Source of the DNA: Ascochyta rabiei
Taxonomy: Eukaryota; Ascomycota; Dothideomycetes; Pleosporales; Didymellaceae
Reading direction: 5' to 3'
Assembly (NCBI RefSeq): GCF_004011695.2
Contig: NC_082416.1
Location: 310,001-374,000, forward strand
DNA: 64,000 bases
This document shows positions 1 through 64,000 of this stretch, piece by piece. The position numbers were made by a program, and so were the translations under genes. A model generated the notes under the pieces. The model saw only the letters and a program-made list of their open reading frames with translations. It searched no databases and was not told the DNA's origin. Each line of letters opens with the position of its first letter. The stretch's first letter is position 1.

Positions 1-1144
1 AATACCGGCACCCCGCTTGACGACCTTGGTGACGTCCTTGAGCGAAGTAAGCTTGTACTTGTAAGGAGCCTTGGTGAAGTTGCCAACCTGGGTGATGTTG
101 ACGCGGGCCTTGCCAAAGTCGTTCTCTGTGAATCTGTCAGATATTATCTTAAATTTTGCATGCCAGAACACCTACTCGCACCAAGGTTCGCAAATCCGTC
201 AATCTCAAAGTCGCCATCAGGGCTGGTGTTGGGGCTGTCCTCAGGAACAACGAGCCCGTAAGTGCTCAATGCCTCCCGTGTGTTACCGGTGAAAACATTG
301 CCCTCAACGAGAACCTGGTTGTCGCTGCGGCTATGGATAGCCTGGTACAGGAAGTCTTGATACAAGTTGTTGTAGATGTGCTGGTGACCGAAGCGGCCAG
401 CGGGTCCTCGAGTGCCAGAGTTCCTCCAATAGTTGTGGTGGTAGGTAACGTGGAGATGGCCAGTGTCGACATCCCTCAGGGCGTCGCTGTTACCAATCAA
501 AGAGCTTTTCCAGTGGTCGTGGAAGTAGTTCCAAGAGACAGTGATCCAGTCCGAAGCTCGAACGATGTCCAGTTGCCCATCATAGTAATCCGAACCAATC
601 GCGACAGAGATTTCGGAGCTGAATTCTGGTACTTATCAGCGAGTGGCCAGAATGTCAAAACTGAAGGGCCTTACCGTTATGGTCAATCCAGACGCGAGTG
701 CTGTTCTGTATGGTGATGCCATCGTTGTTCACAATCTTGCGGATGGCGAAGTTGCGGAGGATGACGTTTGTCGCATTGACGATCGAGATACCTGCTCCTG
801 TGATCTCTGCGCCCTTTCCGACACCGATGATTGACTGAACAGGTTAGAAGACACGGGGATAGGTTGTCGGATTCACCATGTACCTTGTTGCTGCCAGGTC
901 GCAGGCGCGCTGTCAGATTGAAGTTGCCCTTAACATATATGATCTTTGGCTCTGTGCCAGCAACAGCTGAGACAAGAGCATCGACAGAAGAGACTGTCAC
1001 AGTCTTGCTTTCCTTGCCAGCGCCACCAGTGGTCGGTCCAATTGGGTTGTTTTTGGCGAAACCAACCAGATCGTAGTCGGCTCCTGAAGGGGCAGCTATA
1101 GCTACGAACGCAAGAGAAAGAATCGAGATGAGCAAGAGCTTCAT
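1..1144 (-). CDS. Secreted pectate lyase, polysaccharide lyase family 1 (3' end outside window)
   Basis: Cleaves pectate by beta-elimination outside the cell. Exons read on the minus strand as 1144-884, 834-675, 625-176 and 125-1; the three introns are 49-50 nt, GT-AG, and all splice in frame. The product starts with a signal peptide of about 17 residues (MKLLLISILSLAFVAIAA). It continues with PL1 landmarks: the IIGVGKGAEITGAG turn, WIDHNEFSSE, the calcium-site stretch DYYDGQLDIVRASDW, FHDHWKSSLIGNSD and HVTYHHNYWRNSGTRGP, which carries the catalytic Arg region. The reading frame is still open at base 1, so the C-terminus lies outside. It belongs to the same family as the gene at 20350-21430 but is clearly diverged from it, so this is not a recent duplicate. 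The family call is firm; the exact substrate (pectate or pectin) is inferred from family resemblance. Confidence 0.93.
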
Positions 1145-2600
1145 CTTGATTTTAGATAATAGTACACGAGAAAAGGACCGAAGAAGCTCTGGCTACATTG
1201 GAGTCGGACCGCTGAGAATGGTACTTATACTGCCCAGAATGAAAGCATCTTCAATCCAGGTCGCTGGAACGCCCTCGTAAACCTTTTGCAATTCTTCCGG
1301 CACAGCACGCCGTGGCGCACACAGGGCGAGGGGGAAATAGGCTGCATGTCCGCATATGCCGTCGATATCGTTGCTGCAGAGCTGATGCTCATCGTCTACA
1401 AGCCGGGTCGTGGCATCTAGCAGCAAGATGAAGATGTACCATGGCTGAGAGAGGTACTGTTGAGTGGTGGAACAATCTATCCCCAGATTATCCATCGTTG
1501 AAGAAGGAAGATCGCCCGTCTTGGAACGTCTTGGCAACTGGGGAAAATGCGGGATGAAGGGCCTCGGAAGGCCCGTGCCACACGTTTCCGCTTGCAAGCA
1601 CACAGGCTCCACCAGTGCTTGACCCGGACCCCTGCAGTGCCTTCTCCGTCACCTCATCTTCCATCGTCATTTGACAATATGAGCAAATTTTCGCTGCCTT
1701 CAGCCACTGCTAATCCTCGATTACGAATGTCGCTTACCGTGAGAATTCACACCTTCCTGACATCTCTGTAGTCTGCGTCATCGAATAGCCTGGCTCAATT
1801 AGAAGCCGAGGCCCGTACTCTCACGGCAGACTTAAGCGGGACCGGGCCTTCATCCAATCCTATGGTACACTGGACACAGAGCAAGAAGTCCAGCTCCTGT
1901 AACAGATATGGGATCAACACCTGTAATTCAAAGTTTGGTGTTAAGTGAGATCGTAAGAAGCATGTCGACGACAAGTCAAAATACACGTGCAAGCAACTGT
2001 CGTGTGGCGGGTATGATCTTCCAGTATCATTTGTTTCGATATTTGCTATTTGTTTCTGTCTTCTTTTGAATTTCAATTGACACTGTTAGCCATAGCCGCT
2101 CCTGGCTACCGCTCCGGTGCCTGTCTTCCTCTCCTCGTCCGCCTATTTCGGTTCAGCTTGCAGCTTGCTCAGCCACTCTGGTCGAGACATGCACACCATC
2201 AGATAACCTTAAATGTCTGCAGAAATTTGTCCGTTATCTGTTATCACTGTCTTGAAATGCTTGGTTAGCATCTTGAGATCTCGCTCGTTCAGTTCTTGTG
2301 CTAAAATCTGCTGGTATCTTGCTGATGATTGCGTATGGAGGGAGACATATCTCAACTCCTGTTTCCTTCCACTCCTCCCTGTGATAGATCTGAACGACAA
2401 CAACTTGTCATTGTGCGTATTTGACATGGAACTCCAGGCATGTTACCATCACCATGGTGTTTGACACACATGAGCTACTATTGGGTGTCCGCCAGCGATC
2501 CTTCCACTTCACTTCGCCTAGCATCTATCGGCCACGTTCCTGGCCACAACAATTTTGAATGAACTAAGTCAGAGAAACTCGGGATGTGGCCCACTCAGAA
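1145..2600. other. Intergenic, no supported gene
   Basis: Contains the pectate lyase promoter just above 1144. Short open frames on both strands around 1193-1670 and 1795-2460 show no recognisable domain and no consistent splice pattern, so none is called. Confidence 0.5.
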
Positions 2601-2715
2601 TTGTCAACAAACAAAATTGATCGCCTGTTGGATACCATTTTGGGCGTGCACATTGTACAGCTCTTGCTTGGTCTGTTTACGAATCAAAACGTCGATCAAT
2701 TTTGTTTGTTGACAA
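2601..2715. repeat. 115 bp element with perfect 23 bp terminal inverted repeats
   Basis: Bases 2601-2623 and 2693-2715 are perfect reverse complements (TTGTCAACAAACAAAATTGATCG on the left, given only to mark the arm start TTGTCAACAAAC). The arms enclose a 69 bp core. Outside the arms the flanks GTGGCCCACTC (2586-2596) and CTGGGCCCAC (2717-2726) are also partly complementary. This is the geometry of a small non-autonomous DNA element (MITE-like) or a folded remnant of a larger repeat. No transposase is present. Copy number elsewhere cannot be seen from here. Confidence 0.55.
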
Positions 2716-2903
2716 CTCTGGGCCCACTACGTACTCCTGACGATGCTTTGCCGCATTGCTGCCCCCAACCTGCTCACCTCCCACCTTCCCTATTGAATCA
2801 ACCTTGAGAATCGTGTCCAGACGATCGAGGTAAGTCCTCCGCCTAAGTCTTTTTGTGATAATCAGAGCCAGTACAGATTTGGTTTGCTCACAAAACCCCA
2901 GTT

Positions 2904-4319
2904 ATGGATATCGATCCTGGTCCTAGCCCAAAAGCGCCCGCACCAACGGGCCAAACGATTTCAGGACCACAGGGTTGAGAAGCCGTCCGAATTCTCGAGA
3001 AGGTGCGCCGCACTAGAACTGATGTGCCGCGTGAGCGCGCGCAGGCAATAGGCTATGTGAAGGACCTGCAAGCTCCTGAACAATCGTCCACGTACTGGTG
3101 CTCTACCACTGTGAAGTTACCTGATGGAGTCTACAACAACCTCGGGCAACTGCGTAAAGATTTGCGTTCAGTCCTTTTGGCTTGTTTAGTGGTGCAGGGT
3201 ATTCCCCTACAGTTGTTCAACGAAATGTTGCCCTTGTGGTGTCTACCGAAGAGGTATGTATACGTACTCATAAAATCGTCGTAAATGTGTCCATTATTGA
3301 AAATGAGCAGTCTTGACCAGCAGAATGAGTGGCATCTTCTCCTCGAAGATTCAGTCACTGTTCCGACGTCCATACTCCAAAACATTATCAATCTGGCACA
3401 GGTCACCCCAAACAACAAGTCAAACAAGGGAAAGGAAGCTGAGTTCAAAAGGACTATCGCTTCAGTCTACTACGTTCGTGAGTTCGTCCTCTCTGCTGTC
3501 GAAGCTCGCAAGGTCTCTGAGATCATGAACCTCGATGGTTACTACATGAATCGAAACCTGTATGTCTGGTGGGAAATGGTTATAGCGATGCAAAACCCTG
3601 CAACGATTACTCTGAGATACTGTGTTCAGACCATTAACAACCCATGGAAGCGGCATTCAAGCCTTGTACTCGTCATCGCTTAGGTCTTTTCTTGGCCGGT
3701 CTAATGCTACTGCAGTCACGCATTGCCAACATGTCGTGACCGCTGCCAAGGTATTTGAGGTCTTGATGCAAGATCATACAAAAATACGCCTCAGAATCGG
3801 CAAGACACGACAGAACAGGTGCTTATTGCACCGTTTGGTGATGGCGTCCTAAACACTGAGCAGGATGGAAAGGACTTTATCACCCTTAGTAGTGACGATA
3901 AGATGGTCTTCGATACGCTCGAGACTGCCACATATAACCTGCTCAGTTCATTGACAGCTTGTTCAGAGCTTTCTATGAGAAACCTGGGCAAGTATGCGGA
4001 TGCTGTTGCGAATTATGTTGCTCAAAATGAGACTACCCGCAAAGGCTACAGGTCCATGCACGAGTTCACTAGGACAGCCCAGGATATGCTAGTGCGACAA
4101 GGTGCCTTTCAGGAGCTTCCAGATATATCTGCTCTCGTGATCTCCCTTAGTTCTGATCTTAGCGACAACCACGAGGGAGACGAGAAGCCGTTCTTTGAGG
4201 CTGTCGGTCATATTGCGGATGTCATGACAGCACTGATCAATCACTTCGGTTACTGGGAGGATCTGTTGACCCCGTACAACGGGGATCTCACCGGGCGTCT
4301 GGCAGCGCGCCCTCTATAG
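2904..4319 (+). pseudogene. Broken gene of unknown function, part 1
   Basis: I do not recognise the family. A reading frame starts at ATG 2904 (MDIDPGPSPKAPAPTGQ) and is stopped by TGA at 2976-2978, but the same frame continues without further stops to a good GT donor at 3254. A 57 nt intron (3254-3310, ending GAGCAG) joins it in phase to an exon from 3311 reading SLDQQNEWHLLLEDSVTVPT. Near 3640 the likely coding frame shifts by one, and from about 3800 to the stop at 4319 a third frame carries a 166-residue stretch (LIAPFGDGVLNTEQDGKDF and onward). The internal TGA could come from a CGA by one C-to-T change. Intact splice signals with a nonsense codon and frame changes point to a recently decayed gene. 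Unrecognised extra introns are the alternative. Confidence 0.45.
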
Positions 4320-4595
4320 CCTTTTGTTGACTACTTTGCGTGGTTTGTCAAGCATAGGAACAATCACTCAGCTATTAGTCGGTTTACTGCTTGTTATACG
4401 CAGGTTCTGAAGCCGTGTGCTGTTCTAACGTAAGGAGGCATGGTACACTTTCCAATCTTAGTGATAAATTACCATATGCTTGCTAACTTAAACGTAGCCT
4501 GCTTAGGCGGCCACGAAGAACTTCGCATCATTCGAAGCCAAGGAACCTGTCAACTTCAGATCCAGCAAACGCGGAGCGCCGTGGCGGTGACGCAA

Positions 4596-4621
4596 TTTTT
4601 TTTTTTTTTTTTTTTTTTTTT
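4596..4621. repeat. Homopolymer run of 26 T
   Basis: An uninterrupted run of T on the plus strand, that is poly(A) on the minus strand. A minus-strand frame runs into it and reads the run as lysines, which is not evidence of coding. It could be a retroposed poly(A) tail or simple slippage expansion; no target-site duplication is evident. Confidence 0.85.
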
Positions 4622-4891
4622 GGCTCAACAACGTGCTTATTCGACCTCGAATCGCTGCATTCAACCGCATCGACGGCACTGCCAACGGCCAAGAGCTTGT
4701 TCTTATCCCATATTATCACCCTGGCATGCTCTGTCACCCCGGTATCTTGATAGACAAAGCTAAAGGCTAGATTGCCATGGTCGTCGCTCTCACATGGGAT
4801 GCCATGGGCAAGCCGATATCTCTCCATCAGAACAAGCCGGTCCCTTACGCGAACGGTTACAGGCTGAAATTTCGAGGATTTAATTGCGTAC

Positions 4892-6546
4892 TTGTTGGCT
4901 AAACTAGACGTCAAACACCCTTTCGGACAAGTGTTTGCGCGCCCCAAGTCTGGGTGCGCAATCACGTCGAAAGCCGACGAAGAAGCTAGGCGAGCACGAA
5001 ACCTGAACGAGGACCTCGTGAAGCCCAACAAGGGGATTCTGGAGGCGAAGATTGGACGCGATCAGAGAGACAGAAGGGAAAAGAATATTGTGATTGCCGC
5101 AGGCTTAGCTGGCCCATTCAAGCTGGACATCCGAGCAAAGCCTTCAGTGGGACTTGGCGTACGGCAAGTTCACGAGCTCCGCTGGACAGAAATTGGTGGG
5201 CAACAGCAATCCCTTGAACCTGTTTGTTTCCCGAGCAACACTATCCCAGAATTATTGGACTCTGAGAAACGCTTTCTGGTCTAGTAAGCCATTACAAAAC
5301 CTTTGCAGTTAGCAGCACGAGTGCTAACATACAGTAGTACTGCTACCGGGCTTGATATTCGCAACCATGTTAATGTCTCTATGGGAGATCGAGGATGTAT
5401 GCCTAACGAGCATGGCAATCCAAAGCTGAGACGCTTTCTATTGTCAGCCTTGTTCTTGTGTTGCAGACCCAAGCAAACAGAGACCAACTTTTGGTTCATT
5501 GGGAGCACATCACAGGCCAGTCTGTGAACCAGGTGATTGGTCCCACCATTGGTGTCGTCAGCTCTGAGAATCTTTCATCAAACGAGCCTTACCTCCCTAA
5601 ACGTTTCTTCGCTGATCTCGACACTAAAAGCAGTCTTCCTATCGTTCCAACCACGTCAGGCGTGCTGCGGGCAAGGTGGCTCCAGACACATGTTGAAGAA
5701 GTCAGAAACCGCCGCTCTGCCCAACCTGGCGATGTACTCTGGCTTCTGGATCGGTTCCTCGCTGATATCTACCCCAATGGGAGTGAAATTGATCTTTGCC
5801 CGGGATCCTTACATGTGAACTCGGTATACAACAAGATCAAGGCTTTCTGTACAAAAAGCAGCCTACAAGCATCATCCACACTGGCGGACCTTGCTTGCTC
5901 TTGCCAATATGACAGAGATGGATCTATACGAGCGCCACATCCCAGCCACTTACCTGATATTGGCCACTCAAGTCCTATGTCAACCATTCTACAGCGGCAA
6001 TGTCAGGAACAAGGGCAAGTTCAAAGGCGTTGGGTCTGGAATCGATCGACAAGTCATGAAAGTCGGGACAACGTGTCCTGCTGGGGTCATCGCCGTATTC
6101 GACAATCTGCCATGGACTCAAGACGTCACAAACGAGAGCGACCAGGCTGCTGAGGAGCTGTCCGATGACGATCATGATTGGATCGAGACTCAGCAGAAGA
6201 CTTCAACCCGTGATAAAAGCAAGGCTAAAGCTTCATATGTATCCGACATTGGGGGTAGGCCCTCTGCTCCTGAACGCAAGGGCACGATTGAGGGCCAGCT
6301 CATGATAAGGGTCCTGAAGACGAAGACGAGATGCTCCTGGATCTGCCGATAAACCAGAATACAAAGAAGGCAGCTGAGAATGACGACACGATGCTCTTCG
6401 ATCCAATACCGGCGATCGAAGGACGCAAGAAGGCCAAGCCTCGTCGCTGCAGCGCCAAAAACAAAGATATCGACATCGGCTCCGCTGACTCCAGCTCTTT
6501 TGGCGTCGGACCTGCCGCTTCAGCAAGTACCAGCCTCCGAAATTGA
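4892..6546 (+). pseudogene. Broken or multi-exon gene of unknown function, part 2
   Basis: Three good plus-strand stretches lie in different frames: 4892-5284; 5458 to about 5880 (reads TGQSVNQVIGPTIGVV and SGVLRARWLQTHVEEV); and 5891-6352 continuing as 6331-6546 in another frame. The last part is acidic, then lysine-rich and low in complexity (AAEELSDDDHDW, GRKKAKPRR), like the disordered tail of a nuclear protein. I found no convincing intron joining 5880 to 5891, so a frameshift is the simpler reading there. No family is recognised. It may belong to the same original gene as 2904-4319, since strand and spacing fit. Function is not assigned. Confidence 0.35.
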
Positions 6547-6884
6547 AAGCTCCGACCCAGCACACGGCCGCGATGTCTACCGAGTTTGTTAAATTACGAG
6601 TTCCCGTGTTTCTCGCATGCAGTGGTTTGTGTCTTATTTTTGTTTCTGGGGGGGAAAGTTGTTTGTAGGGTGGCGAGCAGCAGCACGAACTTTGATGAAA
6701 TGAGCAGCATGAAGATGCCTAGGCGCACATCTTTTAGAGAATTGATAAGGGTCAGTGCTGCAGTGCATCAAATAGGTCCAGCCTATCAGGCGAAGAGCAG
6801 TAATGCCGACCGTAGTAAAAAGCGCAGCAAACATCTCCCGAGTAGGCGGAGGATGGCGCAAAAGAGATCGACGCAGCAAAAACG

Positions 6885-6891
6885 AAAAAAA
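6885..6891 (-). terminator. Pol III terminator of the split tRNA-Pro gene
   Basis: Seven T in a row on the minus strand directly after the tRNA discriminator base (position 6892). This is the usual RNA polymerase III stop signal, and it supports a genuine tRNA gene that ends here. Confidence 0.8.
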
Positions 6892-7100
6892 GGGCCTGGC
6901 CGGGATTCGAACCCGGGGCCTGTCACAATCAACGATACCGAAGATATCTGGGCATAGGACCCCTGATGAATTGTTATTATACGATCCTGAATTGTCGTGA
7001 CTGGATCTAACTTACGAAGCGACAATCATACCACTGGTTGGTTGTTAGGGAGTGAGTTGCATTGACTGATGCTTGTTGAGCGTACCTAGACCACCAGGCC
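6892..7100 (-). tRNA. tRNA-Pro(CGG) split by two spliceosomal-type introns plus a canonical tRNA intron
   Basis: Exon pieces on the minus strand are 7100-7086 (GGCCTGGTGGTCTAG), 7033-7016 (TGGTATGATTGTCGCTTC), 6962-6960 (GGG) and 6927-6892. Joined, they give 72 nt. The acceptor GGCCTGG pairs perfectly with CCAGGCC. The D-arm is of proline type (GTCTAGTGGTATGAT), the anticodon stem GTCGC pairs with GTGAC, the T-arm is CCGGG/TTCGAAT/CCCGG, and the discriminator is C as usual for tRNA-Pro. Intron 1 (7085-7034, 52 nt, in the D-loop) starts GTACGC, has CCCTAAC, and ends CAACCAG. Intron 2 (7015-6963, 53 nt) starts GTAAGT, has ATAATAAC, ends ATCAG, and splits the anticodon between bases 34 and 35. 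The 32 nt at 6959-6928 sits at the canonical 37/38 position and contains a C(TTCG)G hairpin. Without intron 2 removal the anticodon would read CGT (Thr), which conflicts with the proline body. The gene is seen directly; splicing is inferred. Confidence 0.85.
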
Positions 7101-8544
7101 GGTCTGAACTCTCGTCCGCCTTGAGAGATATTGATGCAGACGATTTGAAATAATACGAAGATATAGTAGATTCATCACTTGCTGCTTTTTAGCTAGCCTA
7201 CCCCGCCGTTCATCGTTCGTAGGCGGAGAGATGGCACCTAGTGCCCCACTGAACATCAAGGGTCCAAAGGAAGCAGGATCAAACAGCATGATGACTAGGT
7301 GCTAGTAGTTCCTTTTCCAACTTGCTCATGTTGCGGATCGCACGGCCGTTGCTTTGCGTGACTGATTCTGCGTTTGTGTAAGCTAAGCCCTAAGACGGCC
7401 CCTGCCCAGCCTCGTTCCTGACACCGACACTGCCCCGCTGCCAGACCTGATTGAGCAGACTTTGCGAACGCTGCCGTAACACTCCCGCGGGAGCAGCCTC
7501 GCGTATCAATCGGCTGCCGCGGGAGCTTGCGCTCGATCCTGATTGTGCAAACATTCAGCTGTTGAGCCGCCTGTTATCACTCTGAAGACCACATGACGAC
7601 AGTCCTCCACCAGTCGCACTTCATCGGGATCCAGCCTGATCGAGTGTCGTGATTGGCAACTTCTTATCGCAACCGCATTCGTCATGCTTGAATGAGGCGA
7701 GCGGTGCTCGGGCGGAGAGCCGATCTCCAGGCACAGCACCCGCGGGAAGGCACAAGCATTCCCAACCTTACTCACGGCAGCCAGATGAAATGATGCGATT
7801 CGCGAGAAACCCTTGTGGCATTGTACGTGCGCAAGGTCGACGGAAGTGATCGCCGTGCACACCGACTTTGTTGCGCGTTGCTGCAGTGCGCTGGGCAACG
7901 TGTGCCAGCAGACACAATGCCAGACCTGCCAAACCGAACCAGCCAGAGTCTCGCAAGTCTCGCATATGGCCGCGTGAGACTCAGGTGTTCTGAATGCATC
8001 GATCGTGCTTTCAGACAGCAACGAAAGTGCGGGGTGCCATCTTTAGCTGTAGAGTGGATCATTACCATTGGCCCGGGTGCAGCAGTAAGCCCATTCCAGC
8101 GTAGACGGGCGGTTTCAGCGGGCCCAAGCTCCCTGCGCATCCATGTTGAGGACCAACTCGCATGCTGTGTCCAAGAGTGCAGATCACACCAATTGCTGCT
8201 GCGCGTTTTATGAACGTTTAGTGCGAGTGAAACGCAATTCCTATCTCACGCCATCAGAGGAAGGAGCCAGGGAAGGCTAGGGTTCCGAGGTGACGCTCAA
8301 AAACCCGAGGTCCCCTCCCCTCGTCACTGCTCGATCCACCACTCCTCCTTTCCTCCGAGTTCACTTGATAAGAAGCTTCCGAGCCTCGCCAAGCTGCACC
8401 TGTTCGAAGTGCGCAACATTCCAGCCATCCGGTACTACTACAACTTATAACCTCTACTTAAATACTGAGCTTATCTGCTCCTGCCACACCTCCTACTCTT
8501 CTTCCTCCACCTTGCTCTCAAATCAACACCCCAACCACAACATC
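7101..8544. other. Intergenic; promoter of the repeat-protein gene
   Basis: No supported gene. The right end, about 8440-8465, is rich in TATA-like words (CTTATAACC, TTAAATACT) about 80-100 bp before the ATG at 8545, followed by a pyrimidine-rich leader typical of fungal 5' UTRs. Confidence 0.4.
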
Positions 8545-9399
8545 ATGTCTGGCCCACGTCTTCTCCGCACTCAAGGCCCTCGCCTTCTTGACGCCCAGGG
8601 CCCTCGTCTCCTTAAGACAGAAGGCCCACGTCTACTCTGCACTGCTGAGGGTCCACGCTTGCTCAAGACCCAGACCCAGACCCGTAGTATCCACACTGAG
8701 GGTCCCCGCCTTCTCCGCACACAGGGGCCACGCCTCCTCAAGACGGAAGGCCCTCGTCTTCTCAAGACACAAGGACCCCGTCTGCTCAAGACCCAGAGCC
8801 GCAGCCTGCACATGACCGGAGCGACCAGCTCCTCGTCGCTCCTTACTTCGGACAAGCCGACGTTTGGCTCTTTGGGCCCAAAGCTGCCCTCATCTGAAGC
8901 TGCGGCCTGGACCCACGAGACTGGCAATGTCATGCGTCACTTCAACACAAGTCGGAGCTTGAAGGCTGTCAACGATACCTCCACCATCGACTTCATGTAC
9001 GTCCCGGACTTTGACCCGGATGCGCAGACCACACCCACCCAGATCCGTGTGCCCATCATTCTGTCGACTGCCACGTCTTCAGCGACACAGGCTGCTGCCG
9101 CCGAGGCTGAACAGCCGGTACTTCTGCCCACTGCTTGATACGAGAGCTTTGGACTGATCAAGCAGGTCATGCAACCGACCATCCACACTGTCGCTGCCGA
9201 CGGCACGCACATCCACGCCCCGTCCGCCATGTCTGATATGACTGAGGGCAACCACATCGACTTCCAGGGCATGGCTGCGCAGGTTGCTACCAAACTGCAG
9301 AAGCCTGTCGAGGAAGTCGAGGGTATGGCCAGACAGATCTGGAAAGGTTTCGTCGACGATGTATTCGGCCCTAAGCATGGCGGTGCCCCGAAGGTCTGA
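8545..9399 (+). CDS. Octapeptide-repeat protein of unknown function
   Basis: Start ATG 8545; exon 1 runs to 9117. A 48 nt intron (9118-9165, GTACTT...AAGCAG) removes an in-frame TGA, and exon 2 runs 9166-9399. The product is about 268 residues. The N-terminal 90 residues are nine copies of GPRLL followed by a short variable tail: KTQ, KTE, RTQ, DAQ or CTAE, with two longer tails (KTQTQTRSIHTE and KTQSRSLHMT). After a Ser/Thr-rich linker comes a unique region with DTSTIDFMYVPDFDPD and TQIRVPIIL, then a helical C-terminus (MAAQVATKLQKPVEEVEGMARQIW). There is no signal peptide, so a kexin-processed secreted peptide precursor looks unlikely even though the repeats recall one. An N-terminus rich in Arg and Leu and free of acidic residues over the first turns could suit mitochondrial import. 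No family is recognised. Confidence 0.75.
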
Positions 9400-11010
9400 G
9401 GTCATGGTTCAGTGATGCTGATGGCAAGGTGACGTAGGGTTACGTCTACCAAGTTTCGGAGTATACATTATGAATTTCGGTGGTGGAACAATTAGGTCCG
9501 CAAGAGCTTGAAGTGCTCGAGCTCACGAGACATGGATACTATCTATTTTAATCCTTTATTCGATCTAAATTACTTGCTTGTCTCTCCAAACAGTCTTGAA
9601 CCAGTGTTCGTAGCCTCACTCGCTCCAGACCTATTCCCACCTTAGACGACTCTTGAGGCCATTTGAAAGCAACTGAACTAATTCATGGAGAAGGTCTTGG
9701 TCGAATGAGGTTACTCTACCTCATGATTGACCTCGATGGTTACATTATTAATGCGTATCGTAATACGTTCGGCTCTATTAGCTGTGCCGCCAAAGTCCTG
9801 CTTGTTCAGCATGTGGGACATAGTCAGTGAACACTCTGCCTCGGTGTTGAGATACCACTCTATGGACACCGATATGGTTGTGTGATGCGATCAACGGTCG
9901 ATGTTCGGTCGACCTTGCGAGAACTGCTTTCTTGTTGGATGTGAGACAGTAACTGCACGTAGATGCGACGCCATCCACTGACCCGAGAAGGGGAAGCGAC
10001 GAAAGTTCTGGGCAATTGCCTTGTGTGCTCTTCGCGTCTGCTGCAGCCCGGTCTACAAGATGATGCAGGAACCTGGATGCCGCCGTAGTCGTCGCACGCA
10101 GCGACAATCGTCCGAAATGAACACGATCGGATCCTCAGAGTGGGCTGGTGCGCAACTGCAGTATGATAGTAGCGATGAGTAAAAGATGGCATTAGTGACG
10201 TACCCCTCACGGTCTAGCGTGGTCGAAGCTTCACCTCGACAAGGCTTCCTCGGCTCTCCCATAGCAATCGCCACCTTGCGTGTAAGGCTTCCCAGCTCCG
10301 ACTATTTTGATCGTTCATGCCATCCTAGAGGTCCGCAGTCGTTGTTAGCTCGATAATCTCACATTGCGACGACCAAGTCCTTTACTGCCGTGTTGCCGCT
10401 CACATGTGTACGACGCCTCGATCAGGTGTCATAACTGAGTGACGAAGACCGCGTAAGACTTCTTGCGGTTTCACAATAGCTGCTCGCATGCCTCGGTCGC
10501 AATATCAAACCATTGCCGTTGAGGTTGCTAAATATACCTTACGCATCCGTGCCTATTGATTCAGAGGCAACAGGACATGCACGCAGAGCAGGTGGCTGAG
10601 CAGAAGGTTGCACTAACTGCATCCGGCACTATTGCGCGTGTCTTCCACTTCATATACAAAATTGCCAGCGGTGTCAGAAAGCTCTCTACATCTCGATCCA
10701 ACGTTCCAAGTCCTTGCTCACTAGGCCCGAGCTAAAAGCTTTTCGTTGCGCCTGTCACTCGCTCACCTTGTTCCAGGTTCCTAGTTCACAGCCTCACTCG
10801 GCTCGCTCGGCCCATCGAACACCTCCAGAGCCGCAATTACGATCTTCAGTTTCCGAGTCGAAGAACAACAGAATCCCTGCTAAATCGAGGCGGAGAAGAA
10901 CGTTGAACGTTTTGCTCTAACAGCGTGAGACGTTCCCGGCTTCTTGTCTCGGTTGAGCTTCATATTTTTGCACCATTCTGCACAACACAAATCTCACATT
11001 ACTCATCGAT
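9400..11010. other. Intergenic, no supported gene
   Basis: Minus-strand frames around 9778-10274 show no domain or splice logic. Nothing further is recognised. Confidence 0.45.
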
Positions 11011-12069
11011 ATGCCTTCAACACCATGCTGCAGGACCTGCGATCATCGCAATCACGCCGTTCGCACTTCGCAATCAGCGCCTTCGCTTGTCGATTTGTGC
11101 CTTGTTGCACTTACCTTCAAGGAGGATATCTCACACCATACGAGAGCTTACGCCGCTTTGAACACCTTTCTGAATGACATCATTGATGCAGCCGACTCTT
11201 CATCACACCCTTCAGCATTCACATCATGGTCTCCATGTTTGTTAGATCCCAGGACCGCCTTGGTTATCACGACAGCGAGTGAGACGTGTTCACACGCAAC
11301 ATCGCCCATCTACAATGAGATTCTTACTTGTCTCGTATGCCAGCCAAGCATACACCACATCTATCTAGACTACTCTATTCTATCACTCGCTGCATCATCA
11401 TCGGAGCAGATGATACCTTGCGAGATCATGGCGCTGAAAGCACCTACTTCCGGTATCGCCGCAGCAATCGGCAAGCACTTTGGTTGGGAGCCTAAGCGCT
11501 CGTCTCTGTCCTCGCATATGCAGATTACAGCATCAGCAGCTTTCAGTCGACCAGGCGATCTGATCAAGGACTTTTGGGCATGGGCGGAGCTACCCCATGA
11601 TGGCTCGGTATCGCGCTCCAGCTCCCTTGGATCAAGCAGTACACACTTACCACCAACACTAATGAGCACGAACTCCGATGAGAAGAACATGTCGCTTTAT
11701 TTTCCTGAAGACGAGGATGAGGATTGGCATAAGACGGACGACGAGTCTTTGATCATGATATTCCAATGGCACGACCATGCAGCTGCAGATCGATTCAAAC
11801 ACCCTCTTCAAAAAAGTTACGGACCCAACGGCGAAGCGGTCAGGAGTGAATTATGGGACGAGCAAGTTGCACACCCAGTACGACACTTCCAAGGGCTTGG
11901 TGCTAGATTGGACTTGTACAAACTTGAACTCAGAGCTGTTGAGCCGCGGATTCAGTCGAGAGTGCGGGCAAGCTCGAAATCTGCGGGCAGGGACAGGAGT
12001 GGAAGTAAGCGCTTGAGCATGATGGCGGTAGGGCTGGGAGAGAGAGTCAGTGGGATATGGAGAGGATGA
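11011..12069 (+). CDS. Conserved-type hypothetical protein, single exon
   Basis: An uninterrupted 352-codon frame, the longest on either strand in this area. The N-terminal third is hydrophobic and Ser-rich without a clear signal peptide. The middle has an acidic patch (YFPEDEDEDWHKTDDE). The section IMIFQWHDHAAADRFKHP followed by ALRLDLYKLELR-like wording (GLGARLDLYKLELR) resembles the strand-helix-strand pattern of dimeric alpha-beta barrel (ABM/EthD-like) proteins, but this is a weak resemblance. The C-terminus is basic (SKSAGRDRSGSKR). The start is the first ATG in frame; the N-terminal 25 residues are Cys-rich and may be leader rather than protein. Function unknown. Confidence 0.6.
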   Translation: MPSTPCCRTCDHRNHAVRTSQSAPSLVDLCLVALTFKEDISHHTRAYAALNTFLNDIIDAADSSSHPSAFTSWSPCLLDPRTALVITTASETCSHATSPIYNEILTCLVCQPSIHHIYLDYSILSLAASSSEQMIPCEIMALKAPTSGIAAAIGKHFGWEPKRSSLSSHMQITASAAFSRPGDLIKDFWAWAELPHDGSVSRSSSLGSSSTHLPPTLMSTNSDEKNMSLYFPEDEDEDWHKTDDESLIMIFQWHDHAAADRFKHPLQKSYGPNGEAVRSELWDEQVAHPVRHFQGLGARLDLYKLELRAVEPRIQSRVRASSKSAGRDRSGSKRLSMMAVGLGERVSGIWRG

Positions 12070-13094
12070 TCAGGGGAGTCGAGAGACACACTCGTCAGGC
12101 ACAAGGGCTTGAAGATGCCACATTCGGGTTGTCAGTATTCAGGAACCCGTTCAGCTTGGGGCTCTGCGATGGTCTAGAACTTGGCTTTGACTGCAATATG
12201 TGCGATGTGCAAAAGGAGCCGGGCATTGTCAGCTGGGACAAGATGAACACTTTACATGAAAAGGATAGGAGCACTCGTTCCCTACGTACATATTCGGGCC
12301 TTCACAGCATGGACGGGAAGAAGTCCGATCCAAGGTGTGTCAATGACGCCTGCATATCTTAGACATATACTCTCGGTGATCGCAAAAGGATCGCCACCAC
12401 TAATACAATAAATCGCATGTAAAGATGATATTTTGTTGTCCGGTAGTCACCAGCCAATGTGCAATACGGACTTGAGCATGTGTTGCAAAGTGGAAGACGG
12501 AACTCCGGATCAGATCAATAGCATGTAATGACCGAGTACAACCTCATATTTCTCCACTGAGTATTGATCTGATGATTCTCAGCAAACGTGCTCACCTAGC
12601 AGTCGTCAAAGAGCCTTTCGTCCGCAAGCACTCCCACAAGGAGTAGATTTCCATAGCCTCAATGTTCGTCAAGACACAGCCACACGGAACACGCCACATG
12701 TGTCACAGCTGGTCTGATTGGCTCAAAGCCCACCCCTGTGCCGGCCTACGTGGACTCACCGAAACACAGCCTCCAATCCAATGCTCTCCCTCCGTCTCCA
12801 GATCCTTAAAATTTTAAACAAACCTGGTACACAAGTGGAAAAAGCGTGATGTTGATACCGCTAGGCCGTTCAGATGGCGGCTCTCGACGCAACTCTTGGA
12901 CCTTGATGGATCATGGCAGCTGGACGGCGTGGCTCATGCTGCAACGACAACATGCATTAGGTACCGAACTGTCAGGCGCGTAGTCCCGGGTCGATGATGA
13001 CTCGGTCCGTTTCGAGGTCCGCATGTCAGGGCTCGGTGAAGGTATAAGGTATTGAGAGGGACTGTCAGGTTGACCGACGCGTACATCGACGACC
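12070..13094. other. Intergenic, no supported gene
   Basis: Carries the 3' flank of the previous gene and the promoter of the next. An AT-rich stretch near 12807-12825 is the only notable local feature. Confidence 0.4.
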
Positions 13095-14076
13095 ATGGCG
13101 GCTGCAGAGTATTACTCGGGCGCGTGCATGGAGTTTGTGCCAAAGCATTTACTTTCGCCAACTGTGTTGCAGAGAGCGCAGACGGAGCTGCTTGGGAAGA
13201 GAACAGACAATGTCGAGGTCGCGCAGGGCCGGATCATGTGGCTACCTTCGGTAGAGGGTTTGCCTGAGCGCGCAGTGAGGAGGGCGCATGGAAAAGGTGT
13301 TGTCGAAGACGGTATCTACAACCATCCAGTGGTTGTCGTATCAAGGCCACTAGACGATGAGCGAGTTGTACATTTCCACCTTGTAAGCTGACCGCTAGGA
13401 CAGTATGATCTACACTGACTTATTCTAGATTACGTCTCTGCATGGTAAGAAACTCGACCAACTCTACCCCAAGTCGAATGAATTTCACACTAGTCGACGC
13501 TCCTGGTATCTGCCAATCTCACCCAGTCCGGATCACCCTGACGCACATTCGAAGAAGGCAAAGAAACGCTTCCCAACGCTCGCGCTGGCTGACGGCGCCA
13601 CTCTGCGATGGGACTCGTATGTCAACATCCGACATGTTTACAAGATCGACTGGACCCTGTTGAAACCATACGTAAACCTCAACACTCCAGGAACATCATA
13701 CTTTCGACTTGACTGGGAGTCTACAGTCCGCATGATCGCCAAGGGGAAGATCCTCACACTATACGAGCCTAGTGCGCAGGTTCTAGTTCCGGAAATACAA
13801 AAAGCACGCACGGCACCGACAACACGTACATCGAATGACTCGGCTTCGTATATGGTGCGCGACATGCGCAGGCTGAGCCCTTCGGAATCTGAAGACGAGA
13901 GTACTGCTCTACCGGCAGCTTCTCGAACCTCTCGTACTCATGGGTTGACTTTTTGGACGTCAAACGACCGGCGTACAGATCCGCTGCCGGAAGAGCTTCC
14001 AAATATCAGGAAAAAGCCATCATTTCTAGACCATCTTCGCAAGAAGCTGTTCAGACGCGGCAGAAAGCTTCGATGA
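13095..14076 (+). CDS. Hypothetical protein, two exons
   Basis: Exon 1 is 13095-13382 (96 codons). A 46 nt intron, 13383-13428 (GTAAGC...ACTGAC...TTCTAG), joins in phase to exon 2, 13429-14076, giving about 311 residues. The N-terminal part reads AAAEYYSGACMEFVPKHLL with FNHPVVVVSRP-like wording (IYNHPVVVVSRPL). The middle has RWDSYVNIRHVYKIDWTLL, and the C-terminus is Ser/Arg-rich and strongly basic (FLDHLRKKLFRRGRKLR). The pattern of an opening globular segment (a promoter-like GIYNHPVVV ligand-domain motif seen in many fungal orphan families) followed by a disordered basic tail suggests a nucleic-acid or membrane contact, but I recognise no named domain. The gene ends only 29 bp before the convergent PTAR1-like gene. 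Confidence 0.75.
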
Positions 14077-14104
14077 CCGTGTAGACAACAAGATCATGCC
14101 CGTT

Positions 14105-15250
14105 TCAAGGAAGAGATTTCCACTTGCCACCGGTGTCAATCCACAGCAAACTGTGCTTCACGTGCTGTGAATACGCTGATTTCGGTTCTGCTACGTTCGA
14201 ATCATTGACACCGTTCTGAAGTGTGTGTAGAAGTGCTCCATGGTCCTCCAAAACCGTGGGCTGCGCCAGAGCATTACGGACGAAGACCCAGAGAGACTCG
14301 TTTTCGGACCTTACTCTGCTGGCGTACTGCAAGACCTTATCCACAATTTTATCACGCTCCCCGACAGGATCGAGTCGTGCGAGCAGGAAGAGGAGGAACG
14401 ACCAGCCTGAGATATCGCTAGGATGCTTAAAACACCAGGCACACACTTTGTCGGAGAATGCAGATACGATCCCGTCGACCGGAAAAGGTGCATCCATTTC
14501 GTTGGCAACAAGGGCGAGAGCATACACTAGTCGACGACCATATTGCCACGCGTAATAGTTACCCGGATGCCGGTCTCCAGACCTGCATACGGAATTGAGT
14601 GCACCGGATACGATCGCAGCGATTTGTTTCCCTGACGCATTTCTCATTTCCAGAGGAGTTATCAGTCGTAGCAGCCACAATCGATGATGCCATAGAGTTG
14701 GCGATTTGGTCTGTCGGTGCAGTGGGGAAGTCAAGATGCTATCGATGAAACAGAGCTCTGTGTGTACACCTTGCCGGAACTTGAGCAGGTCACCTGTATC
14801 CCACAGTGCAAGCATTCTGCGCTTGCGGAAGTTCGCGGCCGTTAGGTGTTCTGGGTCAAACAAGAGCATGGTTTTGGTTGCTTGGAGAGCCTGACATGTG
14901 AGTCAGCAAGGCTGATGAAAATTTCGTGGACACGGCTGCCAGCATTACATCCTGCCTCTAGCTTGTTGTACCTTTGGATCAACTTGACTGTTGGTTTTAT
15001 TGTCGAAGAAGGCCTGCCGCGCTGCCAGAAAAGCAAAGGCAAGCGATTTCTTCTGTATTCCCAAGCTTGAGCCATCTTGCATCAAGACTCCGTCTGGAGG
15101 CAGAATTGCAGGAGGCAGAATTTCAATCTCGATAACTTCGTCCTCATGCTCTTCGAAGTAGCGGCTCAAAGACTCGTATATGTGCTGTTGTTGCTCACGC
15201 AAGGAAAGATTGCTATCCATTTTGAAAGCCTCAGAGGCAGTTATTTCCAC
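14105..15250 (-). CDS. PTAR1: Protein prenyltransferase alpha-subunit repeat protein (PTAR1-like)
   Basis: Exon 1 is 15250-14972 (93 codons). An 81 nt intron, 14971-14891 (GTACAA...GCTGAC...GTCAG), joins to exon 2, 14890-14105, for about 354 residues. The join restores ALQATKTMLLFDPEHLTAANFRKR in frame, a characteristic PPTA-repeat opening. Later repeats follow the same helix-turn-helix plan around Trp residues: PTLWHHRLWLLRL, GNYYAWQYGRRLV and DISGWSFLLFLLARL. Relatives act like prenyltransferase alpha subunits, and the human one pairs with a Rab geranylgeranyl transferase beta subunit; the same role here is inferred. A second in-frame ATG 30 bases downstream (MDSNLSLREQQQ) could also be the start. 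The gene is divergent from GET1, with about 219 bp between the start codons. Confidence 0.88.
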
Positions 15251-15469
15251 AATGTGCGTAGGATCGTTCTATATATATTGTTTTAGGAATGTTATCTGTC
15301 TAGACCCCGGGCACATGCAAGGAAAGAGCTAGGCGTGGCGGGCCTGCCCGCGCTACCTACCAATTCCACTGGCACTGATGACATAACGTGGCCCCTCCAC
15401 CTTCAACACCAAACACAGAAGTATGTGCTGAGGCTACTCCACGCAACGAAACCCCAGATATTCGCAGCC
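15251..15469. promoter_or_regulatory. Shared divergent promoter, PTAR1-like / GET1
   Basis: 219 bp between opposed start codons, with TATATATT-like sequence near 15270-15280. It must serve both genes because no other space is available. Confidence 0.55.
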
Positions 15470-16233
15470 ATGCCGTCTCTTCTGTTGGTAGTCTTCACAC
15501 TGCAGTTCGTTCTCCATTTGGTCAATACTGTAGGAGCAAGCACTGTCGATGAGCTGGTAAGGCTCCTGTCCTGCTCTCGAAGTACCATGATGTGCTGACA
15601 CTCCACTAGCTATGGGTTCTTTACAACAAGCTACCTACACCGACCTCAGGATGTGCGCAAAGATGCGAGGCACTCAAGAAAGAGATCGTGCAGCTGAAGC
15701 GTGAACTTGGAAACACGTCGGCGCAAGACAACTTTGGCAAATGGGCGAAGCTCGATCGACAGCACAACAAAGCCGTGGCTGAGTACCAGAAGCTGGGTAC
15801 GTACTACATCGCGACTCTTGATCACACTTTCGGTACTGACAAGACATGAACAGATGGTTCTCTGCGCACTCACCAAACGACCTTCAATTCCGCCGTCAAG
15901 ACCTTGCGCTTCCTGGGTACACAAGGCCTCCGCTTCGTCCTACAATTCTGGTTTGCTAAGTCGCCCATGTTCTGGCTGCCGGCCGGCTGGGTGCCATATT
16001 ATGTGGAATGGATCTTGAGCTTCCCGCGCGCACCTTTGGGCAGCATCAGCATTCAGGTGTGGACTGCTGCTTGCGCAGCCATCATTGCGCTGGCATCGGA
16101 GGCGCTCGCAGCCATTTGGGTGCTTGCAACCAAGAAGCCTACCCCAACAGCGAAGCAACAAGAGAAAGAGCCTATGGCCTTCAAGGCAGACCAACAGCCT
16201 GCGTCAGACGCTGGAGGAAAGAAGGAGCTCTAG
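15470..16233 (+). CDS. GET1: GET1, ER receptor subunit for tail-anchored protein insertion
   Basis: Exons are 15470-15556, 15610-15796 and 15854-16233. Introns of 53 and 57 nt splice in phase and give 217 residues. The N-terminal membrane segment (LLLVVFTLQFVLHLVNTVGA) is followed by a coiled-coil (residues about 40-95: CEALKKEIVQLKRELG, WAKLDRQHNKAVAEYQKL). Two more membrane spans lie around FVLQFWFAKSPMFWLPAGW and WTAACAAIIALASEALAA, then a Lys/Glu tail. This is the WRB/CHD5 family layout. With Get2 it forms the ER docking site for the Get3 ATPase, and the coiled-coil contacts Get3. Length and topology match fungal Get1 (about 200-235 residues). Confidence 0.93.
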
Positions 16234-17424
16234 CTGGTGGGCAGGGAGCTTTCACGCCATGGCGTAAGCATCACAGCAACATAGAAATTTAAAAACATGT
16301 CATATCATGAGAATGTCTCCCAATGCTTTAGACGCAAAGTCGTCCTGGCTTTCGCTCAGACACTGCAACACGAGTGGGATGACCTTGGCAGGTCGTTGGG
16401 CTCGCTATAGGCTACAAATTGAACTCGTGATCGTGGAGAGTATCATATCGCCGAGTCTTCGAAAGAGCCAATCTACATGACAAAAGCGCAGAGATAGCTG
16501 ACATGAAGCTGCTCGTTGCTGGTGTGATTGCGAATTGTTTCGCTGGTGTTTGATGAGATGCGCAGAAAGCAGAACGAAGAAAAATGTAGCTCGGCCGGCT
16601 TCCTACGCGGGCCGACCATGCCGCCGGCGCGCTCAGACACTTTTGTTGACTGCCCGTCGAGTCCGATGTGAAGCCAGCAACATTCAGCCTCGTAGTTAGT
16701 TCTAAGACAAGAACTGTTATCTGGACAGTGTATGATAATACAAGATTGGTTCAAAGCATGTACAGGTCATCCGAAATGAGCTGCTTCCTACACCTCCACG
16801 CCGACGCCTTGCACAACTAATCGGTCCTACACATCGTCCCTGCTGATTGGCTTACTCTTCCGCCATCGCCCACAGCCAGCAACGCTGGCGAACGGTCATT
16901 GGTCGCCTGCTCCCTATTATTGCGCCAGATTTGCCCTTCGATGCCGCAGTGTTCGATGGATTTTGAGGCCTAACTGAGCGCGCCTGCCGTTAAAGGAAGG
17001 TTAAAGGGGCAAAGGGCGCGTTGATGGCGTGCCTGTGCCTCCAACTTGCGTCTTCAGTTGGAGGGCAAAGGGCAAGACGGCTGACATGCGAGATAAGCTT
17101 GTGTCATGGGCGCTTTGTTTGGTGCGGGATCGTGGATGCTCTCCTAGAAGGCCTGCTACCAGCGCCAGAGCGATTTCATACATTTTAGGACTACCGGTAC
17201 TTCAGCTTCAAGTCTAGACTAGGCACCACAACCTGCCTAACCCGACTCTTCGGAGATCTATTGAGACCAAGATGTGGTCTTATCCGAACTCAATCTAAGC
17301 TGCCTATCGGCATCGAGACGGGGTTACCTTAGCGCCCTCACTATGCGAAAAGTCGTATGCTCTCCACTGCCCAAGTTCTTGAACCATTGAGATGAAACTT
17401 AGGAAGACAGAACATAATCTTTCC
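16234..17424. other. Intergenic, no supported gene
   Basis: About 1.2 kb. It includes CCAAT-type words near 16850 (opposite strand) but no coding signal stronger than background. Confidence 0.4.
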
Positions 17425-19306
17425 TTCAGATCGACGGCCTACACGTCTTCATCACAGGTGCTGCGGAGGGGCATCGGTAGCACAATTGTGCAAGAATTCC
17501 TAAAGCAAGGATGCAAGATATCAGCGCAGGACCTGAAGCCGAATCGTTTGGCTTCTACTGCCAATTCAAATCTGCACTTCCTGCAGGGCGACATCAGCCA
17601 CGAGACGTCTATATCTGGCTCCTTTGAAGAAGTTGTTAAAGTATTTGGCCGATACATATCCTTTGCACCAACGCCGGTATCACGGACGAATCTAAAGACT
17701 ATTCAATATGGAACATGCCGACTGAATTGTGGGATCGTACATACGCTGTAAACGTTCGAGGCACCTACCTGACGATCAAGCACTTCCTTAAGAGCATCGG
17801 ATCTTGTCAGACTCGTACAGGGAAAGAGCTGGATAACGTCAGTATCATAGTGACTGGGTCAGAGTGTGGTGTCTTTGGCCAGGCTGGGCATGTAGAGCAC
17901 GCACCCGGCAAAGTTGGGCTATAGTATGGCCTCGTCAAAACTGTCAAGAATGATATTGTCAGATTGAACGGCATGGCAAGGATCAAGGCTGTAGCACCAG
18001 TATGGGTGGACACCAAGTTGATCGAGGGCCGGCTGGACGATCCAAAAGAGATGTGGCGAGAGGCACAAGCTAAGTACGTGTCTCTGCCTGCACAGCGATG
18101 AACCACGTGCTGACATGCAACAGTGTCCCACTAAAGAAGGTTGCACAACCAACAGACGTTGCAAGAGCAGCAGTGTTTCTATCTTCTCACCGAGCGGCCG
18201 GGAATATCTTGGGACAATGCATCTCAGTAGAGGGCGGGACGAGGGCAGGATTGTGTGGTCTGAAGAGGACATTACGCAATCACAGAAGCCAATATCAGCA
18301 GCCGCAACATCACTGTCCAGTGGATCTCTACCAACAGAATCATCCGGTGCTCAGAGCACACTATTGCTGCCCATTACCCGGTCTCGACCGAAGATTAGAA
18401 TTCTGCTTTCTGCCAACTTCGATGCCGTATCCGGTTGGCTGGGCACAGGTCAACGTCCGGACAACAATCTTGCGGATTACAGCTCGGGCTTTTTCTCTGC
18501 ACACGTCGGCGTGCATCGACTTCTAAGGCTATTCAAGAAGCTTGAGGTCCAGGACAAGGTTACATGGTTTGTACCGATACACTCGGCAGAAAACATTCCA
18601 TAAGAGTTTGCGAATATCATGGACAGTGGCACAGAGATTGGTCTCTATGGCTATTGTCACGAAGGCGCGCCTTAGTTGACTATCGCCCAAGAACGCGAAG
18701 TGCTCGAGCACTGCATCACACTTTGCCAAAAACTCAACGGCCGCAGACCGGTTGGATACCGCTCCCCACTGTACCAATTACGTGAGTCAACCGTAGAACT
18801 GCTAGAGGAATTCTCCTTTCTCTATAACTCCTCACTTTCGCATCACGATAGCAAACCATACTATCTTCCCAATCTTCCGCCTACCAAAGCACCCACATAC
18901 GAAGCTGAAGCGTCGGCAAAAGACTGGATGAAACCTCTTTTAAAGCCGTCGCCTCCAACATTGAAGACGCTCATCAAGATTCCCTCAAATTGGTACGCCG
19001 AGGACATGACGCCAATGCAATTCTGGCCACACTCTCCGAATTCCCAAGGATTTGTCGATGCTCGTGTTGTGGAGAACATGTGGAAGGACAGATTCGAGTG
19101 GATCAGAACCGAGGTGGATTGTATGAGCGAATCTGATGTCATGGTGTTCCCTTTGGTGCTGCATCCTGACATGAGCGGTATGGCTCATGTGATTGGTATG
19201 ATTGAGAGGATCATTACCTATCTAAAGGGCTGGGGAATGAAGTGGAGTTCTATACATTCGAAGCTGTTGCGAAAGAGTGGAAGAGGAAGAACCCGGTTGT
19301 CTGATA
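17425..19306 (+). pseudogene. Decayed fusion: short-chain dehydrogenase + polysaccharide deacetylase
   Basis: The first part is an SDR. It has the cofactor motif VFITGAAEGIG, but an extra G in the GGGG run near 17467 breaks the frame inside the motif. The frame slips again near 17650, where HILCTNAGITDES should follow. Then come SVSIIVTGSECGVFGQ, TAG at 17922-17924 (where CAG would fit), a 50 nt intron near 18074, and VPLKKVAQPTDVARAAVFL. After another one-base loss near 18240 the frame runs through a linker into a deacetylase: RILLSANFDAVSGWLGTG, DNNLADYSSGFFS, GYRSPLY. This domain carries TAA 18601-18603 and TAG 18673-18675, and a last shift near 19233. Metal-site residues are altered too (usual SVDFDA reads SANFDA; usual HGYSHE reads YGYCHE). 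Three stops are explained by C-to-T changes. Not functional. Confidence 0.85.
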
Positions 19307-19637
19307 AAGTGGCTAGAACTGTGCAGCTCAAGATCCGGTTGGGCGGATATTCACGGACAGCCCTATCAGCGAGGCAGTAGTTTGCGAGACAGCAAACCCT
19401 GGGTGTAGAGCGCAATTCGCGTTTAGTCATACTGCGGTTAGACTATAACCGGAGCAAACTCAATATATATCCTCAGCACTTTGTTCAGCGAATCTGCTTG
19501 ATGATTTGGATGCCTCTTCTCGTGTGCTCTTGCGCAACACCATCTCATTATTACCCACGTGCAAACCACTCCCTCCCACTTTTCAAAGAACATTTCTCCG
19601 CAGCCAATTTATCACATCGCTCACGCAGTCTTGCAGA

Positions 19638-20187
19638 ATGGCAACCAAACAACCCTCTCTAGAGCCACGGATCACGCCCATCAAGCATAACGATTTCGAT
19701 GAGTGGGAGCGGCTCTTCAAACTATACATCGACTTCTACAAGTCCTCACTTCCAGAGATACAGTATCGCAAGACATTCGATCGAATTCTTGATCATCAAA
19801 AAGATTTGTACTGTCTTGTACTGCGAGATACGAGTGATCCTAAGAAGTTGTACGGACTCGCGCACTACTTTCCTATGCAGACGCCGTGGGCCGAGGAGCA
19901 ACTCATGCACTTGAACGGTATGCAGACAAGCTCCCATGACGACCAGCAACCCTGAATATACATCAAGAGTGAAGGCTAACGGTTTGCAAGGCCTCTACAT
20001 CGACCATGAACTCCGAGGCAAGGGTTATGGGAGGAAGATTATTCAGGCGGTGGCAAAAGAAGCCCAGACTCAGGGATGCACGCGTCTGCAGTGGACTACA
20101 CAACATGGAAACCCAGCGAGGAAGCTATACGATGAGCTGGCAACCTGTGAATTTGTGCAATATCGCATGAACTTGAAAGATTTGTAA
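19638..20187 (+). CDS. GNAT-family N-acetyltransferase
   Basis: Exon 1 is 19638-19917. A 52 nt intron, 19918-19969 (GTATGC...AAGAG), joins to exon 2, 19970-20187, giving 165 residues. The fold order is recognisable: RITPIKHNDFDEWERLFKLY opening, KLYGLAHYFPM (beta 2-3), GLQGLYIDHELRGKGYGRKI (motif A, with the acetyl-CoA loop R-G-K-G-Y-G), then QWTTQHGNPARKLYDEL (motif B). An upstream in-frame ATG at 19506 would add 44 residues rich in Arg/Ser/Leu and nearly free of acidic residues, which could be a mitochondrial leader. I chose 19638 because GNAT homology begins there. The acceptor substrate is unknown; family members act on small amines or protein N-termini. Confidence 0.87.
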
Positions 20188-20349
20188 ACGAAAGGCGAAG
20201 CGAGAAGAGCAATGAAGAACCTCGCTGTTAGCGCTCGGACATCGACCCCACCTTCCCAACCTCTCTAATGATGCTCTTCCCAACCTCCAAAACAGTTCGC
20301 AATGCCTGGACTTGGTCGTCACTGTACTCGAAATGATGAAAGCTGCTGC

Positions 20350-21430
20350 TCACAATGCCAACGTCGCGCCCGCAACGCCCACAACCGCCGCCTTGACCTT
20401 CGCAGATCCCAGCAGCGTGTACGTGTATGGCACGCTCGCGAGCGTACCAACCGGCGCCTCGTTTGTGCCAATGCCTAGATCAACATCCCTCACAACAGCG
20501 TACCCGTTTTTCGCAAAGATACAATCGTTCGTGTTCTCAAAGACGCTAGACTCGATGAGCAATTGAGCACCAGCACGCGTTCGGACGGCATCGTCCATTT
20601 GGTTCCAGTAGTTGTTGAAGATATGACCTGTACCAATGCGGAACATGGGTCCACGGCTGGCGATGTTGAAGAAGTGGTTGTTAGCGTATGTTACCCGCAG
20701 ATGGCCGCCATCCTCGGCTTGGTTGTTGTCGGAGTGGCCGACTAGAGAGCCTTTCCAATGGTCATGCAAATAGCTGTTGGAGATGGTGACAAAGTCCTGC
20801 ATTGATCTGTCAGCTTGAACCAAGTACGGTTCTTTAGGGATCCATACCGAAGCTCGGGTCACATCGACAAGTCCATCGTAAAAGTCCTTGTCATGATCTC
20901 TGTCGGCACTCAGGTCTACGTGGTCCACCCACACATTTGTAGAGCGGAAGATTGTAATCGCATCCTCGAAAGTCGATGGCACTTTCTGGTGGATCGTATT
21001 TCTGATGATAACGTTGGTTGCGTTAACAATCGAAAGGCCAATACCAATGATTTCTATAACTCGTTAGAGATGGTTTATATAAACACGATAGACAGGACTC
21101 ACTGCCAGAGCGGCCTATGATCGACTTGTTGCTCCCGACGTACACCCTCTTCGCACCCGAGATGGTACCAGAAACCACTACAATGCGAGGATCGTTTCCT
21201 GTGACAGCATTCTCTAAAGCTTCGAGCGTTGATACGATGACGGTGGGTCCGCCTTGACCTCCGGAAGTACTACAGGTCCTGAGTGACTGTGTTCAACGGT
21301 TGCAAGTCGTATGGGCTTACCCGGCACCTAGAGTACAGTAGCCGACTGTGCAAACGTCGGTCAGTGAGGCAGCAGCTACCGCACCAAGCTGACTGGCCAG
21401 ACACACAAGGAGCGAAGCGAGACCGTGCAT
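20350..21430 (-). CDS. Secreted pectate lyase, polysaccharide lyase family 1 (complete)
   Basis: Exons are 21430-21321, 21269-21103, 21053-20848 and 20796-20350, giving 309 residues with in-phase GT-AG introns of 51, 49 and 51 nt. The last intron (20847-20797, GTATGG...GCTGAC...GCAG) is a multiple of three without a stop, so a naive reading would keep 17 spurious residues between DVTRAS and DFVTISNSY. A signal peptide of about 20 residues precedes SLTDVCTVGYCTLGAG. Landmarks: GGQGGPTVIVSTLEAL, IIGIGLSIVNATNVIIRN, WVDHVDLSADRDHDKDFYDG (calcium-binding Asp cluster), YLHDHWKGSLVGHSD, FNIASRGPMFRIGTGHIFNN (catalytic Arg). Degrades plant pectate outside the cell. The C-terminus ends in a hydrophobic stretch but without a clear GPI site. 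Confidence 0.94.
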
Positions 21431-23545
21431 GTTTGTTCCAGAATGAACTGCAAAGAGGGTTGATGTATATTGAATCTTGTCAAGCTCATCCAAGACTTTA
21501 TAAGCATTTCTAGCATTTTGTAACGCGATTTTTACCTGCGTGCTTTACCCAGACTGAGCAGTTCTTCCGGGCGCCAAGTCCTTGGCTACTATGTGGTGCG
21601 CAAAGGTTGTTGCTACAAAGCTCGATGTGGAATCTCAGATCTGGTATTTGGGAAGTTGTGGTTGCCAAGCGATGTCATTGGCGGAGTAACTCGAGAGGTA
21701 ATATGGGAGCCAAACGCGTTGGAACCGAACACCACGAACAAGTGCGAAAGCCGACAATGGTGCACGTGGAGATGCGTTACGAGTTTTCCGACAGGAGAAA
21801 GTACCCGAGTGAGCCAGTGAAAGCTATCTGTGTTCTCTACACCCGGAAATACTATGATAGGCTAGAAAGAGACAGTGCTGTAAGTTAAGATCACCAAATC
21901 TTCAAGTATGCGTGTACGAACGGTACAGAGCCCCATTGGCCTGTGGTCTATCTTCGGACGTTGCACTCTAATCACGAAACCCACGTTGACCCTCTCTGTG
22001 GCCTTCTCTATACAGCTCTACGAAACAAGTGTCTCTACACAGCAATTTATTCCTCGGGATGCACTACCGCTTGACATGGGGGTTATGCTGATTCCAGACG
22101 AAGACATGACCCAGTCCTCCGTCTGGGCCGGGCTCTTTATCATGTCATTTCTTGCTGGACTGGATCTCTGCTCCTCCATTGACTTCCTCCTTCTGAAGCC
22201 CTATCACTTAAGCACCCGCGCATGTCCAATCTCCTTGACCCAGAATGTATGCGTCACCTTCTCGCCAGTGATCTGGAATCAGTCCCATTCATTATCCTTG
22301 AAGAGGACGCCGCTCGGATGCCGTTGGCTTGATACGCAGCCTCGAGGGTTGGACAGTGCGCTCGGGCTCAACAGACTGATTGGATAGTGACACGGTTGGA
22401 TGGCGGAAGGCCGACTTCATGATGATGGAGATTATGGGTTTGGTGGGTTGCCAAAGACTGGCGGAGTGCTTTGCGTGGACACCCATTTTTGATGGTACGA
22501 AGCCGGTAGGAGGGAGAGATGATCGGGCTTTCATCTCTGACGGTATGTAGATGGCGTCGTAAGGACTTCCCGAAGCGTTCTTGAGCACCGAAAAGTCAAG
22601 TTGTCTGTAGCTGCTTGGTTATGTGAGCTGTGTCCGATGAGCTAGTAGTGGTTGCTGAGAGCGCGATGTTACATAACATTAGAACTTCGATTAGGAGACT
22701 AGTGAAAGACCGAGGGTGTTACATTGTCAAGTCACACTCCTACGCAATTTGCATATTCGGCCTCTCACACGTGCTGTCTGCCGAAGCTCGGTTCTCGTTT
22801 TCACAGAGTTGAGCTGTAGAAGACTATAATGTATTAGGAAAAATGTCCTGGTGGAAGCTGAGCCCCGATGCAGCGGCTTGGGACTTCTAACACTCTTACA
22901 GTTCGCTGGAGCTACAATGTACGGCATCCTTGTACACGATCACAGGTAATCAGCCTGTCAGCCAAGGAACGTGAGCCGCATTTACCGATGACAGTCATTG
23001 AATGAAATGAACTGTAAGGATTGACTGTCAATAGAGAAAAGAGGAAAAGATTAGTCGCTGAAAAACAATCGGCATATTGGAGCTTGAATAAACATGGACT
23101 GGCTGTGAAGCAGTGAGACTAGGGGCTGAGTGAGAGTGAAGTCAGAAAGAAGAGCTTAGAGGGGGTAAGCAAGATGATCCGAAGTCCTGTATGGTCTTGC
23201 GAAGTATGTGAGCAATCGTACACGTTGTGGAGGCATCGCAGGGGAGGCTTAGTGTACGTCGTAATCGTTTCGGTCGTTTTCATGGCGCATCACGCCAAAG
23301 TGTCTGAGTACCCCAACACATCACAACAAGACTCCAGCTTTTGCACTTTTTGGATTGTTCCATTGACCAGCCGACCTATACATATCTCATGACGCCGTCA
23401 TCGTGTTCCGGTTCGGCCGGTATGTAAGCCGCGTCACTGAAAGGTCGTGACTATTTCCACCCCAGTAATGGGAATATGCACCGTTGATCCGTGTTGAGCA
23501 CCCCCGAGAAAGGCAAATGGCGAAAGAAAGGGCGAAAGAAGGCGC
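21431..23545. other. Intergenic, no supported gene
   Basis: 2.1 kb. Plus-strand frames at 21593-21888 and 21908-22387 lack family features; their codon make-up is not distinct from background. Confidence 0.45.
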
Positions 23546-24058
23546 TTAGTCGAAGAGACCAAAGCCCATGTCGTCGTCTGACTCCTCCTTCTCTGTAGTA
23601 ATTTGTCAGTTTCTGACTTGCAAACGTCGAGTGCGTGCGGTGTAGCGTACCCTCAGCCTTCTCCTCAGCGGGCGCGGCCTCAGCAGCGGCGTCACCACCA
23701 GCGGCAGCGCCGCCAGCAGCAGCACCAGCAGCGGGCGCGCCGCCGCCGGAGCCGACGTTCAGGAGCAGGTCCTTGACGTCCTTGCCCTCAAGAGCCTGTC
23801 CATTGTATCAGAAAAGGTATCCCATGTCTTCTTTCACCCGCGAATGCGCACCTTGGCGAACAGGGTTGTCCAGATGGGCTCGACCTCCTCGATCTTTGCG
23901 GCCTTGATCAGGGACTGGAGCTTGTCGGCCTGGAAGAATTAGCACCTGCGCTCTCATCGCGATGTTCAAGTCCACTTCAGGAATCGTACAGTGATGTCGA
24001 CACCGTCATCAGCGAGGATGAGGGCTGCGTAGGATGTGGCGAGCTCGGAGGTAGACAT
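23546..24058 (-). CDS. RPP1: 60S acidic ribosomal protein P1
   Basis: Four exons (24058-23990, 23929-23852, 23795-23651, 23592-23546) and introns of 56-59 nt give 112 residues. The N-terminal helical dimerisation domain reads [20 protein letters not shown], then [20 protein letters not shown] and [19 protein letters not shown]. An Ala/Gly-rich hinge leads to the universal stalk tail [13 protein letters not shown], which binds the GTPase centre of elongation factors. P1 forms P1/P2 dimers on P0 in the ribosomal stalk. The four-exon structure for such a short protein is typical of filamentous ascomycete ribosomal genes. It is divergent from the UPF0662 gene, with 327 bp between starts. Confidence 0.97.
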
Positions 24059-24385
24059 TGCGACGGTGGTTATCGTGTGAAGGATAGGTGTCGGTCGAGG
24101 TGTTGCAGTTCGCGATACTCGTGGATTTCGATGGGCTGTGTGAGATTAGGGTCTCGCTAAACAGAAGGTGCCTTTACCGCTTTGGTGCTAGAGTGAAAGG
24201 GACTGTGCTCGTGCACGTGATCAAGTGACGTATCAGCTCCCCCACCATGGATTCAACTTGGCTGCCGAATCGGTCCACTGGCACATTGTATATCTGAACG
24301 CAGCAGACCACTTCGTCCCAGATTATCCCTGCCCTGTTGTTCGAAGAACTGCTCTGCTGCTGCCCATTGACGTTTGTAACGCACA

Positions 24386-26148
24386 ATGACAGACTCCCCA
24401 CTACCGAGGATCCCGCTGGACCCGAAAGAGCAGCCCATCCTCGACAAGCTGCAGGCGATACGCACGCAGCTCGAGTTGCTGAAACGCGACCGATCGACAT
24501 ATGTTAGGAGCCAGGATGTCCTCCAACTCTACGATCAAGTCATCGAACAGGTGATGATCCTTAACGAGATTCGGGTAACGAAGCGCCTCGAACAGAACAA
24601 GGGTACGCCTACTGGCCGGACTTTTGGCGGTGCAGTCGCTCATATGATACGACAGTCGATTACATGCTAGACGATTGTTTTCAGCTTATATCACTGGCAT
24701 ACATGACAATAGGGAAGAACCATGAGCCGCCAGCTGTGTAAGTTGCCACTCTTGCCGCCACCGTCAACGAATCTACTGACCACGTGCTGCAGCTACTCTT
24801 ACGTCTCCACAGCAAAGGTACCCATAACTTGACACTCGTTCCATTTTACAGTTACTGACTCGACAAAGCGACTGCTGGATCATCTCAAGGAAGCAATGTT
24901 CTACTCGCCCAAGGATCTGGACGGTATTGGTGGCCACCTGAAAGAGTGTCGGCGCTATGTTGACAGGGGCTCGGAGGAGTATAGCCCTCATCTCTTGACT
25001 TTGCTCGACGCTCGCATCAAGGTGTGCGAAGAGACAATAGCAGCACTGCGACTGAACCTATCAGACCTAACGCCAGAGTTGACGCCGAAATGGGACAAAC
25101 TCGTGTCCTTGCTTCGTTCGTTGGCAGGCTGTAACGCAAGGTCGAAATTCCCCAACGAAGAGGTTGATGCGTATGCGAAGGAGCTTTACGAACTTGAAGA
25201 AGAACTTAGGAAGGACGGAATTGTGGCGTATGAGAGCACTGGTTCGACGGAGGACAAGCTCATTGAGATGGCCAAGAAGATGCAGTTAAATGACGCACAA
25301 TCAGAAACGCCACCAACAGCCACAACATTGATTTCGCAACTCCTTCGAAGAAACCTTCTGTGGGTAGCTTTGATCAAGGAAAAGTCAGCGCTCCGGATCC
25401 ACCTGGCAAAATCCGCGGCTAACAGTCGAACAGGCAAGGGCGAATCAATCCTGCTTTCCAAGACGTGTACGATAAGCTTCTGTCCATCCGAAACAAGCTG
25501 GAGAAGCTCTCGCTCACACAAGCATGGTCTTTACGCGAAACGGACCTTTGGGACTTTCAGCGGCAATTGGACCGTGTAGACGAATCTCGAGTTGATGGCA
25601 ACTTCTTCGATGCACTTGGCAGGCCCGCCGAAATCTACGAACAGAGGGTAAATTTCGATATCAGCGCTGAACATACACTGTGCCTAACAAGTGCCTAGAC
25701 ACTCCTCTATCTTCTGCGCAAGAGCTACGCTATCATCTACCAACTGCTTCTGACTTCCGAGCCTGTTTCCGAAGCTCTTCTACCGATTTACAACCAATTG
25801 ACGACCCTGAGAAAATGCTTGCTTGAGGTCAAGAAGCTTGGCGGGGTCTCTTCGCCACGGGAGCTGTACCCATACAGCATGAAGGTACTTGAGTCGTGCA
25901 ATTCTATCTTTGAATGCCATACTGATGAAAACGTGTAGCTCAACTCCATTGACAACATGCGCATCGACGGAAAGTTCATGGTCGGCGATGAGATCCCAGA
26001 CGGGCAAGGGAGCGTTACCCAACTCTTGGAGGAGTGTTTCGATCTGGCTTACGAACTGAGGAACGATGCGGAGGACAGCAGCTCGGCAGAAGCAGAAGCA
26101 ACGCCACAAAGCGAGACTCCCAGCGAGCCTGTTGTCGCGGAGTCATGA
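24386..26148 (+). CDS. UPF0662-family protein, possible frameshift near 25300-25435
   Basis: Exons: 24386-24602, 24671-24737, 24793-24817 (25 nt), 24869 to about 25383, 25434-25647, 25699-25884, 25939-26148. The family opening is clear: ILDKLQAIRTQLELLKRDRS, LYDQVIEQVMILNEIRVTKRL, then RLLDHLKEAMFYSPKDL, and later INPAFQDVYDKLLSIRNKLE, WDFQRQLDRVDESRVDGNF and SIDNMRIDGKFMVGDEIP. Around 25300-25435 two frames compete. The frame coming from upstream yields an unlikely LISQLLRRNLLWVALIKEK, while the other gives the more typical low-complexity TPSKKPSVGSFDQG. A one-base indel there, or a weak GTCAGC donor at 25384, would explain the switch. The family is widespread in fungi and of unknown biochemical role (S. 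pombe SPAC30C2.08 is a member). Helix-rich, cytosolic by appearance. Confidence 0.82.
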
Positions 26149-26302
26149 TTTTTTGATCGTCCTTGTTTGGTGGCGTTTGGTCAAATTCGGATCATTGGCA
26201 GCCCGACGTCAATGCGTTAATACTGGAGTGGACTGAGGGGGTGCTCGGTGGCTTTTCGCGCTCTGTGTTAATGTTTTGTACATGTATTCGCGTATTCAAC
26301 GC

Positions 26303-26951
26303 TCAATCGAACTGTATCTGGTTGAACATTTCAAGCTCTTCTTCGGGCGGCGGGGTGATGGGAGCATCTGCGTCCTTGAACGTGAGGTAACTCCCGTATG
26401 ATATACCTTTTGTTTTCTTGTTAAAGAATGATGCGTCGATCTTGATCATCCACTTACAGAGCTCCTGGCCAACGGGAATGTCGCGTAACGCTCTGTACGT
26501 GATGATCAAGCGTTCTGGGTCTCGGTCCCACACAATGTTTTGGTCTTGGGCGGAATGATTGAACATGGAGCCCAAGCCCAGTATTACGGCCTGGGCCACT
26601 TGCTTATCACCATTGGAGTCTACGACCGGCCAGTTGCTATTTTGCACGTGAGCAAACATGTTGCAAGCGAGCGATCTAGAAATCCGCTTACTATGTGTAG
26701 TGGTACAAAGAAGTGTGTTCGATGTGGGTCTTGTTCTCATCCAGCCCCAGAATTAAGACCGGACAGACATCGATTACAGTTTTTGCGGGAATTGTCTTGG
26801 TTGCATACACTCCTCGACCTGCATACAGTCAGCCCATCCGGCTCGTCCAAGTTGGCAGATGTTGCGATTGACCTTTGGGTGTATCCACTTTGATGTACAG
26901 ATCTGGACAGCGCTGTAAAGGAACATCGGATTTACTCGATGGCGTAGCCAT
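26303..26951 (-). CDS. Small SET-domain protein
   Basis: Exons 26951-26873, 26818-26692, 26636-26458 and 26406-26303, with introns of 54, 55 and 51 nt all in phase, give about 162 residues. Nearly the whole protein is one SET fold: GRGVYATKTIPAKTVIDVCP (SET-I start), HTSLYHYTYNWP, LGLGSMFNHSAQDQNIVW (the N-H-S pseudoknot motif that binds S-adenosylmethionine), ERLIITYRALRDIPVGQELCISYG (catalytic Tyr region). Such short SET proteins are usually lysine methyltransferases of unknown target; no post-SET cysteines are present. The ATG at 26951 (MATPSSKSDVPLQ) was chosen over an upstream in-frame ATG at 27110, which would run into the neighbour's promoter. Confidence 0.88.
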
Positions 26952-27139
26952 ACTGTATAGATAGGAAGAAGCATTTCTCTCCTCAAGAGCGGCTTGAAAA
27001 GTTTTGAGCGAGCCGTGCCAAAATTTAGCACTTGCACAGTGGGCTCGATCCGTCCTCCCGAGCAACGCGCGCGGGAATGCCCCACATCCTTCGGCACCCA
27101 GCTCCCGCACCTGATCTTCGACCTGGAAGCGTTGCAGAT
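26952..27139. promoter_or_regulatory. Divergent promoter, SET protein / TRAPPC13
   Basis: 188 bp between opposed start codons, the tightest divergent pair in the window. No TATA box is evident. Confidence 0.5.
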
Positions 27140-28427
27140 ATGGCTCACCAGCGCAACCAGCCCTCGATGGGCGACTCGCTCAAGACACCTCATTCGGTGA
27201 GCCTAAAGGTGCTGAGGTAGGTTCTGCCCAGAGCCTGGTTCGAAGCAAAGCTGACTGTACCCCTACAGATTGTCACGTCCATCGCTCGCAACACAGTACC
27301 CGCTGCCGAACTCGCAGGAGCTTGGAATCTCGCCCAAAGCCTCGCTCGCATATCCATCCGACCATAACACGGCCGACAGGTTCATTCTCAGTCCGGCTCT
27401 GAGCCTCCCCGAGGCTTTTGGCAGCGCCTATGTCGGCGAAACGTTCTCGTGTACGCTATGCGCCAACAACGAACTGCTTCCCTCGGACAACACCAAAGCA
27501 ATCAGTGGCGTGAGGATACAAGGCGACATGCAGACTCCGTCGAACCCCACAGGCGCGCCTTTGGACCTCGCCGGTGCCGACGGCGAGCTTGACGGCGACA
27601 TGTCTCCCGCGCCCGGCGAGTCACTGCAGCGCATACTGAGATTCGAGCTGAAGGAAGAAGGCAACCATGTCCTGGCGGTCACAGTCACATACACAGAAAC
27701 ACTGCTTGGAGAGGGCAGGGCTTCCGGTGGCCGAGTGCGAACATTCCGGAAGCTATACCAGTTTGTTGCGCAGCAGCTACTGAGCGTGCGCACCAAAGCT
27801 GGGGGGCTGAGCCAGAGAGACGGCGTGTCCAGATACCTCCTGGAAGCACAGTTGGAGAATATGGGCGAGGCTGCTGTATGCTTGGAGGTACGTCTACCAG
27901 CTACGCAATTTTGTTTACAAACGTTCGACTGCACGCGTCTCCGCAAGCTTCATCAAACTCAAACACCTCCCCTGCAACCGCATAATGGTTACCATCTATT
28001 GCAACACTAGCCCCTTGATGATGCATGCACGATTTTCGCGCATCATGCATGCGGGCCCGGTGTTTCTCGAAGAGCCCGTCCCATCCCTCCACCACCGTCA
28101 ACCAGAAACCTGGGTGTACAGGCGTGCGCGACTGACACACGACAGGCAGTCAGCGTGAATCCAAAGCCGCCCCTGAAATCGACATCTCTGAACTGGGACA
28201 TGCCTGCTCCAGGATCTGACCAAGCCAACGCCCCTATACTAACGCCTCGCGATGTCATACAAGTAGCTTTCCTTCTCGAGCAGCCAGACGTCGATGAGTC
28301 GCGTGACGATGCCTCAACGGCAGCAGGTGGCGGCAAGAAGGTTCTCGGACAGCTGGCCATTCAGTGGCGGAGCCCACTGGGCGACCGAGGATCTTTGAGC
28401 ACCGGTTGGCTGACGAGCCGACGATGA
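27140..28427 (+). CDS. TRAPPC13: Trafficking protein particle complex subunit 13
   Basis: Exons 27140-27216, 27269-27887 and 28146-28427, giving 325 residues. Intron 1 is 52 nt, while intron 2 is 258 nt, several times the local norm. DUF974/TRAPPC13 landmarks: HSVSLKVLRLSRPSLA at the start, ILSPALSLPEAFGSAYVGE with TFSCTLCANNELL (beta-sandwich), GNHVLAVTVTYTETLLGEG, FRKLYQFVAQQLLSVRTK, then YLLEAQLENMGEAAVCLE joined across the intron to AVSVNPKPPLKSTSLNWD. The subunit belongs to TRAPP III-type Rab exchange complexes acting in secretion and autophagy. The C-terminus GDRGSLSTGWLTSR is typical of the fungal form. Confidence 0.9.
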
Positions 28428-30985
28428 GGCTACGATAGAGTTTGGCAAACCTTACCCTATTCTCCGGCAGAGTGTTTGGCTTTGGCACCTGCAGCGCCCC
28501 CCAACTCGTTGGGTCTGTCGGTGCTACCTGAGTGCCGAGTTGTTCGGAGGCGTCTCCGGATGTCTCCTCCACGCTTGATTGGAGAAGGCTGAGGCGATTC
28601 TCGGTAACGGACCGAGCGAGACGACGATGCACAGATACGCTGGATGCAAAGCTACTGAGATAGCAGGCTTGAAGACTGGTGCCTGGATTTCATTGGGCGC
28701 CTCGGAAGCGAGGTTGCAAGACCATCGAAGCTGTCATCCGGCGAGGTCAATTTACTCCAGACATGGCAGAAGGGTATGCAAACATGAGTTTGAAGTCGCG
28801 AACGTGTGCTCGGGTGTACAAGAGGCCTGTGTGTGCCTCCAACACACGCTGTACGTTGCGATCAAGATTGAATCGAAATCCTCAGGGTTCTCCCATGCGC
28901 ATCGTGCGGATCTTGTCCCTTCGCTGCCGTACTTTGTACCTAGCTGGAGCCTGATTGCGGAGGACGGGTGGCCCCTCGCCTATCCACACTGCCAGACGGA
29001 GTGAGCCAAGCAAATGCCCTGACGGCAACAATCTACACACAGCACTACACTCCAAGCACTCTACTTGCCGCGCAAACCTGCAGTGCGCCCCCAAGAAGTT
29101 GCAACCACGTACCCTGTGCGCGAGTCGCAGGGCCCCCTCCATAGGTAGCCAGGTCGGCGACACAGATCTGCCACTTCCCCGCTAATCCGCCTCGGAGGCT
29201 GAATCCCACTGCAGTTGCGTCGCTCGGCAAGGTACCCCAGAGTTTGGCGCGTTTGCGCGGTGGGGCATCTTGGTGCGACGGCAGGGGGACGGCAAAAATC
29301 TCCCCAGTCCCACGTTGAGTGCGCGGCATTGCTGGCGCAATTTTGCGACTTTTTAAGATTGCAAGATGTGAACCGTTGAAGGGTCTTGCGAGGGTCCTGG
29401 GTGAGATCGTCGCGGGCTGTGATGAAAAGTGGGATGGCCGAGGTGACCTAGTGGCGCAGGACATTGGCGACGACGACGATGGTGATGAGGACGAGCCAGG
29501 TGGGTTCGAATGGAAAGAAAATTGGGGACAGGATCAAGTGGTTGATTGGACGCTTGTCATGTACCTATGGGCCTGCTGTCAATTGATCCCAGACTGTACC
29601 ATCAGTGATCAGTGGTTACGGACTTGTCTCTGCATTATCGAATCTGACATGAGTATGTTTTGATCGTTGCCAGGCCCTGACGCTGACCACGTTCACATTA
29701 CTCTCTTGCAGATTCGGAGACATGCGTCCGCAAATTGTCACGAGCTGCCTACTCGGGTTGCCTGTCTGTATATGCGCTGGGCATTGTGCCTGAATGAGAC
29801 GTTGAAAATGCCACATGCAGGGGGGTGGAACCACATTCGTATTACACGCACATTAGCCACGGTGATCCTCCTCTAGATTACGAGTCTCCTACCAACGATT
29901 GCGTTCCCAGGCTGATAGGCAGTCGACGGTCACGCACCGGCTTGAAAAGTATGCATGTGCGCCGCTTGTGCTGTGCGCAACGGTTGCAGGAGGCGACTTG
30001 CATTGTGTCAGCGGCAGGACGCAGGTTGACATTTGGCAGATGGTACTGTGCACCGTTGACGTTGCACGCAGTGGTGGTTTGGCTGGGCTCCTATGGGCAA
30101 GGTAGCAGGCGCTCTACAGCTGAAACAAGAGGCGCTGATGCTGGCAGTGGGATGATTGCGTGTAGATATGGCCGTTGGACATTATCCGTAGTTGGCATTC
30201 AGTCGACGAAGCAGGGATTGGCGGGTACTGACTGGAGCATCCTTGTTCGCCCTCACGTTCACGTCCACACTCAGGACCACGTGTGGAGGATCGCCAAACG
30301 CAAGTCAGGAGAGAGCGCAGAAGCTGTCCTGAGCTGGGAGCCAAAACGGGCTCCGAAGCATTTGGCGCGTCTGCCTGCCTGGCTACTCGCGTTTGTTGGT
30401 GGCGTGGTGGCTTCGTCGCTCGCTGGTCGTCGCTCGTCGCCCGCTGGAGTGCACGCCAAAGATAGCCGCGGTTGCGCATCCTTAGCCCCTGAGCCAAACA
30501 CGCGTCCCAGATAGGCAAGGGCCGGCCAAGCGATTTCCAAATGCGTGCCGTGTCGCCAGCACCCCTGCCGTCCAAGCGTCTGCACCTCCTGCCGGCGAGC
30601 GGTCAACACCGCGTGCCCCAACCACAGGGCAGCAGAACGGATGCTTTGTCCGTGGAGAGCCAGCGCCCGCCGACGCGTCGCTCCAGGGCGTGCTCAGTGG
30701 CTCACGACGTCGGCGCTGGCGTGCCTGGCGCTCGTCCGCGTTCGTGGACTGGGTGGACTCGCAGCCAGGGTAGGGCCAGGTCTGACAGGCCACTGAGCGT
30801 CAGAGGAGCGGGAGGTGTCGCGCGCCAGGCCCAACGCGTCACAGCCACGGCACGATAAGGTCGCGGATGGTGTGGGTCCCAGAGGCATTGCAGGGGATCT
30901 GGGCAAGCAGCTTGGAGCCCTCATTTGTATGGCCTGTGACCGGCCGAGAAGCCCACACGGACAAGGACCCTCTTCTTCTTGCTAC

Positions 30986-31016
<31 letters not shown>

Positions 31017-31498
31017 ACCGCTGCTGCTGCTACCGCTGCTACGGCTGCGTTGCTGCGTCTGTTGCGTCTCGCTGCATCATCCACTTGCTTTGTTCATTGG
31101 TTCACTCGGAGCCACTCTCCTCTGCTGCCCGCCCAACGCCCTGCAAACGCTCCACAACACACGCCTTTCACCCACGCACTCGCCCCGGCCCCGCGTGCAC
31201 CTGCCCTCACCGCACTCGCTTCTGGCTAACCCCCCCGTCCTCGTTGTGCTTTGCGCGTACGCAGCCGGCGCCCGTGCAACCGCTTTCTCCCTCTGCCACG
31301 GTCGCACAATCTCAAGCCTTCCCGTGCACGCCGTCTGCGCTTCATTACACAAACAAACCGTTGGAGCTGGCGTCCAATCCCCAATGACCTGACGCCGCGG
31401 CCACTCTCGACGCCCTACAGCCTGCCACCGCGCGCTCGACACTCTTTTGGCACTCGCTTTTCTTTTTTGGATCTCCCATGCCCTGTTAGCCGCCCGAC
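28428..31498. other. 3 kb intergenic, GC-rich to the right
   Basis: No supported gene. Open frames on both strands at 28579-30621 overlap each other heavily and have no domain signal. From about 30270 the sequence is GC-rich and then carries a CTG repeat; it is probably the regulatory region and 5' UTR of the DENN gene. Confidence 0.45.
30981..31050. repeat. CTG/CTA trinucleotide tract
   Basis: About 70 bp of imperfect CTG units with CTA, CCG and CGG interruptions, roughly 450 bp before the DENN start codon. It reads as poly-Leu or poly-Cys frames, which are artefacts. Confidence 0.8.
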
Positions 31499-34400
31499 AT
31501 GGCTCCCCTTTCTTCCGCCGAGGGCTCCTCCGCCCCGCTCGCCGACTACTTCTTCATATCTGGTATCGAGAGCTCGCAGGTCTACGACGAGCGCCTCCAG
31601 CCGAGCGGCGTCGTCTCCCCGCTTGCGTCCCCACCAGTCGATGAGACGATCGAAGAGGACCGCGCCCTCGAGACCGATTCGATTCGCCCAACATCACAGG
31701 ACGGCCTGCCCAATGGCGGCAGCACCCACCGGCGGTCCGGACAGCGCATGAGCGAGCACCGCCAATCAATCGGCACCATCACTGGCATCGACAGCAAACC
31801 AACGGTGACAGCCAGCAACCGCAGCAGCGCTACCATCAAAGGCCTGAACCTTGGCGGGCCCGGCCTTAGTGATGTCGACTTTGAGAATGCGCTGCGCAAG
31901 TTCGCCTCGGAGCGAGACACCTTCCTGGAGGAGATACAGTTCAGCGCAGGAGTCACGCAGCAGAGCCGCCAAACGCCCACGAGGCCACGCCCAAGACCCC
32001 CACGCGTCTCACAGGCACCGAGCGTTAGCGCAGAAGATGGGATCGCGAACCTGCGCTCAGGCGTAGGGAGCATTCGAAGGCGCCTGTCGACCATGCAGAG
32101 CAGTCTGAAAAGGCAGCCTTCGACAGCACGTCAGTGTGAGTCTCGTCTCGAGAAGCTTCGTGACACCAGCCGTGTGCAGACAAGGATTACTTGCTTTTTG
32201 GCCGACCAATACTGACATCCTTGCAGCCTCAATACGAACGTCCAAGCGCATGTCAGGCTACAATTCGGTGATTCCAGCGCCGCAACCGTTCAATCCAGAG
32301 CCCAACATGCACCCGCTCTTGCGCCGCTATGAGCCCGTGCTACTGGACCGCTATCCGCCCAGGAACATGGTCGAGGAGCTCAAGCGACGAAATCCCTTCC
32401 CGGACTATGTGCCCATGTTCGCTTTCCCAGATGATGTCAGCGTGGTTTCCTCTGACGAGCGACCGAAGACGCAATGGCATGGTTTCGCCATGACCAATGG
32501 CGACAGCTCCAAGCTCTACGGTATCACCATGGTTGTCTGGTTGCCACTGAACGCCACTGCAGCAGAAGGACTCGAGCGTCAGTGTGAAGAATGGAGAAGA
32601 AATCATATGAATACAGAAGAGAGGGAACTGGCAAGCAGCCTAGGTGAACGTCTCGCACTGGAACGGGCGAAATTGTCGCAGCTCTTGGCTAAGCTGCCAA
32701 CCGTCCAGCCGGACTCCGATGAACGAGACAATCTAGATGACGAGATAGGCGCAGTGGAAGAGAAGATCCAGCTCATGACAGACCTTCTTCGACCAGTGAG
32801 GCACGGTGCAGCATCGAAGATCGAGGGGCTGACCGACGGAGAGACCGGCCTTTGGATTCCACGTGCTTACGGTGTGATGGGGAGGGAGGCCAGTCTCACG
32901 CCACTGTGGAAAGAATGGCTAAAGGCGATTGTCGTCCCCATGACAAACGGTGCTGTCCTGCGTGTTCCTCCAAGCTCACCACGAGTGGGCATGTGGCAAC
33001 CACTCGAACGATACGTTGTCAACCTCTGCGCAGAGGCTCTTAGTCCGATTACCTCCATCACTCAGGTTGAGCTGGCTGTACGTGAGCTTCGAATGTACGC
33101 CCGTAAAGAAGCTCTGAACGAAATTCCTGGATCTCGCAACATCGACCTCTACGCCCTCTTCCGTTGTCTGTCGATACCGAACATCGTCACGCTCTTTGAG
33201 TACGTCCTCTCCGAGGCAAGGATCATCCTTCTTTCATCTCACACAGCTATGCTCCACCTCGCAAGCATGGCCATCACAAACCTCATCTACCCGTTTCAGT
33301 GGTGCGGCGTCTTCATTCCCGTCTTGCCAGCCCGTCTTGTGCAAACAATCGAGGCACCGTGCCCGTACATCGTAGGCATTGAGCGACGATACGAACCTAC
33401 CGACTACCCAGATGACGACTTTGTGCTAGTTGATCTGGACCAGAACTCGATCGTGTCGAACGGACCTCCGCCCCCGCCTCTGCCTCGCCAGCAGCGCCGA
33501 AAGCTCACCTCTCTCCTTCAGCACTCGGCACCGCACCATATGCGCTACGGTGTTCCCACTGGACCTCCAGCTTATGCTGTGGAAGCATTTCCATATGACA
33601 CCTTCTGTTCAGAGAATCCAGGTATCTTTACGCCTAAAGCACACGCATCGACCGTACAGACCTACGTCGGTCTCAACTCCACATCGTTTGGCTCTGTTAC
33701 AGGACCAGCCAGCGGACGTCCACTAATCTACAACGCATTTTTGCAATCAGGTGCCCATAGTCGTGGCAGCGACAGGCCCTCCACATCCTCCACGGTCAGG
33801 ACCTTCTCGAACTCACCACCTTCACCGAAGGTTTCTCCTGTGTCGACGGTCTTTCCACCTATGCCTAGCACTCCAATTTCCCGTAGTGATTCAGGCTACG
33901 CGCTGCAGGCGAACCTGCGCGAGAAGCGCTCAGCCCATTTCGACGCTCAGTCGCGGCGTAGTTCTTCGGTAAGTTCAATGACTCGGCTTCTTACTCGAGT
34001 AGTTTGTTGACAAATATGGTTAGTTTGGGTTCGAAAAGGTACCACAGACGAGGAGGCCCAGCCAACCGATGCTGGGCCATGCGCCGAGCGCTTCAACATC
34101 TTCGTTGAGTCAGGAGTTGCGCGCGGGATCTTCTTACGCGCCGTCGGTGTACGCTCAATCCACGCTGGCAGCGTCGACGATCATGCCTGGCATGGCGATG
34201 CAGCCCGTGCGCAGTACGGCGAGTGTGCAGTGGCAGGAAGGCCATTGTCTGCAGTGGAGGCCGCACGAAGACAAGGCTACCTGCTCCATCTGTGAGGAAA
34301 AGTCGGATGAAGGGCTGTATCGATGCTCTGGTAAGTTTCAGATCACACCCTAATATAGCTCCTGTCTGACCCCGCACAGGATGCACCACCCATGCTCACG

Positions 34401-35045
34401 CAAGGTGCGCCCCTTCAATCTGCATTGTCTGCCCTGCGGCTTTTCGACCCGATCAAGTGCGCGCATCGTTTGTGCGATGTTTTGCCAGCCTGCTGTACAC
34501 TTACCGCCGCTACCTTGTACCGGCGACTGGCGACCGCAAGAAGTCCGGCATGCACTACCAGTTCAAGATGGATGAGTTTATGAAGAACCAGCCAGCCGAG
34601 AACGTGCAGTATCTGACTACTCTGCAACAAACCCAAGCTTTGAACGAGTTCATCCATGAACGCGAGAGCATCTCCGGCGAGGATCCTAAGATCAAGCTCT
34701 TTGACGAAGTCATTCTCGCAAAGAAGAACCGCGGCGCATCTTCATACTTTTACAAAATCAAGGCCGACTTTCTCTCCGACACCAGCGACCATCTTTGGCG
34801 CACCGCACATGCCAGCCCTCCAACTTCTCGTTTCCCTGGGGATTATCGAGCTGTTGTCAGCCGAGGCAAGTCGTCTTTAAACGTTCACGATCGACATCTG
34901 CTGACTTCCCTCAGTCCCCGCTAAGCTTGACATTACACTCATGAAAGAACCGCGCGTCATCCAAGGCGTGCCTCGACCTCAAAACGCGAAAGCACGACGA
35001 AAGCCGATCCCCTCTATGCTCTCAAACGGCTTCCCTGCATCATGA
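31499..35045 (+). CDS. DENN-domain protein with C1-type zinc finger (Rab exchange factor family)
   Basis: Exons 31499-32135, 32227-33968, 34024-34330, 34380-34865 and 34915-35045, giving 1100 residues. The N-terminus opens ADYFFISGIESSQVYDERL (uDENN). The DENN core includes FPDYVPMFAFPDDVSVVSSD, TNGDSSKLYGITMVVW, LFRCLSIPNIVTLFEYVLSE, ARIILLSSHTAMLHLASMAI and PFQWCGVFIPVLPARLVQ. A proline-rich stretch follows (PPPPPLPRQQRRK). A C1-like finger spans the exon 3/4 join: HCLQWRPHEDKATCSICEEK and YRCSGCTTHAHARC. The dDENN end reads DFLSDTSDHLWRTA and VPAKLDITLMKEPRVIQGVP. The last intron (34866-34914) starts GCAAGT and ends CTCAG, a GC-AG intron; only this join restores SRVPAKLDI. DENN proteins activate Rab GTPases in vesicle traffic; the specific Rab is unknown. 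Confidence 0.93.
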
Positions 35046-35869
35046 GCACCGCTCGAACCTCACGCTTTTCCGGCGACAATCCCACTCAACACGGACGCTT
35101 ACGCCGCCTCCTCACCACTATCACTCTTGTTCCTTTTCTGTTTGTGCTTGTACTATATCAGCGATGGAGTTCTGGGCGCACCGGCCACCCATTGTGGTAG
35201 CCTGCATTGGCTTGGGTTGATTTCTGGACAAATCAATCTGCAAATCATCTGCATCTACAGTGGCTGGATGGGACCTCTGGGGTCTTTAAAATCTTCCCGT
35301 CACATACTGGGCCAAGGAAAAACGGAGGCTTGCTCGAACGCACGATATCACTTGTAATGCATCTTTTCGACTCACTCGCTTTGGCGTCCGCTTGTAATAC
35401 GCGGGCTTGCTTTTTTCCGTAGTATCCTGAGCTTGTAGATGAAGGGGTCATTTGGCCTGAGATAGAGTCTTGTCGTTGTTGGATACCACAATGCACCACA
35501 CGTCTCAATCGCTTACTGCTTCCCTGCCTTGTTTGATGGGCTTGAGCTTATTTCGCACTTTACGACCCTCATGCAGGAACACCAATTATATCCTTGTTCC
35601 GCTGCGGTTCCTGACTAACATATTAGCGCCCGAAACGGTAAGCGCTGATCTGCTTGGCATGGGGATGCCACGGCCCCTATCACGCCTCTTCGCTCTCTCA
35701 AGCCCAACCACAAGCCAGACTTCTACAGTCGTCATTCCTTACCTATCGCTTTCTGTCGTCGCTCTTTAGCTTAATATTCTTATACGCTCATTACCGCTAT
35801 CTAACCCCAGTTCCTACGAGACCAATCGAACCGTTCCGACCGTCCAAACAAGCCATAAATACCGTCGAC
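35046..35869. other. Intergenic; promoter of GPI-anchored protein gene
   Basis: No gene supported. Pyrimidine-rich leader just before 35870. Confidence 0.4.
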
Positions 35870-36440
35870 ATGCTCGCCAAGTCCGTTTTCGCCGCTACCA
35901 TGTTCGCGCTCGCCCAGTTCGCTGTCGCTTCGCCTCCGGGTTGTCTCCTTGGTGCCGTCAATGAGTACGCCAACCCTGCGGATATGAAGTCCGTCTGCAA
36001 GGACAAGGATGCTGCCACAAAGATTGCCAGCGCCTGCGGCGACGACACAAAGGCGGCCCTGAGTGCGTTCGCAGAGGTCTGCGCCGACCAGGGCGTCAAA
36101 GTTGGTATGTACACCCAATCCACACCGGAGCGAAAGGTCGTGAAGCACATGGAGAACAGAGGCTAACCGTTGCACAGCGACTGACGCCCCTACCTCGACT
36201 TCCGGCAGCAGCATCAAGCCCAGTGGCACTGGCGCATCTGCTTCTGCCTCTGGCACAGGTTCGATCATCGTTTCTCCCTCGGGCAACGCGACTCTGGCTA
36301 CCGCGACTGGCGCAGCACCCACGCCTACCAGCGCCACTGGCACATCCACCACTGGCCCTCCCGAGTCCACTGGTGCCGCGGGGAAGCTTGAAGTTAGCCT
36401 CGTTGCGGCTTTTGCCGGCCTGATGGCAATTGCTTTGTAG
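35870..36440 (+). CDS. GPI-anchored cell-wall protein, four-cysteine type
   Basis: Exons 35870-36104 and 36178-36440; the 73 nt intron joins in phase and gives 165 residues. Signal peptide of about 20 residues (MLAKSVFAATMFALAQFAVA), then a compact domain with four Cys: PPGCLLGAVNEYANPADMKS, VCKDKDAATKIASACGDDT and FAEVCADQGVKV. A long Ser/Thr/Gly/Pro spacer (GTGASASASGTGSIIVSPSG) suited to O-mannosylation follows. The end is a GPI signal: an omega-like Ala-Gly site (TGAAGKLEV) and the hydrophobic tail SLVAAFAGLMAIAL. It has four rather than the eight cysteines of CFEM proteins, so it is not called CFEM. Located at plasma membrane or wall. Confidence 0.88.
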
Positions 36441-36867
36441 TGAGGATGGAGGAGTATTGTGGATAGAGAAAGGTCAGGAACCCAGAGGAAGACATGGGAA
36501 GGATCTGAAAGACATAATTGTACATGCAGGATACCATAGATCATCACAATCAAGCTTTGAGACTCGCTATTGGTCTCTTTGAGTGGCACTCTACATGCAC
36601 GTCATGGAAGGAAGACCACTTATCGTGATCGCGTTCAGCTCTTGAGTCTAGGAAGAAACACGCCGGAATGGTTTTACTACCATCTCCCACCCAGCAAAGG
36701 CAGTACCCACAAACACCCCCCAAACCTGGCACTACTTCCCAAGCCCACCTAGAGTAGAACACACCCTCCAGCATCCAGAATCCAGCGCCCCGAAAACTGA
36801 CCCGCACCAGCAAGCCGCCCCAAGTATCGATCTCGCCCAACTCCACTCCCGACTAACTAAACATAAG

Positions 36868-36878
36868 TATATATATTT
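36868..36878 (+). promoter_or_regulatory. TATA box upstream of the split tRNA-Leu
   Basis: TATATATATTT, 32-42 bases before the mature tRNA 5' end at 36910. This is about the distance at which upstream TATA elements help RNA polymerase III in fungi. It matters here because the internal A box is interrupted by an intron. Confidence 0.5.
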
Positions 36879-36909
36879 CACCACCCACTACACTTTCATC
36901 CAATCACCA

Positions 36910-37045
36910 GGACAGATGGGTAAGCTCACACAACACCACCAAGCGTCTGCAACAGTTCACTAACAATTCTACAGCCGAGCGGTTAAGGCGCTAGCTTCAG
37001 GTGCTAGTAGAGTAATCTGCGTGGGTTCGAATCCCACTCTGTTCA
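36910..37045 (+). tRNA. tRNA-Leu(CAG) split in the D-arm by a spliceosomal-type intron
   Basis: Exon 1 is 36910-36919 (GGACAGATGG: acceptor strand, T8, G9, G10); exon 2 is 36975-37045. Between them lie 55 nt (36920-36974) with GTAAGC at the start, CACTAAC at 36958-36964 and TCTACAG at the end: a textbook fungal mRNA intron. Joined length is 81 nt. Acceptor GGACAGA pairs over all seven positions with TCTGTTC (one G-T), discriminator A. The D-arm is GCCGAGCGGTTAAGGC, as in class II tRNA-Leu. Anticodon stem CTAGC/GCTAG has loop TTCAGGT (anticodon CAG at 36998-37000). The long variable arm has AGA/TCT pairing (37008-37020), and the T-arm is GTGGG/TTCGAAT/CCCAC. The B box is intact. CCA follows the discriminator at 37046-37048, probably by chance. 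No canonical 37/38 intron is present. Splicing is inferred. Confidence 0.9.
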
Positions 37046-37052
37046 CCATTTC

Positions 37053-37066
37053 TTTTTTGCTTTTTT
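37053..37066 (+). terminator. Pol III terminator of the split tRNA-Leu gene
   Basis: Two runs of six T (37053-37058 and 37061-37066) begin eight bases after the discriminator base, as expected for RNA polymerase III termination. Confidence 0.75.
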
Positions 37067-37461
37067 CCTTCTCCCCCCCCTTTTTTTTTCTGCTTTGTCT
37101 TTTTGGTGTGCACTGTGCACAGTGTGCAGAAGGGAAGTGATGTACGTGTTGCAGTACAAGGATAGTGGTTCCATAGGGCCGTCGTTCTTCATGCCTGGCT
37201 GGCTACAAGGATACGAAGCAGATTTTACTTGTACATTGTGGCTTTGCTGTCTTGTGACAGGTGAAGAAGCTGTTGCTGGGATGATGCTTTTTCGCTACTC
37301 TTTCTTGTCTGGCTTGCTGCGAGAGTACGGTGTAAGATTGCTGCGAAAGGAATATCTTCCATTGTCACTCCACCCAATGCTAATGGTATCAAAGTCTATG
37401 AGCGCGCCCGTGACGCAAAAACGCCGAACATACCAATACTGCACACGTCCAACGTGCAAGC

Positions 37462-39193
37462 TCAGTGCTTTGTGCGCTCAACCTGCAGCTTGACGAGCTT
37501 GTCCATGTTCCTCAGCCACTTGTCCGCAAAGCCACGGTCTGTGAACCGCTCTGCAGACTTGCGCGCCCGCTGTCTCATGGCCAATGTTTCCTTCGGTGAT
37601 AACGTCAACGCCTTGCGGAAGCCCTCGGCATACTCGTCTGCGGTAGTCGCATGGAAACCTAGACACGTCAATCATGAATCGAATCCAAACCATGCAGATA
37701 AGACTTACCGGTAGGCTTGCCATCCACTTCAACGACAATGTCCAGCTTCGGGCCCCCAGAGTCGTTCACAACCGAGATCAAACCTGCGGCCTGGTACTCG
37801 ACGACGCCAATGCCAAAGTGCTCGTTCCACATGCCGTTGACACCAACACTGGCTCTGCCCATCCATTCCAGCATCTGCGGCCATGGCGCATCGCAGAGAA
37901 ACTCGACGTTCTCCTTCATATGGAGCTCGTGAGCCAACAGCCGCAACTTGTACACGCTCTTTTCGTCGAGGGAATCGCGGACGGAGCCAATAAGGATAAG
38001 CTGTGGTTTCTCGTTGGGGTATGCTGGAAGTTTGGGGTCCGAACGCAGGAAACTGGAAAAAGCCTCGAGGATGAGCTGGTGGTTCTTCTCCGGTCGGAAC
38101 TGTGCAATGTAGAGGATGTACGGGCCGCGCTTCTTCTCGCTGGCTTGAGAGACTTCGACTGCTTCTGTCACCTCCTCAACTGCGACCGGGGGGAAGACTA
38201 CGTCGATGTCGTTCCCGGCCGTATGGTTGCGCTTGTTGCGAGAAGGGCCCCAAAGCGAGCTGACATGGGCCTGGGTCCAGGTAGAGTTGGTCATGACCAC
38301 ATCGATGGTGCCGCCAATCTTGCTGTAAAGCTGTGCGAACAGCTGCCAGTACTTCTGCTTAGCCGCGCCTCGGTATCCCTTCCCAGCACCAGCGTTGACG
38401 CCCTGGCCACCCGCGTGCAAAGAGTCCAGCATGTCGGTGGAGATGGTGGGATAGTGGACGTAGGCGCCCGTGGGCACGTCTGGAAAAAAGAGCGAGGAGA
38501 GCGCAAGGGCAAAAGCATAGCCCATGGTGTCGACGAAGATGTCTGGAACAAGCAGAGCAAAGGCGTCATAGGCCATGACCAGCGAGCCCAAGGACTGACC
38601 AAGCAGGGTGAAGCGCGGCCATGTGCTGGCGAGCACCCAGTGGCGCGTGGTGAGGTAAAGGAAGTGGACCGTGGGTGGGTGGAGGTGGATGTTGAAGCGG
38701 TCCTCGACGCGCTTGAGGATTGCGGCCTTGTCGACATCGTGGTCGCCGGTGTAGACTACACAGACGGCCTTGGGCCAGCGCTTTTGTGTCGCGCGGACGG
38801 CTGCCCAGAGAACTCGTTCACCGCCGCCGCCGGCGTTACTGGAATCTTGGTCAACAACAGTCGGTTGGCAGTAGAGTGAGCGGGCTACCAAAATGGGTGG
38901 AAGAAGCCCACGAAGCCCTCCCAGTGCTTGTCTGCCTTGCTGCTGCCCGCTCGGCCATCAGTAGCGACCGATGCAATTTCCTCCCAGTCGAAGTCCTCGA
39001 CCTCAGCATGCTTGGCGTCGCACTTGTTGGTCTCAGCTGCCACTCTGGCCGACAGCAGCTCTCGTCTGGTGCGCGACGACCGGCGCAGATAGTGGCCCAC
39101 CTGCGCAGCCAGGAAACGCACGATCCTAGGGAAGAATAGAGCAGAAACAAGGACAGAGAACAGTAGCGAGAGAAGCATGTGAAACAGAGCCAT
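37462..39193 (-). CDS. ALG11: ALG11, GDP-mannose:Man3GlcNAc2-PP-dolichol alpha-1,2-mannosyltransferase
   Basis: Exons 39193-38889, 38838-37709 and 37658-37462, with introns of 50 nt each, give 543 residues. Adds the fourth and fifth mannoses to the lipid-linked oligosaccharide on the cytosolic face of the ER. An N-terminal membrane anchor (LLSLLFSVLVSALFFPRIV) precedes the hallmark [20 protein letters not shown], which is rebuilt exactly across intron 1. Further GT4 features: FTLLGQSLGSLVMAYDAF, VFPPVAVEEV, YILYIAQFRPEKNHQLILEA (nucleotide-binding turn), PQMLEWMGRASVGVNGMWNE, HFGIGVVEYQAAGLISVVND (the E-x7-E region) and PTGFHATTADEYAEGF across intron 2. It is divergent from COX18. Confidence 0.96.
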
Positions 39194-39467
39194 GGTGGGC
39201 AGCGCTGGCTCGGGTATCGCCGTGGAGAGAGGAGCGGGACGCTGCACGCAACAACGTCGAGACTCGAACCACGAAGCCTCGCACTGGACACGAATACGAC
39301 AGGTGGGATGACGCGCCGCTGCAGTGGACCCTGTGGCTTCGGTCGGTGGATCGTGGCCGTGCGCTTTCCCGCGGCGAAGACTCGGGGACGCGACAAGCTG
39401 CAGCGAGCAGCAACAGCAGCAACGGCAGCAACCAACGAAAACACAACCAACGAAAACACCACACGTC
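39194..39467. promoter_or_regulatory. Divergent promoter, ALG11 / COX18
   Basis: 274 bp between opposed starts. The COX18 side has a purine-rich AACGAAAACA direct repeat (about 39435-39460) just before the ATG. Confidence 0.5.
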
Positions 39468-40586
39468 ATGTCTTCCAGACTGCTGCGGCGTCCAGCGCGC
39501 CAATTGCTGTCGCAGGGCTGTGGTGCTGCACCCAGTGCACCGGCTACACCTCCGCCAGCACGTTGCTTCCATGCATCTGCACCGCGGCAGGACCCCGTCC
39601 TCGATGCCATCCTCTACCTCCCGCACGAGATGATGACCCTGATCCACACCCAAGTCCCCTGGTACGCTGCTATCCCGGCCTCCGCCTTCCTGCTACGCGG
39701 CGCTCTTGTCACCAGCTTTGGAACATGGGCGCGCTCGCTCATGGCGCGCTACATCGGCCTGCAACCACTCCGCCAGGCGCTCGCACGCCAGAAGCGGGAT
39801 GAGATCACGCGACAGGGCAACTTTCGAACGCCTAAAGAGGCCGTCGTTCGCATAAAGCAAGAGGTCAGACAGGAGGTGCTCAAGCTGGACAGCAGGTGGA
39901 AGGTCACGCTCAAGGGTCAGATAGGCTGGACCCTCATACAGATACCCATCTTTTTCACCATGGCCGAAGTGATCAGGAAGATGTGTGGCGCACGAGATGG
40001 ACTCTTGGCGTTGAGCACTTCGGTCTTTAGATCAAAGGCAGAGGCGCCGACGACTGAGGCTGCTGATGCGTTGGCGACCACAGATGCAGTTGCGGCAACT
40101 GATGCATTCCCTGCTCTTGACCTGCATTCGACTGGCGATGCCATTCGAGCCACCGACACCGTTGCGGTATCCAATGTCGACGGTCTAGCGGCCATGACCA
40201 CGAATCCCTTCTTCGAACCGTCACTCGCCAACGAAGGCATGCTCTGGTTTCAAGACCTGGTTCTGCCCGACCCCACAGGCGCTCTGCCGTTCATTGTGTC
40301 AGGCCTCATGTTTTCAAATATCTACTTTACCAAAAACACCGTCACGAACGAGAAGACCTGGCCAAACTACATTCGGAGAGTCTTGCTGGGCGTCTCTCTG
40401 CTGATCGGTCCGCTCTGCCAGGGGCTACCATCTGCTCTGATGTTGTATTGGGCGTCTAGCACCTCGTCGGTCATGATATGGAACGCATGGCTTGACTGGA
40501 AGTACCCTGCGCCAAGAGACTTCACGGCCTGCAAAAGACCTCTTCAGATGCCACCAACTGCAAAGCCACGAGCCACAAGGCTATGA
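39468..40586 (+). CDS. COX18: COX18, mitochondrial inner-membrane insertase (YidC/Oxa1 family)
   Basis: Single exon, 372 residues. The start MSSRLLRRPARQLLSQGCG is an Arg-rich, acid-free mitochondrial presequence. The YidC/Oxa1/Alb3 fold follows: an initial span around WYAAIPASAFLLRGALVTSF, then the conserved cytosolic-type helical hairpin (FRTPKEAVVRIKQEVRQEVL). Next come GQIGWTLIQIPIFFTMAEVI, a final pair of spans (PFIVSGLMFSNIYF, RVLLGVSLLIGPLCQGLPSA) and LMLYWASSTSSVMIWN, the classic ending. COX18 exports the C-terminal domain of Cox2 for cytochrome oxidase assembly. The insertion at residues about 195-245 is an Ala/Thr/Asp low-complexity loop (ALATTDAVAATDAFPALD) not needed for the fold. 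Oxa1 itself is the alternative; the short C-terminus without a ribosome-binding tail favours COX18. Confidence 0.9.
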   Translation: MSSRLLRRPARQLLSQGCGAAPSAPATPPPARCFHASAPRQDPVLDAILYLPHEMMTLIHTQVPWYAAIPASAFLLRGALVTSFGTWARSLMARYIGLQPLRQALARQKRDEITRQGNFRTPKEAVVRIKQEVRQEVLKLDSRWKVTLKGQIGWTLIQIPIFFTMAEVIRKMCGARDGLLALSTSVFRSKAEAPTTEAADALATTDAVAATDAFPALDLHSTGDAIRATDTVAVSNVDGLAAMTTNPFFEPSLANEGMLWFQDLVLPDPTGALPFIVSGLMFSNIYFTKNTVTNEKTWPNYIRRVLLGVSLLIGPLCQGLPSALMLYWASSTSSVMIWNAWLDWKYPAPRDFTACKRPLQMPPTAKPRATRL

Positions 40587-41164
40587 TTCGGGGACAATTG
40601 AAGATGCAAAGCTAAATCTAAGACATAATCTCTCCAGATTGTACGATCGATATCACTTCCACACAAGAGAAAAACCGCAGACTTGGTGGCTAAGTCGAGA
40701 CCGATGCGTGAGGGAAGTGCATTCACTAGGCCGACGAGTGTTCCTCTGCTACATGCGTAAACAGAGCGTGAGGTTTGTCCAAGGACTACCCCACTCGACA
40801 TGCCTCACCGCAGACCCTCCCATATCGTTGCGTCTCGGTATCTTTCTATCGCGGTCATTACTCGATAGGTGTCGCATGGAAGTCGTGAAGAAGGGCGATG
40901 TGCAGGATTTGAGGCTTTCCATGTGGATGTAAGAACTCCCATCAGTTAAGATTGAGATCTGAGCAGAGTAACAGTAGCCCGAAAAAGAAGACATTGGGGA
41001 CTTCGCTTTACGAGAACGAGGAGATACCAGCAGATGATAGTAACGATAGCGAAGCGAAGCGAAGAGAAGAAAAAGGCCATGAATTTGCTTTACAGATAAG
41101 AGATCTGCTCACAGCTCAGCATAATGCAACGCTACAAGTCATTTTGATTTTCCAGTCACTTTGC
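40587..41164. other. Intergenic, no supported gene
   Basis: 3' flank of COX18. Nothing recognised. Confidence 0.4.
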
Positions 41165-41951
41165 TCAGCTGCTATGTTGACACCAGCGACGTTGCAAGCA
41201 TAACCAGCGCCCCAGGCCCACCCATACCCGCACACCACTCCTGCCAATGGCTCGCACTTTCCTCATCTCCAATACCAGCGGAAAACTCATCTCTGCGGCG
41301 AGAACAACTTGCTGCTCTTGCAGCCTCATCATTTGACCACCCGTCAAAACACCAAACACACCCGGAATCGGCCCGTCTCGACTCTTCTCCGCCATCCACG
41401 CCTGTGCATCATCGGGCGCCTCCCACAACTGTTTCCTGCCCGGCAAAGGAGCGAGCAAGAAGCCATCGGGCTCTGCGCAGAACGTCGCAGGGTCGAGGGA
41501 GTAGAGCATCTTGAGGATCTGGTAGACGAGGGCGAGCCTGCAAAGGAAGCGAGCGGTACGTTGAGCATAGAGATTGATGCGACTGACCGTCTTGGAAGTT
41601 CTTCGAAGATCCATTCCGAGCCGTCTGAGCCGTGGTATAGCCCCGAGCGAGCGATACAGGGGCCGAAGTTGACTTGCTCGTTGAGGGCGTAGGTTACCAT
41701 CTGCTGCCAATGAGTCAACATCGACGTGCAGCGGTTCTCCTTGGACTCACCAACAGAGTCGATAGAAGCAAGATGTCGTGGCTGTTGTCTGGCGTTTCGC
41801 CTTCTTGTAGTCTGACAAGGATGTGGACCGTCAGTGCTTGCATCGCTGACAGTAAACCCCACTTGTCAGAGGTGAGCATCTGCATCGGTGAGTCAATATT
41901 TCTAGTGGCGAAAACTGGTGGAAGTGTACCTCGACTTGTAACCTTTCGCAC
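41165..41951 (-). pseudogene. Relic of a fungal zinc-cluster-type transcription factor, regulatory region only
   Basis: Minus-strand fragments in three frames read as the middle and end of a fungal-specific transcription factor: LSAMQALTVHILVRLQEGET (41715-41951 frame), MLTHWQQMVTYALNEQVNFG, LVYQILKMLYSLDPATFCAEPD, LAPLPGRKQLWEAPDD and WMAEKSRDGPIPGVFGVLTGG. It then shifts to EWCAGMGGPGALVMLATSLV at the end. The frame changes at least twice without plausible introns. The DNA-binding domain is missing: nothing upstream to 42373 shows a C6 or C2H2 motif. The identity rests on pattern memory of such C-terminal regions, so family is moderately sure and gene death rather surer. Confidence 0.55.
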
Positions 41952-42427
41952 TCCAATCTAAAGTTTTTCCTGAACAGTTTCCGACTGCTAATTGCGCCGC
42001 TAGACATCATCTGCATGAGAGTCACGCAAATCGTTAGCGACTCAAAACCCTCGTTTAGGCTTTGTGCACTATGTCTAAGCGAGTGCGGATGTATGAATGG
42101 TGGCAGTGACCCTGGGATGTACATTATCCTTGGGTATGAGGTCAGCATGCATGTCATGAGTGTTATGGTAGCTGAATTTCTCCCCATTAAAGACTTGCAC
42201 TTTGCACAGTCTGACCTGACCAGATACAATTTCCACCGCCTGTAAGATTTGCACAATTCAGTTGTTCTCGCCAATTCAAAGTTGAGAAACTCCGTTGCTG
42301 AGCAATTCCCAAACTTTTGCCATGGCGACGGGAGTATTAAAGCCTTCGTTTCACCAGACATTGCAGCCATCATCCATCAGCGCAACATCCTGTTCTGAAT
42401 CTCTTACAGTTACCTCCTGAATTGACA

Positions 42428-42960
42428 ATGTCTTCTCAAGCTTCCCCTACCAAGACCTATCATAAGGCACCTTACCCTTCCATCGACAACGTGGCAACCA
42501 CGCTCCTCAAGAACGCGACCGCATACCCTGTAATCGTCGAAGTCACCTCCGCCGCCGCGCATCTCACCATCGCGCCTGACTTCGCCGCATACAACATCTC
42601 CAAGATGGCCACCGCGCGTTTCTACACCTCTCTGGCGCTTGACCATCCTGAGCTTGCTGTGTATTTCATTCAACCTGGTACCGTGGAAACTGAGATGAAC
42701 AAGAACGCAGGATATAAGAAGGAAGGAGAGGAAGGAAGGAGAGGAAGGAAGGCGGGGGCGCGGCAGACTTGTTGGGCCGATTTGACGATGCAGGCTTGCC
42801 GGCAGGCTTCAATGTCTTGCTTGTGGGTCCTGAAGGCAGGTTCTTAAAGGAAAAGTACTTGTGGGCTAACTGGGACGTGGATGAGCTCCAAGCGCCAAAG
42901 GAGCAAACTAAGGGGTCAAACTTTCTGGAGCTGGGGCTCATTGGGTGGCCGTTCAGCTAG
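42428..42960 (+). pseudogene. Relic of a short-chain dehydrogenase (C-terminal half)
   Basis: From ATG 42428 a frame reads PVIVEVTSAAAHLTIAPDFA and AYNISKMATARFYTSLALDH, which hold the SDR Ser and the Y-x3-K catalytic pair, then VYFIQPGTVETEMNKNAGYK. A purine tract of GGAAGGAGA units (about 42718-42758) then throws the frame. The usual SDR ending, DDAGLPAGFNVLLVGPEG and YLWANWDVDELQAP, continues in another frame to the stop at 42960. The N-terminal Rossmann cofactor motif (TGxxxGIG) is absent. Expansion of the purine repeat is a likely cause of the break. Not functional as an oxidoreductase. Confidence 0.7.
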
Positions 42961-44429
42961 TGAGGTTGGTTAAGTGAACTCGTTTTTGGTTTGCCGTAAT
43001 GTTACGTGAAAAAGTGGCAGGTAACATCTCGGGGTTTTGGTACGCGAGACAATGGTAGAGCCAGTCGAATTGCTTCCGAATTCGGAAAATCGTTTGGTTA
43101 TGTGTTTATTCGAGTCAAAGGTGCTGCGTCTGCTTTTGCTGCATGACGACTTCGTCGAGGCTGTGCTGCTTGTGCATTCGGACGCCATTGTAGTTGAAGT
43201 TCGTGTGGTGATTGCGAGGTGTAGTGGTTGGGGGGTTCGGAGCATGTAGGAGTGGTGGTAAATGGCTCAGTCTCAGTAGCCAGTATATGTGGAGTTCTTT
43301 GGGCGAATACCAATTGCAATAGCTTGTGCGATCGGTTTGCAGTAGGTCTTCTTCGTAACCTTTCTTCCATCAATAGGCTCATGGGTATGGACCAAGCGTG
43401 GTAAGAAGTGTAATTCTTGTTATCCTATTCGGGTCAGCGCTAATGCTCTTCTCATGGGTACGTACCAAAAGTCCTCGACGCAGAGGCTGTGTTACGCGTC
43501 AACTGAAAAGAGGCCAAGGTGCCAGATATACACGCTGCCGCCATTTCTTGACAAATAGAGCTCATGTGTGCAGTAACTCGCTCCGGCTCTGTTGTCATTA
43601 CGTCGGGAATCCTTCTGCAATCGCAATCGTGTCTTTTACGACTTCATGCGTCGCACCTGCCGGACTGCGAGGCTCTTCCATCCTTTTCGTCTCGTGCACC
43701 AAGACAGAGCAACGGCATTTGAGCAAGGAATTCGTCTTCCGCGGTGTTCCACCGTCTTCTGTGAAGTTTTCGAGTACCGCACTTGAGATGGTGATAGACT
43801 GGTACTCACACCTCCCAATCAGTTGTTTGTTTGGCAACGATCCTCCTTTTAAAAATGCCCGAACCCAATAGTAACTGTTTACGCTTTTCTGAGCGCCATT
43901 GCGATGCTCAGCTAGTGCCATCCGTAAACCTGAAGGAGGTTCCTTCCAGCTAATTCGATGTAAACAATTGAGTATGAACCTTGAGAGTCGGTGTGTGATA
44001 ACAACATACTCAACCAGGGGCACGTACAGAAGCCCCTCCCCGGAGGAGGCTTGTTCGAGCCCGCAATCTACCATCGGTACGATCGTTCCAGATATAAGAG
44101 CAAACGGGAGTTCTGCCCAGTCCCTCTTTGATGGCGTGGTGATTTTATCTCTCCAGCGTACCGCATTTGTCTGGCGTGATCCGCCATTTTATGCAGTACC
44201 GTACCAGGAAAGTCTTCTTTACCATAGCAATCTCTCTCTGGAAGACTTCTTGGATCAGTTCCAGAGAGAAATGGCTCCTCTTATATACCGTCCGCAGTCT
44301 GCGTTTCCTTCTCTTTCTCCATCCTCTCTGACCAGCTATCATTAACGATCATCACCATCGTTCGACGTAGCACCACTGAAGCCATCACTCATTCTCGTCT
44401 TTCAAGCCGCACTTGACATCCCAAGCAAG
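42961..44429. other. Intergenic, no supported gene
   Basis: Small frames on both strands, for example 43398-43871 and 43598-44074, are mutually antisense and featureless. Confidence 0.4.
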
Positions 44430-45191
44430 ATGGCTTCCTCATACACTCCTTCCTTTGGCAAAATGGGCAAGTTCAGCGCACCCGCCGCTTCCAGCGTCAA
44501 GATGGGAAACTTCAGCTCTACTCCCTCGACGGTTGCCAGAAATCGAGTTCTGGAGAGCTGCTGGCGCAAGCCTGAAAGTTCACCATTACCACCCACAGCA
44601 ACACCCCTGTGCCCAACCTCAATCTCATCATCACCACACAGCAATCCCTTCCTGATCACTCGCCCAAAACCTGCTGAGAACTGCCCCTGGGACGCGTTTG
44701 GTGCAGCACGCTTGAGTGGCCTTCAGGCACCTAAGCGCGCAGGCGCTACGCAACCCCTCGAGTGCGTTGTCGGCCGAGTGGTTCTTCTGCCTGGCCAGCA
44801 GTTGATCCCGACGACATCCGTCGTCCACAGACAAGCACAGGGCAAGCCCTGGGAACACCCCCAAGTCATCACTAAGACCTGGGTAGACGGGAACGGCGTC
44901 AGACTCGTCAAGCTCCGGACCTGTACGAGCTTCGGTGGGGAGGGCATTACCCGAAAGAAGGAGCACCAGCGCCACTACTTCGTGGAGGCCGAGGAGAGCC
45001 AGCTGACGCGCGAGTCTGATACTTTCACCAAGCAGACCTACGTCAACTGCTCACCGGGGGCTGAGTTCACGGCCGAGTTCGAGCATCTCGCGTTGTGGCC
45101 AGGCTCAGCCAAGAACGCCATCCAGTTCAGCCCTGCTGCGGTAGTAGGCTTCAACAAGTGCGAAGACGAACGCAGAGACAGCTGCAACTGA
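44430..45191 (+). CDS. Hypothetical protein, single exon
   Basis: 253 residues from ATG 44430, preceded by a pyrimidine-rich leader with CCACTG and CATCAC words and an A at -3. Residues about 1-70 are Ser/Pro-rich and disordered. Residues about 95-240 look globular: LECVVGRVVLLPGQQLIPTT, HPQVITKTWVDGNGVRLVKL, RTCTSFGGEGITRKKEHQRH, YFVEAEESQLTRESDTFTKQ and TYVNCSPGAEFTAEFEHL. The order of a PG turn, an HPQVI strand and a central R-T-C-T-S strand recalls the small SH3-like barrel of PemK-type folds, but I would not name it on this. No signal peptide or membrane span. A duplicated hairpin element lies 70 bp beyond its stop. Confidence 0.7.
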   Translation: MASSYTPSFGKMGKFSAPAASSVKMGNFSSTPSTVARNRVLESCWRKPESSPLPPTATPLCPTSISSSPHSNPFLITRPKPAENCPWDAFGAARLSGLQAPKRAGATQPLECVVGRVVLLPGQQLIPTTSVVHRQAQGKPWEHPQVITKTWVDGNGVRLVKLRTCTSFGGEGITRKKEHQRHYFVEAEESQLTRESDTFTKQTYVNCSPGAEFTAEFEHLALWPGSAKNAIQFSPAAVVGFNKCEDERRDSCN

Positions 45192-45261
45192 TCAGCTCTG
45201 TCCCCTTCTGGTGCCCTTTGGTCGTCGACTACCTCTTTTCGACGCCCTCCTCTTCTCTCTC

Positions 45262-45426
45262 CAACGGTTATCCGTCACTCTCAAACGGATCGCAGCACAG
45301 TAGCGAAACTGTTGCACTCTTCCTCTTATACCCTTCCGGTTCGGCGCCTGGCAAGCCCTTACCACACTCTCAACGGTTATCCTTCGTCCTAAAACGGATC
45401 GCAGCGCAGTAGCGAAACTGTCGCAC
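45262..45426. repeat. Two 56 bp direct repeats, each able to form a hairpin
   Basis: Copy 1 is 45262-45317 and copy 2 is 45371-45426, 109 bp apart and about 86% identical. Both start CAACGGTTATCC, share AAACGGATCGCAGC and end in GCAC. Each contains CAGT-AGCGAA-ACTG, extended by GCA/TGC in copy 1 and GCG/CGC in copy 2 with the same bulged T: an A-T pair replaced by a G-C pair. This suggests a structured RNA or DNA element, possibly in the 3' UTR of the gene at 44430. Confidence 0.6.
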
Positions 45427-46694
45427 AAAGATTTTTCTTCACTGCACGGGCTGAAAGTGCTTTGGCCAGCGAAGTAAATTCAGTCGTCCTGAAGGGGATT
45501 TCCTGGTTTTTCTTCGTGTTGTAGTTTGTGCGTGCGCGCCCAACGCGGTAGCGACTCGGAGTATGGTGTTTTCGTATGAGCCAGTTATCATATTTCCCCC
45601 TAAGGTATTCACGATTCAGTCAAGGGTTATTCCGAGACAAATTTCATCCTCCATGCTAGGGGTAACCTGGGCACAACATTGGTCTTTCATGAATGCGTGA
45701 TGGTGACTTACTGTGATGGAGGAAACAGTGATCATTTCTCCTCGCTGGGGCCGCACCAGTCCAGCCCGAGTCAAGGCACGCAGGACATGTTTTTGTCAAG
45801 ACGCCACCTTGAGTAAGCAATAACTCAGGTCGAGGTTTTCCAACGTGGATTCGGTCACGCACACCTCGGTACTGCGGCATTTGTGGCAGCATAACTGTGA
45901 CTCCTAACTGTAGCAACTGCAGCACTGCGGCAGCACAGCTTCCTACTGTAGTGATTGCGGTGATTGCGGTGATTGCGGTGATTGCGGTGGCCGCGGTGGC
46001 CGCGGTGACTGCGACAGAAACCCGCGCACGCACATTCGGAAAAGAACTAGCCCACCACTTTCCCTATCCACATATCAGTATACATTCATCATGCCTTGCA
46101 CAAGAAGTACTTTGGCTCGGTTGCCAACACCTCAAGAACCTGCATCGCCTTGAAAACCCATATCACTCACTGAGACCTCGACTCCTGTATATCAAACGCC
46201 AACGAATCTGCTCGAATCCAGGACCTAGGGAAATCGAAAAGTAAAACGGATATGGAGTTCATTGCTGCAAAATCTGCACCACCCTAGGAAGAGACAGTCG
46301 TTGTGTTTGCCATTGCGGGAATGTCTATTGGTTGATGGATTGCAGAACCTGTCTTCTTGAGCGAGAATGTACTCGCACCGAAGCTCGGCCTACTGCGGCT
46401 CTGATACTTCTCTACTTTCTCCAATGCAAAGGTAGCTGTTTCGATGGAAAGTAATCAGATGTAGATTGGAGATCATATACGATGTAGATGAGGGAGGAAG
46501 CATCATGGGATACGCATGGGACACAGGGTTTGAGATGATTACGTCATCCATTGGCGCTGTCTACACGGCTTGTATCGCATATTTGATCAACGTTCATAGG
46601 CCATGCTAGAATACGAGTGACGAGAATGGAATCAGAGTGCATGTTCTTGAATTCGTTCAAATCATTACTATTGTGTGTCTATCTGGACCTGCTC
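45427..46694. other. Intergenic between orphan gene and CHK1, with a 9 bp minisatellite
   Basis: No supported gene apart from the tandem repeat at 45951-46013. Confidence 0.4.
45951..46013. repeat. Minisatellite, seven 9 bp units
   Basis: Four GTGATTGCG units, two GTGGCCGCG units and one GTGACTGCG unit in register. Non-coding context; open frames through it are repeat artefacts. Confidence 0.85.
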
Positions 46695-48601
46695 TTAGCC
46701 GGGCCTCAATACGACTTCGCCAACCAGTATTACAACGTTCTTGAAGAACCTCCTCCACTCCAGAGGATCGCCGCTAGCTTTCACAAAGCGCACTTCACTG
46801 TACGCCAAATCGTCGTAGACTGCCTTCTCGATCACGATGTGTCCGTTCAAACCTTGCCGCCGTCCATCGGCCATCTTGACCCGTATACTCGTGCTCTCGT
46901 CTATTTCGCACTGCGCAATCTGCCTCTCAGTAAAGGCTGGTGGGGGAACGCCAAGTCGATGCAGGGCTTCCAACAGAAGCGGGATAAGGAAAGTCAACGA
47001 GTGCGGTGAGATGAAGCGCGCAAGCGAGTACGAAGGCATTATATCTGCGAAGCGGCGCGCTATCTGCGTGAGCGTAAGGGGTACTTGTGGTGTTGCGGTG
47101 AACTGCGCCATGCCTGGATCTTGAGACAGCATGTCCTGTGTTGACGGGGGAAGCTGAGACATGAATGGAGTTGAAGTGACTGTCTGTGACTGATAGACTG
47201 GTCGCAAGTGGTCGCCCGTTGGTTGTGAGGCCGAAATTCCATCATGCGAGGCTAGACGAGGGGGCCGTTCCCAGTCGAACACCGTCTCTGCCGCTGGCGT
47301 CTCAGGCTGTGTAGAGGATAGCATATGAGTGGCGTTCGCTGGGTTTGCGCTTGAACGTCGCGGAGATGTGTCAACGTCCATGGCATCTGCGTCCTGTGAG
47401 AAGCCTCTTTGCGATTGCGTTGGTCCACGGGCGAAGTCGATGCGCAGGTGAGACAACATTTGTGTAGCCATACCGACAGGATTGGCGTTGCAACCGCTTG
47501 GTGATAGATACGAGTTTGGTCTTGTGAACCATGGGTGCCGTCGAACTTCATCGAGTGTAAATCGCGAACCTGGGTCAAGCTTCAACATCCCACGAAGCAG
47601 CGAGATGATTTCAGAAGGGACCAACTGCCAGAGTTCATCCGTAGTGTGCCCATCCGTCTCCACGTACTCCTTGAATTCCTCGCTGCGCATGGTAGGTTCA
47701 TCCCAGGGCGTGTTCCCAACCAGTAGGACAAACAGTACAACACCACAGCTCCAGATGTCGCAAACATTTGCGTGATATCCAACATCGAGCACATCGGCCC
47801 TCTTGCTTCTTCTCCCACTTACAATCTCCGGTGCAATGTATGGCGGTGAACCACACACCGTGTTGCACAACCGCGCTTTGCCGTCCTTCTTGAAGAGCGC
47901 GGCGAGCCCGAAGTCACTTAACTTCAGGTCCCCTTCTGCACTCAGCAGCACGTTCTCAGGCTTGATGTCGCGATGTGCAATGCCCATAGAGTGCATGTAC
48001 CCAACAGCGCTGATCAACTGCGAAAAGTAGAAGTGGGCAATGTCTTCCCCTACACCCTCGTCTGCCTCGATCTTGTCGAAAAGGTCGCCGCCGTCTGCGA
48101 GCTCCATTGCTATCCATGTCCACAGCGCATCCTCGCCAGAGCCGAGGAGGTGTACGATGTTCTGGTGTTTGCCGAGGTGTTGATGGAGGACTATTTCCAT
48201 CTTGATCTGCTTCGGCGAGAGGCGGCCCTGCTTGAATGCATGTTCTTTGTTGATGAACTTGATCGCGATGACAGGTTTGGGCCTATCGTGGGGCACGGCT
48301 TTGCGTATCCTGGAAGCTATCCATCAATCTGTGCGCAAGAAGCAAACGAGGGTGCTACTTACGATGCGTATGCGCCCTGCCCTATCGTTTTGCTGACGAG
48401 TCGAAAGGGCAGATTCGAAGGTAATGGAGCGACTTGACTCTGCGGAAGTCGTTAGCACGCGGTGCATGACATCATCGCAGTTGCTCGGAAGATGGGGGCG
48501 CGTTCGCTTCGAAATTGCAGTGAACGTGTTTCGAATCAATGCACCCACATTGTGGGCCTAGTAGGTCAGCAGGAGAGACTTACCCCAGGCGGTGCGCCCA
48601 T
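46695..48601 (-). CDS. chk1: CHK1 DNA-damage checkpoint kinase
   Basis: Exons 48601-48584 (six codons, MGAPPG), 48439-48363, 48309-46695, with introns of 143 and 53 nt, giving 569 residues. Ser/Thr kinase motifs in order: FRLVSKTIGQGAYASIRKA (glycine loop, across intron 2), VIAIKFINKEH (VAIK Lys), HQHLGKHQNIVHLLGSGEDA, GIAHRDIKPENVLL (HRD), LKLSDFGLAALF (DFG), LCNTVCGSPPYIAPEIVSG (APE), CDIWSCGVVLFVLLVGNTPW. The C-terminal half is a Ser/Gln-rich linker with SQ/TQ-type sites (SQRGFSQDA, SSTQPETP), followed by the regulatory KA1-like domain (IVIEKAVYDDLAYSEVRFVK, GDPLEWRRFFKNVVILVGEV). CHK1 is activated by ATR-type kinases and delays mitosis. The tiny first exon is inferred from a perfect GTAAGT donor and CTAAC...CCGCAG acceptor; the remainder is certain. 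Confidence 0.94.
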
Positions 48602-48778
48602 TGTGGTGGAATATCTTCAACAGTGCTCTGAGCTTGTCGCTGCTATACAAGGCGTAGATGAAGAAACAATCAGAAAAGAGCGTAATGGCAGGTGACGACG
48701 ATCTTGCTTTCGCGGCTGCCTGGTTGTCGAGTCGAACGCGTCGCCTAAACAATGGCAAAAGCTAGCTGACTCGAAGAC

Positions 48779-48808
48779 AAGGAAGGCGCGATAACGCGCG
48801 CCTTCCTT
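48779..48808. repeat. Perfect 12 bp inverted repeat with 6 nt loop upstream of CHK1
   Basis: AAGGAAGGCGCG (48779-48790), loop ATAACG, CGCGCCTTCCTT (48797-48808). It sits about 180 bp before the CHK1 start codon. CGCG-centred palindromes can bind cell-cycle factors, but this one differs from the ACGCGT MCB box, so the role is open. Confidence 0.7.
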
Positions 48809-51586
48809 ATCGCGTAGTCACGTGGACGGATCTGCTTCCATCTGACGTCTTCCGAGCGGAAACCTTGATGCAGTAGTTTCCCTTCGTTTCACCTTCTCAC
48901 GTCTACTGCGAGATCACCAGTAGTCTGCTATCCATTTAAACCTTCCCAGAAATCGGACAATCTGCTGTAACAGATGTTCTTACTTGACTGGGGAGACCAT
49001 CGTTCTCAACACTCATCCAAACATTTAGGTAATCTGTGGTCGTGCGTTATGCGCGTTCCATGTTTAACCCCTCCCGGACAGTGCTCCGTCGTGCGAATCA
49101 CAAGCTTGCGGGTAGCAGCATAGTCGATGCTTGAATCACCTTTCGTCTCAGTCCAGTTGAAGCGAGTGTGTTGACCCCAGGAGACAGTGTACTGGGAGGT
49201 GACATTTGTACTGTGACAGCGAGGTACCGGCCTGTCAAATCCACCGGAGCTGAGTCCTGAGCTATGATGGTTTACTCCGAGTGGCTTCGAATTAACACTG
49301 GACCGACCATCCACAACACTTTGCGATCACAATCAACGACCATACACGTGGGTTTTTCTGCCAACAAGCATTTCCATGCTGCCCGTAAACTCAAATTTCC
49401 GTTTCCGTTAGGCCGCCTCGGAGTTAAGAAAAACCAGCACATGTGCATGTGCTGCCACGGGTTGCGGGCGGCGGCCAGCCCTGCCGCTCCATCTGCGAAC
49501 TCTATTGTATGTCCTGCAGAGCCGTGGTGGGTCCTCGTCAAAGACGCTCAGCCAGCGTATTTGGCAGCTCACACTTGTAGGTTTCTAGGCTGTCTCAAAA
49601 GGGAATCTCTGGCTATCTTAATCGAGAAAGATCGCTTTCACAAAGCTGCATCATGGGGGTTAGAAAGGTAGCCCGGTGCTCAGGCACCTGAAGCTCCGCG
49701 GCCGCTTGTAGGGACTCGGCCTGGATGCGTCTAGTACAAGTCCCCATGCAGGGTGAGGTAAAGCGTACTGAACGAATTGACCGGACACCATTATCAGATG
49801 CAATAATGAACCCTCGTCAGATCTGAAGTCTGAAGAGATTGAAAGTGATTCCTGTACAACGAACGTTGGGGTATCACGTCGCTCAAAGGCGCAACGCACG
49901 AATCTCACGAACAATTCGGCTGCCCTAGTCTTCCCCGCGTTCTCACGTTGCTCCCGCAATCCTTCCGCGGACCGTTGAATCCTTCTCGCATCACCAAACC
50001 ACTGAACCTTCAACGTCTCCACCATCGTTAACTCAAACCCCCGACAAATTGCCAAGTCGCGCTCCCGTATCTTTGTACAGCCGATCCGAAAATAAAAAAA
50101 ACTTTGACATTCACACTTCGGAATCATAACACCGAACGCGCTACGACACAGTTTGGGCCGTTCACCGCCGATATCCGTCCCAATCGCGACCAGCGGGAAG
50201 AACTCGTCCAAACACAGGCTGCTGAACGTCACGCCACGGCTAGCAGGCCACCACAGCAACGCATCAAAGTTTTTATTTTTTATTTTTTATTTTTTATTTT
50301 TTTTTGACAGCAGATGCTGGGAGGCCAGGAGAAGGTCTCTGCCCGAGCTAGCCAGCAGCATAACATGGAAGGTTCAAGGGACTGTTCAAGCACAGGAGGC
50401 GGACGAATGTCACTAGACCAGAGTATATGTCGGAGATGAACAATCTGCAAATATAGCGTTGACCTTGCTGCGCTTGCAGAATACCACCGATGACAGCTTC
50501 ATCCTGGGCTTGCAGTCGGCCCGGCAGCGTATTCCAAAGGCTTGTTCATGGGATGTGCACGTCCGCCACGTTCCGAGCAAGCTGCGTCGGTCCTGCGGCG
50601 GACAGTTCCATGAGCGCATAGGCAGCCCTCTCTTGAGCGCAGGGCAAGCACAGAGTTTCGGTGTTAAGGCGCATTAGGTTGCAGTCGCGGAGTTGCGTGT
50701 GGATCGTAGCGCGAGCTTGCGCATCGGCGTGCTCGCCGTTTCGGATGTAGATCGCGGAGAGGCGTCCGTGGCTGCGGACGCTACCGACCCAACTTCAGAA
50801 ATTTCCAAGGGATGCATCAAAGGTTGGATATAGAAGGGGGCACCGATGGTAGGCGCGTAGACGCCAGGAATTGTCTGTGAATGTCTGGACTGCTGTGAGT
50901 GCGACTGTAGGGGGAACGATTCGAGTCAGGAATGGCAGATGGACAAAGGGTGTGTTGTCAGAGGTCTTTCTATTGAGCACTGAGGTACACAGACGACCAA
51001 GGAGCCATGTGTCCTATATTAGGAGGTACTACAGTCGAGTGTACCAAATGCTGTCCTTCCGCCAAGGCGGAGAAAGTAGATTCTTTGCCATTGTCCAGGA
51101 CACGTCTTCTTGCACGTGCACTGTATCAAAGCCAGAACGCGAGCGTGCTGAACATATGCATCTGAAATCCATCCCTGCCGTCTTTATGTCACATGTGGGC
51201 TCGAAAGTCATCCAACAAGGACTGGGAAGAAATCCAACAGGTGCCTTGCTTTTACGGACAACCTTGCAAGGACAATCAGATCCCAGAATATCGAAAATCC
51301 GCAAAGGTGGCAGATGTTGCCAAGAAGGGTCGTGCGAGCGTGGAAACCGGATGGTCAGGATGGCATGTCAGGAAAACCTGCCGCAAACCCGGTAGCCGAG
51401 GAGAATTAGAAGAAACGATCCAGTCGCCCGGCAAATGCTGATGTTTTTGTCCAATCCGAAAACGCCAGAAGTCTATGAGAATGCATGGAGGAAAAGGGGA
51501 ATAATGCAACGGTCCAAGGAGCACGTCCACGATGGTGGAGCAAGTCGTCAAGTAGTGGAAGAAGGCTGGTAGAACATTGCGAGCTA
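48809..51586. other. 2.8 kb intergenic, no supported gene
   Basis: Overlapping frames on both strands (for example minus 50259-49660, plus 50871-51395) lack domains and intron logic. A (TTTTTTA)n tract lies at 50270-50305. Confidence 0.45.
50270..50305. repeat. (TTTTTTA)n microsatellite
   Basis: About five units of TTTTTTA ending in a run of nine T. Confidence 0.8.
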
Positions 51587-54056
51587 TCATCGAGCACCGA
51601 CAGGGAGCGCGGCGTAGGAGGAGGCGGCTGCGGCATCGAGACCACGCAGCTGAGGGGCGTACTTGGGGTGCTTGACAAACTTCGGTACTGAGTCCTGTAC
51701 TCGATTAGCAACGAGAAGAGAATCGCTGCATGTTCCGACTTACACTAGACATAAGCTTGAAGATAGAATTCTGGGCCTTGTCGAACAATGTTGCAACCTC
51801 GTTGAGGCTTTGCAACATAGCAGCATCATCGCCAACAGCACGTGTCATTCGGGTAGCTAGTTGAGTGCGAAGACCGTGGTCGATATTCAGCTCGTTCGGT
51901 GACCCGGGCGCCAAGAACGCATTGTACAAACCGTAGGCGGCGGCGAGCGTCTCACGGATGGTCTCCACCTTGCTGTCGCCCTTGTCGCCGATGGCAGCAC
52001 GATATTGCCTGTTGAACTCCTGGACCTCCAGATAGAAAGACAGGTTCTCCTCACACATGGTCTCCTTGAGGAACTCACGGTACAGCAGACGCCATGAAGG
52101 GTTGCGAATGATGACGTTTGTGCGATTGCTGTTCGAATCACGGGCCATACCGTCACGAGTCTTTGCGGCAATGACCTCTCCACTCGATGGGACTTCCTCC
52201 AGGCTCCATCCTGCAACGCGCTCACCGTGTGGTGTGACGTAGTAGTGAACCTGCTTGACGGGCTGGAAGGTGTGCTCCGGGACGCGGGGATCGACGGGAG
52301 CAATCAGCTTGAGTTGCAAGAAGAGGGACCCTATCTCTATCGACTCTCGTGGATCAACCATTGTGGTGCAGTCCATCAACCATTGTGCAGCATTGCGGCC
52401 GTTGAAGGTGTACTCGTACTGACGGCTAGTGGTAGGTCGGTGCTTGACGAGCTTGACGCCAACATCGCACTTTGAGAACTCGTGTATCGAGTCCGAGTCG
52501 GATTGTATCTCGTTTGCGGTAGTACCCACGAAACGGCGGAAGAGGATCTCGACAGTTTGCTCGTCGTGGTGCAGCTTGTCGTTTTCTGTGTTGCGCTCAA
52601 GGATGACTAGGATATGGGGGTTGCGGTTGGACTCAATGACGGCCTTGACATGGGCAGATTGGATGCCATTGCGCGTGCAGAATCGTTCCAAGATGTGAAT
52701 GCCTTTGGGGGTCAACTGCCAGACAGAGCTCTTGTTTGTGAAGTCAGTCTTGCCCTCGACCGACTCGACGAACTTGGCCTCAAGGAACTTTTGGCAGACA
52801 GAGCGAGCCATCTCTTTCGCCATTGAGAAGGTGGTAGTTGTGGTGGTGGTCACAACACGCGATGAGTCCTTGGGGTCAGGCATGCGGTTGGACTGAGAGA
52901 ACTTGAGGGAGCCAAGGTTGGTGATGGCCTCGTCTGATGTGAATGTGTAATCGATCATTCTGAAGCGAACCCGGTGAGGGGTAAGTGGTAATGACACCAT
53001 GAGAGTCGCGAAGAGGTCCTTGAAATCCTGTGACAACTGTCAGTTGTAGTTCACAAGCATGGCGGAATGAGTGTGCAGGGTGATATGCAGTTTGCTGTAG
53101 TTTGCAGTAGCTTGCTGGTTCCACGTGGTGGGCCCAGCTAGCCAGGACAAAAAGTTTTGAAGTGAGGAAAAAGAAAGGGAAAAAGGAAAAAAAAAGAAAA
53201 TCAAAAAAAGATCGTGGTTGCGTTGCCAAACATTCCTCTGCACGGCAGCAGCCACGGCAGGAGCCGTGTTTGCACGGACAGAGAAGTAGCTGTTGCGAGC
53301 TCCTGTCTGCAGCTTGGGGAAGTGGGAGTGAATTGTCAAGTCTGTCCGCTGACGTGCAGTGGACGGTGCTCAGAGGTGTAGGGGGAGAGTGGAAGTACTC
53401 ACCCTCGTGTACGGCCGCTCATCATCGGTCATACGTAGCAGTCTCGAGCTGGTTTGATGCATCTTGCCGGGCTGGGCTGCTTGCTGCAGACTGGTAGGCG
53501 TATGAGTGTTTCCTTGCTCTTCTCCTTCAAAGCTGCCGGAGCGGAGGCTGGCGTAGGCGGACGGCTCGCGTGCGGTCGAGGGATCGCGCGGGGGAGGCTC
53601 GGCGCGGTCACGCGCAAACGAGGGCCGGGAGGATCGTGGAGCGCCGGTGGAGAGGAAGGGCGAGTCGGCGTGGGAAGGCGCGGCGGCGGTAGAGATGCTG
53701 CTGCCTCTGAAGTGGGCGGAGGCGGCGCGGGTGAGCTCGCGACTGCCTTTTCGCAGCAGAGGAAAGCGGGTGAAGGTGAGGCGCCTGCTGGTGCTGGTGC
53801 TGGTGCTGCGAGCAAAAGGAGCGGGCAGAGCAGGCAGAGCAGGCAGAGCGGGCAGAGCGGGCAGTGCGGGCGGGGCGTGCGGGTTGGTGGTTGCGGAGGC
53901 CTCCGAAACGGCAGCGAGTGCTTCAAGGTCGAGGCGCAGCTGGGGCTCGTCAAGATCAGGGCCGATGTGTGTCGAGTCGGCGGGGTGGGAGGAGTGGGAG
54001 GGAGAGAGCGAGGCGGCGGAGAGGGTCAGAGGCAGAAATGGAGTCGTCAAGGGCAT
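51587..54056 (-). CDS. flbA: FlbA-type regulator of G-protein signalling (DEP-DEP-RGS)
   Basis: Exons 54056-53403, 53027-51744 and 51694-51587, giving about 681 residues. Intron 1 is 375 nt with a purine-rich core (about 53160-53215), unusually long here; intron 2 is 49 nt. The N-terminus is Ser/Pro/Ala-rich with an LPA tandem encoded by a 9 bp minisatellite (53826-53865). Then SSRLLRMTDDERPYTR joins DFKDLFATLMVSLPLTPHRV (start of DEP 1), with LTPKGIHILERFCTRNGI, a second DEP unit (YTFNGRNAAQWLMDCTTMVD), and the RGS box: WRLLYREFLKETMCEENLSF, YLEVQEFNRQYRAAIGDKGD, SIFKLMSSDSVPKFVKHPKY. FlbA speeds GTP hydrolysis on the FadA-type G-alpha subunit, ending vegetative growth and permitting conidiation. 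An upstream in-frame ATG at 54215 would add 53 residues. Confidence 0.93.
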
Positions 54057-54858
54057 TGCCGTTAGAGGCAGGATGGTCGCGGAGAGTCGTCGCAGGACTG
54101 ACGAAAGGGCGAGAGTGGGTACTCTAGCAAGGATTGGCTGTCTGCTCGCGCAGTCGCTCAGTCGCTCGAGGGGCCCGTGACCGTCGTGTCTGTCTCTGCC
54201 ACACCGCCCTCCCAAGACAGCTTAGAAGAAGCCGGGCGAGGGCTAAAGCGCGCGCACTTCTGACAAAGGTACGACCGCAGCAAGCGCCCTAGTGCCAGCG
54301 CGAGACACATGGCGGCGCGCACGCCCACGCATGCACACGCCCGCCCACGCCCGCACACGCCCGCATGGAAATAAAAACCTTGGCCCACGCCGGCGCCCAC
54401 GAGGCATCCCTGGCCGGCCAGCCTGCCGCCCCCTGTCTGCACGTGAGACGTGCGCCGAGCCCACAGCCTACAGGGCACGCACGACTCGCGACGGAGGGAG
54501 GCCACCGGGCAGGGACGTGGCCTGCCTACCTAGTACCTACACAGTACAACTGTACAAGCACAGTGGCCTAATAGTAATAGTACATGCACAGCGGCCCAGC
54601 TACACAGTGGCCCATGATCCATCTACACGGTGGCCTACACTGTGGCCTACTATGGCACATGGCCAACCATGGCACATGGCTGGGTGCGTGCTTGTTCGCT
54701 GATGCACCCAGCATGACTGAGAACGCGGTGACGCTGCAAGTCTCGCTGACTGACCCCCTCTGCACCAAACCTACGAGGCATGACGACGACGACGACGCCG
54801 GCTGCCCCTCCAAGACATTCCATGGTGCCAAGCATTGCACCGCATCGCAGCACCGCAG

Positions 54859-54920
54859 CACCAGCAACACCAGCAACACCAGAACCACCAGAACCACCAG
54901 CACCACCAGCACCACCAGCG
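54859..54920. repeat. Minisatellite, about seven 9 bp units (ACCAGCAAC / ACCAGAACC / ACCAGCACC)
   Basis: Units change from ACCAGCAAC to ACCAGAACC to ACCAGCACC in successive pairs, the pattern left by stepwise unit duplication. Confidence 0.8.
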
Positions 54921-57900
54921 TCGTGTGTCGTGCCCACTGCGCAGCCCTGTTGCGTGCTACGGCAGGCGCCACCACCTCCCAGCTGCAGAGACAAAGACGC
55001 TGCAGGAGGACAACGGTGAGGGGTTCGCGCCAGTTCCTTTGTGCCGGCCGCATTCATCTGCACGCAATACCGGTACCGTCAGTGGAGCGCAAGCTGGTAC
55101 GGTGCTCCTGATATCGCGACTCATCTCCTCGCCCAGCGTGCAGACACTTTGTCCTCCCTGCAACCACCATCCAGAGCGGTCGTCTGTGTTACAGCCTCAT
55201 CTCGCACGACGCACACCAACCTCTTACCAGAGCACGCACCAGTGACAACCACGACACGACGGCTGCAGCGCCGTTGGCTCACACCTTGGTCCGAACCCGT
55301 TTTGGCGCGACCCCATTCCAAGCATGCAATCGGCTGTCAGCACGTCGTACAAGCAAGCCACCTGCCAATCGCTACGCTCCCACCCTGTGACACGCTTTCA
55401 CCACCCTGAGAGGCGCGGAGGATTGTGCTGATTCCGTGGAAACGTGGACGGCACGTTGCACCCTTGCATCTGACAACAAAAAAGCCCGCTGCTCATCGGT
55501 AGTCAGCACGAAGCTACGCATTCTTTCTTGCAGTACGAGATTCCACATGGTTGACGCAAGTGCGTGATCGTTGTCACCAACGCTTGCGGCATCACACCAC
55601 ACCAAACGTCCTGCCGTCATTGTGCTCAATCGTGACCCTGGGAAGACTTGCATTCCAAAGCCCTGTACTTGATGCTCGTCAACGTGTGTACAGGAGACAT
55701 GAGAATAGCGCTGTACACAGCACATGTGAAGTATTCTGCAGACCCACTCCCAACGCTGCAGAACACGAGGCCTTCTCTGTGGGGGGGCTGCTGCTTTCTT
55801 CTCGCTGAGACGGATGCCCGCACTTGCACGGTGCAACCCAACTACAACACGATTACGCTGTTGGGCACTGCATGCGAGACACATCGACCAACAGGTTCTT
55901 GGCCGGTGGCCCGCAACGCCAGATCCGCTACGCTGGACCCTTCACGGCTTCGCTTGCCCATCATGCCCGTTTCCAGCACCCTCCGCGGAGCCCGGAATAC
56001 TCACGAATCAGCACTATCGGGGGTGCGTTGACAGGCGCCAAGGGCGATTACAATTGCTGTAACGATCAGCGTCCAGTAAACCCATTGCTTCGTACCAGAG
56101 GGCAAACGTCCATGTACACCCTGAAGGCGGTGGTCGACAAGTCTCACTAGACCAACCTCCGCTGCCGTACAGCATGGCGACTGTTTGAAGTCTCCGAGCA
56201 CCCGACGACACGTGCGATGGCTTGGGAAAAAGCAGCCACACACTTGTGTTTCAGCATACGGCAGCAATTCCGCCATTCTGCCGGTCGGATCCAACTCCGG
56301 GCTGATTTTGCATCTCTCCATGGCAGAGACGGAAGATGAGGTGCCACTTCTTTCGCCACTATCTGAGGGGCGACGGGAAACGCCATGCATCATCACTCCT
56401 TCCCGTCGTCGAATGCCCTTCTGGAAATTCGTCACCATCCGCAGGCAAGCAGCAGGCAAAGAGCATCATCGACACTCGCCAAGACAGTGCGGAATTAGTG
56501 GTGTTTGTCAAACGCTGGCAATGATGCCTAAATATCGATTTGCCTGCACCGTGCTCCCCTTGCTCATTTGCCAGTTCAAGCCTTCCAGAACGCCGGAACC
56601 TTTGAGCAGCGCCATAGCATCCTCGGCGCAACTACCTTTTTCTTTTTTCTTCTCTTTTTTTCTTTTTTAGCTGCCGATGCCCAATGCCGCTCGGTAGACG
56701 ATGAAACACGAGATGCTCCGTCACTTGTCAGTCACCCTTGCGTCCTCTGGGCAAGCCGAAGGAACCTCGTCAGTCGTCTCTCTGTCACAGCCCTATCAAA
56801 GTCATATGGACGAGGATCACCCGTCTGTTTCGGCAGAAAAACCACAGCCTGACAGCCCGAGTCATGGGTCAAGCCCCGAGCACGCCAGGGGGGTGCCTAC
56901 ACGTGGCAATCGATTCCTTCTATCTAGCGGGCCGCTTTGCCCTGGCGTGAACGATGGTGCTCCAGTCGTGCAACCCACGATGCCGCCCTCGCGTGTCCTC
57001 GACGCAGACCTGCATCGCCTGTGACTGGACGCACCCCAAGCACTACTGCAGGCGTCGCGTGGCTGACAGCGCTGCTTGTATTTACCCGAGCATATTGATC
57101 AGATCCAATATGACGCTCACCAACGTGGCTTCGAAACTTACAAACGCCTCTTCATTTGCAGCTCGTTTCAACATGGGCTTTGCGCATCATGCCGACATTG
57201 TGCGCGTCCCTCAGATGTGCGAATCCCTTCGTTCCCCTCCACCAATATTGCCGCCTGTTATGACTGTCTTCAAACCCCGTGCTGGGTGGGGCTTTACCGA
57301 GGAACGTCCTCGAGTCAGGAATGTCGGTGAGACTTTTGTTGTTCACCATGGATGACGAGAGATAGGGTACTTATCAGCACCCTTGGCCGGTCACGAGCTG
57401 GCAAAATCCTTCTCGGTAGAAGCCATCCGCGTCTGCGAGGACCCTTTCACGTCGTGCAATGTCCCAAACCCGGTGTTGAGGCGTGCAGCCGGACAATGCG
57501 CACTTCTGGCTAGTGCTGCAAGAGGCGGTTATCGTCAACCACCGCTGTCGCGGCGAACATCGGCACTGCGTTCTCGAACGTGCCGACTCACAGAGGCTGA
57601 GGGATCGGAACATCGCGCATGAGATGTCGCAGCCACGTTGTGGGCGGCAGCTGAGCCTAGGCTTCAACGATGAGTAGCGCCATCTTCTTTCATGCTTTGC
57701 AAGAGCAAGGGAATGTTTGTCGACTGACTCGGACCCATGATTCCGAAGCTCATGCGAGCGACGTCTGGTTCTCGTCCCATCGTCGTGTACACAAGCCTCA
57801 TGCACCCCGTCGCGAGGTGCCACATGGGGCTGCGCGTGTTTACGACATCGTGTGACAAGAGATGGGCATCTAGATGTAGGCATGCATACTCTTATGCTGT

Positions 57901-59434
57901 GAACAGTGGTGAGCGAGCTTCGCATACCGAGAGCACGGAGGACTTCGGTCTGGTTTTGAGGTTTGTCGTTGGAGATCAATGCTATCCGTCTGCAAGAGTT
58001 ATGTCCGTCGGGTCTCATAAGCAGGACACTGTTGCCACCTCCTTTTGTACGACAGCATTGATTCCGCGTTCTCCCAGATTACAGAAAGTGTCCAGAAGTC
58101 AAGCTCGACGCCTGCGCTTTTACTCTGTGGTGGCGAGGTTTCGTCGTAGTGGACCCAGGACCCTGTCGGTGTCCACATTTCGAGCTTGAGTTCTAGAGAG
58201 TGCTGCGAGAGCGGGGAGGAACTAGAATGTCATTGCTGGACACTCACCTACAGGCGTCGGTGCCAGCTCGAGCTCGCCAGCGTGCACGCCGCTCGTACTG
58301 ATCGGCGGCATTGTGGGCGGTAGTGTAAGCGTAGCGGTGTTGGGTAGTGGTGGTACTGTCTAACAGCAGGGTCATGGTAGTGTGGGCCCAGATTAGAGCG
58401 TCTTCTGACGCTTAGTAGAGGTCGACGATGGCGTTGGTGGTGGGGCAAGCAGCCCATGGTGTTGTAACCGATACCCCTTCGAGAAGCACCATCTCCACCG
58501 TCGGACAAACCAATCACTCTTGACTTGTGGACAACTGTATAACCGGCGGCTGGAGGTGCCAACAAACTCCCAATATCCGTGTGGCTTAGCTTCTGGCATA
58601 ATAGCAACAGTGCCTGCGATATTACGTCTACTCTGATCCCTCAGCTACATATCTTCCTGGACTTATGAGAAACGTAGCCCGCAGGCCCGCAACCAGACTA
58701 TAGCAGGTCATAGTACCCGATTCTTTCTGCTCTACTATGTAGGTCTGTAGTGCTCCACACTCTGACATTCAGTAGCAGTACATCAGCCGCAGACTTACCA
58801 CGACTACCTAGGACTATAAGTCAGGTTCTTTGAGGCAGATTTGATACTCTTGTGTTGACTGCAATGTGTCCTGTTTTACCACGTCAAAGCCGTCTTCGGT
58901 TGACGACCCTCTCTATCACCCTTCAACCTCGAGATCGATGCTACAGAAGGCCTGGCACCTTCGCATTGCCTGCCCTCTCGAGCACATATCAAACACAACA
59001 CTGCAGGCTACAGACGCACCTCGCGAGTAGAAGGGGCCTGTGAACAGTACCGAAATCCTTCCAGGGAACACTTTCGCAATGCCAGCCAACAGCAACACCG
59101 ATGGATGTATTAGATTCACCACATCAAAGTCCACCTCATCCCTAAGTACCCTCCAACGAACCTTCCAACCCATGGTTCGGCAATTTTCAACTCGCCACGT
59201 TGGTAGCCGACCCGTGCGGCGCAGTCGTTATCCCGACACCCTTACTTAACGCTAGAACAACCACGCCGCCTGTGCCGCTTCGCTCCGCACCCAGTCCACA
59301 AAGCGCTCGGTAATTTGCAACCGATGGAAAGGATGCTGGAGTTTTGGGCTGTTCCAGAGACATGGGTTGGGGCGAGGTGTCGAGGTGGTGAGTCATTGCA
59401 CAAACGCCTGAATGCTTGCACGACGGGGTTGGAC

Positions 59435-59448
59435 GGGGGGGGGGGGGG
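59435..59448. repeat. Run of 14 G
   Basis: Uninterrupted G run; length is prone to sequencing error. Confidence 0.8.
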
Positions 59449-59889
59449 TCCAGCAATGTACCTTTGTATCGATGGGTCGCGTATGATGCTGCAGCATCGT
59501 GGAGCCTTGTTGGGCGGCTAGAGCTGGTCGTGCCGCGCTGGACTGGATGTATGGTGATGTAGGTGACGGGCCACGCTAGGTAACTCTGGTGTAGACGTGG
59601 TGTTTTAGGTAAATGCTCTCGCACTCGCACCTGACTTGGCATGCAGGATCGATAGTCTACACTTTATGTTTTGTGACTATGATCAGTAAGCGCACAGAAA
59701 GCTGGGAGACAGGGTCGTCTGCTGTGATGTATCGTTCTGTTGAACTCGTTTACATGCTGCTACAACGAGGGCTACGGAGCTACAATTTAACTTGATAGCC
59801 TTCAAGCAATATGAAGTATAACTGCTACAGCCATCGTTCTTATACCATGTTGTTCTCCGTCAGTCACTCAGGAGAGAGGTAACCACTGC

Positions 59890-60951
59890 TCATTCCAAAG
59901 CTGGAGTGTCCGCATAGCACTGGGCCATCATTTGTGGAGCATAGCGCTCACCACTGACATCCGCCTCTTCACAGGCCTTCCTGATGTGCTGCTCCTCCTC
60001 TTTGCTCAGCTTCACATCCAACGAACCCAAGTTCTCCTTGAGCCTGTTGACCTTCGTTGTACCTGGGATGGGGAAGATGTCGTCGCCCTGCGCCATCAAC
60101 CACGCAAGCGTCAACTGGCTGGACTCGACACCCTTCTTCTTCGCCAACTCGGTGATCTGATCAACAAGCTTCAAGTTCTTGGGGAAGTTTTCTGCGCTGA
60201 AACGGGGCATCTGGCTGCGGAAGTCGTCCTTGGCGAAATCGTCTGGAGACCTCAGGGCACCACTGAGAATACCGCGGCAGAGGGGAGAGTAGGCGACGAC
60301 TGCGACGCCCAGCTCCCGACAAGTCGCGAGAAGATCGATCTGCTTGCTCTCGATCTCTAGCGCGAATGGTGAGTACTCGACTTGCACGACGGAGATGGGA
60401 TGTACGGCATGTGCGCGACGCAAAGTATCAGACGACACTTCTGACAGTCCAAGGTACTTAATCTTTCTCTCGTTTTTCAACTCGGCCATGGCTTCAACAG
60501 TCTTCTCGATTGGTGTCTTTCCATCGACACGGTGGCAATAGTACAGGTCGATCTGTGACAGGCCAAGACGCTCAAGACTGGCACTGCAGGCTTTCTTGGC
60601 GTGCTCTGGTGAGCTGTCGGTTTGGAAAGTCTTCTGGTCAACAGCAAACTTTGTGGCAAGGAAGATGTCGTTGCGTTTGTCCTTGTTGGCGGCAAACCAT
60701 TTGCCGAGGAGAATCTCGTTATCGCCGTACCTGCAGTCAGTTAGTTAAGAGCTGGACAAACGGTGCGGGAGAACATGCAGGTCAGATGAGTCCCAGAAGC
60801 GCTCGCCCAGTTTGTGGGCCTGTGTAAGGATCTCAAGGCGCTCTTCGTCTGGCTTTGGTGTGCCGTAGAACATGGACAGACCCATGAGGCCAAATCCCAG
60901 ACGGTTGACATGAGGGCCGTTGCGACCTAACTGAGCTGTAGGTAGAGACAT
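59890..60951 (-). CDS. Aldo-keto reductase (AKR13/YakC-like)
   Basis: Exon 1 is 60951-60779 and exon 2 is 60730-59890, giving 337 residues. NADPH-dependent carbonyl reductase fold: LGRNGPHVNRLGFGLMGLSM, the catalytic Asp and Tyr in FWDSSDLYGDNEILLGKWF, Lys in IFLATKFAVDQKTF, His in SQIDLYYCHRVDGKTPIEKT, then IKYLGLSEVSSDTLRRAHAV, VVAYSPLCRGILSGAL and the cofactor end FPIPGTTKVNRLKENLGSL. The SSDLYGDNE motif is restored only by a 48 nt intron (60778-60731) starting GCATGT and ending CTGCAG: a GC-AG intron with CTAAC/CTGAC branch words. A plain GT donor four bases later leaves the wrong phase. Pyridoxal or other aldehyde substrates are known in the family; the substrate here is unknown. Confidence 0.92.
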
Positions 60952-61537
60952 TATGAGATTGTTGTGGGGTGCAAAGAGATCGCTAGATGTTTGAGGAGAG
61001 TATAAGACAGAACGGTGCGACTGAAAGAAGGAATGAAGCTAAGTAAGGGTACAGCAAATGTTCAATAAGGAGCCACGAGGCCATACTTAAGAACGATGAG
61101 AAAGTGCTTCAGTAGTCTCTTGTGCAACTATTATCAAATCATCCATTCAAATCGCTACTTCCGGACCAAGTTTACCCTATTCCACCGCCACCGCTCGCAT
61201 CACAAATAGCTGTGACGTCGGCGAAGCGGATTTAAGCGTATCTCCATCGCGTTTTTCTACATGGCAAGGCCACACCTTCGTGAACTCTTGCGTTCAACTG
61301 GTGGAACGAATGAACCCTCAAGAACAACGCATAGAAGAGCAAATTCAAAGGACGTTTTGAGACTTTTGATCAAACAAGTGCACGACGCTTACTGATCTCG
61401 CGTGGCTCTGCGATAGCCGAGATCTGTGACTGTACCCTTGGGCTTACTACATCAACGCACTAAAAACGCGTCAAGTCGAGTTCATAAATACCACAACGTC
61501 ATCTTTGCAAATTGACCATTACACTTACTACGTCACT
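60952..61537. promoter_or_regulatory. Divergent intergenic region, aldo-keto reductase / PPC decarboxylase
   Basis: 586 bp between opposed starts. TGACGTCGG at about 61212 is CRE-like. No gene inside. Confidence 0.4.
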
Positions 61538-62350
61538 ATGTCGGTAGAAATTCGCGATCTAAAGCTGTCAAAGCTCAAACCCCTCGAACACCAGCATTCC
61601 GAACCACCCACACAATTCCGCAGCCGTTTCGACTTCGATCACCGCGATGAGAAGATACACCTCTTGTTGTGCGCGACCGGATCCGTTGCCACGATCAAGA
61701 TACCCAACATAATCAACGCGCTTGCGAAACACCCGAATATTGCAATTCGACTCATATTCACAACATCGGCGAAGAATTTCCTGCAAGGACAGAGCGATGA
61801 GCAACCGTCGCTGATGACTATAGAGGCGCTGCCGAATGTAGAGGGGATATATTATGACGAAGATGAGTGGAAAGAGCCATGGAAACGTGGCAATAAGATT
61901 CTGCACATTGAGCTACGGCGGTGGGCAGATATAATGGTTATTGCACCGTTGAGCGCGAATGAAATGGCAAAGATTACACAGGGCTGGTCGGACAACCTAC
62001 TGCTGTCTGTAGTACGGGCTTGGGATACTACAGGTCTGATAGATCCGGTCAGAGACATACCAGGCGTAAATTGGCCGGAAGAGGAAGGATGGAAAGAAGG
62101 TCCGAACAAGAAGCGAATACTAATTGCGCCATCGATGAACACGGCAATGTGGTTGCAGCCAATTACGAAGAAACAGGTGCAGGTGTTGGAGGACGAGTGG
62201 GGTGTCAAAAATGGGGGCTGGTATGAGGTACTGCAGCCAATGTCGAAGGAGCTGGCGTGTGGAGATGTTGGCGGCGGGGCTATGAAAGATTGGAGGGAGA
62301 TCGTGGGTGTCATCGAAGCAAGACTTGGTTTGAAAACTATCGAGGATTGA
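61538..62350 (+). CDS. Phosphopantothenoylcysteine decarboxylase (Hal3/Cab3-like flavoprotein)
   Basis: Single exon, 270 residues from MSVEIRDLKLSKLKPLE. Converts phosphopantothenoylcysteine to phosphopantetheine in coenzyme A synthesis, using FMN. HFCD-family landmarks: HLLLCATGSVATIKIPNIIN (flavin loop), IRLIFTTSAKNFL, the catalytic His in ILHIELRRWADIMVIAPLSA, ANEMAKITQGWSDNLLLSVV, the substrate clamp APSMNTAMWLQP (P-x-M-N-x-x-M-W) and the catalytic Cys in MSKELACGDVGGGAM. Both His and Cys are present, so one polypeptide could be active, whereas budding yeast splits these residues among Cab3, Hal3 and Vhs3. An insertion rich in Glu/Trp (VNWPEEEGWKEG) is typical of fungal forms. No acidic Hal3-type tail. 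Confidence 0.94.
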   Translation: MSVEIRDLKLSKLKPLEHQHSEPPTQFRSRFDFDHRDEKIHLLLCATGSVATIKIPNIINALAKHPNIAIRLIFTTSAKNFLQGQSDEQPSLMTIEALPNVEGIYYDEDEWKEPWKRGNKILHIELRRWADIMVIAPLSANEMAKITQGWSDNLLLSVVRAWDTTGLIDPVRDIPGVNWPEEEGWKEGPNKKRILIAPSMNTAMWLQPITKKQVQVLEDEWGVKNGGWYEVLQPMSKELACGDVGGGAMKDWREIVGVIEARLGLKTIED

Positions 62351-64000
62351 GATGCGCAAGCTTTTGAACCAAACAAGGCGGTAGTCGTGCTGTAAAACGC
62401 CTCCTTGTAATGACAGATCCTTCGAGCGACCGCAGTTTCTCGCACGAGATGATCATATCTGAGGGTGTGAACACTGATGCACAAGCAAGATACGCGAATG
62501 GTCTTTGAAGTGGGCATGGACCAAGTCGTGATCTTGCCATGGGCAGATGGACCAGCCGACATAGGTACGGGATTTCTGCGTATCAAATACAGCTTCGGGG
62601 TTTTCTGCACCCTCGATACTTCATTGTTTCATTGGCTCGCAGTTTGGACGACTGTGAAGCCTTTGACAGGCTGTTATCCTGTGTACTCCTCTTCACAAAG
62701 CAACTATGGCATGTATGCGACTCTGTTTACGGACATGTCTTCTGACAACTTCAAACGCGATGCTCTAATTAATGAGGACACTTGCGAGAACGAGTATCAC
62801 TTCAAAACGAGGCACCAGATGTGCGAGGTTTATCAGCAAGATCATCATGTCACTGGATATGCCCCGCAAAGAGTAGCCATAGCTGGCTTCATCCGTCATT
62901 GACGAATACCATAATTGCATATTTGAGATCAAGCCTCAGGAATAAGCTTTTTCGGTGCGTATCTCTATGTCAACGAACGGCCACTGATACATGCGAGGCG
63001 GTCGTTCAGGAACACCAAGTATTGGAAATATTGCAGCGCACCTTCTATAACTATATCAGCCGTCAATATTGAACACAGCTGTCCAGTCGGTATCTACAAA
63101 TGCAGGGGTACGCAGACGTTCCCAGCCCGAGCGAAGAGAATACCGCAACTTGAAGTTCCCAGAAACACACATTGACAGGCTCATCAAACGTTTCTCGAGT
63201 ACAAACAGGCTCTTACGAGAAATGCTTAGACTCCATTCGTAAATCAGGTGATGTAACGGGATAGCTTCTTTACAACGAGCTACCCCCTGATACTGCAGTG
63301 CGCCAACACCGGCACATCAACCGAACCATACACTTGGTATAACCGAGCACATACACATTCAAGCGTGCATAAACCCTACAGGGATTCATATTAAGCCCAA
63401 GAGTGGCACTATTGTCAGGACGACAAGTTCACCGCAACTGCCCAGTGTCAGTTCACCGCACTAAAATACTAGATAACAGCTGAACCACTTAACGAATGGG
63501 TAAGCAGCTCAAAGCATCGAGGGGTATTGTAAATATTGTAAGCACGAACTGGTGATAGGTAGTCCTATAGGAGTTCACAGAGACTATGCTGAACGCTTTG
63601 CTCTCGAAAGTACGGTTGTGAACAGATGCTTAAGACTGCTCTCTAATCGCGTACAGATGTGACTCCAAGTGACCGAGCTTGTTCTTCTGGGATGCTAGAC
63701 CGGAAATGCTGGACAAAAGTCTGCTATGACTATAGTCTTCTTTCAATATATACTTCCCAGTTCACAAAGTAGTGTTGTAGACCGGGAGCAGTGGATGTAA
63801 GTCTTGTGTTTGATGTTCTTGGAAAATCAATTGGAGACATGGTTGTACCTTGTTGCTGCAAAAGGAATTGAGATTAGCCGTCTGAAGGTTTCGCTCATTG
63901 GGCACACAGATGGCAGACACTGCTCATACCGCCCACTGACCATGGTAAAACCTGGGCTCGAACCTATACCTCCTCGAAACTATGCCTGTTGTTATGTTAG
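62351..64000. other. Intergenic to window end, no supported gene
   Basis: A plus-strand frame at 62477-62902 has no domain. The right end has a tRNA B-box-like word at about 63952-63962 on the minus strand that does not fold (see rejected items). Confidence 0.45.

Follow-up and report, generated by a model that had tools for sequence, protein, structure and literature searches.

Nuclear tRNA genes of this genome very probably include functional Pol III genes with U2-type introns outside the canonical position 37/38, which the spliceosome would remove before the usual tRNA endonuclease acts. About a quarter of the examinable nuclear tRNA genes bear mRNA-type introns. By sequence comparison the phenomenon is real, widespread and precise; its mechanism we infer with high confidence. 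Textbook nuclear tRNA introns lie at position 37/38 and are removed by proteins. Two reviews likewise attribute removal of eukaryotic tRNA introns to protein enzymes, not to the spliceosome (PMC3400036, PMC13149111). In the open-licence PMC literature, a body of text that leaves subscription journals and preprints mostly outside, no paper was found that reports tRNA genes with spliceosomal introns.

Two split genes in the window

The window, that is, the whole stretch of 64,000 nucleotides that was analysed, corresponds to C12:310001-374000 of a 40.9 Mb genome in 23 contigs. In protein searches its RGS protein was 98% identical to that of Ascochyta clinopodiicola and 97% to that of Didymella sp., its ALG11 was 97% identical to that of Ascochyta lentis, and its flavoprotein had Neodidymelliopsis sp. 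as the best named relative (84% identity). With the first two of these three proteins at 97-98% identity to Didymellaceae, the genome is that of a fungus in the Pleosporales, within this family or close to it. An open frame with GPRLL motif repeats lies at 8290-9138.

A preliminary description, made from the window's sequence, had placed an insert with spliceosomal motifs between G10 and C11 of a tRNA-Leu(CAG) gene, and had mentioned a second case in an unrelated isoacceptor on the other strand. The first was confirmed in place, length and motifs; the second turned out to be tRNA-Pro(CGG), 7100-6892 (-). Features of both genes are collected in Table 1.

Table 1. Features of the split tRNA-Leu(CAG) and tRNA-Pro(CGG) genes (window coordinates)
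Feature	Position	Strand	Remarks
Possible TATA element upstream of Leu(CAG), TATATATA	36868..36875	+	about 40 bp before the tRNA; putative function
Leu(CAG) exon 1, GGACAGATGG	36910..36919	+	acceptor 5′ strand, U8, G9, G10; 7 pairs, including G-U, with the 3′ acceptor strand
Leu(CAG) spliceosomal-type intron, GTAAGC...CTACAG	36920..36974	+	55 nt; between tRNA positions 10 and 11
Branch-site-like CACTAAC in the Leu(CAG) intron	36958..36964	+	branch A 11 nt before the intron end
Leu(CAG) exon 2, C11 to A73	36975..37045	+	anticodon CAG; variable and T arms intact
Leu(CAG) B box (Pol III internal promoter), GGTTCGAATCC	37024..37034	+	10/10 consensus letters
T-run behind Leu(CAG), Pol III-type terminator	37053..37058	+	
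Pro(CGG) exon 1	7086..7100	-	
Pro(CGG) intron 1, GTACGC...CCTAAC...ACCAG	7034..7085	-	52 nt; D-loop, 15/16
Pro(CGG) exon 2	7016..7033	-	ends at C34, within the anticodon
Pro(CGG) intron 2, GTAAGT...ATAATAAC...ATCAG	6963..7015	-	53 nt; between anticodon letters 34 and 35
Pro(CGG) exon 3	6892..6962	-	retains the canonical 37/38 tRNA intron, about 6929-6959
T-run behind Pro(CGG)	6885..6891	-	

The Leu(CAG) insert thus sits at 10/11, away from the canonical 37/38 location. An uninterrupted Leu(CAG) gene at C4:170081-170161 (L037) equals the joined window exons at 81/81 nt, from G1 to A73, with different flanks; because of this identity the ends of the window intron are fixed to the nucleotide, with a possible one-base slide of the boundary that gives GT..AG at just one of the positions. 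As an identical intact copy exists, the window Leu locus is probably dispensable. The preliminary description had counted against its reading a silent locus with an intact tRNA-Leu(CAG) used instead; this objection holds by half, since such an intact copy does exist, while for His, Cys, Gln and Pro no intact gene was found in pattern and Rfam searches (which were not exhaustive).

On unspliced Leu(CAG) DNA the Rfam match was limited to model positions 9-63 of 71 (35.9 bits), and ARAGORN reported Leu(aag), 139 nt long including an intron of 38 nt. The spliced sequence gave an intronless 84-nt Leu(cag) in ARAGORN (81 nt without CCA) and a minimum-energy fold with four arms and a variable arm, the D-arm pairs being displaced from the canonical ones. 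Among 4698 deletions of 30-110 nt, the exact intron was top-scoring in ARAGORN, with one tie. The earlier statement that the acceptor pairs form solely after removal of the insert was wrong: the fold of the unspliced RNA also allows them, and it is the D-arm and the tRNA body, not the acceptor stem, that need the insert removed.

For window Pro(CGG), ARAGORN made no call on raw DNA and returned Pro(cgg) on the spliced sequence; the canonical 37/38 intron begins about 3 nt beyond the intron 2 site. The sole ARAGORN call on the whole window, a tRNA-Glu at 50700-50793, had no Rfam support and on reading was apparently spurious.

Split genes across the genome

A genome search with the Rfam tRNA model scored just 63 of 1588 first-look candidates; T-arms were therefore enumerated by patterns that required a T-run behind (one pattern with at least 100 matches listed, another with 80). 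The DNA of the loci found by these patterns, together with Rfam hits, was then fetched and read. Among the matches listed, 123 nuclear tRNA loci were read: 31 were split outside 37/38 (28 tabulated genes and three more Pro(AGG)), and 92 were uninterrupted according to ARAGORN, 37/38 introns aside. The catalogue is incomplete, as some matches were judged from the printed match alone and genes split in the T-arm would escape the patterns.

Several groups of loci were excluded from the counts: (i) non-tRNA loci, some of them after fetching (for example L011, L034, L052, L097-L100, L138, L153, L156-L158, L160, L171, L172), and further pattern matches dismissed from the printed match alone; (ii) L130 (Asn-like) and L159 (truncated Lys), neither called by ARAGORN; (iii) overlapping repeat loci, and L101-L120, repeats of other counted loci or of contig 23; (iv) contig 23 itself (55 kb, dense tRNA clusters), taken as mitochondrial; (v) two Trp and one Thr T-arm matches. 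The excluded L159 (C5:855139) is a tRNA-Lys(CTT)-like copy that stops at the T-arm and runs directly into a T-run.

The expectation of the preliminary description that the organism has many such genes was borne out by these 31 genes, which also support its reading of the insert as a presumably spliceosomal intron. Among the loci read, all genes of some families were split: His 4/4, Cys 2/2, Gln 5/5 and Pro 9/9; no uninterrupted gene of these families was present among the matches listed from the (non-exhaustive) pattern and Rfam searches. Genes for Phe, Leu(CAA) and Ile(TAT) were found in no form by T-arm pattern and Rfam searches of the genome. An anticodon-arm search for tRNA-Phe led to 27 places that were fetched and read by eye, none tRNA-like; a tRNA-Phe gene that escaped these patterns may have an intron within its T-arm.

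The split genes hold 39 introns altogether, of which 37 were completely read (for the 11/12 intron of Pro(AGG) L203 and L205 the fetched DNA includes the 3′-end only). They occupy about 13 tRNA positions (manual numbering), namely 9/10 (Asp L168), 10/11 (Leu(CAG), Leu(TAG), three Ser(GCT)), 11/12 (four His, four Gln(CTG), Gln(TTG), four Pro(AGG), Pro(TGG)c), 15/16 (Pro(CGG)a, Ala(CGC)a, two Cys, Val(TAC)), 19/20 (Met-e, Pro(TGG)a), 24/25 (Pro(TGG)b and Pro(TGG)c), 26/27 (two of the Pro(AGG)), 27/28 (two Ala(CGC)), 30/31 (Asp), 34/35 (two Pro(CGG)), 47/48 (Leu(TAG)), 49/50 (Asp) and 55/56 (Arg(ACG)). Asp L168 (C17:539072-539668) is a diverged gene of four exons with three spliceosomal-type introns (54, 96 and 57 nt) and a 37/38 intron, an outlier beside six ordinary Asp copies.

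After splicing, all 28 tabulated genes were called as tRNA by ARAGORN, 23 in agreement with the assigned identity. The differing ones include Cys, which U73 and a canonical-frame GCA led us to assign (Ala(tgc) in ARAGORN), as well as Met, Val and Arg, where ARAGORN puts the 37/38 intron elsewhere. Unspliced, 8/28 received any call and none was right over the full length; for unspliced Ser L166 the anticodon was right, but the call begins within the intron.

Comparison of copies provided stronger evidence than did ARAGORN deletion scans. Met-e L144, with an intron, and L093, without it, differ at 1 position in 106, within the canonical intron. The first intron of Ala(CGC) is present in L036 and not in L055, with exons matching at 72/72 positions (canonical intron left out); the second intron of Pro(AGG) is present in L203 and L205 and not in L200 and L204. 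Downstream of the first 3′ splice site all four Pro(AGG) share one sequence if the extra intron carried by two of them is disregarded. In 14 same-family pairs (six His, six Gln(CTG), one Cys, one Ala(CGC)), compared with canonical introns excluded, the exons were identical in every case (71-72 of 71-72 positions), while the introns had diverged in 12 pairs (the other two, L161/L162 with 50/52 and L073/L084 with 49/51 matches, being close). The 60 nt upstream of the genes had diverged in all 14 pairs, with 33-42 matching positions over 64-76 alignment columns. Exons that stay identical while introns and flanks diverge indicate constraint on the spliced product. The three Ser(GCT) genes differ among themselves, with 85-88 matching columns when their mature forms are aligned together with the 37/38 intron.

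Splice signals, promoters and alternative readings

All 37 complete introns begin with GT (GTAAGT in 19, GTACGT in 5, GTAAGC in 4, other donors in 9) and 35 end with AG, among them the Leu intron and the two spliceosomal-type Pro introns of the window. Lengths fall within 48-59 nt in 35/37, the other two being 68 and 96 nt (median 53). A YTRAY motif whose A lies 10-16 nt from the intron's 3′ end was found in 36/37 introns (mean 2.7 and maximum 8 in 1000 shuffles) and CTAAC at this distance in 27/37 (mean 0.7, maximum 4), counts to be taken with caution since copies of one tRNA family are not independent; the sole intron without YTRAY at this distance, intron 2 of Pro(CGG)a, has ATAAC. The tRNA introns resemble the mRNA introns of the window, a small sample of four in two genes (49, 50, 50 and 375 nt, GT...AG) located by aligning homologous proteins with GT..AG imposed in the search: three of the four are 49-50 nt long, with GT...YAG.

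The two introns lacking AG belong to Pro(TGG): the L149 intron (C8:920407-920988) and the second intron of L151 (C9:807025-807619), at the same site, have donor and branch site and end with TG and AT. Their ends are fixed by comparison with L150, another Pro(TGG) gene, in which the AG is in place. With the 3′ AG missing, these copies may be dead or unspliceable, or may use rare sites. In the deletion scan the exact intron was best or tied best for 6/34 introns; for the remaining ones ARAGORN, allowing introns of its own, favoured other deletions, often with a different identity.

The B box on DNA is unaltered by introns in 27/28 split genes. The exception is Arg(ACG) L154 (C5:349681-350260), caught by chance, where a T-loop intron splits the B box; the intron carries a B-box-like CGTTCAATTCC (8/10 letters, a score also reached by one other of 34 introns), and a second site with 8/10 letters lies 106 bp downstream. 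An intron-free partial copy of the Arg(ACG) 3′-end, with this B-box-like sequence, was seen at about the same distance. As to the A box, it is weakened on DNA of several split genes, with at best 5/8 letters in Gln(CTG), and in others 6-8 letters are kept on one side of the intron. For introns at 10/11 the YAG of the 3′ splice site stands in for the TRG of the A box, with CAG/CCGAGCGG matching 7/8 letters (in window Leu(CAG) the A box spans this junction) and TAG/CGGAGTGG 8/8; this replacement may explain why introns are tolerated at 10/11. T-runs stand behind the split genes, for which the pattern searches had selected. TTTT was present in none of the 37 introns, against an expectation of 4.0 from mononucleotide shuffles (P about 0.01), as Pol III transcripts would require; this result is weak, because same-family copies are not independent.

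One could think of the inserts as ectopic tRNA introns with a bulge-helix-bulge (BHB) signal, cut by the tRNA-splicing endonuclease, with GT..AG ends being incidental. Such introns at D-, anticodon- and T-arm positions are described for other lineages (PMC3978253), and ordinary 37/38 introns are plentiful here (63 called in the 92 uninterrupted loci). However, those 63 include none with GT..AG and nearly all are shorter than the inserts (with a 3-nt slide allowed, 1/91 called 37/38 introns, that of Pro(CGG)b, can be read as GT..AG), whereas the inserts combine GT..AG ends with a branch motif at a set distance; moreover, a 4-bp central helix was seen at 3/37 junctions (8.1%), the level of shuffles (7.9%), in a simplified test. 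We therefore regard endonuclease cleavage of the inserts as extremely unlikely. Also very unlikely is a relic status of the split genes, in which introns landed in tRNA genes that are now pseudogenes or silent and uninterrupted copies do the work. Uninterrupted genes with the same tRNA sequence do exist for Leu(CAG) and Met-e, two Pro(TGG) introns lack AG and Asp L168 is an outlier, all of which would suit relics; but silent genes would hardly keep exons identical while most introns diverge, and uninterrupted His, Cys, Gln and Pro genes are missing among the loci found, in a catalogue that also lacks Phe, Ile(TAT) and Leu(CAA).

Another alternative is about nothing but the choice of polymerase and partly coincides with the favoured reading: split tRNAs could be made by Pol II within longer transcripts, without Pol III. 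Splicing is normally coupled to Pol II, and many split genes have an interrupted or weakened A box. The B boxes described above (Arg(ACG) having its B-box-like sites in the intron and downstream), the introns free of TTTT and the T-runs, though selected for, argue against it, as does U6, a Pol III RNA whose mRNA-type intron is spliced in fission yeast (PMC10484740). We consider transcription by Pol II alone unlikely.

In the favoured reading, that of functional Pol III genes with spliceosomal introns, Pol III would transcribe an intron-bearing pre-tRNA; the spliceosome would act on it first, using the GTAAGT-like donor, the CTAAC-like branch site and the YAG acceptor in two transesterifications; the resulting cloverleaf would be trimmed, and any remaining 37/38 intron would be cut out by the normal tRNA endonuclease and ligase, yielding tRNAs presumably used in translation. 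The suggested order would follow from Pro(CGG), where an anticodon loop ready for the endonuclease exists only after removal of the 34/35 intron.

Precedents, intron gain and consequences

The nearest precedent for splicing of a Pol III RNA is fission-yeast U6, with an mRNA-type intron thought to stem from reverse splicing (PMC10484740). Fungal U6 shares with the genes described here an mRNA-type intron within a small Pol III RNA gene, but its intron is placed close to the catalytic nucleotides of a single spliceosomal RNA (PMC10484740), while here 31 of 123 tRNA genes read are affected, at about 13 positions, and the RNAs are outside the spliceosome. Fungal U3 snoRNA, too, is a structured RNA with introns excised by the pre-mRNA machinery, and interrupted and intronless copies coexist; it is not a tRNA, however. 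The 2017 paper on these U3 genes (PMC5832005) states that, of the small structured RNAs, just U3 and U6 are known to carry an intron often.

Canonical 37/38 introns also reside in nuclear tRNA genes, and many genes here carry both kinds; the two differ in position, length and sequence signals and, by our reading, in the machinery that would remove them. Ectopic BHB introns of archaea, red algae (Cyanidioschyzon) and nucleomorphs occur in the D-, anticodon-, variable and T-arms (PMC3978253); here the BHB signal is at chance and spliceosomal motifs are present instead. A pattern for the split His gene had, as expected, no match in genome and viral contig collections that do not include fungi.

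Presence and absence of introns between otherwise identical copies suggests that the tRNA-gene introns were gained recently, possibly through reverse splicing into tRNAs. Introner-like elements of fungi are many recent spliceosomal introns in one genome. Numerous recent spliceosomal introns per genome are a likeness to the present case, but the introns of separate tRNA families are here barely more alike than shuffles (mean score 5.9 versus 5.5, best 12 versus 10, in 628 pairs). They are not copies of one another, and an introner origin has low odds.

It appears likely from the genome sequence that this free-living eukaryote has spliceosome-dependent translation: all His, Cys, Gln and Pro tRNAs would come from split genes, Pol III transcripts would be spliced routinely and tRNA supply would be tied to splicing capacity. 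With no uninterrupted gene found in these four families, and if none was missed, their codons would be unreadable without splicing of these RNAs. An essential tRNA set would then depend on the spliceosome, with Pol III transcripts as its regular substrates. If the reading is true, a class of genes escapes tRNA finders, and tRNAs ‘missing’ from fungal annotations may be split genes; intron gain becomes open to study in genes whose product is exactly known for each copy, and whether Pol II is needed for spliceosomal splicing becomes directly testable.

The genome has an intact U6 snRNA copy, L202 (C14:905415-905535). A second U6 copy, L201 (C9:1075990-1076185), with no T-run in the fetched DNA behind it, has an insert GTATGT...CGCAG directly after ACAGAGA; this looks like an intron beside the U6 catalytic site, perhaps in a dead copy, and fits reverse splicing.
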